A stretch of 64,000 bases of DNA, taken from contig CAIIXF020000006.1 in assembly GCA_903813345.2 (NCBI GenBank), forward strand, positions 13,086,348-13,150,347, read 5' to 3'. Within the stretch, counting starts at the first letter, position 1. Each line of letters begins with the position of its first letter. The notes below the pieces were generated by a model. That model saw only the letters and a program-made list of their open reading frames with translations, was not told the origin of the DNA and ran no database searches. Of this stretch, positions 1-64,000 are shown one piece after another. This DNA comes from Owenia fusiformis. Lineage: Eukaryota > Annelida > Polychaeta > Sabellida > Oweniidae. Position numbers and translations under genes: made by a program.

Positions 1-100
1 TAAATAGTTGCTGGTCTTATTGAAGAATAATTGCTCATAAATTGTCAGCTAATTGAAGTTTAAAAGAGCAAAGAGAACGGAAGGGTAGTGAAAAACGTTG

Positions 101-243
101 AGATGCTATTTCTATTAGTTCTAGACTATACCATGGGCTTTCAATTAGAAAATCATATAGCATCTCAAAGATTTTCATGAAATCTGCCGAGATTCTATAT
201 GATTTTTGATCAATATAGTCTAGAACTAATAGAAATGGCATCT
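101..243. repeat. Fold-back (inverted repeat) element
   Basis: The outer arms, 101-130 and 214-243, are inverted copies of each other with one mismatch in 30 bases. A second, imperfect pair (about 149-165 against 190-206) lies inside, so nearly the whole segment can form one hairpin. This is the structure of a small non-autonomous DNA element. I see no coding potential and no convincing target-site duplication. Confidence 0.75.
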
Positions 244-1793
244 CTGTGCAGAGAAAACAGCTGCTTTTGCTACTACAGGCGGGTTACTATTCAAAATACT
301 ATTCAGAAATAGAATTTTTAACTATCATTGATTTATATTGATACATTTATTTGTAGTTTACAAAAAGTACTGCACAATTTTGTAATTTAATAAGATGACA
401 AATTAATTCAGGACAATCAACGTCTGCAAATCTGACCTCATAATTCATACCACCCCACCTACCTTAACCAGGAACATATATTGATTAAGGTGAACCCAGT
501 GGAACAAATTTTAGACTTGTTAGTGTAAGTAATCTTCAATTTAAAATGTAGCTAGTTTTCTCATTTCCTGAATGAATCTTCAAGGTTACCTGTTTAAGTA
601 GCATAATTGAAAGATTTGGTTAGATGTAATGTACATACTCGTATTTAAATGGTTGTGAGACATGATTTGTTAATAATTGTACAGTTTTGTATATGACTGA
701 TTCATTATGAATATATTTTATGTAGCAATTAACCTACTGAATGTGTTAGTCGGTGCATATACGAAACCTGCATATACAAACACCTCTCTGATCTGAACAC
801 CTCGTAATGTAACTTCTTTCCTCAATCTTAGAGACTTTTATGTTCAAAACTTAATGTGAACACCTGCCAATCAAAGGACTTGACCTGTCATAATGGCATT
901 CATATTACCATTAGGTCTTACTTTTCTTTTAGGTTCTTAGACTGCTATAAAATATTCAAAACTATAACATATGCCATTACATTTTGATTACGCATTCAGT
1001 AATAGTCTTGCTTCAAACCCTTGTAATCCCACCCCTACACTGAAATACATGGGGTCCAGAGACTTGATACGAGAATAATATTTAGAGAGACAGAATGAAT
1101 GAACTCCCCCCAAAAGTTGCGAAACCTTTTTCATTAATTGGTACTCATGTTTGAATTTTTGATTCAAAAACCAATCAAAAATAGGCTTATTTTTCTAATG
1201 AGTATTTAAATTGACTTTTTTTTAGTTCTGCACATTCCTCACTCACAAAATGTTCAGCTTTGATGACACAATCAATGAACTCCTCAAAGTCAAACTTATC
1301 TTTCAAAGTTCCCTCATTGAAATAATAATATAAGAGGTGAGAAATGATTTTCAATATTGATTCAGATACTCTGTTATTTTTATTATTTCATCAAGCAATA
1401 TATTGTACAAAACTTGAAAGCAATTCAATTTCCTATATAAAATAATTACAAATGACATTCTGCGTCATCGTCTATCCTCTTGAAAAAAGTAAGATAGCCT
1501 CCATTCATATAAAATGCGTCATATTTAGCATCTAAAGCGTTATTCAGAATCACCAATCCCTTTTAGCCATTATTATGTTCCAAAAATATTTATAAAAGCT
1601 AAATATGTACAATGATATACTATTAACTGTAACTCCCATGGATTTGGAAATGTACAGTAATCTGACAGCGTTTCTGAATCAAAACAAGTGGTATGATTTT
1701 TAATACCATGGCCCCATATTGATATTTTCAGTTGTTTTTCCAGATAGATATAATAATATTGTCAGCTTTAGAAGCATCAAGAATAGCACCATT
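244..1793. other. Intergenic sequence downstream of gene A
   Basis: AT-rich sequence with no exon I can support. Positions about 760-905 hold a degenerate copy of the 'aacacct...acctgccaat' dispersed repeat also seen at 18298-18475. Confidence 0.5.
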
Positions 1794-1799
1794 TTTATT
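1794..1799 (-). promoter_or_regulatory. Poly(A) signal of gene A
   Basis: The minus strand reads AATAAA about 85 bases after the TAG stop of gene A at 1882-1884. This is the first canonical signal I see downstream, so it is the likely 3' end signal. Confidence 0.55.
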
Positions 1800-1881
1800 G
1801 AATACATATGTTTCTAATGAGTATTCACTTTTCTACAAGATAATGTTTTGCCAAACAAACAGGCAGGTCTTGCAATGAAGA

Positions 1882-1977
1882 CTAATATTGTTTTAATTCT
1901 TCCGTGATCTGATGTTCTGTAAGGTTGTCATTCATCTCATCTACTGGGCCGCCTATTGCACCCCCACGTGTTGCATA
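1882..1977 (-). CDS. Gene A exon 7: short cytoplasmic tail
   Basis: 31 codons plus TAG. It begins YATRGGAIGGPVDEMNDNLTE. The match to the gene B tail YDTRGGPRDQLNDNLTEN is what identifies this very short exon; acceptor ttttccag and phase 0 agree. No PDZ-type C-terminus is obvious (it ends in KQY). Confidence 0.85.
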   Translation of the reverse strand, partial: YATRGGAIGGPVDEMNDNLTEHQITEELKQY

Positions 1978-4900
1978 CTGGAAAATATTCGAGGTCTTAA
2001 CTCCTAACAGTCTGGATTCGCACCTATCACATTCTAATGCATGTCTTTATTGTCCAGATTTAAAGGAGGTTCAAGTTCACTATTTTTCGATAACATGTGT
2101 GTTGTATGAGTATACTCACGATCAGACATCAAGGTCAGTTGCTTGAGTATTCACTCAATGGTAGACTACTGAGTTAAAGGCATAATGTAGTTATCTAAGG
2201 GGAAATTGAGAGGTGACACAAATATAAGGGAACAACTATAATATGAAGAAGTCCTTGTGCCTTTTAGTGGAAAACAGCAAAGAAATACAAGAACAGAAAC
2301 ATTTTGTAAAAAATATTCAGATTAAGATTAACCAGGTCATTGCCCTGTTTATTATATCTAATAGTCTAAGTGGAGATTACAAGAAAATAGAATTGTAATG
2401 AAAATCCTAATGTCTTACCCTTCCATAATATTTATAATGAAGAACATCACCCAAGAAAGCAAAGGCAGTGATGCATATGCCACACAACAGGATGATGAGG
2501 GGGGCTGCAAACATTGGCACAGTGATAGGAATAATCCCAGAATCGTCCTTGCCCTTGGTGAGCCATGTAGCTGGAGTAGGTGACTCCACTGTGTTCTCTC
2601 TATAGCAGTCTCCCCACCATATTCTCTCAAGGTCATCAAGGTCACCCTGTTCCTGCATTTCTGAATAACAGTATGAGGATATCCACTGATTTAGTCTGAT
2701 TTGATTTTTATAAGATTTTTCGTTGGAAAATAATTCAATTCCAGGTCTATCCTCTAACAGTGTCAAGATATAGGGAGAGAAAATATTCTAGCATAGTTCC
2801 TCCATTCAGAAATCATTATCACAATCTAAAACAGCGAGACCATGGGACGATTAATTCATAAACTGAAGTCATAACAATTAGCACTAAATACATGTTACAA
2901 TACATTACCTAGAGTTGCCTGATGAAATGGTTCTAGTATATCTTCACTTATGTTTTTCCCTACAGCTATACCATATCCCCTGGTATGTAATGGCTCACCA
3001 ACAGATATTAAATCACAGGGCTTCTGATTAATGTACGACTTCACCAATAATTTCTCAACCAAAAGGGCATAACTTTCATTTCGTACTTTGGCTATTCCCT
3101 CTTCAAGAGAATTCACAATGTTCTTTTCTTGTTTGTCTATGTATGCTATCATCAAATGGTACATCATTCCATGTCTTTTCTTGAAATATGCATCTGTGCT
3201 TGAGTCTCTAATCCATCCAAAATTCACGAGGACAGGATCCTGGGAAAATAAGTCCTCTATGCTGTTGATAATGTGATGTCGTTGAGGGGGTGGAGCTGTA
3301 GCAGAGATTGACAGGCAGTTCACGAGGCTTCCAATGTACGTCACCAATGTCAGTGTGACAAAAACAAACCAGAAACTAGAGAGGATTTTGGCTGCTATGG
3401 AATGTGGGGATCTTTCAAAACCTAAAATGAACATTATGTAATATAATAGTTTTTATATTATAGAGATATGCATATTACACATCTCAGTCTAAAATATATG
3501 TATATAAAATGAATAAAAAATGAACAGCTTTATTTTCCACATGCCTGAATTTGAAATTTCAAATTTGAATGCTAAATTTAACATAAGCTCAAAGAATTCT
3601 TCAATCAAGATATCATAGAGTTAAATACAGTAAATGCTCCAAAAGGGGGCATCCAGTTGGCAAACTTTTGGAGGGGTGTATACCTTGCCATTGCAGAGTA
3701 GTGAAGACAAACCATAAAGATCCTTGAAAGGTAAAAGCTTCAGCCTCTCTCCTGTCTATGCGACCTCGTACAGCCATAGTTCCATACTCATATGGGTTAT
3801 AATGGTTGCATATCCATAGTAACAAAGTCGTCTAAATAAATGTATAATGATGATTTTGCAACATAAATGATTTCTATATGGCAGATATATTCATATAGTG
3901 ACATGACTCCCACCTCCTCTCACTGTGTACAATTTATGCTACACTCCCCTCAAAAGGTTTGGCAATACTAACTCTCACATTGAACCACATGTTAAAGCCT
4001 GTTTTTGTTCGGTGTTAACATCATTAAATTGCATAAACTTCCAGCTTTATGAAAAAAAAAAAAAAAAAAAATTTAGAAAAACTCTAAATCAAACAATACT
4101 AGGCTTTAACATACTTATCCAATGAGAAGTCAAAGATGTCAAACTTTAAGAAAAGGATGTATGTACTATAAACTGAATCTGTGATTCAATAGATTCTCAC
4201 CAACAAAAATGCAGCAATTGTTATCAACCACAGTCCAGTTGAGAAAGGTTTTAAGACAGAGAATCCTGCTAGCTGGGCTGCTGCTACTTCTGTCTTTGAT
4301 GGTCTTCGTATTAGAATTGTGATCCCTGTCTGTTGTAATGGATGGATAAAGTAAGCAGCTTTTGATGTTTCTGGAGTTATGAGTATTGGGGCTGCTACCA
4401 CATCTGCACCCTAAAACAATCAGTAAAGCACTCTGAAACAATCAGTAAAGTACTCTGAAACGATCAGTAATGCACTCTGAAACAATCAGTGAAGTACTCT
4501 GAAACAATCAGTAATGCACTCTGAAACAACCAGTAAAGCACTCTGAAACAATCAGTAAAGTACCCTGATACAATCAGTAATGCACTCTGAAACAATCAGT
4601 AAAGTACTCTGAAACAATCAGTAGTGCACTCTGAAACAATCAGTAAAGCACTTTGATACAATCAGTAATGCACTCTGAAACAATCAGTAAAGCACTCTGA
4701 AACAATCAGTAAAGTACTCTGAAACAATCAGAAAAGCACTCTGAAAAATAAGCAAATCACTCTGAAACAAGAACTTTAAACGAAGCAGGTCTATACTGAA
4801 CTTGCATCAGATAGCCACACAATCCATTGTTGATGTTACAGCTTACATCAAAATTTATAATCTAAAATGGAGGTTTCATGACCTCGTTGGAGTTTAAATG

Positions 4901-5937
4901 TGAAATGAATATTGGTACATATTGTGACTTTTTGACTACATATAGTATGACCAGATTTTAGGGGCAAGATCCCTACCAGTAAAAACTTCTATCTATTTGT
5001 ATAATATCCTACCATAGTGACCATCTCATTCAATAACCCATCATGTTTCCCTGGAATCACATCTGCGAGACCAGAAGAGTAGAACTCATATGAAAAGCCA
5101 GTTTTATCACTCAGTTTTCGCACATAGTCAGCCATGTACCCAGAATAGGCAGCCAAACCTGTCTTGTTGGGGTCAATCATCATCCATGGTTCATTCTGTA
5201 AGATATGGATACAGTGGAGACATGGATAGATAAAATATGGATATAGTAAAGATACTGATACAGTGGAGATATGGATATAGATATAGTAAATGTATACAGA
5301 TATTGATACATGTAAAGATCTGGATATTAAAAATATGGATAAAGTAAATGGATTGAAACAGATATTGATACATACATGAAGATATGGATATAGAAAATAT
5401 GGAGAAGATATGGATAAACTTGTATTCATTTATGTTTTAATATTAATAATAATAAAAATGATAATTATATATGTGATCGAGGCAATGATACAAATATGCA
5501 CCTTTTTCTTAATTTCACTCTTGCAAAAACTATTCCTGAGGATCTGAGGGTGTCTTATCTGAGGAAGTCTTATTTCAAGTGCATTGCTAGAAATATTAAA
5601 ATGCAGTACAGTCTCATGCATAGCTCAGTGTAATACGGCCAATGTAAATGAATGGACACCTCATGTTGAAACATTTTGTGAGACTGTGCTTCTCTAGATT
5701 GGGCAATGTCACATTTTATTTATTATAAAATTCTGTTCCTATACTATAGTATTGTTATTTTTGGTGCAAATGGTCTTATTAGTAGTTGTAGTATCTTGCA
5801 AATTAAAATGTAGATGAAGATGCTAATCAACCTACTTCTATCGTCAAAATTTTCAATGTCTTGTTTGTTTGAATCTTTGATGTTGCTATGGTAACCACAG
5901 CTGCCATCAGGAATTGTATTACATTCAAGGAATTCAT
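1882..5937 (-). CDS. Ionotropic glutamate receptor-like protein A (7 coding exons)
   Basis: Joined exons 5836-5937, 5013-5195, 4201-4410, 3684-3831, 2909-3421, 2419-2660 and 1882-1977 (minus strand) give 497 codons without a frame break. Visible parts: signal peptide (about 1-18); S1 (about 25-150) with EPWMMIDP and GYMADYV; M1 across the exon 3/4 junction (about 153-173) followed by NPYEYG, the SPYEW equivalent; pore loop 202-215 ending LQWQG; M3 231-252 with TYIGSLVNCLS in place of SYTANLAAF; S2 with SST (288-290) and YALLVE (Glu337); conserved Cys; M4 about 430-458. There is no amino-terminal domain, so it resembles kainate-binding proteins and ionotropic receptors, not full-length AMPA/kainate receptors. 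By family it is a plasma-membrane ligand-gated cation channel subunit. Oddities: the agonist-binding Arg of S1 is replaced by Thr110, and Trp sits at the Q/R site. The ligand is unknown. Confidence 0.9.
2419..2660 (-). CDS. Gene A exon 6: end of S2 and M4
   Basis: 242 bases, phase 1 to 0. DLDDLERIWWGDC corresponds to the LQEEGKL...KWW helix and conserved cysteine. M4 follows (IIPITVPMF...LIILLCGICITAFAF), then the basic stop-transfer HYKYYGR. The donor is GTAAGA. Confidence 0.9.
2909..3421 (-). CDS. Gene A exon 5: M3 and most of S2
   Basis: 513 bases, phase 1 to 1. GFERSPHSIAAKILSS leads into M3, followed by the long S2 lobe with RDSSTDAYFKK, EEGIAKVRNESYALLVE and QKPCDL. The Ser289-Thr290 pair and Glu337 match the S2 agonist contacts of kainate/AMPA receptors. 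Confidence 0.92.
3684..3831 (-). CDS. Gene A exon 4: M1 end and pore loop
   Basis: 148 bases, phase 0 to 1. TTLLLWIC finishes M1, NPYEYG follows, and GSLWFVFTTLQWQG aligns without gaps with the AMPA pore loop NSLWFSLGAFMQQG. The Q/R-site position is therefore Trp. Confidence 0.9.
4201..4410 (-). CDS. Gene A exon 3: end of S1 and start of M1
   Basis: 70 codons, phase 0, the same length as gene B exon 3. GADVVAAPILIT aligns with the ADLAVAPLTIT block, but the following PET-SK replaces the VRE segment, so the positions equivalent to GluA2 Thr480 and Arg485 are Leu105 and Thr110. It ends in FSTGLWLITIAAFLL, the first half of M1. The donor is GTGAGA. Confidence 0.9.
4411..4758 (-). repeat. 22-bp minisatellite made of 3' splice-site copies, abutting gene A exon 3
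   Basis: A partial unit (4411-4428) is followed by 14 full 22-bp units (4429-4736) and a decayed end to about 4758. Read in the sense (minus) direction each unit is CTTTACTGATTGTTTCAG then AGTG or AGTA: a branch-point-like CTGAT, a T-rich stretch and a YAG. The genuine acceptor of exon 3 (gattgttttag, then GGTGC) is the terminal unit. Unit ends alternate between aatg and aaag on the plus strand, hinting at 44-bp higher-order growth. Confidence 0.92.
5013..5195 (-). CDS. Gene A exon 2: S1
   Basis: 61 codons, phase 0 at both ends. It starts NEPWMMIDPNKT and contains YSGYMADYVRKLSDKTGFSY, the counterpart of YEGYCVDL...GFKY in S1. The first 39 codons are nearly identical to gene B exon 2, and the last 22 are not (a conversion boundary). 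This exon is five codons shorter than the B exon and lacks the DGRYG loop. Confidence 0.88.
5196..5420 (-). repeat. GATATGGATA-type imperfect repeat in intron 1 of gene A
   Basis: Short degenerate repeats of 'gatatggata/tagtaaa' fill the 3' end of intron 1 immediately before exon 2. The same repeat occupies the same place in gene B (17594-17760), and positions 5196-5341 align to it without gaps. Confidence 0.75.
5836..5937 (-). CDS. Gene A exon 1: signal peptide and first S1 strand
   Basis: 34 codons starting MNSLNVIQFLMAAVVTIA and ending KILTIE, followed by donor GTAGGT. I chose this ATG because the exon aligns residue for residue with exon 1 of gene B. A likely acceptor (tttttgcag) just upstream puts the exon's 5' end near 5975, implying an upstream noncoding exon or a trans-spliced leader. 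Confidence 0.8.
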
Positions 5938-7193
5938 CTTTAGAGTGGTCCAAATATGGTCAGGTCATAGCACATCTGCAAAAAGATTTGTGCACAGATC
6001 TAAATGCGAATTATTGGGTCATATAGATAGGTAAGGGTAAATAAAGATGCAAAAATGGAACTAGAGATATACATGTACAGTACATGCATACACTACTACT
6101 TAATAATATACATGTATAAGCAATCTGATAATTAACTAAAATGCAAAACATTTAAATAAATTCAAGAGTTAATCTTCATACATACCTATTTTCTTGGTTG
6201 AATTTTTATCATTACATGCCCTTTTATATGGAACCAGGAAGTGTTAAAAAATGTTTACGCGAGCTATATTTGCAGGTATGTATGTGTTTATGCTGGATAT
6301 GATGCGTTCTACCTGAGGGGGTCACGATGTCTGCTCTTTAGAAAATGTTTGAATGGACAAGTAAAAACTTAGGAAATATATTGCCCTGGTAAGGTCACAG
6401 TGACTTATTTAAAGGACCGCTGCAAAACTTGAATTTACCACCATTTTAAAGAGAAAAAATTCAGATTTTTAGACCATTGAATACAACACCATTAACACTG
6501 TGAAATACATTGTTTTCTACAATCCATATGACAGGAAAAATCAAGTTAACACAGTATTGTTTATACCATTTAACTCCATCTTTATGCGTACAATTTACAT
6601 TGAATTTAATCATTTTAAAAAGTGATGTCATCAACTTTTGACAAAGTTATGTCAGTAAATTTTACCAAAAATGATCATGTCAAAAGTGCAAAATACAATG
6701 TAATAGTCAAATTGGGCAAAAATGAAAATTTTTTTGGTATCCAAAATAAATTACATGCAATGTTCTGTTAAACTCTATCATGTTTCTTTAACAGTACACA
6801 TGTACAAATAAACTGATTTAGATTATAACTTTCACATAACAAAACAAAGCATATGTGTTTTATATCAGTATCTATATTTTGCACAAAATTAAAAGCAGGC
6901 ATTTACAATATAAAAACTGATAGATATGAATAAAAGCTTTAATATGCGTCGAATATTTCATTAACAGTATGAGCAAATGAAAGACCAAGCTTTATACACA
7001 TTACAATTTTAATTTTAGCAGTTATGATTTCACAAAAATGCCATAAAATATAATACTATTTTAATATTAAAATTTGTAAAATGCATGTATGATATTCTGA
7101 ATTCAAGAAAAAACCTGAAGCAAATTCTGTATAATATTTTTGTTAACATTTCTTATATTATTCCATTTGCAATAATTTTAGTCTTGGATACAC

Positions 7194-7332
7194 AGTAAAA
7201 ACTGGCAAATGGAACACCTTGCAAGTTGAACAGTTTTAAAAAGTCCAGAGTTCCACTGATTTGGTTTATGAACCTTTGCAAGTGCGACACATTTTTGAGG
7301 TCCCAAATGTATTCCACCTATACAGGGTTTAC
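7194..7332. repeat. Degenerate MITE of the CAGTAAAACC family
   Basis: The ends cagtaaaaactg and cagggtttactg are imperfect inverted copies. The interior has 'aacacctt...gttgaacag', as in the better preserved copy at 10896-12009. Confidence 0.5.
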
Positions 7333-8375
7333 TGTGCGTAATCAATTTTACAAATCAAACATCTCGAAGCATTATCAAATAATGTAAACAAATTCAATAT
7401 GTACAATATTACGCTGATTCAACTGAACACAAAAATGATATCTAAATTTAATCTAAAGCATTATCTTTTAACACTGCAATGAAATACAATTTGGCACTGT
7501 TTGTATCTTTATCTACCAAATAGATGTACCATTACTGGTATTTCAGGAGCTTTTATATGTTTTTTAGGTTGTATGTTCAGTTATGAAAACCATCTCCCAA
7601 TTGATTTAGGGTCATGAATATCTGATTTTGTAATAAAAACTGAGTCAATATTGACTCTTGTTCAACTATCCTTATTCTACCTGAACAATTGACTGATTCA
7701 AGATTTTAAAAGGATGATCTTTTATAAACATTTGCCAGGGAAAGACTGGTTTATTGCCCATTTCATGTATAACCCTATAGTACATATACTTTGCATGGAT
7801 ATTTAGTAATTTTGGAATACACACAGTGCCTCTTTGAAGAACTAGTGAAATAGAAGCCATATCAAGTTACTCATTTTATACATTTTGGCGAAACAATGCT
7901 TATTTACATAAAAGCTTGAAAGCATCTACTATTTTCATGATGAAAGTACAGTTCAGTACATGATGCATGAGTTATCTGGAACATTTTGAGTTCATCAATT
8001 CAAAAATGGAAAATTTCTAATTTTTCTCTAAAAATAAGGTTAACAGGATCATCAAAATACAATGTTGTGCATAAAACCATTCATACAAATAGAATCTTTA
8101 CAGTTCTGCATTGAGTAGATAGAACTAAATGTACTGATACGAGCCTCAATCATTTCATTGAGATAATCAGAAAAATAGAAAAGATTATCAAATTGCCTTG
8201 CAGTGAATTTTCACTTTCAATAAGCACATATAAAACCTAACATGATATTATGTATATACATATTTTGTACATTCGAGTACATGTAAATGTACAAACAGTG
8301 TGGTTACGTATACAAAGGTGTTGGATAAAAATGGAATTAACATATACCCATGAGCGCAATATTAATATTTCAGAT

Positions 8376-8566
8376 TAACATGTAAATACTAATTTTAAAT
8401 TACAATGTAAATTTTCCAGCCTAACATGTAAATACCAATTTTAAATTACAATGTAAATTTTCCAGCCTAACATGTAAATACTACATTTAAATTATAATGT
8501 TAATGCTTCAACCATACATGATTTTAAATAACAATAAAAATTCTTCAACCTAACATGTAAATACAT
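8376..8566. repeat. 46-bp tandem repeat, about four copies
   Basis: Units start taacatgtaaatac at 8376, 8422 and 8468, with a decayed copy after that and a partial one at 8551. The first two units are almost identical. Confidence 0.85.
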
Positions 8567-9204
8567 GCACAGGGTGTAAAGGTTCCTTCTCAATATTAAT
8601 GTGACAATGACAAAACATGGAATGTAAAAACATTTTCCTCCATTCATGTTCCTCTAACTTTCAGTTATATGGACAAGGAATGTATAAGGTACAGGACCAA
8701 AGGACGTGTGTATATTCATGAATATACCCGATGACTGCATCAGACATGTGTGTGTATGATTCCTGCAGCTGGGTGACAATTGAGGGGTATATTCACTAAG
8801 ATACACCCCATTCTGAGGTCTACATGATCATTATAACATGACTCAATGAAATTGTACAAAAAAACTTGAAATTAACTGACTTTATTTCAGTGTGTCTATT
8901 AAATCCTTTATCTCGGTGAGAGTTGATCTATTCCAATGGGAGGACTATATGTATTTGTCATGTTATAATTCATAATACAATATATATGGTAAGGTATTCA
9001 TGGTTAGTTAGTTAAAAACAACAATAGGCATTGGAGGAATGTTCAAAATATTGAAACAAAATATATAACAACTGACCAGATATGACACTTATAGTTCATA
9101 TCTTAAAACATAAGCATACAAAAACTAAGATCACTTTTCAGATGAGGGAATGTTACTTGTATCAGAAAATATTTCTACTTCACGCAAAGCATGTTTGGAG
9201 TTTG

Positions 9205-9480
9205 GCATATTACACTGTAGTTTTGTAGAGTATGGCATTCCATATTGACATATGGTGCAGTGGAATGGCATTCTATACTACAATATTGTTGGGTATGGCA
9301 TATTACACCACAATATTGTGGAATATGACATATTACACCACAATATTGTGGAATATGGCATATTACACCACAATATTGTGGAATATGAAGTATTAAACCA
9401 CAATATTATGGAATATGACATAACATAATACAATACCGTGGAATATGACTTCTTAACTAAAGTTTTGTGGAATATGGCAT
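9205..9480. repeat. 30-bp tandem repeat with a perfect palindrome in each core unit
   Basis: Units of the form 'ggcatattacaccacaata' plus 'ttgtggaatat'. The 14-base palindrome CCACAATATTGTGG recurs at 9308, 9338 and 9368, exactly 30 bases apart. Flanking units are progressively decayed. Confidence 0.85.
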
Positions 9481-10358
9481 ACTATACCTATATATATGGA
9501 ATATGGCAAACTGCCTACAGGAGGCATATGGCATAAAATATAACAGCAGTGGCATACAACAACTATACTTTAACATTATCATTTGTACAATTTGGATGAA
9601 TTACCTCTTGAATTCTATGATCTTTATTTTTGTCAGTTTCTGTATTATAATGTACCAATTCTTTGTTTTAACGTACAATACAGGTAGATTCCACAATTAC
9701 TTATATCACACTCATATATGGTTTCGGCAGTATATACAGATACATGTACATTTACCCTCGAATATTAGTTTATAAATCACAATTATCTTATTATGACTGA
9801 GTTCCTGTATATACAAACAGTAGTGTTACCCACACTTGCTCTCAATGGGATTTCACATATGACACATATGTATCATGTAATATGATATGTACATTCTTAT
9901 ATCAAGCCATTGAGCCCCCTCCCCTTATAACATCTGGGTCAAGGAATACATAGGGGGACTCTAATATCAAATCATTATTTGCAACTTTTGTTTGCCTTTG
10001 CTTCACTCCATCAGTACATGCGTGTACATAGCTATCAGTATAACGCTCCTTAAAATAAGAGACCTAAAACAAGTGTGTGTGACTTAAATAAAACAAGACA
10101 ACCACAATATAGCATTTTTTCAGTGTGCAGATAAAAAGCCTGTAGTTATAGCATGTTTACAATTTAAGCAGCATTTAGTAAAGAAGGAAGCAAGTTAACC
10201 AAGTGTTATTCAATTAAGATGCTAAAATACACTGATATACTATTTTATATCACTTGGACTTTCCCTGGATATGTGCCCTCGTTTCTAATACATGTACACT
10301 ATCTATATGCTTATATAACCTACATATAGAAAGGTCACCTCATCTTCATATAGAACGT

Positions 10359-10470
10359 TGACCACAATATATTAAAATATTAACCTAAATATATAGAGTT
10401 AACCTCCATAAAGAAAGTTGACCTCAATATAGAAAGTTGACCTCAATATAGAAATTTAACTATCATATCA
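10359..10470. repeat. About 20-bp degenerate tandem repeat
   Basis: Repeats of 'aatatagaaagttgacctc', clearest from 10399 to 10455. Confidence 0.7.
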
Positions 10471-10895
10471 AAAGTTGTGGCAGATTGAAAACATTGTTCA
10501 GGGTTTGTTTATTCAAAATATTTAGGAAAAAAGCTATCAGAGGCATTCAGAGCTGTTAAAGGAGATAATTTCTGAAGCAAAATTTATTTCTACATTCATA
10601 ATGCCAGACTCCCACATCATATCACAGATATATACATCTACCTTTAATATTATAAACTACATTATGCAAAATGCATTGACATTTAAATCTTAGAGTGGAG
10701 GATTTTGATTGGCTGGCTGGTATCAGTTTGACCAATTACCAGAAAGAGCTTGGATATTGCGATCCAATTTCCCTGTTCACGATTATGTGACAAACTATAG
10801 TCCATTGCTCCATTATGAGGACAGGATACACAATATATATATATATATACTGGATCCTGAAGGAGAACATCTCTTGAAGGAGAAAGCTGTTTATG

Positions 10896-12009
10896 TACAG
10901 TAAAACCTGCCTAAGTGAACACCTTTCTCTAGGGGTCAAACGGTTAACCGCGGTACGCGGTTACCGCGGTATATGATGCTAGGACGGTATTTTCGGTTCA
11001 TAAATATGAGATTCGGTTCATCCACGGTTCGAGGAAAAATTGAAAAATGAAATTTTAAGATTTCAGTATTCTCTCTTTCGTTCGACATGAACTTATTCTT
11101 CATGTATATATTCCTTAAAAACATGTTTATAGCAATAGAAAACATTCAATTCTTACCCATATATGAAATAGATCGCTCACAAATCGGTAGACAAGTAACT
11201 GTTTACATTTTTGTGACATACAAATAGACAGGAAGTTGGTCTCGCCAGATTACGCTATTCATAGTCCAATTAATTTTGCTTCGTGGAGGTGTTTTGTCTG
11301 TTATAATGAGTTAGTTTTTAATCAATATTATTTAAAAAATACTACAATTACAGAAATTATAACATTACTAATGTCTTTGTTAAAAACTTGAAACATATTT
11401 GTGTTTAAATCTCCCGCACAATCGCAGCGCCATCTATGCTGATTCAGCATGGCTGCTTTGACAGACTAGGTTGAAATAGAAAAGCAATGTTTGGAATTTT
11501 TGAGGTTTTCCTATTGTAAATGGGAAATCAGAGGACAATGTATCAATATACATAATCTGTAGGGAGGTCATGAAGTATCTTCACGGTGAGAAAAATATTT
11601 TCTAAGCCTAGGCTAAATTTTTTCCTCAAGTTACTGCTCTTATCTAGATCTAACAGAAATCTTATCAAGGACAAACAAAAATCTAAAATTTAAAATTTAA
11701 AGTGGGCCACTAGGCCGATAAACTTTGCTTTAATTTGTCAAGTCAATTTAAAAAAGCATAGTGGGACCAGGATAGAAAGTGACCGACTTGGGCAAGGCTA
11801 GATAGAAAGCTAAAACCTGTTTCTTTATGAGCTGTCTTTACGAGACCCGCGAGAACCGCGAACAGAACCGTGGACCTTAAAACCGTGACCGAACCGAACC
11901 ATTGGAATTTTGAACCATTTGACCCCTACCTTTCTCTAGTGAGCACTACAGTGAACACTTTTTGTGGCTCCATAGCTGTTCACTATATACATGTATAGGT
12001 TTTACTGTA
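10896..12009. mobile_element. CAGTAAAACCT-TIR MITE interrupted by a nested hAT-type element
   Basis: The ends tacagtaaaacct (10896-10908) and aggttttactgta (11997-12009) are perfect 13-base inverted repeats. TA outside CAGT suggests a TA target as in Tc1/mariner-pogo elements. Removing the nested element at 10930-11928 and one 8-base duplication leaves a MITE of only about 107 bases. Related degenerate copies occur at 760-905, 7194-7332, 18298-18475 and 25199-25335. Confidence 0.75.
10930..11928. mobile_element. Non-autonomous hAT-like transposon, 999 bp
   Basis: The terminal inverted repeats TAGGGGTCAAA (left) and TTTGACCCCTA (right) are perfect. The flanking 8-base direct repeats cctttctc (10922-10929 and 11929-11936) are identical. 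TAGGG-type ends and an 8-bp duplication are hAT hallmarks. Subterminal stretches are rich in ccgaacc/ggttcgg motifs (for example 10990-11035 and 11847-11900), possible transposase-binding sites. I see no transposase ORF. Confidence 0.88.
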
Positions 12010-12265
12010 TTATTCTTCAAAATGGAAACCAAAAAAGATATCAATCCTGCTTACTACATCTTATATTGTCAGATAATCCCTGATAATATTTCGATATCAT
12101 ATTATGTGAACTTCAAAACAGATTTGATTTTCTACTCCAAACAACTTCTGTTCTATGTGCGCAATACTAAACACTATTATACTATGAGTTATCCATACTA
12201 AAAATTCTCCATACAACCTCCCCTCTAAACAGCTGTAACTCAGAGTTGATATATTCAGGAATGTT

Positions 12266-12340
12266 CTATATCTTGTCATTGTCGTCATTCTCAGTCAGAT
12301 TATCATTTAACTGATCTCTAGGTCCCCCTCTGGTGTCATA
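12266..12340 (-). CDS. Gene B exon 7: short cytoplasmic tail
   Basis: 24 codons plus TAG, YDTRGGPRDQLNDNLTEN then DDNDKI. It is identified by its match to the gene A tail and by acceptor tctttcag in phase 0. The preceding intron is 2.06 kb, the longest in this gene. I see no AATAAA within about 250 bases downstream. Confidence 0.85.
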   Translation of the reverse strand, partial: YDTRGGPRDQLNDNLTENDDNDKI

Positions 12341-15300
12341 CTGAAAGAATAAACGAAGATATAAACATCTTGTGCCTCACAGATCATTCTAAGATAAAAT
12401 CAGCAGTAAACATATCGTACAACATAAGGTCTTTAATTGTAATAGGCATTAAATTCATATAACACCTCAAAAAAACATTTTTATTTTGTGAGTGATTCAA
12501 TATTCAAAGTTATCTGGTAAACAGTAATCTTTTCTTGGATGTAAGGGCATAAAATACAAATAATGTAAAGTGTGCATCTTGGTGCAAAAGTGGGTGTAAA
12601 GTCTTAAATAATGCAGACAGACTTACATCAAAGTATGGGTACTATTTTACACACAAAAAAATAACTTTTCAATAAAGTGTATAATTTAATATTAAAATGT
12701 TCATTATACATTTCTCATTAAATCATTGTTCCTGTGCTATAGCAAGGAACCATCTATTGCCATGTATAACTAACTTAGTTTAAGAAAACTGCAATTCTAC
12801 AGAATAGCTAATCCCAAATAACAAACTATGATAATACTTTACAGTACATGTAATTAAGGGCTATACTACTTCCAGCTTCAATGTTTCAATTCACTTATGA
12901 GAGACAATTTTGGGATAATTGTGTTATTTAGCATTTTGCCCATACAGGTATATGAGATATAATACCGCATTGAGATTATGCACATTATAATATCATCAAA
13001 TGGAATTGTTAATCATATCAAAGTGCAGATTCTTAATATCAATATAATTTCATATATTCACATACTTTTATAATCACATTGTCATTAACAGGATACTCTA
13101 GATTAGAAAAAAAACAAATACAATGAAGAAAAAAAACTAAAAGCCTTACCAAAAAGAAATATAAAGCAGAAAAAAGTAAAGTGAGTTAATTACTAAACTA
13201 AAGAAAAGCTAATGATCAGCTGAAAATAATATTAATCTAATAGAGAAGAAAGTGAGAGAAAACGATCTGGATTTTGTATCAATGTTCACAATTTGCTTTG
13301 TTTGGTTCAAAGTATTGAAAGAAAAATTATGCTAAGAAATTTGAATCAAAATATGAATTTCCATTAATTTGGTTGGGGTCTGAGAGATAATAGACACTTT
13401 GTTGTGGTTCCCTTGAATTGTTGCAACAAAAGAGTTGTTTTTAAAGCAACATTTAGGTTTTAGTTCAAAAAGGTTTAAAGTATCAAAATTCATTAGTTTA
13501 CGACGGACATTGATACTTTTACCATTACCATTTAAGAACTTTGATATTTTGGCACCATAGTTTGGATTTTAGTGAATATAAGAGATAATAGTACCTGTCT
13601 TGCTGGGGGAGTCCCTTAAAACGTTTAGCTCTCTCATAGTCCTAGACACAAAGACACATGCACATAAACTCACATGATGACACGTGCAATTTGTAAAGGA
13701 CATTTCTCCTTATGTTCAGAACATGTTTGTATTACATGCTACATAATGAAATATGACCTAGTGGCACACAGTGAACAATATCATACCTAAAAATCAACAA
13801 TGACCAATGCTACTTTACCAAGCTTTACCGTGTCATCATTGTCTGATGAAATTTGAGGATAATATTATATCTTTCAATATTGTTACTTTTAGGTACGATA
13901 AAAATTTACCAGATTTTGTAATTTTTTTTTGTAAATAATCTGATATATTCTTTGTAATGTTTTCTAAACAACAAATATGAAATAGATAAATAGGCGTACA
14001 GTAAATAAATGGCATATTGAACAATTCAACTTCTGGCATTTAGACTAATTTGGAACATTTTCATTTCATTCTAAGTGATTAAGGATTGACTGAATTTCAG
14101 AGGTTTATATTGCCCTTTGTGTTTTTTATTGTATTGTGCCATTGAAAATAAGAAGTCCAATGATATACAGCCATTTATTTACTAAAGTACAGAAATACTA
14201 GATTCAAGAAATGCTAATGGCCAAGAATGTAAGAATATAAGCTTTTAACAGATATAAATGCAGAAAAAATGCAGAAAAATCAATAAATGTGTGTAATTAA
14301 AAACAAAACAACAACAAAACTCATATATTTATTTTATAGTTAAACACTAAATGCAAATAAAAAATAAGCAGTATGAAAGCAGAAAAAAGGTGTATTACTT
14401 ACTCTCCCTTTATATTTATAATATAGAACTTCTCCAATGAAAGCGGCAGCTGCAATGACCATTCCACAACACAGAATTGTGAGTGGCCCCCAGAACATGG
14501 GTATAGTGATCGGAATGACACCCTGTGCTCCCTTACCCTGGGTGAACCAGGTTGTCTCAGCAGGTTTGAGCATTCCTTCAGCATTAGCATTTTCACTCCA
14601 ACAATCGCCACGATCGACAAACCACTTCCTCTCTAGAGCGTCAAACTCACCATTTTGATTCATTTCTGAAAATAAAAGACATTTAAAAGCCTACATGGTA
14701 TAAGGGTGAACAACTCAAATCACAAAATTACTAAAAGACGACCATGTTATATTCAGGGCAAAATCTATCATTGCCAAAGTTATTATTTGCTCCCTGACTT
14801 CAAAGGATAACTACCAGTGACTTCCACCAGTAGTGATTTGTGTTACCCGTTTTTAAAATGATCTTAGTACACAGCAACCTGAATATTTACCAGCTAGCTA
14901 TTTTAGTATTGGGGGAAACTGTTAATTTCCCTGATGAGAATCAGTAGTGCAGATACAAACTTTTGCATCAACCCAATTTTTCGACTCAGCTCAATTTGAA
15001 AAATCTTGAAGTGTGACATTTGAAGTATTGACTATTTACCAGGTCAGTCAAGGCTACTTGACTCTAATTCGATCATTTCCAAGTTATATTTCACTATTGA
15101 AAACTCTTTGATAAATTCTACTAATGCACTCACCCAATGTGGCTTGATGGAATGGTTCCAATATTTCATCACTAATTTCATGCCCTATAGGAATGCCATA
15201 TCCTCTTTTACTGAATGTGTCTCCTACAGTTATCAAATTACATGGTTTCTGATTTATATATGTCTTTGCAAAGGATAATTCCACGATAAAAGCATAATTT

Positions 15301-18027
15301 TCCTCACGGACGCGTTTTAAGCCCTCTTCAACTGTTGCGACTGTATTATTAGTCTGATCGATATATGCTCTTACTACATCATACATAGGTCCCCTTTTAT
15401 TCTGGAAATAACTATCGGTGGCTCCACCTTTTAACCATCCAAAATCAACCTTAAGTGGATTCTGGGAAAATAACTCCTCTATGCTGTTGATGATGTGGTG
15501 ACGTTGAGGGGGTGGTGCTGCTCCAATGATTGATAGACAGTTGACGAGACTTCCTGTGTATGTCAATAGTGTAAGTGTGACATACACAAACCAGAATCCA
15601 GAGAGAACCTTAGCTGCGACAGAATGGGGTGATCGTTCAAATCCTGAAAAGTAAACAGAAATGATTATCCTGCATGTAGAATACTTTGCTAGACTAAGAC
15701 AAAGAGCAAAATTCAATTATCAAATAATGGACCGACACGGAGAGACAGAGTAAGTGTAGTTTGCTTCTACATATGTCTAAATACGATTTTCAAAAATGTT
15801 GTTGCAATGATGTTTTTGGTGGTGACTTAAAATCCATTTTTTCCAGATCTTTTAACTTAATCCCTTGCTATTTCTTTCAAACATGACCAACCATGAAATG
15901 ATATCTTACCTTGCCATTGTAATGTGGTGAAAGCATACCACAGTGAGCCCTGGATTCCAAACGTTTCAGCCTCTCTTTCAGTTGCGTGACCAAGTGTTGC
16001 ACGGACACCATACTCATATGGGTCGTAATTGTTCAACAACCACAGAAACAAAGCAGTCTAAAATAAATATAAAACACTTAGTGAAAATAATTCATTGTCC
16101 AAATAACATTATGCAACCATAATACCGTAGTGTTACACTCTTGCAATAAGTGCTTGCACAGTAGCTATTAGAATAGCAGACATAAATTTAAACAAAGTAA
16201 AAACTACAAGTACTGTAGTTACAGTTCAAAATATAAGAAAATGGTACAGTCTATTACACAGCTTCAAATACTAACTCAACTTGAGGTGATATATTCATAT
16301 ATTTACAAGAGCTTGCTGAGCAGTTTCTTGTGATTTTGTACAAAAATTGATATATGATACCGCTGAGCATCCTGTTGACAGAATTAAGCCAGTAAATGAG
16401 AGGTTTCTTGGGATTCTGTTACAAAGATTCTATTATTTAACAATAACATACTCTCTAGGAAAGGGGTGGGACTTGTATGTGCTTCACACTTTTAAGTGGA
16501 AGCACAATTTACTGAAATAAATGAACAGTGAAGCCCCTAAACTTGGTAACAAACTTTTGAAACTGAGTCTTACAAGGAAAAATGCTGCAATTGATATCAA
16601 CCAAAGTCCAGTTGAGAATGGTTGAAGAACTGTGAATCCAGTCAAACGTGATGCTCCAACCTCTGCCTTGCTGGGCTTACGTATTAAAATGGTGTTCCCA
16701 GTATGGACAAAGGGTTGGACAAAGTTCACACCAATCTCTCTGTGTGATGTTATGGAAATAGGTCCAGCCGCAAAGTGGGCATTCTGAAATAAAGGAAAAC
16801 GTGTTGTAAGAGGAAGTTATAACATTATTTTTACAAAGACGAGTTTTGAGATATATAATTTTCACATAGATTGGTTCAAGAATATTTCATTTTTACATAG
16901 ACAGTTTGGAGATACATCATTTTTATAAGGACAAGAATGGGGATTCATCATTTTTATAAGGACAAGAATGGGGATTCATCATTTTTGCACAGTTAAATTC
17001 AGGGATATATCGCATCTAAAGATACGTTTAAACTTTTTATGAAACGTCAAATAGACATATATTTACGCCTTCTAAGCAACACAATTATTACATTTCTGTT
17101 CATAATGAGAACATTGAAGAGATTCACTGCCAGTCACTAATTAGTCAAAGATGGCGACTGGATGAGCACGAAGACAAAGCATTAGTTAACCATTATAGTA
17201 TTGTTTTATTCATTCATTGTATATTTGTTTTATGAAAGAAAGAAAAATGTTACCATAATTAAATCTTAAATATTCAATGGCAATGACAGTATTTTATACT
17301 CTACTTTATTATATCTATTTGTTTGAAAATGTTTATGTAGACTCCTTTGCTTTGGTTTTATATTTATGTGATATTTTCACCTCACATCCACTCACCTTTT
17401 TTATCACTTCTCCAATCATGCCATCGTATTCACCAGTTGTTTCATTCTTACTGCCATATCGACCATCAGGAGCTGGGTAGAACTCATATGAAAAGCCAGT
17501 TATATCACTCAGTCTTCTGACATAGTCAGCCATGTACCCAGAATAGGCAGCCAAACCTGTCTTGTTGGGGTCAATCATCATCCATGGTTCAGTCTGGAAG
17601 ATATGGATACAGTGAAGATATGGATAGAGAAAATATGGATATAGTAAAGATACTGATACAGTGAAGATATGGATATAGATATAGTAAATGTATACAGATA
17701 TTGATACATGTGAAGATCTGGATATTAAAAATATGGATACATTGAATAAGATATGCATAGATTGAAGATGTAAGAGTATAGACATGGATACAATAAGACT
17801 GGAGACTGGGGTCAAATATATATGGATACAATAAAGATATGAATACCAAGAAGTAAAGAGAGAACTACAAAATTTTTATAACTGATATTAGCCAAATTAC
17901 AGAATATAAGAAGATTCCTCACCTCTATAGTGACAACTTTCAGATGTTTATTAATTGGGATTTTAGCCATTGCTATGGTAACCACAACTGCCAGGATGGT
18001 AGAGATGAAGAAATGCCGAGGAGCCAT
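12266..18027 (-). CDS. Ionotropic glutamate receptor-like protein B (7 coding exons)
   Basis: Joined exons 17923-18027, 17396-17593, 16574-16783, 15910-16057, 15134-15643, 14403-14665 and 12266-12340 (minus strand) give 502 codons with no break. Exon number and phases match gene A exactly, so the two are tandem duplicates. Visible parts: signal peptide (about 1-21); S1 with EPWMMIDPN, GYMADYV and DGRYG; PISITSHRE with Arg116 at the agonist-carboxylate position; M1 about 159-179 then DPYEYG; pore loop 208-221 ending LQWQG; M3 237-258 with TYTGSLVNCLS; S2 with Thr296 and Glu342; M4 about 440-470. No amino-terminal domain. The retained Arg, Thr and Glu suggest it can bind glutamate or a similar amino acid. 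The pore has Trp at the Q/R site. A kainate-binding-protein or ionotropic-receptor-like role is inferred from domain content only. Confidence 0.92.
14403..14665 (-). CDS. Gene B exon 6: end of S2 and M4
   Basis: 263 bases, phase 1 to 0. FDALERKWFVDRGDCW, then M4 (VIPITIPMFWGPLTILCCGM and onward), then the membrane-proximal YYKYKGR. The donor is GTAAGT. Confidence 0.92.
15134..15643 (-). CDS. Gene B exon 5: M3 and most of S2
   Basis: 510 bases, phase 1 to 1. It shares the APPPQRHHIINSIE linker after M3 with gene A. GGATDSYF has Ala295 where many receptors have Ser; Thr296 is kept. YAFIVE supplies Glu342, and QKPCNL is conserved. Confidence 0.93.
15910..16057 (-). CDS. Gene B exon 4: M1 end and pore loop
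   Basis: 148 bases, phase 0 to 1. TALFLWLL, then DPYEYG, then GSLWYAFTTLQWQ. Ends at donor GTAAGA. Confidence 0.92.
16574..16783 (-). CDS. Gene B exon 3: end of S1 and start of M1
   Basis: 70 codons, NAHFAAGPISITSHRE to GLWLISIAAFFL. PISITSHRE aligns with PLTITLVRE, so Arg116 is the agonist-binding arginine. Identity to gene A exon 3 is 40 of 70 residues. Confidence 0.93.
16887..16979. repeat. 31-bp tandem repeat, three copies, intron 2 of gene B
   Basis: Units start at 16887 (diverged), 16918 and 16949. The last two, containing ataaggacaagaatgggg, are identical. Confidence 0.85.
17396..17593 (-). CDS. Gene B exon 2: S1
   Basis: 66 codons, phase 0, TEPWMMIDPN to GEYDGMIGEVIKK. It includes DGRYGSKN, the DGKYGARD equivalent that gene A lacks, and YDGMIGE for WNGMVGE. 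Confidence 0.92.
17594..17830 (-). repeat. GATATGGATA-type imperfect repeat in intron 1 of gene B
   Basis: Counterpart of 5196-5420. Positions 17594-17739 match gene A almost base for base, and similarity fades beyond 17739. Confidence 0.75.
17923..18027 (-). CDS. Gene B exon 1: signal peptide
   Basis: 35 codons, MAPRHFFISTILAVVVTIAM to KVVTIE, donor GTGAGG. A hydrophobic core (residues 7-20) fits a cleavable signal peptide. An acceptor (gtactttcag) upstream puts the exon 5' end near 18063, and the leader just inside it (gtgctact) resembles that of gene A (gtgctatg). Confidence 0.85.
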
Positions 18028-18063
18028 ATTTGGAATGTTTAATACACGTTGTTATAGTAGCAC

Positions 18064-20576
18064 CTGAAAGTACATGAAAGAAACAAATGTTACAGTTTTC
18101 ATGATGGCAGACAGAAAATTAATTCTTGAATACAGTACTCCTTCATGAGCCTTATTGTCTCTTGGTTTATACCCACTCTGACCCCTGAGCCTGTATGTAT
18201 ACTGTATATTGCAGATGTAATAGCATGCTCAATTGAAGCAGTATGATTATATTATGGTAAGATCAGATAATCCCATTTCGAATATCAAATACAGAAAAAT
18301 CTGTAAACTGAACACCTCTCAAATCTGAACAACTCTCAATGTGAACGCTTTTTTCAGTCTTGTTTTTAAATATGCCAAAGATCTCCATCTTAAAAACCTT
18401 GAAATATGAGTACCTGCCAATGTGGACACTTTAAGCTGGTTCCCAGTACCATTCGGATAAGACAGGTTTTACTGTAGATTGATTTACAGCTACTATACAT
18501 GTAACAATAGAACAATACCTGATATAATATTTATAGTTAAGACATTGATTAACAGGTATTTAGCAGGAAATTGTACGATCATGTAATAACTGTAGAAATC
18601 TGGGGTCCTATAAGTCATCGGTAGGTCTCAATATTGCACTGAACTCAACTCTGTAATAAAAGTGAGCGCCAAGTGGTCGAATAGACAATCAATTTTGTGA
18701 AAACCTCAGTGCATTTCTGATCTGTTCCTGAATTTCTTCTGCGCAAGTAAACACTCCAGTATACAGTCACTAGAGTAATATCTCAACAGAAAATTGAAAT
18801 ATTAGAGCCGTGCCTCCTCCCATTGTCAAACTCTGGTTAAGGGGTTTTGTACAGATATAGTTGAACATATAAACAAACAAGGCATTAACTGCAAAATGTC
18901 ACCACCTGCCATTTGTGACAGATGCCTGACTGCCCAATACCGAACATTGTCCACAAAGCTAGAGTATATAACATGTATTGATAATTGATACATGTAAACA
19001 AAATAGTCCTTAATTAAATATTAATCAAATATTCAAAATTACTATCAATACACCTATATAATTGGCACACTGTCAAGATCAACATATTGTTTATGAGATA
19101 TGACACTTAAAAGCTATTGATAAGAGCCATGTAAACACTTACTGGAGATATGTGTAAACTCAAATGTTTAGATAGCAGGTATTAACCTCAATGTTGAGTA
19201 TTACTTTGAACTGTTATAAGGAGGCCACCAAGGCAGAAATAATAAAATTCACCAATATCGATATATTTTAAATAAATAAGTTTTAAATTCCCAAAATATA
19301 AGTCTAAGCCCTGCCTGATAAATTTCGCATTAATTCTGCAATTATTAATGAGTTAAAAGTGAAGGGGTAGTTAAAAAGAAAAAGGGTTTTACACTTTCTA
19401 AGCTTGTACTCGCGATTGCAACAAATGGCTAGAGGCTACCAGATTAACCTACTATTTTATGACCAACTCATTTAAATATGAATGGAATAGTGGCAGGTAC
19501 TATTCATATTTAAATGACTTGCCAATAAAATAGTGGGTTAATTCGGTAGCCGACAGGCGTTAGTTGCATTCGGGAATACAAGCTTAGTCAGTTTCATTTA
19601 CACCTTAAAAACAGGTTCTGGGTTTGAAATCAGTGCATTTTTCATTTTTTCCAGTTTTCGTCATTTCATAAATGATTTCATAAAATTAGTAATCATTGAC
19701 CCATTACACAAATTTTAGAACATAACCTGTTTAAGGTATACAAAAATGTCAAATGAAACCAATCTTGGTGGAATTCAAAATTCTATGACATGGGATGTTA
19801 TTAGTGACTGAAATATCTATCAATCTGGGCATTAAAGGTGTTAACAATGGTAAATTAGTAGGTAGGTGGTAAATTACTTAATGTATTACATGTCAAATGT
19901 TGTGCAGCAATCATCATACATTTTTCCCAGTGTTACTGTATCAAGAGATGGACCATTCTCGAGAAACCCCAAAGTCATATGAAAAATCTCTAAGGAGTTC
20001 CTTCATCATGATAACTACATAAGTGCCTGACATTAATGAAGTCATCAAGATATATCTTATATTACATAAGATGAATTAAATTGAATTGACTTTATCTTAA
20101 TTTACTAATCTTTTTTTAATTAAAATCAATGTAACATATTTACAGGTTGTAGTGGATTCTCATTAAATATGAATCTAAGTGTGTCATCGGTTCAAAGTTC
20201 TGAATTAACAAGAATTGTTGAGAAATATCTTTTTAGAAATCTTGAGGAAATACAACTTGAAATAAAAACCTTGAAATCAAAGCTTCAAAATAGCTCAAAT
20301 TGAGCCTCAGAAATGCCAATAATGTACAAATTTTGATGCTTCGCTCAGACCATTCAGAAAATTGTGGCTAATAATATATTAATAAAAATTGGCTACTCAT
20401 TTTAAAAATTATTAGCCATTTTGGCTAACATTGATTTTTCTTAATCCAGAACTCTGCATAGGTAGTTATTGAAGCCTACAATATGATTTGATCATTTAAA
20501 AGTCAACTCAATAAACTCAGGAAAAAAATGTCATGGTTGTTAGGCTCATTTCCCACATTTTCCCTCTTGGACTTAA
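18064..20576. other. Spacer between gene B and Sbf, left part
   Basis: No exon found. It holds a degenerate copy of the gaacacct/aggttttactgta repeat (18298-18475), the 19399-19586 fold-back and a second inverted pair at about 19592-19763. Confidence 0.5.
19399..19586. repeat. Large fold-back element with arms of about 84 bases
   Basis: The left arm begins taagcttgta at 19399 and the right arm ends tacaagctta at 19586. The inner ends are atttaaatatgaat and attcatatttaaat. Arms are roughly three-quarters identical, so the whole segment folds into one hairpin. A second inverted pair (gtttcatttacacc and caaatgaaac) lies next to it. Confidence 0.8.
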
Positions 20577-21445
20577 GGATGCAGTACCGGGTCGGTTTTC
20601 ATGTCTGTTTGCGCAGGTTTGACTTACGCTTTGAGAAAGCTAGCTCCCAAGAACCTCATTTTCGCATTTAGTCTTATTCAATAGTTTATTTCGATAATGG
20701 TGTTTCCAGAAAAGAATTAAATTGCAAACATTTTATCAAGCATATTTTATCCCTTTCACTTTTATGGGAAAACTTGTTCTTGAGTCGCAATAACCCAGAT
20801 GCGAGTAGAAATAATCTTGATTTACGTCATTAAAAATTCAAAATTCAGTCAAAGTAATATCATATTTGAAATCTACATGTAAAATTACATCTAGAAATGT
20901 GGTTTTAAAAAGTGTTTATCAACTTTGAAAAAATAATTTTCTTTGAAAATCTGACTTCTAGCTCGGGGAGATTCCCCATAGACCCCATGCTATAAAATCA
21001 CAAAAAATGAAATAGTGGACAGATAATATTTTGCTTTACTGGACATATTTTCATTAGTATAAGTATCAGACACATAAGGGTTATATGAAAACCGAGCCGC
21101 TTAAATTGATAATATTCAAGTTTAAGGGAACTTTCTTATATACCTGCCATGTTAATTGACCCGAATCAGCCACCTGGTGGTGAAACTGGTAACTACCTAC
21201 TCGCATTTGGGTAATTAGTGGATAGGAAAACCAGGGTTCGAAAGGTGCCCGCTCTATTGAAAACTCAAAAAAGTAAAAAGATTCATTTTGGGTAGGTAAA
21301 ATAATTTTTTATTTTGTAATTACCAGACGGTCAATCCTCTTCATATTGCACTTGGATGATGATAACATCATAGTGATACATTGTAACAAATATGAGCAAA
21401 ATCTAATGTCTGGAACTTTTTCTACGCTGACCTGGTACTGCATCC
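20577..21445. mobile_element. TTAA-flanked MITE (piggyBac-like), 869 bp
   Basis: TTAA at 20573-20576 and 21446-21449 flanks inverted ends ggatgcagtaccgggtc and gacctggtactgcatcc (one mismatch). A TTAA duplication with such ends is typical of piggyBac-superfamily elements. No transposase is visible. An inner inverted pair (cccagatgcgag and ctcgcatttggg) lies near 20792 and 21200. Confidence 0.8.
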
Positions 21446-21553
21446 TTAACAACCTTATTGTATCTGACATGATATACATATCATAATTCATCTCTTCTAT
21501 TTGAAGAGTTAAATGTGCTTGTCTGAATTATTCATCCATTCTTCACATTTTAA

Positions 21554-22247
21554 CCTTTACCATGCTGCCTTATTTCAGCAAATATATCCCACGCAACTGG
21601 CTTATTTTTCAAAGAGTGCAAAAAATGATATACCTGGACTAAATAATTAATATCTCAATAACTACTGAATGAATCTGGATAAAATTTTCACAAAGGGAAG
21701 ATACAGTGGCCTGGCTCATGAAAAAAATGTTCTCATGAATTTTTTCGTACATTAACACGACTGGGCATAAATATACCATGAATACTCCTCCGGAATCCGC
21801 CGCTCCACCTCTTCGTCTGGTCAGAATCCAAATCTGAATTTGCAGCGATCGAATGTTCAATTTTTCAATTCAGAAAATATTCTAGTTTCTATTTTCGATG
21901 ACCGTTATCGGCTTCCAAGAGCCTAAAGAGCTCGAAATCGTAATCCATTTCCTCCACATTTTCGTTGTGATCGTATTTGTCCACCATTTTGTACGATTCG
22001 TTCACTAAAAACGACTAAAACACTGTTTAAATTGTTGAATTGAGAATTATTTTTCGAAATATCGCCATTTCTAGGTCAACAGGAAGTCATGTTAGGCACT
22101 GAATAAATCGGGCAATCTAATTGGACAATACGAATGGCGCGAAAAAGTAAAGTTTTTAAAAGTTTGAAATCGGGCGTACGGGTCCGCCGGCAGTTGTGAG
22201 AGACATTTTAGTCTCGGCGGACGAGTCCGCCGGCAGCACGCTAAAGG
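21554..22247. mobile_element. TTAA-flanked MITE (piggyBac-like), 694 bp
   Basis: TTAA at 21550-21553 and 22248-22251 flanks ends cctttaccatgctgcc and ggcagcacgctaaagg. The right end carries repeated gtccgccggcag motifs (22180-22236). The GC-rich segments stand out from the AT-rich background. No ORF of note. Confidence 0.78.
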
Positions 22248-22251
22248 TTAA

Positions 22252-25200
22252 AACATGAGAAACCCAGCATTCTGTGAAGGTAGAACAAGTAGATTTATCA
22301 GTTAAAGACAAGTCAAGAATGTAGAAAAACAGTGGGTCAATAGAATAGCCACATAATAAGTGTGACATTTAGATGTGTTGGTTTTGGGTCAATAACTAAG
22401 AAAAAATAAACTTGGTTACCTAAAGGAATATTGATTTTACCCATGCAGAAAAGTTCAAAACAGGGCCAAGGCATAATTTCACACATTTTCTGTGATTATC
22501 AATAAAATAAGTGAAAAATCCTCTCAAAATATACAATCAATAGGCACTCTTTATGGTTTATCTTGAAATCTATATACTGTAATTTATTCCCAATTAGACC
22601 TTATGATGATAACGTGCCTGATTTCAGATTCTAATTGTTTTTCTAGATCCTACTTTCTTGGTAACATGATGTGTGTCTGAGAATTCTAACGACAAAAACA
22701 TTGCGTGATATCCATGCTGTCAGGTTTTATTGCGTTGATAAAGTGAGATGAGACAGCAAACGCAATTATCAATTCCAATATGCCACCTCTCTCTCCTATG
22801 AATCCCCATACAGAAGACAACCTGTAACATCTATACTGGACTCCATTTTCACCTTTAAAATTCAGATTTTCCAGTTATTTTTATACAATTTAATGCCTGT
22901 TTACTTTAATCCTTTGTGATTTCACAAACTTTCTCATTATTTTATATTTCAAAACATAACTACCATGACATTTTTCATACTGGAGTGGTGATGTCATATA
23001 TTGGGGAGATGATTCTATTAAGTTAATCCTTAGGGACCTAATGGGAAGTTCATTAGGGATTATGGACCAAACCATTATCAGATTACATACAATAATACCA
23101 TTTTCAATACAGTAGTTTTATTCCATCCATTAATTATTCACTTTAAGGGGATCTAGAGATTGCCCAGAAAATTTAGGGGCATCACTGGACCTTTTTGGGG
23201 CTTACTTTTAATTTCAGGCCAAAGTATCAAGAAAAAGGGCCTTGAATCTTAAAAACATTTTTCCCAAAATATTTTTTCAGACTTAAAATGTGGGCCCCTT
23301 TGTTAGTTTTAGATCCGCTGCTGTCAGGCTTGTTCAGACGCGTAACCAGGCATACGCGAGGGTACACAGTTGCGTACCCTAAATGATGTAGAAGTACCCC
23401 ATTACACAGCCTGATATTGCTCAGAACGCACCATTTAAGGTCTAAAATCAAAAATATTCCAAGGGGGATATCCCCGGAACCCCTAGTTTTGTTCGGCCTT
23501 TGGCTATTTTTCTGGCAAACGAGACTTCACCTCCTTACCCAATCAGAAGTTTCAATTTTGAGTGACATTGCATACTAATTCTCAAGTCTCAGAAGTTATT
23601 TTTATGTATACGTTAATCACACAGTCGCAGCCTTATCAGAAATTGTCAATGATGTTCCCTGGATATATCAAATTAGAGTTTTTCAATGATCAATTACATA
23701 TATCAAGTGTTATATTTGCACACTGCCTTATTAATAGGATAAAGATTTGTTCACACTATATACTGAAATGGATATAAATGATAAATAAGGTTAGTAAAAA
23801 CTGAGTACCAGATAAGATACAAGTATTTACAATTATGACTGCAAAGCTCTGTGTAATAATAAACACATTGCAATTCTCATTGTTTATTTTCTTGAAATTG
23901 AGGGGGAGAACATATTTATTTGACACCCTGTATAATACTAGCTAAATTGTCCCTGTACCGAGATTTTCCATTGTCGCTTTCCTCTGGGTCAAAAGAGGAA
24001 ACATGTACATCGAGCTAGGTGTCCTTTGAAAGAAAAAATCCATGAAATTTATTGGATGATGTTGTTCAGTAATGGCTTAGTACACAGAAAGAGAGACCAA
24101 TAATTGAAGCATTCTAGCTGGACAAGAGATCTTTGTTTAAACCTGATCAATCTGTATAAAGATTCATGAATGAGACTTCCCTATACTGTGCATCTGGATC
24201 CATCCAGGTATTTCATACTGAAAGAATATGCTGGTTTAACTAAAGAGTATATAATATTGATATAAGAGCATTAACGAATGTAGTAATAAAACTCAACAGA
24301 TGCCATTTTCAATTACTATGGCCATAGTTAGGTATTCAATAGGGAAAAGTGGCAGATTTATTTTTCCTAGACAGAACATTAACACTGCAAAATGTAATTT
24401 AAATGTTAATGCATATATAGTCAAGATGGTGATCTATATGGAAATACTGCTTCAAAGATTTTTGCAACATCATAAATTTTAGTGCTATTGAAGATTGCCA
24501 AAATTATTACAATTACCCTGAGTCTAGTTAAACTACACTCTGCCTAGTAGAGACCATATTGCAGTTTAGTAGCCCCATGGCGGGTACCGGTGACAGTTTG
24601 GGTAATAAATCACTTCTGACCTACGCGCTGACCTTTCTTCCACCAATCAGCGAGCTTGAAGAATGACCATATATAGAACATCGGTCAAATTTGGCCGATG
24701 AACACTGATTGGTGCGGTGAGTTCACAGGTTTATTTTAGTTTGAAAGAGTGAAGACGAAGCTCTCTTTTAAGAAGTGAAGTCAAACGAATGCAAAGGGTA
24801 ATTACAATCGAATCACTGGATTAATATAATCTAAAAGTGGCTTCTATTATTCTACATTTCTAAATTATGTGATACATACCACAAGAAGAATCGGATCATA
24901 TCATTTATAGAGTCTCATAGTCTTCCTAAATGCCAGAAGTATTAATTTACAATACAACATGTGAATCAATAATACTGCCCTATAGAATGATACACCAGGA
25001 AGTTGAACTAAAATGTTACATTTAGAATATAAGTGTAATAAAAACTACTGACATATAAAGTAGTGATATGAATACGAGTGATTTCAAGTATATTTAAATA
25101 ATATATGTGCCTGATGTCTACATCCTAATTTCAAAAATAAGTGAAGAAAATGTTATTATTCAACTATCAAAAACAAAATTATAAATGTTAAATGTTTTTA

Positions 25201-25960
25201 TGTTTTCACTCTCTCTAGTGAACAGCTGTCTCTAGTAGACACCTTCCTCTGTACAAACTCTACTGAACTACCCTCTTTGTAATGAACGTCTTCTAACAGT
25301 GAAGTTGTTTTCTCAGCAAAAAGTTTTACTGTACATGAGTGGGGCCATGAGTAGATGAAGGAAAATCAAACTAATGTCTAAAGGGTAATAACAAATGTGA
25401 TTTGAATCTCGTTATATGTATAACCCCCTCCCTCCCCCATGATCCACCAATTTATATAATGAATAAAGAATCCTGTTATGTATCATTCTTTATTGGAAAT
25501 TTAAAAGCATGAGTACATGAACTAACCTGTATACAAAATGCATGAGTATATTATCAGAATCTGGGGTTAATACGTGTGTGATGATTTTAAATCCAATAAG
25601 GAGTTACAGGGTTGCAAATATACAATCACCCATAAAATACATATATATAACAACAGCAACGTGTTTTCACAAATATTTTTCGAAGCTGACGATAATCATG
25701 AAATGTTTTATCGTGATGTCACTGACTTTGTTCCCTGAAGCTTAGACCCGATAACTCAATATGAAACAAGAAGTAAGTTCTCTTGTATATGATGTGGGCT
25801 TGATTTCATGTTTTTAAATGTTTGACATGTATCAATTTTTAGGGTAGTAACTTGATATTAGTGAACTTTATCATCCAAACATTACGCAAAAACAGGGTTT
25901 TAAGGTTGGGAGAATTTGTTTAATTAACGAACTAATGAAAATTTGTTCTACTTGAAGTGA
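22252..25960. other. Spacer between gene B and Sbf, right part
   Basis: No exon found. 24751-24798 is an inverted dispersed repeat of 42585-42632. 25199-25335 is a degenerate copy of the CAGTAAAACCT MITE family. 23337-23440 has 'gcgtacc' motifs shared with 29670-29700. Confidence 0.45.
24751..24798. repeat. Dispersed repeat, partner at 42585-42632
   Basis: gaagacgaagctctctttt and the bases up to 24798 match the reverse complement of 42585-42632 with only a few differences. The element they belong to is not resolved. Confidence 0.6.
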
Positions 25961-26332
25961 TGCATTGTGGGAGATATTTATGTAATGACTATATTTATTT
26001 ATTTCCGTCTATCAGGCCCCTAAAAAAATTGCGTATAAGTCTATCCGATTCAATGGGATAGTCTTCAAAGAGGTAATTTACACAATGCTCATATGCATTG
26101 TGGGAGATATTTATGTAATGAATTTCCGTCTATCAAGCCCCTAAAAGAATTGCGTATAAGTCTATCCGATTCAATGGGATAGTCTTCAAAGAGGTAATTT
26201 ACACAATGCTCATATGCATTGTGGGAGATATTTATGTAATGAATTTCCGTCTATCACGCCCCTAAAAGAATTGCGTATAAGTCTATCCGATTCAATGGGA
26301 TAGTCTTCAAAGAGGTAATTTACACAATGCTC
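25961..26332. repeat. Three tandem copies of a unit of about 121 bp
   Basis: Units start tgcattgtgggagat at 25961, 26094 and 26215. The first is 12 bases longer (extra tatatttattta). The copies are otherwise nearly identical, so the array is young. The third copy runs straight into the MITE at 26331. Confidence 0.9.
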
Positions 26333-26536
26333 AGGCCCGTAGCCAGGGGGGGTTCGCAGGGTTCGGGCTAACCCCCCCTGGCCAAAAATTCTTTCAAAAT
26401 CATGCAATTTTTGACCATTTTGAGCAATCCTCAAGTGATTTTAGCCTAATTTGGGCCAAAATTGTCAAATGTGAACCCCCCCTGGAAATTTTTGAAAATT
26501 GAACCCCTCCTTGGCAAATCCTGGCTACGGGCCTGA
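26331..26536. mobile_element. 206-bp MITE with perfect 17-base inverted ends
   Basis: tcaggcccgtagccagg (26331-26347) and cctggctacgggcctga (26520-26536) are exact inverted copies. The interior is G-rich on the left and C-rich on the right. A target duplication is unclear (atgct on the left, atgcg on the right). Confidence 0.85.
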
Positions 26537-27244
26537 TGCGCAAACACTTCTGGATATGAAAATAAGCTGGTTTCTTCATACAGTAGACCTATACAGTGTT
26601 TGGTTATTTTCATCATATATTCATATTTCGGAATAATTCCTGTGGAATTTAATAATTTGGAATCTACACCGCTGTTGTTACTTTTCACACTCTCAAAAGC
26701 ATCTAGAGTGAGAAATGATTAGATACCATAAACGAATGTGGATATCTGTATTTCACAGCATAGTATTTCTTCGTACCTACCTGGTCAGTTTGGGTCAACC
26801 ACTCAATTATCCTCAAAATGTATGGCTAAACACAACATTCAATCGAATCTGAAAAAAATGAGAATCATGGACTTTTGAAATCTTTACGTTACTTTTGAAT
26901 CAACCAATCTACCAACGATTCACAAATAAACTTACCAAACGTCAATACTTTTCCTAATATATATTCCACGTGTTCCCGATGTGCACCATGCAGCAATTAT
27001 TTAAAAATGAAAGAAAATTGTCGAACTGCAAGCTGTCGCACCGACGCAATGTGGGTCAGTGATATCTCGCCACACTCTGAACGAAAATAATTCAAGGGAC
27101 CTGTTACTTTGGAAAATCATATAAAATTCCTTTTTGACAAATTTGAGGTAAAGCATTTAATAGGAAACACAAAATATAAATTAAGGTCTGCGCAAGTGAC
27201 TGGATTTGTAACATTTAGAATATGTATGCCAAGCTAAAGGATTT
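26537..27244. other. Region upstream of Sbf
   Basis: No exon or repeat supported. It becomes less AT-rich towards the Sbf start. Confidence 0.4.
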
Positions 27245-27406
27245 CCCGGGAATTAAAGCACCTGTCAGATTCCTCACGTAGCTACTGATAGATGGCAGCA
27301 CTTTCCGGAAATTCAGAAATGCGCAGTCAACATGCGCAGTGGAATCTAGAAAGATGGCCTCAGAAAATTGAAAGTGGATTTTACCCAAAAGTGCGGAATA
27401 TTGACG
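27245..27406 (+). promoter_or_regulatory. Probable Sbf promoter and 5' UTR
   Basis: Within 110 bases of the ATG are an ETS-type ttccggaa (27303-27310), two atgcgcag boxes (27319 and 27332) resembling NRF-1 half-sites, and gatggc boxes (YY1-like; 27291 and 27353). No TATA box is evident. This suits a broadly expressed TATA-less gene. The transcription start itself cannot be seen. Confidence 0.5.
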
Positions 27407-27461
27407 ATGGCTCGGCTTGCGGACTACTTTGTTGTAGTGGGATATGACCATGAGAAATCAA
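27407..27461 (+). CDS. Sbf: Sbf exon 1: start codon and first uDENN strand
   Basis: [18 protein letters not shown] plus one base of the next codon, then donor aGTAAGT. The ATG is fixed by the near-invariant MARLADYF start of the family. Only 18 codons precede a 30.9 kb intron. Confidence 0.95.
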
Positions 27462-30400
27462 GTAAGTACTTACGGTGGCTTTTAGAAAAATATACAAATA
27501 AGACAACCATGAAATGTTGTTCAAAAAATAAGGGAAGTTTTCCCTTATTTTAAAAATTTTGCAGTGAAACTGACAGTCCTGTTTGGAATAGATTTGTGTA
27601 CCAGCACCTATTACTCGAAAATACATTTACTTGCATTAAGATCAATGATATGAACACAGCATCGCCTTTTTAAGGTTACTTCAGCTGTTTGAATCATGTA
27701 GATGTAATAGATTTTCAAAGGAGTTAGTAAGGGTCCTCGGTTAGTATGTATCCAACAGACCGAATATAATATTCGGTCTGTTATGATTGATATATTTCCT
27801 GTGGAAATCGCGGTGATATTTTTTGCACATTAATTTCTCGTTTATTATTAGAATGTTCACCTTGAAAATTGGTGAATATGTTGAAGAGATGTTCATCTTA
27901 AACTAGAAGCAAAAATATTTGTATAAGGCGGGTACAAGTTGATATAAAATAATGAAATGTTCAGACTCACCGAAACTTCAGGATGTGTTCATAAGTACAT
28001 CGCGAAATCAATGTCAAGGACGTTTGAGTTCACGAGATCCAAACGAGATATGCAAATTTTGAACTTTGACAACACATGACCACTTGATTACCTCGGCCTT
28101 CTTCATGAATATTTCTGCTCTATTTACTATAAATGAAGAAAATTAATCGGGATAATGATAATAAATGACTAGATCTAACAAATTCCCGCACAAATGGAAT
28201 TTAGCATACGCTTCCGTTATGTTGCTCCGTCCGCTCCACGTGTTATTTGTTTACAAATAGACTGACGTCACTGGCTAAATCTCGTTTATCGTGAGAATTG
28301 GCATTGCCAAAATGGCTTGACCTAATCAATGGCTTCGCTACAAGAAGCGTCTGTACATTTTATGAATATCTTCAGTAAGAGGACAATATACAAAAAAATA
28401 ATATTGTAAGTTCTTTATAAGGTAATCATTTTATCATTAAACAAACTTATTTGTAACATTTATACAACACCACATTTTACAATAGGTGACTTACAGTCTG
28501 AATATTTATTCAGACGAAGGATACAGTCTAGGTCCTCGGTGGAACTTCGTATGGGGTCATGTAGCTGTTTAGACCGTAGGGCTATATCTACATTGACTTA
28601 TGATTACAAATTGCATATATGTAGCCCCTGGGTGAAGCGACCCTGTGAGTTGAAGTTTGTCCATGGGGGGTCACAAATTCACTGTTTACAAAATTCTGCG
28701 GGGGTCCTAGGCTGAACCCTCAGATTTCAATGTGTTCCCATACCAATCTGTCAAATTTCAATGTGTTCCCATATCACCCAAATGAAGCATAAAAGCCATA
28801 CCAAATGCCTAAATATAAGACCAATACCATACCAAATGTCCAAATATAAGACATATAGCACCAAATGTCTAACTATAAGACCAATACCACATTCTGATAC
28901 TCATAGCATCTTTCTGTTTCACCTGAAACATGTCTCTCAGGGTTGAGAAGAAATGAGATGTCATGGTTTATCATGATGCCAATACCATACCAAATGTCTA
29001 ATTAAAGGACCAATGCCATACCAAATATCTAAATATAATTTGAATTTGTAAAATCCATAGTTTATAAATTTTCTTCCTATATATATTTTATGCCAGTATA
29101 ATTCACATTGTTGTGTTATGATTCAATTATACTAACAGATGGTTACTGACTAGGCAAATCAATCAATGTAAACCCAAAGATAAACAACTGCTAACAGGCT
29201 TATGTAATATTCTCAGTATCTGACAGTCATGGGCGTAGTGCTATTTTGTAAGGTGTACGCCACCACCACGTTCAAGAGTTGACTCGGAGTGAATCAAAAG
29301 TCGAGCATTCAGGGGGGTCCAGTGGCTATGGCGGATCCGGGGGGGCCCATGGGGCCCGGCCCCCCCCCCTAAGGTTGGCCCAGAAAAAATAAGTTGGGCC
29401 CAAAAAATTTTTAGGCCAAAAGAGGCCTTAAGGCCCCAAAAAGTGGGCCTTTTGGTCATTATTGGGCCTTCTCAGGCCTTATTTTTTAATTTTAGGCCAA
29501 ATTTTGAAGAAAATGGGCCTCAAATTTTCAAAATTTGGGCCCAATCTAATCTCAAATTTTGCCCCCCCCCCCCCCCCCCTGTTGGTTCCTGGATCCGCCA
29601 CTGCAGTGGGGGTTCTCCCCCAGGAAAATTTTGAAATTTGGTTGTATTTGGAGCGAATTTGCAACCATCTGGTACGCCTGTGCGTACCCAGCGTACCGGG
29701 CGCTACGTCCATGACAGTAATAGGAATCTAAAGAGTTTCAAGCTACAATATAATAAAGCTTAAAGATCATACATAATCTGTGTGTAGAATCCAGTCTGTG
29801 CGAGTAAATGTTTATCTGGTATTATTTTTATTTTTGACATGCCTAGTGATGCTAAAGGTTTTTCTCAACAGACTGAATTTTAATTTTACCATTTTGGGTC
29901 AAAATAGTTCAATAGTTCATCCTTTTGACAGTTTGCTAATAGGCATTTAATTTTAACGTAAGAAATAGATAATAAATAATTAGATAAGTTATTACTGGAA
30001 AAAATAATATTATTCCATCCATTGTCAATCAAACAGATAATATTGGCATCACTCCTTCACATTTCAGAGGTTCACTCTACTCTATTAATCTAACAAAGAG
30101 TTTAATATTATAAAATTATTAATCTTAGTGCTTGCTAATTCATATATGACACCTGTAAGGCCTTGTGAGTCATAACTTTTATTCTCAACTTTTTCTGCTG
30201 TTAGAATTAATTGATTTTAACCAATCTGTTATTGGGTTGAATTCTTTTCTTCCAAGTTTTACTGATGTTTCTTTTATTGTGTTATGTCTGGCAGTATAAT
30301 TGTACATTTTGCATTCTTTCATTCACAGGTGTTGATCATTTATATTGGAGGCTGTGGTTAAAAAGCAAGAACTACTTGTGAACTGCAGGCCCCTTATAGA

Positions 30401-33400
30401 CAACATAATTTAATCAAATCAATAGGTTTTAACCATCATATTAACTAATCATAAGTTATTTCTGTAGCAGAAATTTATTATCAACATTTGTAGAAAAATT
30501 TTATTCAATGAATGAAGAGGGCAGTTTTTGATAAATCTACCTTTTTTCAATTAATAACTGTTGATGTTTAGACAGTGTCCTTTATACCTTGTTTTAACCT
30601 AGTAAATCACAAATTCTCCTATGGAGGTACTAATGTCAAATGCATATATTTTTGCAGCAACATTTGATTGATAATCAAACTTTCACAACTCATATTTTTG
30701 ATTTAGAGAAATGATATGTAAGAGGTACACTGTGACATTAGAACTTTACATTTTGTATTTTTGTACTGTGCCCACATAACAAATTCCATTTAGTACCCGC
30801 CTACCTGGCCAATGCCCTACTTGTGAACCTTAGCATTCCATGTTTTTCTCCTGAATATACCACACTACGTCAGTATATTTAAAATATTTGGAAAATATCT
30901 GCATGTTGTTATTATTGCCTTTAATATCCTGTTTTACAGTTTTACATTTCAAAGAGCATGGAATTAATAAGATATTTTTCTCAGGGGTAAATGTCTACCG
31001 ACTGCCAAGTTTTAGAGTTAACTGCAAAATGTAGATATCTCACTTGAGATATACAGTAGAGATAGAACTGAATTACTGTGATGCAATTTGTCCAAGATAA
31101 AAATGGTTCAGATTATGTGATTATACCATGAGTATAATAGGATTAGACAGTTTTCCTTTCTGCATTTGTATTTCGTATCACAATGGAAATCATTGCATGC
31201 TTCAATCTTTGCAGTTCCGTGCCGAACTGTGTTTATCTTGACTGTCTGGCGACACAATGAAAATTGAGCTCTTGATTATCCAGCAAGCACGCTTTGTTTT
31301 GAGTCTGAATGTAATTTTATCCAAGAAAATCCTGTGGTTTACAATATAAAGTGGTCTTGGCTGACTGTACAAGGCATTTATATATACAGTACACAGCTTG
31401 CATCAAATTAGTTAGAAAATAGAAGCTTTTAGAAGATGATTTGCTAATTTTAGGTCAACATTTGATTGTAATTTGATATTTTTTTTACCTTGTTAGATTA
31501 TATTCTATTTTGACCAATAATAAACATTGTTTTTTCAATACTTTGGTCTCTTATTGAATTTCTCTATAATTTACATTGATAAAAAACAGTGTTGAAATGT
31601 ATATTTAAAAGGTCATTATTCTGATGATAAATGTTCATTTCTTGAGTATTTTAAGCAGTTATAGACTCAAGGGTACAATTTTATTAATAGGGTGCTACTC
31701 TGTTTATAGACTCAAATAATTAATCTATATTTGATGGTGTTTTTATATAGGGATTCTATTGGTTCTTTATGTGATCTATCTGATGACTTGATAGAATGAG
31801 ACACGTACTTGTTATCTTAAACTAACAAGATTTGATGAATTATTTGAAGTGGCATTGTAGATTTTCTTGGAATGATGATCTTTCCACAAATCTTCATCTT
31901 CAAAAGTTTCAAATTTTTCGAAGATTGTAAGGCCTCGGTCAACCCTACCAAGTGTAGCATATTCCTGGAGAGGTTTTGGGGTATTTATGTTCAACAGTTC
32001 AAGAAGGCCCCGACCATGTTAGTTAGCAAAGATTCTAGTCACTGCGCTAGATCAACAGGCATTATGACAAGATTTTAGACCAGTTCAGCTTTTCTCACCA
32101 AATGTGCTCTTCTGATATGAAGTTTTCTATATTAAAAATGTTCATCAATATTACAATAGACAATCAAAAGAGATTATAAGACCATTTTTATGATCATATA
32201 TTCACTGAAATTACAGTTATTATTTCAATTATAGAAAGCTTCAAAGTATTAATTAAATGTACAGTGATCATAAGTCATAATGATGGCTGTAATAGTTAGG
32301 CTGTGGCCTGTACAGAAAAACACAGAGTTCAAGTATACTGTATTTCATCATTTGCTATGTAGAATTTGAATGGCATACATTTCTGGTATTTCATATATAA
32401 CTATTGAGTACTTTCTACGTTCTCAGATATTATATCTCATATTGTTTGTACTCTTTTCTACTAAATTTTACATTTTAAAACATTTTCATTATGACCTTTT
32501 TTCAAAGGGTTAACTGGTTCTATTGGTCCAACAAGTAGCCACAAGTGGCTGAAACAGACAACCCTAATGACCTCCTGTAAGCAATAAATGTCCCACTACT
32601 ACTGTGTTTTGTGTTTGTGACATGAAAACAGGGATCACATATGTCATATTTTTTGTCAAGTGTTTTTTTTATGTTTTTGCTACATTTGAAAGGGAAATAT
32701 CAAAATTGCTGGTTTTGTATCTTATATAGTCAGGGTTTCACTAGAATTTCTTACAAAATGCTAAATAAATGAAAACAAGTGGCAAATTTAATGGAAATCA
32801 TAAATTTAACATGGAAAAGTTGAAGTCCCTAAAACAACGATTTTCACTGGTTGTTTCCTTCTGCTAATGAAATCCCTGTATATAGTAGTATTTTACTTGA
32901 CCAAAACACCTCACTTGAAATGGGGAAATTATACAGTTAAACCTAGTCCAATATGAAAATTAACACTAGCGTTCTGTAAGTATACATTTTTCATCATAAA
33001 CCATGTCATCTTCATCTTTCCAAGTATTGAGATGATTTTCACCAAAGCATCATGATGCTCTGTGAATCATCAGTTTCTGTTCATTTGATATTAGGACAAG
33101 TATTCAATAACTTCACAATAGAGGGCTAGTAACATACACTAGTTTTGCTGTATATGGATAGAACCCCTTTAATTTTTAATCAGTTTTTAATTGTTTTTAA
33201 TCAGTTTTTAATTGTTTGCATTTTGTGCCAAAGACATATTTCATAATTGCTCAATGTTTTGTGCAATCTTATAATGAAATAATGGCAGTCCTTTTTGAAG
33301 TAGACAACATTTCTTCATATTCAGAAGGAGTTTGTTATCTATAGGTTTGGAGTGTTATATGATAATAAAGGACACTAGTCTTTATGTTAGGAGTCGTCAG

Positions 33401-36400
33401 GCATTCTTAGTTCTAGACTTCATATTGTTCCTAATTCAGTCTACTACTACACCGAGTTCAGAGATTTGTTTGGAAAAAGACTATTTTACAATTCTTAAGA
33501 TGTTGTCACTGTGGAATATGATGAAGATGAGTAGGAAAACCAAATACACTATTATTCCCAGCTGTAATTTGGAAGACTTCAAAGCAACATGCAATATCCA
33601 GCTTTTGGTTATAGCACAAGAGTATTATTCAAACCATCGATTTCTGATTGTGTAAATCTCAGAATCAGCTGAAAGTATGACACATCAACTAAATAGAAGA
33701 TATTGAGTACAGTCAAATGTGTAACGATGAATAAATATTTGCTACATGCTCACTCTTTTTTGTCAACTGGTTCCTAAATATTCTCATTTTATCTTCAGAC
33801 TGTGTTGAAGAATTGTATGAAATTGGTAAAAATGTCCAAAATACTCAGTTTAATAGGTGAATATTCTTTGCAACTTTGCATTTTAAACGGGTTAGGGGGC
33901 GGGTGAATTTATATCTGAGAGTTGTATTTTATAATTAGCCTCAAGGTAAAGTTGGTGCATTTTTGCCTCAGTATTTTGTGAGGTCACTGCTTTTTGTTGA
34001 GTACTTTCTGGAACCAGTCTAGGGTATATACTTTAGAATTGATTGCCAAACGTGGCAAACTTGACATAGTTTCAGGACTGGTTATTATTTGTAGTAACAG
34101 AATTTTGGATTTGTTCACAAATTGACTTTTATGTTGTTTTTCAATGTCAAGTGGTAGACTATAATATTTGAACTTGAATTAATCACCAGCTATAGAATTA
34201 AATGGCATTTGTTGATTTAAACATGTTCTGAAGCTAAACTTGGTGATTAAAGTACAGTACTACCCTTTTCAAATGTTCAGTTTCCAGTTATATACTTTCA
34301 CCAATTAGAGTTAACACCCACCTTACCCCCTACCTATTACTAATCCAGATAAAAAGTTTCTATAGGGACATATAGACTAGATGCAAGACTAAAGCATCAA
34401 GAATTTATCAGGATACAATTCTTTCTATGAGATGAAAAGATTTCTAGATTAGCCATTAGACTTCCTGTATTCAGAAAGCAAAAGTCTGCATGATAAATAT
34501 ACCTGTCAGGTGCCACGTTATTATGCCATGAAAAAAGTGTGTTGAACATTGATTTCTCTTCAAAATCCTACTGTCAAATCCTGCAGATAAAATACCATAG
34601 TTATTTTAATTTAAATACAAAAATTTTAAAAACCAAATAGTTGAATTTGTAAGGAATAGAGTATAGAGGAATAAAAGTATCTTTTAGATAACATAAAAAT
34701 GATAAAATTCAAATGCTCTTTTATGTCATGCAGGAATAACAGAAAAGAGCATGACCTGATTGGATTTTCAAGTACAAGTACACCTAGATTTTCAGAACTT
34801 TCCAGATGCAATCTTTGGTTCTTGATACAGTTTAAGACACATCTCCAAAAATGGCTCAATTTTAGGTGACCTCTCTGTTCTTGTATATGGATGAATTTCA
34901 GAACTGTAAACTTTTCTTAGGGCTGTGTGTTAGCCTGTATATCTTAAAGTGCACATTTATATAATATAGAAATTTGTTTATATTTTCTAAATCTATTTGT
35001 ATAATGCCAAATGCTAAGCAACCAGATTCAAATCATTAGAGAAGCTGAATTCAACATATTAGGAATTTCATGTTGGGCATCTGGAATATTCGGCAGTAAG
35101 AATGTAGTGAATTCTCTATATTGTAAAACATGTATTATGCAATACTGGATGTAGTTTTCAAAAATAATCCATGTTAAATTTGTACTGGCGATATAAATAG
35201 GTATTATAATGCATAACATTTCAGGCATCTGATTCGTTCAACTTCAAAGTATAGTGATTCTGGCTACTGTAAAACATATTTTTGTGTAAATTTATTGTAA
35301 ATGCATTGTATATAATAGGTGAATTGCAAAGTGTGTGTATTTTTACACACCTGTAATCATATTGATAACTATAACAATAATGCATTTGTAACAAATTCCT
35401 GATTTATTTAATTTATGAGCCTTTACCCTGAACCCTGAAGACAAGAATTTAGTAGTAATTTCTAGATAGCAAAATCAAACTATTGAAAAGAATACTTTAC
35501 CCGAGCAATGTCAAGATGACTGACTAGTGATTTGGTACAGTGAAACAAATTATGAAGATTGTAGAGTTGTGAAGGTTCTTCAATATTATAGATTGCTATC
35601 TGAATGTGTAAGGTTCACTATGCCTTCTAGTTTGATCATGTTTTTGGAGGATGTTGAAGTTGTTGTCTAGTTCATGATATCATAATGCAACATTTTTTTG
35701 TTTGTTTTTATTGCAACATGTGTTTGAAGAGCTGCTAAAGGGAATTGGTCCTTGCACATGTGTTTGTCAGTCTAACATCAATCTCTATCCATTTTAGGGA
35801 GAATTTATTGTTGTAATTTTCCAAAATAAAAATCGCTGAATCCCCAATGGCTGGCAATACATTGAGCCCTTGCCAAGGTACGAAAAGAGAAGATCTCAGT
35901 ACAGTACCAGTATTTCCAAAACATGAACTCTGTAAACCATCAAAGCTCAATTCCAACCAGGTATATACCATCATACCCCATTCTGATTTATCAGAGCCCC
36001 TCTTTACCTAACGCTTTTGAGAGACTATTCCAAAAGGATAGTAAAGGCTGTGGATCCCACAATGATCATGCCCCATCAAAGCTCAATTTGAACCTGAAAT
36101 CACCAGCATATGATGTGATAACATTGGACGGATGTTTATCAGAGTTTGTATTGATGTAACCATTATAGACCGTCCTTTATTGCTTCTTCTTCCTTGTTTA
36201 TTTACTTCCAAATGTCAAGCTAGTTTCATGTGTGTCTACTTAGAAGTTCAAATCTAAACATGTGATCCACCCTGGTTTTCATGGCCATTTCACTGCCATT
36301 TATCTGGTTCAGCGGCTTATGTCATACACACGTACTTGCATCTTGAATTTTAAGGTTCAAGATTTCAAACTATGTTCCTTTAAGGTGACTGTTAACTTAA

Positions 36401-39400
36401 TCGATTTTCAGAAAAAATTGAAAATTTCACAATCTTGAAATTTTCAAACTCTTCCTGAGAAGTCGTTTTTATTATTTCACATATGCTTGTGCACTGTAAT
36501 CATTACAAAGACATCAAAGAACAACAAAAAACTTTAGTTTGAGAAAAAAAGTGCCGTTTAAAGAATTTGAGAAGATTTTTTTCTAGGAGTAGCCCGTGAA
36601 AAACCGCTGATTCAAAATATCTGAACATTTCAGAAAATATACTTCAAACATATATCAAAAACGAAGAAGCAACGGAAATTTGAAAAATTACCCGATAAAA
36701 AAATTGGGATCAAAATAAGGAAAAAAGTACACTTCTCAAATTGTTTTTTTCTATTTTTTTATTTTGTATGAGAGATTTCAAAATTCTAAAGCTCCTTCCA
36801 TTTTGGGCTATATTAAAGGGATGTTTCAGAGAAATAAGAAAAAAAAATGTTCAGGGACCTTTGCCGTGCTACTTTTTTTGTCAATTTTTCTGTCTCATTG
36901 TCAGAGGACTCAAATTCCCATTCCAAAATGTTTACTGTTTCTATTTGCATAACCACAGTGAGCCTGGTTATATAAATGATAAGTGGAACTAAAAAATTGA
37001 GAGAAAATCCAACCAAAAGACAGTTAATTTTGATGGTCGGATTATACTCAAATGCCATGTGCTTCCTGGTTTCGGCCATCTTGGATTTTTTGATTAAGTT
37101 ATAAGTTACCTTAAATAACTTTGCTTATTTTATATAAACTGTCTTATTTTAGATGCAAATAAATGATACATATACATAGATTCAGATTCATTCCTTAAAA
37201 TCCAAAATGGATTATACAGGATAAAAAGTGACTTTTTATTTAACCAAATCTTTTACTAGTTGTACCATAAAGATGGGTAGTAGAGGATTATCCTTTCAAT
37301 GTTTAGTCTCTTTTGTGTTTAGCAGGAGAATGATCCCAAGGAGTATAACAGGAGTTGATGTTTCTGGATCTCTATTTATTCTAACACTACTCAGCTTCAC
37401 CCAACAATTGACAATTTAACATTTCTAAAGAAACATATAATGAAATGGACCAGGATATTGTTTTTTTCCAAATAGCCATGTTTTTGTAAATATTCTTGAA
37501 TCAGCCAGATGCAGTTATTTGGCACTACACTTTATATAAATGGGCTTAAATATGCCTCATTTGAACCAAGGTGATATTATATTACCCTCAGGTAGGATTA
37601 AACAATAACAAATTGTCCGCCTACCTGCTCATAAAGGCTTTTCATTTTACGCTACATATGCTTTACTTAATTGACCACAATACATTTTCATGGGATTTTT
37701 GCAATCCTGTGTAATAGAACATAACTTGCACTTTCATCGCAAAATGATCAAATTGAATATACTGGTTAATAGTATTAAGGTTAGGGTAAGGGTTACAGGG
37801 CTCTCGCCAGGCTTTTAGACTGTGGCGCAGCACCACACTCTATTTAGCTCCCTCCACACCCTATTGGCAAATCATGACTGTTTCCACAGTCTAAACTTGA
37901 CTGAATATACAATAATAGCATGTAAAAAGGATAAAACATAACATAAATATGATTTATCATGATTGAACGGTTATTCTGAAGATGTTAGCACCACACCCTA
38001 AATATTTCCTGGTGAGAGCCCTGGGTTAGGATTTGGAGCTAACAAATGCAAATGAAAGCCTTACAAGATGAGGGTATTCAAGAAGACAGGTTTTACTGTA
38101 TGGTTCAAATGAGCTGCAGAATCTTGTAAATGATGAAGGGGAAAGTAGATGCACATCTGTATGTTTGTAAATAGACACTGAGTGATCTCTAGGCTGGAAT
38201 GTTTCTTTACAATCATCAACACATGATGTGTTTTAACACCCCCCCCCCCCCCGAAGCAGGCTAATTTGAGGTATATGTAGTCATATATGGAGTCTCTGGT
38301 ATAGTTCTGCATGATTTAGTGCCTTGTCCTAGATGGGAATGATAGGGGGGGGGGGGTGTAAGACTACATAAGTATTGCACATTTTTGATCATCAGTCAAG
38401 TCTGTCATATTCATGTACCTGAGTAGGTTCATGCATCAGGGCTCCCACCAGGAAATATTTAGGGTGTGGTGGGAACATCTTTAGCATAACTGTTTAGTCG
38501 TGATGTTAGTGCATGGAACTTATATGAAGGATAAAAGACAGAAATACGTTTTTCATCCTCCTTACCACACATACAAGTATGAGAGTATGGAGGGAGAGGT
38601 AGAGACTTAGTTACGCTCATGATTGTGTTTTAACACCCCCTGTGGATTGTATATATTTTGCTTACCACCATGGTTGCATACCTTTGCACTGAAATATCAA
38701 TATTTATATTTCTGCTCACTTGACCCAGATTTTCCTGATATGTAGTTACATGTATATCTTTCAGTTTCATGTACTAATGTTATGTATTACTTTTCTAAGC
38801 TTTGCAATAGACTGTAATGTAGTGCTTGACTTTGATTCCTGGAAAAATTTGAAATAAATTCAGATTTGTTCTTAGCATTGGTCCAATGCCAATTTCTCAA
38901 AGAAGATTTCATGGATAGAATCTACTTTCAAATACTTCCAAATTTTGATAATAACGAACAGCAGTGGTATAATAGCTATTGGGAGGGGGGGGGCTTTAAA
39001 TATTATCATGAATTTGAGATGACCCCATCATTGCTATGTCAGCAAAAAATTTGTCTACTTATAGTTATTTTATATTTTCAAATCTTTGTAATATTAGTAC
39101 CATAGTTGCATAATAGCTATATACCCAGAGAGCTTTAAATATAATATAAATTTGAGATGACCCCTTGGCTGGTAAGTGAGCTAACATGTATGATTGCATG
39201 AGGCAAATCTGATGCTCTGTATCAGTATCATTTGGAAGGGATTATCTATTTACAATCTAGCTAGAAATAACCATTGACATAACTCTGTTCATGTGAGAAT
39301 TTGTTGGTACATTTTTGTGTTTCGAGTTCTATTTAGGTTAATCTATCCTCCTAGTTGCCATGTGTGATTCAGCACCTTTTTCAGCATAGTATTTAAGTAG

Positions 39401-42400
39401 AGGATTTGAATTTTAACAAAGATATTTGAATTTTTTTCATTGTCACCATACCAAAATATGGGAATTTTTTGTTGAAGTTCCAAAGATAACACAAACCGAA
39501 TGAAAATTGTAAACTCTGAATTTCACTCACTTGGCACATCACCAACTTTTTCATAATGTTTGTTACTGGGCCAACCAAATTAAAAATATTTAAATTATAT
39601 TTTATGCCAAGCAAACATTTCCTACAAAATACCTGGTAAATGTTCTTACAAAGATTCTAATTTCCTCTTTCTCTATGTATTTTAGTTTAGAAGCTAAGAA
39701 ATATTTATATTTGAAAGTGTTGAGTCAGAAAGAGATGTTTATGGGATATTTGAGACAGATATATTCAAAGGTTATAGCTACCTTCTTGTACAGTGGTACA
39801 CATGACTATGAAAACATTTGTGCCTCTTATTTTCTGGAAATTCTCAAACAACATCTATAGCTACTGCTGACAATTGAAGTAAAAATATACAGCGTAACTG
39901 TTTATCCTCTCATTTATAATGCCCATGGGTGTTTAATTGAAAGCATACCATCTTAAGTCCATGGGCATTAAAATAGATGGACATTTTGGAGAACCTGAGA
40001 ATGTTCACTCTGATACTGTTCCTGTTGATCCATTAACCAAAAATATTCCGATATAGTTAACCCGAGAAACATGATAGTTTTGGTACATCTTCAACAAATC
40101 TGAAGCAAGATAGAAGACTCAAATAATATCTAAAACATTCATGTGTTGGACTGTAGTGATATATTTGGATGTTAGTCAAAAAAGCATTTTGACTAAGAGA
40201 AGAATGTTTATCGATACCCTGGGCTCATTAGCTAGGATACTATACCTCTGAGTAAGAATGATAATTGTTTGGCCTGACATTCAACCAATCAGAGAGCACA
40301 TAACATAGGAGCTATGATAGAATATTTACATAATTATAGATACATAATTGTTTTTGAATGACAACATGCTCTGATTGGCATTTAAAAAGTTGAGACAAAT
40401 TGAGAGGTTTGTAAGAGTATGCAGGAATTTGGAACCTTCTTGCACAGGGTACTTCATTGGCAGCAGTTTCACAACATGGCAATAACTTAGCACAGATCTT
40501 ATGTTCAGGGTCAGAAATACTAAGACTATTTACAACATTTAAAGGTTGTGCTTTATACTAAATACTGAAGGATGTTGGTAATAAATTATATTAGAGCAGG
40601 GCTTGCTCATTTTTATGTGCTTCTAGACTGAACATCATGAAACATCATGCATCTTTGTGCATTATTGAGCACAATATGCACGTGTATATGCACAGAGTGC
40701 ATTATTAATCAGAGTGTGCATTATTGACCACATTTTGCATTATTGAGCACATAGTATAATCATGTTTGTAAATTGTTATATCACATGGTTCAAATATCTC
40801 TGAATGTTTTTGTCAGAATTTGCTGAAACTAATTTGATTAATGAATTCTATTCTTGTTACATGAATGTTAATTTGTGTTTGTGTCAATGACTGATTACTT
40901 TGGCCTAAGATAATCCTAGCTGTTGCTAGTCTCTACTGAAATATTTTATGACTATGGCGTGGATGGATAAAAACTTCATAAAAATCCATAAGCTTCATAT
41001 AAATGTACCTCCATGACAGTGTTGACATTTTTTATATGTTATATTTGTTTGTTTTTATTTTGTAATAGGGTTTCCTGATATTTACCCAAACATATATGAA
41101 CGTTCTTGATCTCTAATCTGTGTATGCTAAATATGTTCACTTATACAGGTTTCACTGTATACTGTACTGTAAGATTAGGACATGTCCTAAAGGTAGGATA
41201 ATTTGATAATCCTGGATTATCTGACATTAATTCCTTAGTGAGACCAACCATCTGCTCTGAGATATAACAAATATGTACTGGATTCTGTTCGCCAGTATTA
41301 TAAGATTTCTTTGGGAAAGGTGGTTTCATTTGGTCTAGGAAACCATAACAATAAGTAATAATCAATTGCCACGATGAATTCTTACTTCCAGGCCAAATCC
41401 CTAAAAAGTTGTAAAAACATGTAGATTGACTTTTTGGGCTTAAAGGTTTCTTGAATTTTTGAAGAACATGTAAATATATCTCGTGTTGACTTGAATGTAT
41501 CCTATACTAGTTTCCTGTGCTAATACTATATTTTTGTCATAGCTAAATATTTTTATTTGCAAAGATAGGTTCTGTATAATTCTGTTTTAAAAATCATGAG
41601 TTACAATCTTATCAAAACAAAACTTAGGTGGTTTTTTTGTTTCAGTTATTGTCACTTGTTGGTCTCATGCCTCCCATTCTAGTGCCCCATACCCCCAGGT
41701 TTTTATTGTCTGTTCAATTTTTGCCAAATAACAAATAGTTAAATTACTTTTGGGCTGCATGTATCTCAGCCTCATTCAATAATACATAGATGTACTTCTT
41801 TGACTGGTAGATCACTTTGGCACATTAACCTGGGCCTATCTGACTTGCAGACCTATAATGCTGGAAAAAAGATAAGTTGATATCAGTGTTCTAAGGTAAA
41901 GGGTTACCTGGCCTATATGGCATGTAGGGGCGGATCTCGGAACCAATTGGGGGTCCCAAATTTCATGTCCCAAATTTTGCGCCCCTAAAACCAAAAAGTG
42001 GGTCCAAATTTTGAGGCCCATTATTTTCAAAACTTGGCCTAAAATTAAAAAGTAATGACCATTGATTTGGGGCCCCTGCCCCCCCCCCCCCCCATCCGCA
42101 AGTGTCATGCTACCATTAGATTGACATACAAAGGGGTATGCACCCTTGAACAGATTAATAGACAGTGTACGGATTGAAATCTGGAATATGATGTCCAAAA
42201 ACTTATATCAATAAAGTTGCAGAAAATGCAATTGTTTTTATTGTAACTTGCAAATAAACAGATTTTTAACAACATATATGTTTTACAATATTTGTAATAT
42301 TTTTATGTAGCAGACAGCTAAGATGAGAGATAAGAAAGTGCCTATAGTACTATACCCAAGATACCAACCATAAATCTTATCTAAATGGGAAACGAAAATA

Positions 42401-45400
42401 GCCTAGATTCTTATTCTCAGACTGTTATTATTCTAGATCAGGCCAAGTAGTTGCATTCCTCAACATCTCATTCCTCCTATGCAACCCTTTCCAGTCTAGA
42501 TGCCTGATTATAACTAGACTTGAGGCCTCAGAGAAGCCAAATTTCATGTTTAAAAATTGTGGCTACTGTACATACTTGAGAGAACCCTTTGCATTCGTTT
42601 AACTTCGCTTCTCAAAAGAGAGCTTCGTCTTCAGTAATTTATAACTAGACTCTGCGCGCAGTGTAACTTGAGAATTTGAAAATCAACTTGCGCGATCATA
42701 TAAGCCTGAATAACAATTAAAACAAATGGGATATTTTTACCAAATTTCAACATATCCGCAAATGTGAGAGCATTCTATATTTTACAAAAGAGGTGAATGG
42801 CTGATTTTTAGATCCAGTGAAATTTATAACCCTCATCATATTCATTGGCAGTTGTGTGGAAAGTCAAATCTCTGGAACCCCAAATGGGTCATAAGGACTT
42901 GAAGCAAGACTAAAGTTCCTTGTATGATAAGAATAAAGAGGAGGGATAGGTAAAACTCAAATGTAATGAATTTCTGCAAGACTGGGTTGCAACCATGCTT
43001 CTAATGCATTCTATGGTTCACTTGTATGTTTACCTTGGCACTTGTCCAACCTGAACCCATCATCATCTTCTGTTGATGAGAGTTACAGATGGTATTAATG
43101 CATACCTTTTTTGGAAAGAAGATCAACTATTTCATCTCACACTCTTGAAACTATCAATATGTGTACAATATATACATCCAATAATCCAATGAGCTCAGGT
43201 ATACTTGAAGCACTTTTGCATAATGGGGGAGGGGGCTAGATGGGACAGGAGGCCATTTCTCAAAATATTATGAATTGTAATTCCTGATTTTTAATTTGTC
43301 TTTCATGAAGTAAATGTGGTAGTATACAATTGGATTTCATAATATTTTCCCAAAAAGGCCTCCAGGTAAGCAATGTCTAAAATCACAGTGAAACTAAACA
43401 TAGAAGTACCTTGATGGTGAATTCAATTTTGATGAGGAATTTCTTGCTGTATTTACAGGTACAGGTATAAGAGAATCGTTCATGAAATAACAAATGCAAA
43501 TAGAAAGATGAACTGGTTCCTGATTTAGAGAGAATCTATTTAGTATTCTGTCAGGCTCGAGTTATGATATTGGGTTATTGCCATAACCTATGAATAAATA
43601 TGGATGCTATTTAGGTATGCCTGCAATTATGAAATTGAATGAATGAATGTTGAATGATTGAAGCACCAATGCAGTCTAGTGCATTGACTCAAAAAAGGTT
43701 AAATCTTCAATGGCGGATCCAGGGGGGGGCATGGGGCTGGAAAGTATTGTAAAGCCTCAAAAAGTAGGCCTTTTGGACATAACTTGGCCTTTATGGGCCT
43801 TTCAAGCCCAAATTATCTATAAATGGGCCTTAATTTTTCAAAATTTGGGCCCAATTTCTGGTTTTAGGAGTTCACAATCTCCTGGATCTGCCAGTGGGCT
43901 TGATCTATTTCACAAACAGAGTTTATGTTTGATAAATTTGGAGAATCCAGAAATCCAAGATGCTATATATTCTGATATACAGATTACCCCATGGGATTTA
44001 AGAGTTCTAAGATCCTGTTGGGCGTACCTGGATTTTGTGGTCAGAGGTAGATTGTTGATAATGCTTTTGATCTATTTCTTTTGATGTTGTGGTAAAGGTA
44101 AAGTCAAATGTCTGTTTACAGCTTAAGAACAATTGACAGGTAAATGACATATAAGGTTTTCGGTTATGCTCTTTAAAGGCAGAATCAGATCTATAGAGGG
44201 TGACAAAATTACAAGCAACGTTCATAATTGACCTACCAATCTATTCCTTATAATATCAAATACACTATCTCCCAAAAGATTCACAATATGTTATAAATTC
44301 ATGAAGTTATTAATGATTCAAAGTGCAAAAATGTGTAAAAAATGTTTAAATTCTCCCAAATAATAAGAATGGTAACCATTCTTATAGAAAAATAATACAT
44401 TATTGTAAAAATCGTTCGTTTTCCTTGAATAAAGTATGCACTTTTGTGATTTTTAGAAAATAGACATGATAAGGAATGACATGAGCCAAAAATATTCTAA
44501 AATTGAGACAATTTTTTGTTTAGCCTGCTCGCTATCTCTGATTCTCTCTTTAACATGATCTTTGTTTATCATGCAAGAATATAAAGTCTGGATATATTGT
44601 GAGGTTAGTAGCTTAATAGATCTCCATTTTTCAAATATTCATGTCTCAAAGGGTCTATTAATCACATATGCTAGAGCCTATCACTGATATAAGCAGAAAT
44701 TGTAGTAGTAGTGTATAAAGGGTTATCATAACCTTGCATCTAATGCTTTTATATCTAGTCTGCTCCTCTATATTTTTCCCGATATTCCTCCACTCTATTG
44801 TAAGTTGACATGGTTCTGTGGAGTGCCCCAATACTTGAGTTTACAAATAATTAAGCAATCCTTTAAGCCCAACATATACCAATGGGGCGAATTGGGACCT
44901 CCATAGACTTAACATTGCGTGGGACCTAGTAGGACTTTGTGGGACTTTGCCCAATAGAGTCTGTGGGACTCCGTTGGATTTTGCTACATCTTGCCCTATT
45001 GAGTCTCATGGCTCTCTGCAATCTGGCCATGTTTTCTTGTTGATAGGCACCAGACTGTATCATACTCTTTATATCTTGATATCTTGCCTGAAATGCATGT
45101 AATATAAAACTCTTGAATGTGAGGAACTTGAGTTGTTGTAATACATACAATGGTGGATAAATGAAAAAGAATCAATTGTACAAAGATGCAAGAAAATCAG
45201 TTGTTTCAGTCAAATTTCAGAGAAAAAACGGAGTGAAATAAACATGATGAGAGGGAGATTTTGATTATGGGTGAAGAAATTCTGTGAAATGTGAAAGCTT
45301 CCATGATGCATCAAGATGTCATAACAACAACAGTGTATGTTGGTAAAAGGTGGGAATGGACTGAACAATCTTATATAACTCCACCAACTGTTTGATGTGA

Positions 45401-48400
45401 CCCTGTGTCCATAAGCCAGTACTACCCTCTAGCTATGATAGATAATATTACCATTTTATATTCAAAGGAATCTCAGAGCCACCTATAAAGAAAATTGTAA
45501 GTGAGCCACAACTGGCTCTTACTGGCTTTACGAGTTTAGAAATATATAAACTATAAAAGAATATCACTCCAAAGTGTAGTTTGGTGCATAAATACGAAAT
45601 AAACCACTGATATCTCTCTGCAAAATGAGCAGTTGTTGTTTTATTCAAACTGACAAGAACTATCGCAGTGGAAGCAATGGAAGGTGGGAATATGTTGAAC
45701 AACTACAATTGTGTTTGTCAGTATAGTTCGCAGCCTCAAGAAAACTTGTAGGCCATGTATTTTATTCAGATATGTGTATTGGGGTGAACCACTATGATAT
45801 TTCAATTGACGAATCTCTCAAACTTGATTTTCTTATTCTGTTGTTGAAGAAATATTACTCTAACACCAGACACCTTTTTGACATAATGTATTTTTTATAC
45901 CATATTAAGACTACTGTGTTATTCAAAATAACGTTTTTGCATTATCCAAAATAAGTTAGTATTTTTATCGCACTTTGAAAAAGTGCTACATTGTCGTCGT
46001 CTTGTGCTGTTGGGCGGGCGTGCGGTTGTGCGGGCGTGCGGGCGGCACATAAACCAAATCTTGTCATCAAATTTCCAGGATAACTGCTTAGCTGTTCAAC
46101 TTGAAATTTTTACAGATGCAAGAGCAGACTAGTACCAAGATCTGATTAGGTTAAGGGCATGCTGGGTAAACTACGTGGCGGCCATTTTGAATTTTTCAAC
46201 AAATCTTGTCATCAAAATTCCAGGAAAACCACTTATCCGTTCAACTTGAAATTTTTACAGATGCAAGAGCAGACTATTGTCAAGATCTGATTAGGTTTTG
46301 GGTATGCTGGCTGAATTACATGGTGGCCATTTTGAATTTTTCAATTTGGCGGCCATTTTGAATTTTTCAACTTGCTCCAAATTGACCAAATTTTTTTTAA
46401 AAAACATCTACAAGTTCTCAGAAGTTCAAATCTGACCTTAGATTTCAGATTTGACCTTTCGTTCACCTTCAGTGACCTTTAAAAGGTCAAAAATTTGATT
46501 TTCTAAATTGATATTTTGGATTAAAATTTAGGTCAGCTTAATTACAAAACACCTACTGAGGTCTGAAAAAGTGAAATTTTCAAGGTCGAAGGTCATCAAA
46601 TAAGGTCACAAACAATGTTATCTAAATTTTCCCAAAGTTCAAGACTACAAATAAATTCTTGTCATCAAAATTGCAGGAAAACCGCTAACCTTGTCAACTT
46701 GAAATGTTTACAGATGCAAGAGCAGACTAGTGCCAAGGTCTGATTAGGTTTTGGCCATGCTGGGTAAATTGCATGGTGGCCAGTTTGCTCTTCAAAGTGC
46801 GATATTTATCACTGTGTGTCTTGTTTATTTATTTATCGTTTTGGCATCCATAATATATTTTTGTATACATGTATTTAAAAGGGAGAATCACCAACCTATT
46901 GCATATTATTAACATAGACACACACACCAACAGATTTCTGAGATTTGGTCTTCAGTTAAACTACAGTTCCATCAACAGACAAAAATATGTGGATTCTACA
47001 AATGCATAATTTAAAACATTCACTCCCTGCCAGTTCCCACATAGAAAGATGATAGAGCTGTTATCTGCATTAAAAGCCAATGAAAGAATCTGTAGTACCA
47101 GCGGGGAACATTATTTTACCATCTAGGTACCAGAACAGGGCAGACCTGGAAATCCAAAAAAGGGATTCAACCTTGCATTAATATTTTCCTTTACGTCAAA
47201 CTCTACTAGAAATTGAGCATTTTTGAGAAATTGGAGCAAAAATTGATGCTTTAGAAGAGAAACAAGTCTGTTTTAGGTACAATATTTATCTCTCTATATC
47301 CGTGGTCTGACTCTAGGATAGATCCAGGGTGTCAGTTGCTCATTGCAAGATGTTGTGTCAGAATTGGAGAAAATTAAACCTGCGATATATCAGTAGAAGA
47401 AAATATGAACCATCTTGCTTATTAAAAGGTTACCTTGACATGAGATAAGAAATATGCACTTTTTAAGCTCTGCCTGTTGTAATCAATACAGAGGTCAAGT
47501 GAGCGCAGTTTTTAAGAGTCTTCTTTTGTCTTTTACACTGAAGTATCGATTGCCATCATAATGTGAAGAATGATATGGGAATATAGTCTTGCATCAATCC
47601 CTGCTGATCCCTCACACAAACATACATGACTTATACTCGTTTGGGAAGTAGGTATTGGGATCATTGTTGTTTAAACATTTGGATCCATTTTTTAGGAAAT
47701 AATTTTTGCTGGATAGATACAAGTATCTATAACAGGTTCTTTTTTTGTATCAATCTATAAAAGATGATGTGGAACTGGTATATAATGTATAAGCCATATT
47801 CTGCAAACAATCAGTGAAACCTGGCAAAGCTGTGTGAGATGATATCATGGGTTGCTATCTCTATTATTTATGGATAAAAGACGTCATCAAGAAGATTCAG
47901 GGAGGTACTCTGATTCCTAAAATGACCGTCTGCTACTGCTTATTTTATGTCATTTCTCTCTAAAATTCGACTGAAGTGTCCGATTTTATGTCATTTCTAT
48001 ACAATTAAGAGTGTTGGCTACATGTCTGTTTACTTTATTCTTTGTGGATTCTACTCTTTGATTTTCTGTTTTCCATTTTAAAACACACCCAGCATCTCAT
48101 TTTACTTACAAGCTTTACTCTCATATTGCCAGCTTATTTTACCATTCTCCATATGTAATAATATTTTTTGATGTCATGGCACCATGCCTTTTTCTGATGC
48201 TAGAAACTCTAGTAAAAAGGAATTTTGCATCCATAGTTGTTTGTTGTGATTTATAAAGGTCATGGTGCCATTACTGTACATGTATCATACTCATGATATT
48301 TTCTATTTGTGTACCTTCAGCTTTATCATTTGTAGTTCTAGCAATATATAGAAAATATATGACAATTATTTAACATTGTTATTATGATAAGATGTTAATT

Positions 48401-51400
48401 ATACAGGTACAATTATGTCTTCTTTACACCTCCAATACTGTATTTAACCAGTTGGTGATTTTGTCATGTGTTTAAATGCTTTGTTGGATTCATTATTCAC
48501 CTTCTAATTTTTGGAAAACCTGATTTCACTTAATTTTTTCTAACAAAAGAGAAATCTGGCAGGATGTGGATTATTGACGTAAACAATTTCTGGCAGGAAG
48601 TGGGCAGACATAGAAAGAATGTCATATATAAAGTGACTGGGGTACTCTTCATCAATATTGTAGAAATTGTACGAAAAAGGTTTAAAAGAAGAATTTTGAG
48701 GCTTTCTGGTAAGGTTAGTTATTAGACAAATCAGACCCACCCTAGTTGAACATGTTAAAATCAGAGTTTTTGCAAGACATGTTTTCAAAGCTTGGATGAG
48801 AATATGGTCTCTATCTGTGCAGTTTGGTATATTGCAGTGTTTATTTATAGGTAACATGCTTTGAAGAGGTGTAGATGGGTTTGTTGTATTGTTATGACCA
48901 AGGTCATCTCAGTACATGTCATTGTGACACGAAAGGGCAGGTCATCGTGACATTGAAGATTACATCTTCTTGCTATCTTTCATTCTTTCAGTGATGTCCA
49001 CAGGATTTTTTCTCAAGGGAGTGCAAAATTCTCATTTTCACAATTCAGACCGAAATCGGTCAAAATATGCCCCTTTGTGATGATTTTTCTCAGTTTCAAG
49101 TGAGTGCAAAGGATTTTCAGGTGGGTGCAAGCCTATTTTCAAAATCTCAGGTGGGTGCTACGCCCACTTGCTTTAATGCTGGGGAGATCACTGTTTCATA
49201 TATTGCCTCCAAAATGTCAAGCCAGTATTAGTCTTAGTACAATAGCATACCACACCATGTAACTGACATTCATGCTTCCCATAGATGCTTTGAACCCCAT
49301 AAATTATAATATTCAGCCTATGTGATTGCGCTTTTGCAAGAAAGAATACAATTAATGATAGGAATATTCTACCATACAAAAGTGACATGTTTTCAAAATC
49401 AGCAGAATCAAAAATGATTATTTGATTTTGTATATAGCAATGTTAACCTAAAAAGGATCTGTCGAGGACTATGTCATTTCACATAGGACTGATGTGTTGT
49501 ATTGCTTTAACTTGAGTGGATGATGAATTGAAAATAGATACAGGGTGATTCGAAATAAAATGCTTGGATAAAGTATACTATAATGATAAATCCGCATTTA
49601 ATACTGACTTCTAAACAGTTTCATTCATTTATTTGTTATTTCTCTGTAGTTTATTAAGTTCATGTTGACATATCGAGAATGCTGCTAATCCTAGAATTAC
49701 AAAACAATTAACAAATGAGATTGGCACGAGGAAAGATTGGCTAATAGGCTAGAAATAAAAATGATAAATTAATTACTGGATAAATTGAAGTGCTCTAGAA
49801 GTCTGGCTCCAGTTCTAACTGCTTCTGAATGAAATTTAATTAGTTTTACCCTGAGCCCCATAGGCTAAAAGTAATTATTGCTAAAAAGCACAAAATTGAA
49901 TTATAGACACAGATAAATAGATCAGTTGCTATAAAGATGAATATGTAGATGGCAGTAGTAATTTTAACGATTTTTAATAGCGTCCCTAACAAGTCAAATT
50001 CTGAAGTATTATATCCCATACCCATTCTCTGGCAAAGAGACGTTTATATGGGGCTTAAATGAATGAAGGATTCAAAGACCCAATGACTTTTCATAAAACA
50101 TGACATTTACTTCCACAATTTCCAGGTAAAGAAGGAAGGGATTAGTAAAAGGATATCACAGTTTTAGAGTAAGCCTTGATGTTTTCCTTCATATTTTCAT
50201 CCTTCTGTAAGTTCAATCATTAATACCATATGAAGTCCCTGTGAATGAAGTCCTTTGCATTCCATATCTAACCAACTACCCTACATTGTGGATGATACAT
50301 TGGTGCTTTTGAAAGTCCCTAGAGGATACCCATATGATACATGTGATAATATTATAAGAGGAGATTACCGCATCTGAATGTACCAAAGAGAAATACTTTG
50401 ACCCCAACTTTGAAGAAATCAATTTTGCAATTTTTCCAAACCTCCTCACACTTTTTTCTTACAATGGATATCTTGTCTTTTGTGAGAAAGATGGGATAAG
50501 TGCCAGATTAATTTTACTTATCTAGAATGCAAGTCTTGGTTTCTTTAAACCTCAGAGTTAGCTCCTATAAAAGAAGGTCAAGGTGACATAGCATCCTTTG
50601 ATGATGTTTAATTTAGATTTTATTGAGGTATAATTCACCTTGAATTCTTCCAGTTTATTTGATGTTATTTCGGGTAAATTGTAGAACAGCTTAAATGCTT
50701 GACACAATATTCCTGGCCCAATCAATACTAATTTAGACAGGGATCGATAAACCTGTCTGGGTATCTTGCTTTATCATTTATTCTCTTACAGAACTCTTCT
50801 AGTTTCTTATTATTAGACATCTTGACTTGTCTTTATAATGAGTGTGAAATGTGTTTTTAATTTGGTTCCTCTTATGCAAATATATTGACTTAAATAAAAT
50901 GATGTTTCTATACTTGCAAAAAGCCCTTGAAAGCTCCTCATAATACTTCAACTTCACAAGTTAGAAGTAAGTAAGGGAATCCAGGGGGGGTGGTCCAGAG
51001 AATTCTCCCTCCCAATTCGCCACTATATGTACTGAATAATAGCTTTAAGGTCTGGATTGATGCATTTAGCATGATTAGCCTCTGTTGTAAAAAACACCAA
51101 AAAACTAACTCACAAGTATAATTAAAGTACACATACTTTATCAACTAAGACAGCATAACTATCCTCTATTTTGATTAAATTTTATTTAGGCAATGTGTAT
51201 ATCTGAGGTAAATTTATATCCTGTGAGTATTTTGTACTTACATTACCAATGACGTTATGAGCTGGGGAAAAACAAATCTGTATAGATATAGGCCAAGGAT
51301 AAGAAAAGGAATGTTGTCAGTGTAATGAATTACTCAAGATTCCAGTTGGAATTTAGCTGATTTCTCAAATAGCCAGAGCTATCATCATACAGAAAAACCT

Positions 51401-54400
51401 ATGTATAGTTAACAATTTTGGTCCCAGAGAAAGTATCTAGTATAAGAAAAAGAACCTGCTGGAGTAGTATGATGTATTTTTGTATATGACTTCATATTTT
51501 GATATTACAACTTTTCCTTTTAAAATTATAGATTTTGGCCCCCAAAGAGTATGTCGCAAGAGTAATTAGAGAATAAATCTGTAACATCGTTTTGTTGTAT
51601 TCACTAGATAAAAGGGATGTGTTTACAATGACATGTTTTTATGTACTTGACTCCTGGTCTATGCCATTTAGCATTCTTAATCCATTTGGGTATTCTATAA
51701 ATCAATAAAAAATGTTGTTTTATTGTTGATTAAATGTAGTTTGCCAGCAGTGCTCTTAAATTCAGATCTCCTCTCTTGACTCTAAATATCATGTCTGTAT
51801 TTCCCACAGGTAGCATATTGGAAGGAAGAGCACTCGTCCAGAAAGCGAGGGGACGTAGGTGCGATAGGTTCGATCCCCACTAGGGTGGACTGACTATTTT
51901 CATCAGCGTTTACCCTTAGTGCAGAATTTCATTCTGTGTTCATAATCATATTTGGAGGAAAAGTGGATGTGGCAGATAAAAAGACATATAATCTGATGCA
52001 CAGTATCCTACATCATCATGTAGTCTTGCTTCAAGCTCTGAACCCCCCCCCCCCCCCCCCCCCCCCCCCGGCCCTATATACCTCATGTACAAGAGGATAT
52101 GGATATAGGATCGGTTTCCAGAGATTGAATACGAGACTTTTTATGCTGATATGTAAAGGAATCAGGAAGTTCTTTTTTCCAAGATAAATTGTGTTTTATA
52201 CCCTAACCACTTGTACTCAGTTCTGCAAATATTCATAGACATATAAATCAAAGAGAATCGCTAGACAGAACTGCATATTGAACTTACTGCAAAATCAAAG
52301 TGTTCTTCAGACAATATTTCTGAGCGAGTTTCTATTTGCTCTAATCTAATTTTATTAAGATTAAAAAAATAGGATTCTAAGTATTCAATATTGTGAGAAA
52401 TCACCACCTCCTAGCATCGTTACCTTACTAGTTTGAAATCAGTAAGGTGTGATGAATATCAGGAATGTGAATTGAGAAATATACAGGGAAACAACAAAAT
52501 GATTTCTTACCTCATTGTACACCCCAAAATGCAATCTGATTTTGACTAGTCCGGTAGCAAATTTTGGTGTCAAAAGATTTCGGTGAAATAAATAAATAAA
52601 TAATTAAAATAAAAAATAAAAACAATCCCTCAAAACCAGTCACACTTTTCAGTCATTGATTGATCAGTAAAGGCAAGTAACCCCTTGTTTAAGAACCCCC
52701 ACCTCCTCTCAACAACATACTTCACCGGTTATTTCTACACATTCATGATATTCTGAGCTACTTGAATGATAGATATTGATTGAGATTACTCAATTGGGTT
52801 ACATTTAAGGTCAAGAGTTCCAGAAGGCAATATCTAAGCCTCAAAATTCAGGTTGCCATGGCTACCGCATCCTCTGATGCCAATTGTAAGTGATGTTGTA
52901 CACATTCACTTTACAAGGCTTATCCTGGGCTTCAAATATTCGTCTGCTCGTACTTAGTCCATGCATTTCTCCGTAAAATTTGAATGAAATTTTGAATTTT
53001 CTTTCATTTCTATATAATCTAGAACATGCTCTTCATACCCATCTACTTTATTTCTTGCTCATTGCACTCTTCTATGCTTGATTTTGTATTTGAAAACTCA
53101 ACCATTGTAGAATTCATATTGCATGGTTGAATTCCTGAGAGGATTACCTTTAAATAAGAACTGGCAAGCTGTTAACATGGGGCTTTGAAATAATATGTCT
53201 TCAATCTTGTCCATGTTTAGAATAGATGGACTAAGTGATTTTTCAACAGGTTCAAAAAGGTACATTGCATTACGTTAAACAGAAGTAGAAATCCAGGGGT
53301 CTATGGACCCCTACAATTTTACTCTAAATATAATTCAAATGTGATTGTTAAGGGGGAGGGGGTAGCATGAGGACTTCAAAAAGGACTTACAGAAAAACAA
53401 CTGATGCCAACATTTGGTGGCAACAGGTTGAATGACTCAAGCAATAATTGCTAAATCTGTAACATTTATGTGAGAGATATCTACAGTATAAGAGGTTATA
53501 TTATTTGATCTTGAGTTTGTTTGTCCTCCTGGACTAAGATCACAATTCAAACTTGAGATTGTGTGATGTTATTACTGCATCAGCCGATGGCTACTTATAA
53601 ATGTCAAGATTTTTCATCAGAACTTCTGATTTGTTCTTGTAGCCCTACTGATTTATTTCATGAAAATGACATTTCCTTATATTAAGAAATATAATCAATG
53701 AAGAATTGATATTTCGAAATACTGTATTGATATTTTCTCCAGTTAATAAGATATATTAAACCACTGAATAAAATCCAAATCTCTTATCCCAAGTTCCCTC
53801 ACAAGAGGCAACATTTTGAAAATACATGATTTTTAAATGAGAATTTATTAAAATTACATGAAAGCAAAATTATACGTATCACATAATCTGTAGATATTTT
53901 AGTCATATAAGTAACCTGACTATGTCTGATACTCAATCTTCAGTCACATGCTAACACAGTAGCTTTCAAGTTCAAGGGTATCACATGTTGAGTTAGAATG
54001 ACATTTCTGAATTCAGGAGATTGTGCCAATGCAGATTTGGATGCATACTGATGATGACATATACATGTTTAATTCAAAAGTAAAAACAATTGTCTGCAAC
54101 ATATTGAAATTAAATGTATATAGATCCATTAGTGAATCTGCTAGTAATATATCTAATGAATTTTCAAAATTGAAGTAAAACCTGTAGAAGTTCTATATTG
54201 AGTAAAATATTAATTAATTATGTGTCTGTTTTAGTCAATCTGAGCTGATTCTACCTTTTCTCTTATTTTACATTTTATGTTTCCTAAAGATTATTTTCAT
54301 GTTCATAAATATGTTCTATATCTATCATTTTTACATTGTGACCTATTTTAACTTATATTGTAACTACTTCAACAGGGCCAATAATGCTTCGGCGTAGGCC

Positions 54401-57400
54401 CTGTATCTGTTTGTATGATGTATTATGAAATAAAGGAAATATAAAAATTTAAAAAAAAAAAAAAATGTTTCCTAATCTAGCTCTGTTAAAGCTTGTAATG
54501 TTTTAGGTGCATTCATGCGCCTCTGGGCCTTTATATATATATCTGAGATTTGTCATGGCACCAGAGGCGCATCACCAAGCATTAAAAACCCTAGGCAAGT
54601 TGAGATTCTGAAAAACAACGGATCGGTTGTTTTTGCTTTTTCTCGGAGCTCCTTACCTTAATCTTTAAATTTTTCGGACCACTATGTAGCGACGTTGTTT
54701 GTCTTCAAATTGACCCTAGTTGTAATCATGTTTCTCGTGGAAATTATATCAAGAAGTGTCTTTGTATTTTTCAGGTTAGAGAAATTCGAACGAATTCTCA
54801 AAATTGAGTTGACCTACATAATTTATGCGCATGCGTGATGTCACAAGTCACGTGACTAAATGAATCTGCATATGGTCTAAACAATTAAGAGTCACTATCT
54901 CTGTTTGGTATTCCTTATTAAAACTAGAAACTATAATAAAACGAATAAAAGTCACTGTCTATAATGAGAATTCCTTAATTAAACTTCAACATGTGTGATT
55001 CACTCCCGGGGATTCACTGTTGAATATTGCTTATTATGCAGTCTGATTGATATGAACTTTATGTAGTAAAATAGATGGCATCGTATACATTAGGGAATTA
55101 CCTATCTCTTCTCGCGAAGTCTCGTGCCGCCATAGAAAATTTTGAAATAATTTAAAAAGTGATGATTTTCCTATAGTATCAGCGCAATTACATCGTGCAT
55201 AACAACTTATGTATGGTAAGTTTAACAATTTATCATATAACATTACATTGGGACAAATATATTAAAAAAACAAATGGGAATCAAAAGAAATCAACTCCAA
55301 AGTAGCGCTGGGTTCAAAAAAATTTATTTTTCTGAAGTTTGAGGATTTTAATACAGGTGCATCCACGGCTCTAGTGACCCTATCAAAACTCCAATAGTCA
55401 AATAAGTCACTAGAGCCGTGGATCCACGTCTAGTAATGTTTATAATGGTTAAATGTGCTTGCAATTAACTCAAGTATTTTGTGCTGAAAAGTAATCCGGA
55501 AATCACTGGAAAATTAGCGCCTCAGTATGAATTAAACACAACACAGGAGTAAGCAGGTGTTGAATGGAAGCTGGAGATGAAAATATAGAAATGGGATGCT
55601 CTTCCCCAGGTTGTCATGACGATATATCAAAAATATGATATTCTCAAAACAGATTCTTTTACATGGAAACTATGAGATTGCCATATTTACTTTTTCAGTA
55701 TTTTAGGGCAGTTTGAGGCACAGAACTAAAAATTTGGTGAATTAGAGAAAATCGGTTGTATAACACAATGAAGGGGTTCCCTTAATTTGAGATATTTCTT
55801 GGGTAACTATGAGATTGCCTGAATTTTTAGACAGTCTAAGGCACAGAACTAAAATTTTGGTGAATTAGAGAAAATGGTGTTATAAAAGAATGGAAGGGTA
55901 ACCTCAATTTGATATATTTCTTGGGGCTATATTTAAACTGTAAATTCTCAAAGCTTGTGGTTCAATAAGTCATCATACTTCCATTCCTTGGATATCTGTA
56001 AGCCAAGATGCCCTCCTTATCTTTTCAATGTCAGCAAATCCCATGTAAAGGTAAATGGCCTCTGCTGGGGGGTGAATCCATTACCATACTACTACTAGTG
56101 TTGCTTTACACAACATGTGTCACCCCCATAGGTGTGTGCCTTGTAAGGAATCACATTATGGGTGATAAAGTGAAATAGCTTATACTTGAAAATTAACAGG
56201 GGTCTAGTGAAAAAACGTATATGTGTTTGTACTCTTATCTATGAATGTTACAATCAGTTTGGAAAGCAACTTCAACTTAGTTCCAGGCAAGGTGTGTCTG
56301 ATTCCAGCCAATCAGAACATTCTATTTCTCATAACTGCATTCAGTTATATAACCAATTACGCATTGTATGGTTGACAAGGTGATAAATGGACCCACGGAT
56401 TGAAATTGATGCTTTGCCAACTTGACCCTTGCAAAAAGTTTCATTGAAAATGTGTTCTTTTAGTGATTTTGTATCTTTTATGTGATTTTGTAGAAAATAT
56501 TTTGCAATATATGAAAAGAATTTAAGCCCTCGACTCAGTGCATTATTTGCTGAATCATCATTCCATTGAAGGTATTGTTTCCAAATCTTTGCATGGCTGT
56601 GCAGTGGGAATGCAAAGTTTAGGAAACAACGTCTAAGTGGAATGAAGCAGCCACAATGCATTGAGGCTGCTTATAAATAGGTATATTAAATTATATTTAA
56701 TTGCAATAAATAACGAATCACCGTGTGAGCCTACCAAATCCTGGAATTTTGACAGTTGAGAGTACTTTTTTGTATCAAGATTAATTTCAGAAGGACCATG
56801 TCATTTGCATTGTGATTCTAATAATTTGAATTACAGTTCAATGATATCCATACCCTTTCTAATAGTTAGCTTATGTAATAAACTAGGCACTAACATTCAG
56901 AGTATAATATCACCATAGTTTAGAAATGAAAATGTTGAAGTGTGTGGAATATCCCAATAACTGTTGTTTCTTTATATATCTTAGCTGGAGCTGTTCACAT
57001 TCTTTTAATTTAACTGTATGAATTAAATGAATGTATGAATTGTGGCCACCATAAGGACAGGTACTTATGCTTATTAATGATGATTTTGACTTTTGATTGA
57101 TATTCTGGTTAGCCTTGAAACTATACAGAACAGATAAAAGCCAGAGTAACATTCTTAAACTAACTTTCACATGGACAAAACATTTAAACATTTGTTTATG
57201 CCTTGTTTTCAAGTAACAAGAGATACTCTCGTAAAGTTACACTTAAGTGTCAAATATTAACACATGTACAATACAAAGATAGAATCTACAAGTGAATACC
57301 TTGTGTTTACTGTTGGCGGCAAACTCTATTTCACAATGTAAAATCATATGAGGGATCGATCATTTTGTTCTCTTCAAGGCAAATGTTGAAAACCTGTTAG

Positions 57401-60400
57401 TAGTTTGTCATAATGCAACAACATGTTGAAACATGGAACAGATATTCTCCCAGGGCTTAGAAACATTTACAAATGTTAGAGGCATTCTATAATAAGATGC
57501 AACAAGACATTCTTTTCTAGTTGGAGAATATAAGAGGGTATTCTATTGTCGAATATAATGAGGCATTCCATTCTCATCTATGGGGCATTTTTTCCAAGAA
57601 CACAACATGTCACGAGGATATGTTTAATAGGCTTGTGTTTTCTATATATACTATATGCTAGTACTATCTATATATTTTGTATACTAGTATTACATTTCTT
57701 AATTCAACACTGAAATTCTAAGACTTTCATTTAAAGTAGAACTGTTGAATGACCTGTGATTGATTTGTAACCAAAATCTTCAATCATTAGTTCAGATTTT
57801 ATTCAACACACTTTTTGAGTTACATGAACTTATCTTTTAAATGTAACTTCATGTAGTTATTTTAAGGCTTGATATATTTTCTCAATCTCATTAATATACA
57901 TTAATCATCATTAGATTACAAGCTAATCATAAATATAAAATTATAAAACATGCAGATATAAAGCAAAGGATATAGATATTTGTTTGCAATATGTAGTTTG
58001 TAAAATATAAAACATCAAGAATTTTTAGAAACGAGCCTATATGTTTTAACACAGCATAATTGTATGATATATGAGTATAGTATACTATAAGTACATGTAT
58101 GTACGGAATCTCAAGCATTTTGTATGCATGGTATAATATAAGACACCTGTTGTATATTATTTAAGAACATGTAATTTTGGAGAATGTAACTTATTTGGAG
58201 GCCTGTTACTAGTCAAGCGTGTGTTCTGATATTAAGGGACCTGTTATTTTGTATGATTATGAATGGACTTGTTATTTTTTGCTTGATTATTAATGGATCT
58301 GTTATTTTGTGTTATTGCAGGCAATGGCCAGAGCTGCGGGCGAACCATCCAGAGATTCCCTGAGAAAGATTGGGATGACTGTCCCTATACACAAGGCATT
58401 GAACTGGTAGGTCTTTTTTAGCTATTTTTTAGCTATTTTTTATGCTATTTTTTATGCTATTTCTATTAAAAATATCGATGAATAGCCAAATTTAGATATT
58501 TCAAGATTATCCAGAGTGTTATGTTTCGGTGGTTGGTTCATGGTGTTTGGCATTAGACAGTTGGTGTTTGGTGTGTGTAACAAATGGCAGGTGGTGACAT
58601 TTTGTTTCTTTTTTATTCTATTATCTTCTCTATTGTTTCATTTTAAAACATGAGCTTTGACCCCATTAGACTTGAATATGTTTCTTATTTTTACAGATTA
58701 GTTTAATTAGATCTCACCATTCAACAAATAACTTTAACCTTATGGTTCATATATCTCAAAAATACTGTTTAGAATATCATTAAAATGCTCATTGTTTTGG
58801 AAAGCAAATATCTTATTGTATTGGAAACTTTCAAATATTTTTGATTAATTTGTAGAATAAAAGTAAACACTCTGTCTAAATTATATTTCAGTTTTGCCAG
58901 CCAACAGGATGGGATCTTTCCTCCAAGCGCCAAGAGCCAACATTTTTCGTATCAGTGTTGACGGACATTGATGCAGATCGTCACTATCTGAGTTGTTTGA
59001 CTTTCCACGAGGGGGTTCCACTGACTGCCGTCCCCAAACCAGATGAGTCTGATGAAGTCCCAGAGAATAATCACAATAACCATATCGTGCAGCCCTCTAT
59101 GATGTTCGCTCCAAAGTCTCTTGTTCTCATATCATCCCATGACTCATTTGAGACTTTAAGGGTAATTTTGTTTGGATTTATTTTCACGGAGGAGTTGTAA
59201 TGGAATGAATTAAACTGCAGTAGTATTTCAAATTCTTCAGAGTTGAGAATTAGACGTTGGTAATATATGTTTTCTTTGGGAGCATTTTTCTTTTTCCATA
59301 CATTGAACATTAATAAAGGTTTGTGAAAAAAATTGAAATATTTTTCAAATTGTGATTGCTGCAAGTAGAACCCTTAAGCAAAGTTATACAAAAAGAAGAG
59401 AGTTTAAAATGTTATAATATACTTTCAGCAAGTATTGCCAAAATGGATTAAAATATTCAACTTTTTGGGAGAACAAGTTTCTGTGAATTCTCGTGATTTT
59501 CATAATTCTGAAGAATTTCAAAGCTTAAAAAGCTAATGTCAGTCACCAATATTTGTAATTTCCTTTTCAGAATTGTCTAGGTCTGATCTACACAGTTTAT
59601 ATTGAAAACATCCCGAATGTCCAAATAGAAACACTTATTGGAAACATACTCAGTTCAGTACAGGTGCCGCCACCTGGTAAGTATAACATTATTTATGTCA
59701 CGTAAAAAGTAAAATTATTTCAACTTTGTTCTCATTTCAAATTCAGTCAAAGTTAGTGTATTGAATACAGAACAATTGTTAGACAATTAAAGTAAAAGTC
59801 TATCAGCTGATCATGTTGTTACCCTTTGTTCTTTCTTAATAACACATAACATATGCTTATGGGGTCACACATTGCATTCCAGGGGGTCCACAAGTTCGGT
59901 TCTCAATAGGAGCAGGGGACAGGCAGGCTCTGCAACCTCCACTCTCTCATACAATTCCTACTACTAATGAAACTGTAGCCACACTCTTTCAACAATTATG
60001 TAAGTACCATAGTCCTTGTAAGAGGAAGGAAAAGAAATGCATGATATCATTGGCTCATTGCATGTCTCAATAACACAGAAGCCATGCTATTATATGTTAT
60101 GAGTACCATTCATATTGTAACACGTAAAGTAGCTTTGGAAAGGACATTAATTAATGTGGAAATTAATGTGTGTACCTTTGTCTAAATGTGCCACATATTG
60201 TCATATGGAAGTAGCTTTGGAAAGGAATGAAACTACATTATGTTCAACAGTATGTGTATCTTACATAGTGTTTGAAGCTAAGCTTGTCATATAAAGAGCT
60301 TTGAAGAATTTCAGGAAAAGCCAAGGAGTGAAGAAATACAACAATTCAAATGAATCCTATCAGTTTGCTTAATATAGTCTTTCATCAGATCTACCTTACT

Positions 60401-62447
60401 ATCAATTCCCCGTAGAAGGTTTATACACATCATAGTCTATCAAACATCAAATAATAAACCGCATTCTTATTTTCAGCAATCAACACCATCATCCAGTTGT
60501 TCTGTGCAGCACTATCAGACCACAAGATTCTGTTCCTGTCCAACAGCTACAATAGACTCACTTCAGCTTGCCAGGCTCTCACAGCTCTCCTATATCCCTT
60601 CAAATATACGTAAGTCATCTAATACATTTGATTGACATGTCTGTGGGAAACATACTTAATTGTGTTGAAATGTAAGAAAAATGAAGCTATTTATTCACAT
60701 TTTTGAGAGAAATATGAGGAAATATAAGCCTTTTGGCAACTACAGAAATATTTTTGTTAATTGGTGGCCTTCAAGTTGCTTTGTATATCCATATGATGTT
60801 ATATACTATACTACATTATAATGTTCTCATTTCTTCAGTTATGTGTACATCCCAGTCTTACCCGCCCACCTCATTGAAGTACTGAACACACCAACCCCAT
60901 TCATTGCTGGAGTCCATGGATCTCTGAAGCTGGAAGTACAAGATCTGCTAGATGTGATAATATGTGACCTAGATGGTGGTAGCGTAATGATACCAGAGTG
61001 TGTGCAGTTGTCTATTATACCAGAACCTGCACATACTAGAGTCACTGATGCTCTTAAAAAGGTATGCCTTAAATTGAAAACTCATAAATTGAAAAGTGAT
61101 ATTCTTGAATTAGGGTGATCTACTTGTCTCACATTCTGCAAATTGATGATGAACATCTGAGATAATATACATGTAATATCCAATATTTGAAGATTTGTCA
61201 TTGTAAGCAATTTATCTTTATATTGGTTGTTCATATTAGTACACTTATGTTGTATTCTTTTTTACAGTTGCTACACCCCGATCTCTCATGGGCAGACAAG
61301 GCCTTTCCTCCCTCCCCCTCATCAATGAAGACAACAGCACGAGATATGTTAGATAAAGAAATTAGGGCTGTGTTTTTACGACTTTTTGCTGAAATCCTGA
61401 TTGGCTATCGGTCGTGTCTTACTCTCATACGAATTCACCCTGAACCCTTCATCACTTTCCACAAGGTAAGCAAATGAAAAATTGTAAAATATTTCAACGT
61501 AGTCTAGTGCAACACAGTCTGGATAATTTCCCAAGGGTGTCATATAAATCAAAAAAATGAAATCTCAGTTTTATGTGAGCTACATTAAAATATATAAAGA
61601 GGAACAATCCAAAATTAGAATTATTGATCTGTGAACTGTGTAGAAAAATATGAGGATGAATTGTTGTATGAAAATAGAAAAATTAAAATAAAAAGTGTTC
61701 AAATATATTAGACATCTGATGAAAACAAAGATGAAAAAAATAAGAGCCAATATTTTTTAAAATTTCAGGCCAACTTCCTTGGTCATAGAGGTCTTGTGGA
61801 AGATGATTTCATGACCAAGATGCTTGACAGCATGTGCTTCAGTGCATTTGTCTCGGAGAGGGGACCCCCATATAGAATCTGTGATATTTACGATGAGGTG
61901 GGCTTTCTTATTTATTATTCCTCACACTATGTAATGTTTGTTGCCAGAAATTGCACCATTTCTATTTAAAGACTGGATAATTTGAGTTTGGTCAAATGTT
62001 TTTAAGAATATTGAAAACATTTGAGGTTATCATGACCTGTTTAGAAAATATACAGTAATGATTTTAAAATTATGAACATTCATCTGAATTATAGAAATAC
62101 AATGTACAAGAAAGTACTATTTATAGATTTTTCATCAATTTTTTCCCTGAAATTATTGATATTTTCCTATGCTTATGATAGACATTTTAATTGTAATTCA
62201 ATCATTTAGAAAAATAAATGTCTATAATAAGTTCAATAATTCTTTTTACTTTGAAAAATGTAACCACAATTTTCTTGATTTTGATATTTATTTTCACTGA
62301 AACAGTGAAAATGAATGAATGAAAAATTGATTTTATATTCGTGTTCAGGTGTTTGCCAGTATGCAGACTGTGATAAATGAGGAGAGGTTGTCCAATGAAG
62401 CAATGATGAACCATATAAAACAGATAGCCCAACAGCTTTACATCAAT
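27407..62447 (+). CDS. Sbf: SBF1/SBF2 (MTMR5/MTMR13) orthologue, 5' part: DENN module
   Basis: Ten exons (27407-27461, 58321-58406, 58892-59161, 59571-59676, 59883-59999, 60477-60609, 60839-61061, 61268-61465, 61769-61897, 62349-62447) join in frame to 472 codons. The product begins [18 protein letters not shown] and continues [90 protein letters not shown] and GLVEDDF...SERGPPYR. These are diagnostic of SBF1/SBF2: uDENN about 1-150, cDENN about 180-330, dDENN about 345-470. Vertebrate proteins are about 1850 residues, with GRAM, inactive myotubularin phosphatase and PH domains that would lie beyond this window. Family role: guanine exchange for Rab GTPases (Rab28, Rab21) and partner of active myotubularins. 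SBF1 versus SBF2 cannot be assigned; many invertebrates have one copy. Confidence 0.96.
27742..28530. mobile_element. 789-bp DNA element with hairpin ends and 10-bp target duplication
   Basis: The ends TAGTATGTATCC and GGATACAGTCTA are imperfect inverted repeats. The 10-base direct repeats ggtcctcggt (27732-27741 and 28531-28540) are identical. Just inside each end is a self-complementary hairpin (27755-27781 and about 28496-28515). A 9-11 bp duplication suggests a Mutator-like non-autonomous element; the TAG ends would also suit other superfamilies. No transposase seen. Confidence 0.75.
28795..29035. repeat. Degenerate tandem repeat, about 32 bp
   Basis: Repeats of 'ataccaaatgtctaaatata' followed by 'agaccaatacc', clearest 28795-28890 and resuming at 28976-29035 after an interruption. 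Confidence 0.75.
29226..29715. mobile_element. MITE with gtcatgg-cgtag ends, carrying a nested element
   Basis: gtcatgggcgtag (29226-29238) and ctacgtccatgac (29703-29715) are inverted copies with one mismatch. The interior is split by the 'tggcggatcc' element at 29329-29600. Confidence 0.65.
29329..29600. mobile_element. Nested 'tggcggatcc' element
   Basis: tggcggatccgg and cctggatccgcca are inverted ends. The interior contains runs of G and C and repeated 'ttgggcc' words. cagtgg occurs on both sides and may be the target duplication. Same family as 43711-43893 and probably 41927-42102. Confidence 0.65.
36384..37110. mobile_element. TTAA-flanked MITE, 727 bp
   Basis: TTAA at 36380-36383 and 37111-37114 flanks ends beginning ggtgactgttaacttaatc and ending gattaagttataagttacc, which are imperfect inverted copies. 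It has the same TTAA flanking as the two elements upstream of Sbf, but different ends. Confidence 0.7.
37796..38023. mobile_element. 228-bp MITE with cagggctc ends
   Basis: cagggctctcgccagg and cctggtgagagccctg are inverted with one mismatch. 'gcaccacaccctaaatattt' next to the right end is repeated in inverted orientation in the truncated copy at 38437. ggtta lies on both sides. Confidence 0.75.
38437..38560. mobile_element. Truncated inverted copy of the cagggctc MITE
   Basis: cagggctcccaccagg then aaatatttagggtgtggtg corresponds to the reverse complement of the right end of the 37796-38023 element. The other end is missing. Confidence 0.65.
41927..42102. mobile_element. Element with ggggcggatc end, 'tggcggatcc' family
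   Basis: Left gggcggatctcgg and right ccccatccgc are loosely inverted, with the same 'aatttt...ggcccaa' interior as 43711-43893. Confidence 0.45.
42585..42632. repeat. Dispersed repeat, inverted partner of 24751-24798
   Basis: ccctttgcattcgttt then aacttcgcttctcaaaagag; see the partner entry. 'ttataactagact' occurs on both sides (about 42508 and 42641) and may mark element ends. Confidence 0.55.
43711..43893. mobile_element. 'tggcggatcc' family element
   Basis: tggcggatccagg (43711-43723) and cctggatctgcca (43881-43893) are inverted copies with one mismatch. Confidence 0.65.
45968..46803. mobile_element. Element with atcgcactttga ends and internal repeats of about 145 bp
   Basis: atcgcactttga near 45968 and tcaaagtgcgat near 46792-46803 are inverted ends. 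Three internal units beginning 'aatcttgtcatcaaa' (about 46056, 46201 and 46655) share 'ttacagatgcaagagcagac' and 'gatctgattaggtt'. The left part is GC-rich with gcgggcg repeats. No protein is evident. Confidence 0.75.
51811..51955 (+). repeat. Probable tRNA-derived SINE
   Basis: tagcatattgga resembles an A box, and GGTTCGATCCC at 51867-51877 matches the B-box consensus at about the right spacing. The segment does not fold into a clean tRNA with a matching acceptor stem, so I call it a SINE head with an unrelated tail and not a tRNA gene. Confidence 0.55.
52043..52069. repeat. Homopolymer of 27 cytosines
   Basis: Uninterrupted poly-C followed by ggcccta. Shorter C or G runs occur at 29562-29580, 38238-38252 and 42069-42094. 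Confidence 0.95.
54225..54465 (+). mobile_element. 3' end of a retroposon with poly(A) tail
   Basis: A cagggcc...ggccctg stem-loop (54373-54403), AATAAA at 54429-54434 and an A15 tract at 54451-54465 form a typical LINE or processed-transcript 3' end. No coding sequence is left. Its 5' limit is uncertain. Confidence 0.6.
55361..55423. repeat. Perfect 18-base inverted repeat, 27-base loop
   Basis: atccacggctctagtgac (55361-55378) and gtcactagagccgtggat (55406-55423) are exact inverted copies. Confidence 0.85.
58235..58320 (+). repeat. Sbf: Tandem repeat of about 30 bp in the acceptor region of Sbf exon 2
   Basis: Three units with ggacctgttattttgtatg, ggacttgttattttttgc and ggatctgttattttgtg; the last runs directly into the real acceptor ttattgcag. 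A T-rich splice-acceptor context has therefore been tandemly copied. Confidence 0.7.
58321..58406 (+). CDS. Sbf: Sbf exon 2: uDENN
   Basis: Phase 1 to 0. Encodes [20 protein letters not shown] then [20 protein letters not shown] is a family signature. Confidence 0.95.
58892..59161 (+). CDS. Sbf: Sbf exon 3: uDENN
   Basis: 90 codons, [20 protein letters not shown] to [24 protein letters not shown] and [10 protein letters not shown] are conserved. The acidic, variable loop between them ([14 protein letters not shown]) differs between species. Confidence 0.96.
59571..59676 (+). CDS. Sbf: Sbf exon 4
   Basis: [20 protein letters not shown] then [16 protein letters not shown], phase 0 to 1. LGLIYTVY ends the uDENN region. 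Confidence 0.95.
59883..59999 (+). CDS. Sbf: Sbf exon 5
   Basis: [20 protein letters not shown] then [18 protein letters not shown], phase 1 to 1. GAGDRQ and LFQQL are conserved at the start of cDENN. Confidence 0.95.
60477..60609 (+). CDS. Sbf: Sbf exon 6: cDENN
   Basis: [20 protein letters not shown] then [20 protein letters not shown], phase 1 to 2. Confidence 0.95.
60839..61061 (+). CDS. Sbf: Sbf exon 7: cDENN
   Basis: [20 protein letters not shown] then [20 protein letters not shown] and [16 protein letters not shown]. This is the best conserved stretch of the DENN fold. Phase 2 to 0. Confidence 0.97.
61268..61465 (+). CDS. Sbf: Sbf exon 8: dDENN
   Basis: 66 codons, phase 0. [55 protein letters not shown]. 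Confidence 0.97.
61769..61897 (+). CDS. Sbf: Sbf exon 9: dDENN
   Basis: 43 codons, phase 0. [36 protein letters not shown]. Confidence 0.97.
62349..62447 (+). CDS. Sbf: Sbf exon 10: end of DENN module
   Basis: 33 codons from acceptor gtgttcag: [17 protein letters not shown] then [16 protein letters not shown], donor GTAAGT at 62448. The second half aligns with VKMIKHVRELAEQLFKN of vertebrate SBF2. The last 48 bases are the founder of the downstream array, so other copies of the donor could compete with this one. Confidence 0.92.
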
Positions 62448-64000
62448 GTAAGTAGTACAAAATGTGCAATGATGAACCATATAAAACAGATAGCCCAACA
62501 GCTTTACATCAATGTAAGTATATAACAAAATGTGCAATGATGAACCATATAAAACAGATAGCCCAACAGCTTTACATCAATGTAAGTAGTACAAAATGTG
62601 CAATGGTGAACCATATAAAACAGATAGCCCAACAGCTTTACATCAATGTAAGTATATAACAAAATGTGCAATGATGAACCATATAAAACAGATAGCCCAA
62701 CAGCTTTACATCAATGTAAGTATATAACAAAATGTGCAATGATGAACCATATAAAACAGATAGCCCAACAGCTTTACATCAATGTAAGTAGTACAAAATG
62801 TGCAATGGTGAACCATATAAAACAGATAGCCCAACAGCTTTACATCAATGTAAGTATATAACAAAATGTGCAATGATGAACCATATAAAACAGATAGCCC
62901 AACAGCTTTACATCAATGTAAGTAGTACAAAATGTGCAATGATGAACCATATAAAACAGATAGCCCAACAGCTTTACATCAATGTAAGTATATAACAAAA
63001 TGTGCAATGATGAACCATATAAAACAGATAGCCCAACAGCTTTACATCAATGTAAGTATATAACAAAATGTGCAATGATGAACCATATAAAACAGATAGC
63101 CCAACAGCTTTACATCAATGTAAGTATATAACAAAATGTGCAATGATGAACCATATAAAACAGATAGCCCAACAGCTTTACATCAATGTAAGTATATAAC
63201 AAAATGTGCAATGATGAACCATATAAAACAGATAGCCCAACAGCTTTACATCAATGTAAGTATATAACAAAATGTGCAATGATGAACCATATAAAACAGA
63301 TAGCCCAACAGCTTTACATCAATGTAAGTATATAACAAAATGTGCAATGATGAACCATATAAAACAGATAGCCCAACAGCTTTACATCAATGTAAGTAGT
63401 ACAAAATGTGCAATGGTGAACCATATAAAACAGATAGCCCAACAGCTTTACATCAACGTAAGTATATAACAAAATGTGCAATGATGAACCATATAAAACA
63501 GATAGCCCAACAGCTTTACATCAATGTAAGTAGTACAAAATGAGCAATGATGAACCATATAAAACAGATAGCCCAACAGCTTTACATCAATGTAAGTAGT
63601 ACAAAATGAGCAATGATGAACCATATAAAACAGATAGCCCAACAGCTTTACATCAATGTAAGTAGTACAAAATGAGCAATGATGAACCATATAAAACAGA
63701 TAGCCCAACAGCTTTACATCAACGTAAGTATATAACAAAATGTGCAATGATGAACCATATAAAACAGATAGCCCAACAGCTTTACATCAATGTAAGTAGT
63801 ACAAAATGAGCAATGATGAACCATATAAAACAGATAGCCCAACAGCTTTACATCAATGTAAGTAGTACAAAATGAGCAATGATGAACCATATAAAACAGA
63901 TAGCCCAACAGCTTTACATCAACGTAAGTATATAACAAAATGTGCAATGATGAACCATATAAAACAGATAGCCCAACAGCTTTACATCAATGTAAGTATA
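62400..64000 (+). repeat. Sbf: Tandem array of at least 24 copies of the exon 10 end plus its 5' splice site
   Basis: Each unit has a 48-base exon-like part (gcaatgatgaacc...tcaat) followed by GTAAGT and either AGTACAAAATGT/A (66-base unit) or ATATAACAAAATGT (68-base unit). Starts are 62400, 62466, 62534, 62600, 62668, 62736, 62802, 62870, 62936, 63004, 63072, 63140, 63208, 63276, 63344, 63410, 63478, 63544, 63610, 63676, 63744, 63810, 63876 and 63944. All 24 copies keep GTAAGT. Shared variants (GTG at units 4, 7 and 16; AAC before the donor at 16, 20 and 23; TGA in units 17-19 and 21-22) show that blocks of units were re-amplified. The array continues past the window. Confidence 0.98.

Follow-up and report, generated by a model that had tools for sequence, protein, structure and literature searches.

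Tandem copies of an exon end are already known as a kind of repeat, from amphioxus and from one human gene, IFI6 (6-16), whose splice-donor minisatellite was reportedly described by Turri et al. in 1995 and has a repeat unit of 12 nt, unlike the 66 or 68 bp of the locus considered here. In amphioxus, arrays termed mirages have been reported in Adh3, the globin genes BflGb6 and BflGb9, TnC, and PGBD5, and are described in the accessible text as leaving splicing undisturbed (PMC3087553, PMC3902484). In IFI6, two downstream repeat units are said to act as donors (PMC4526556, accessible text). Here we describe such an array in the annelid Owenia fusiformis, at the end of an exon of the Sbf gene, in a 64-kb stretch of DNA (hereafter the window), together with similar arrays at other genes of the same genome. 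An open-access literature search found no report of a genome-wide set of such exon-end arrays.

The Sbf gene and its exon-end array

The host is an Sbf gene of the MTMR5/13 type, an identity based on matches to the DENN module, the SBF2 domain, and a myotubularin region on the same strand. Nine exons were located in the window, from 58321 onward (Table 1); joined with the next exon, they match the Pfam families uDENN, DENN (4.2e-53), and, just under its cut-off, dDENN, and the best solved relative is DENND1B (3tw8). A genome search placed SBF2 domain matches only at C6:13157255-13164496, downstream of the array, and myotubularin exons lie on the same strand about 27 kb past it, other myotubularin genes being on other contigs. 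Searches with the SBF2 domain and the 3′ flank found no second Sbf gene, and queries with the array and its 3′ flank found no second copy of the array locus, a missing match being no proof in either case.

Table 1. Features of the Sbf locus (positions counted from the first letter of the window)
Feature	Position	Strand	Basis
Upstream Sbf exons, first four of eight	58321-58406, 58892-59161, 59571-59676, 59883-59999 (within 58321..61897)	+	exon model, Pfam DENN (4.2e-53)
Upstream Sbf exons, other four	60477-60609, 60839-61061, 61268-61465, 61769-61897 (within 58321..61897)	+	exon model, Pfam DENN (4.2e-53)
Host exon, 99 nt, ending ...LYIN, phase 0; last of the nine located	62349..62447	+	acceptor TTCAG|, donor |GTAAGT, frame continuous with neighbours
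Tandem array of 66/68-bp units	62400..64000, running on beyond the window to C6:13151719	+	TRF and full unit list
Donor 1, GTAAGT (presumed in use)	62448..62453	+	unit list and exon model
Donor 2, GTAAGT, in frame, 22 further open residues	62514..62519	+	translation
TAA met by any exon running past donor 2	62523..62525	+	sequence and translation

Tandem Repeats Finder (TRF) run on a 9-kb stretch around the array (L009) delimits 44.1 copies at positions 748-3720 (C6:13148747-13151719), whereas the part inside the window amounts to 23.8 copies of 68 bp (96% matches, score 2915). The array is therefore larger than the 24 or more exon-end copies with GTAAGT given in the earlier note: the full list comprises about 44 units, and its 44 donor positions read GTAAGT in 43 cases and ATAAGT in one (#42). 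Each unit joins 48 nt of exon end to 18 or 20 nt of intron start, which bears out the view that the exon end was amplified together with its own donor. Two hallmarks of a mirage are present, namely tandem units that span the exon-intron boundary of a gene and copies that bear splice signals. In the first copy as in the last, the intron part opens with GTAAGTAGTACAAAATGT, and 3′ of the last copy lie unique intron and then a dispersed repeat found at many other places in the genome. The next Sbf exon starts at L009:4389, and an intron beginning at donor 1 would measure 3593 nt (L009:796-4388).

The 43 full units fall into 12 types arranged as a mosaic, and the variants are clustered: neighbouring units are identical in 16 of 42 pairs, against 9.1 in shuffles, and units at lag 3 in 18 of 40, against 8.7. 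Such clustering fits local spread by unequal exchange. Minisatellites are common within the window according to TRF, so a hot spot at exon boundaries need not be invoked.

With respect to reading frame, the earlier note proves accurate on translation: donor 1 yields the normal protein, donor 2 adds 22 open residues, and exons extended to donors 3-6, 43, or 44 all end after 58 exon residues, at the TAA that had been named as the limit. Any exon that passes this TAA meets the same stop, whichever later donor it uses. The description of the donors as strong does not hold in the same way, since the hexamer is perfect but a simple duplex calculation predicts U1 pairing of only -5.6 kcal/mol for the array donor (-5.6 or -5.9 across sites). 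This is among the weakest of the nine located Sbf donors (-5.3 to -9.5, one being weaker and one tied), and the reference CAG|GTAAGT reaches -12.3 kcal/mol. The letters flanking the array donors are AAT|GT (26), AAC|GT (17), and AAC|AT (1); recursive splicing was considered and rejected, as no donor GT has AG directly before it. The claim that matching acceptors are absent stands insofar as no unit copies the real acceptor, but it is less secure for one of the four AGs in each unit: three have 6 pyrimidines among the 15 letters upstream, whereas the AG inside GTAAG has 9 of 15, equal to the real next acceptor, and weak acceptor use may occur there. The array also holds 41 copies of TATAAA, which we take to be a weak variant of the poly(A) signal.

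Similar arrays at other exons of the genome

Similar arrays occur at the donor and acceptor ends of introns in other genes of this genome, as shown on a sample. The whole genome was first scanned for AGGTRAGT occurring three times at intervals of 48-78 bp, with the reversed motif as control, which gave 1264 matches against 579, both clumped. The matches listed (about 100) form six arrays, located within the first 12 Mb of C1; when read, all six were situated at 3′ ends of apparent coding exons that begin at an AG acceptor. Pfam assigned their host exons to Tetraspanin, Muted (Muted/BLOC1S5), TauD dioxygenase, and Rieske_4, with no match for L013 and L015; in L015, the recognisable repeat begins 126 nt past the donor of the apparent exon. 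A second scan, with the motif AGGTAAGTA, gave 171 matches against 149 for its control, again clumped. Ten arrays were present among the matches listed and nine were taken, C4:11887378 being left out as a copy of C4:11838475. Seven of the nine, within that same listed set, lie at 3′ ends of apparent coding exons, with Pfam matches to MRPL52, Cep192_D1 (under its cut-off), UCH, and FAD_binding_4. The repeat of L027 begins 72 nt past the exon's donor, and L026 and L030 (2 of the 15 arrays sampled) showed no exon on reading. Judged by the span of the matches listed, the L023 array holds about 70 copies.

Taking both scans together, and among the matches listed, an apparent coding exon has the array at its 3′ end in 13 of 15 cases, the repeat starts within the exon in 11 of 15, and Pfam supports the host exon in 8 of 15, Pfam having been run on the hosts of the donor arrays. 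Reversed-motif places among the matches listed number four in the first 12 Mb of C1, where six donor arrays lie, and eight on all of C1. One supposed control, L038, turned out to be another array at the end of an exon, in a gene that looks thrombospondin-repeat-like (named by reading, without Pfam); L036 holds no TRF array, and in L031 the array fills nearly the whole stretch. An excess of donor arrays over controls is not established by the clumped match counts of the two scans.

For the acceptor side, the corresponding pattern gave 1008 matches against 519, and six arrays were taken. Two of these were read (L016 and L021, the other four entering only the conservation statistics), and the final copy of each continues into an exon, presumably oxygenase-like in L016 and SLC10A7-like in L021. 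Crude estimates of the number of donor arrays range from about 75, taking about 17 matches per array in the 1264 matches of the AGGTRAGT scan at 48-78 bp spacing, to about 250, taking six per 12 Mb, with reversed-motif arrays similar in number.

Donor conservation, origin, and choice of donor

Constraint on the donors was not seen within the Sbf array, where mismatches amount to 1 of 258 letters at +1 to +6 and 13 of 2504 in the rest of the unit. The donor hexamer stands at percentile 0.60-0.69 of unit windows, which indicates no extra conservation, and the most variable letter of the unit is the one just before GT. Pooling 14 other donor arrays gives a lower rate of differences in the donor 8-mer than elsewhere in the unit (Mantel-Haenszel odds ratio 0.43, z -5.2), and the corresponding values, motif against rest of unit, are 1.25 (z +1.8) for six reversed-motif arrays and 0.66 (z -1.6) for six acceptor arrays; for seven arrays including Sbf, the ratio of donor to rest is 0.54 (z -3.6). 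These per-copy ratios, which gave no result for 1 of 15 donor arrays and 2 of 8 control loci, treat as separate the copies of an array, which are not independent. When shared changes were collapsed, P was 0.007 by run events and 0.18 by distinct variants for 11 donor arrays, 0.019 and 0.15 for the hexamer alone in 12 arrays, and 0.80 and 0.29 for five control arrays. The collapsed test left out 4 of 15 donor arrays and 3 of 8 control loci that had fewer than five units or lacked the motif in their consensus. The better keeping of donors in the pooled other arrays is thus equivocal and serves as a lead only.

The Sbf array is most likely a tolerated DNA repeat, because similar arrays exist at other genes of this genome, in lancelets, and in one human gene. 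We consider it probable, with good though not full confidence, that it is a mirage-type minisatellite from which transcripts mostly use donor 1 and sometimes donor 2, the remainder being passenger intron. A short stretch across the exon-intron junction would have been duplicated, possibly by slippage between the similar exon AATGAAGCAAT and intron AATGTACAAT, and would then have grown to about 44 copies by unequal exchange. The observed part of this model consists of the unit structure, the clustering of variants, and the unique intron after the last copy. Since the copies appear to sit 3′ of the true exon end, with the true exon and donor 1 intact, they would simply be intron wherever donor 1 is used. 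Splicing would occur mostly at donor 1, favoured as the sole position that gives both a short exon and a normal product, and donor 2 would be used now and then, adding its extra residues. Transcripts from later donors would be rare and lost to nonsense-mediated decay, and the other 42 donor positions would be passengers in an inert, unstable intron. The reported use of downstream repeat donors in IFI6 counts against this preference for donor 1 (PMC4526556, accessible text), as does the preference reported for intron-proximal donors (PMC6002489, accessible text). The model as a whole is also weakened by the pooled, equivocal keeping of donor letters in other arrays and by the two sampled arrays that showed no exon.

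The same IFI6 report lends some credit to a functional alternative, proposed in the earlier note, in which copy number acts as a tuner of Sbf output, the length of the array determining how transcripts divide between donor 1, donor 2, and unproductive forms. The frame permits two productive donors while the others truncate, a long intronic VNTR with a splicing effect has been published for TERT (PMC11830802, accessible text), and the pooled donor letters of other arrays are somewhat better kept. This tuning nevertheless appears unlikely and is unsupported at Sbf, given that donor letters there are no better kept than the rest, that the pooled signal is equivocal, and that similar arrays stand at exons of unrelated genes.

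A second proposal, that the donors form a platform recruiting U1 snRNP, either against premature polyadenylation (telescripting) or to boost splicing at donor 1, is very improbable. The array does combine 43 GTAAGT with its many TATAAA motifs, and a U1 footprint of 23 nt upstream and 12 nt downstream would let U1 occupy every 66/68-bp copy (PMC6002489, accessible text). Against this stand the low pairing energy of each site and the same two observations that leave tuning unsupported, namely the absence of visible donor constraint at Sbf and the similar arrays at unrelated exons.

An equally slight chance attaches to predominant use of the last donors. When two donors are comparable, splicing reportedly favours the intron-proximal one (PMC6002489, accessible text), which would predict use of donor 44 and a truncated Sbf product; the exon would reach about 3 kb with an early stop, leaving Sbf damaged or truncated in this haplotype. 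Only a single Sbf gene was found, however, its downstream domains are matched, and published mirages are said to splice normally (PMC3087553, PMC3902484, accessible text). Moreover, the sequence read covers the 3′ end of seven arrays (Sbf, L010-L013, L015, and L038, compared by eye), and among these GTRAGT is present at the first donor in six (L015 has GTAAGA) but at the last donor in three (Sbf, L010, and L012). Across these arrays, it looks as if the first donor were the one kept, although the last donor of Sbf is intact and repeat ends often decay anyway. Finally, an artefact of assembly or copy number, conceivable because tandem arrays are easily mis-sized in assemblies, is the least probable reading in view of the zero N in the 9-kb stretch, the mosaic that the 12 unit types form across the 43 full units, and the other arrays of the same kind in the genome.

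Significance and comparison with described systems

As the kind of array is already known, the interest of the present set lies in its recurrence, its copy number, and its use as a test of donor choice against the reported intron-proximal preference. Should donor 1 be the one in use, every array amounts to a natural experiment in which near-identical donors at regular spacing differ mainly in position, and several genes with different unit lengths would allow the reported intron-proximal preference and exon definition to be told apart in living tissue. Use of later donors would instead make the arrays unstable genetic switches for isoforms and decay. In either case, they show the load of splice-site duplication that a genome tolerates, and they might give rise to new introns, an idea put forward for the amphioxus globins (PMC3087553, accessible text). 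A broader proposition, which we put forward as speculative and rather doubtful, is that very roughly 100 or more genes carry an exon-end minisatellite as a regular feature of this genome. In such genes, the first of tens of near-identical donors would be used consistently, against the intron-proximal preference, with exon definition deciding the choice; at some arrays, additional donors would also be used and retained, making copy number a tuner of isoforms and the arrays a reservoir from which new exons and introns could arise.

Several described systems share part of this architecture; the likenesses and differences given here rest on the accessible parts of the cited reports. Intron gain by tandem duplication of AG/GT (a Rogers-type model, cited in PMC3087553) and human tandem repeats at exon boundaries (PMC2812944) both resemble the Sbf array in duplication across an exon boundary, and the intron-gain systems differ from it in that a new intron is not seen at Sbf. 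TERT VNTR6-1 is likewise a long intronic VNTR, with 38-bp units and a splicing effect, but it is linked to a G-quadruplex and, in the accessible part of the report, is not described as consisting of exon-end copies (PMC11830802). IFI6 comes closer, as both genes carry several donors within a minisatellite that sits where an exon ends; two downstream repeat donors are said to be used in IFI6 (PMC4526556), whereas at Sbf donor 1, with some donor 2, is the predicted choice. Closest are the amphioxus mirages, in which, as in the Sbf array, an exon-intron boundary within a gene has been duplicated in tandem in the manner of a minisatellite and a splice signal exists in many copies, and which, like the arrays of this genome as a whole, occur at both types of boundary (PMC3087553, PMC3902484). 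The arrays differ in size, with 44 copies at Sbf and about 70 at L023 compared with 6 and 3 in two BflGb6 haplotypes of amphioxus.

Tandem repeats and candidate duplicated exons around Sbf

The Sbf exon at 58321-58406 has a small tandem repeat within about 10 nt of each end, and soon downstream of the Sbf array lies a dispersed repeat, itself tandem inside (about 3797-4170 of L009, the 9-kb stretch holding the full array), for which 3875 candidate matches were found at first look and 40 of these scored. Farther downstream, at L039, lies a pair of diverged SBF2-matching stretches, one covering positions 115-165 of SBF2 and the other 114-168; they are candidate duplicated exons of Sbf, perhaps mutually exclusive. 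Elsewhere in the window, the 121-bp repeat is probably a young tandem duplication.

Coordinates of repeats, candidate exons and insertions (bare positions, window; C6, contig CAIIXF020000006.1)
Feature	Position	Details
Tandem repeat, 121-bp unit	26001-26333	2.8 copies, 98% matches
Small tandem repeats	58230-58310 and 58414-58462	flank Sbf exon 58321-58406
Diverged SBF2-matching stretch pair	L039, C6:13158584-13158736 and 13159109-13159273	
Insertion splitting exon-end array	L010, about 2686-3550	
Insertion splitting exon-end array	L014, about 2255-3310	

Splice-site arrays in other genes

Tandem arrays with donors also occur at the 3′ ends of apparent coding exons in genes other than Sbf (motif-scan loci L010-L015, L022-L025, L027-L029, and L038), named by Pfam as tetraspanin, Muted, TauD, Rieske, MRPL52, UCH, and FAD-binding; at the remaining loci, the coding exon was called from an open frame only. 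The mirror arrangement, in which the repeated unit holds an acceptor and exon start, is found at L016 and L021 (acceptor-motif scan), where an apparent real exon is entered from the final array copy. Insertions split two of the donor arrays; that of L010 resembles a small transposon in that its ends are inverted (GAGAGATTTCGCAC / GTGCGAAATCTCTC).
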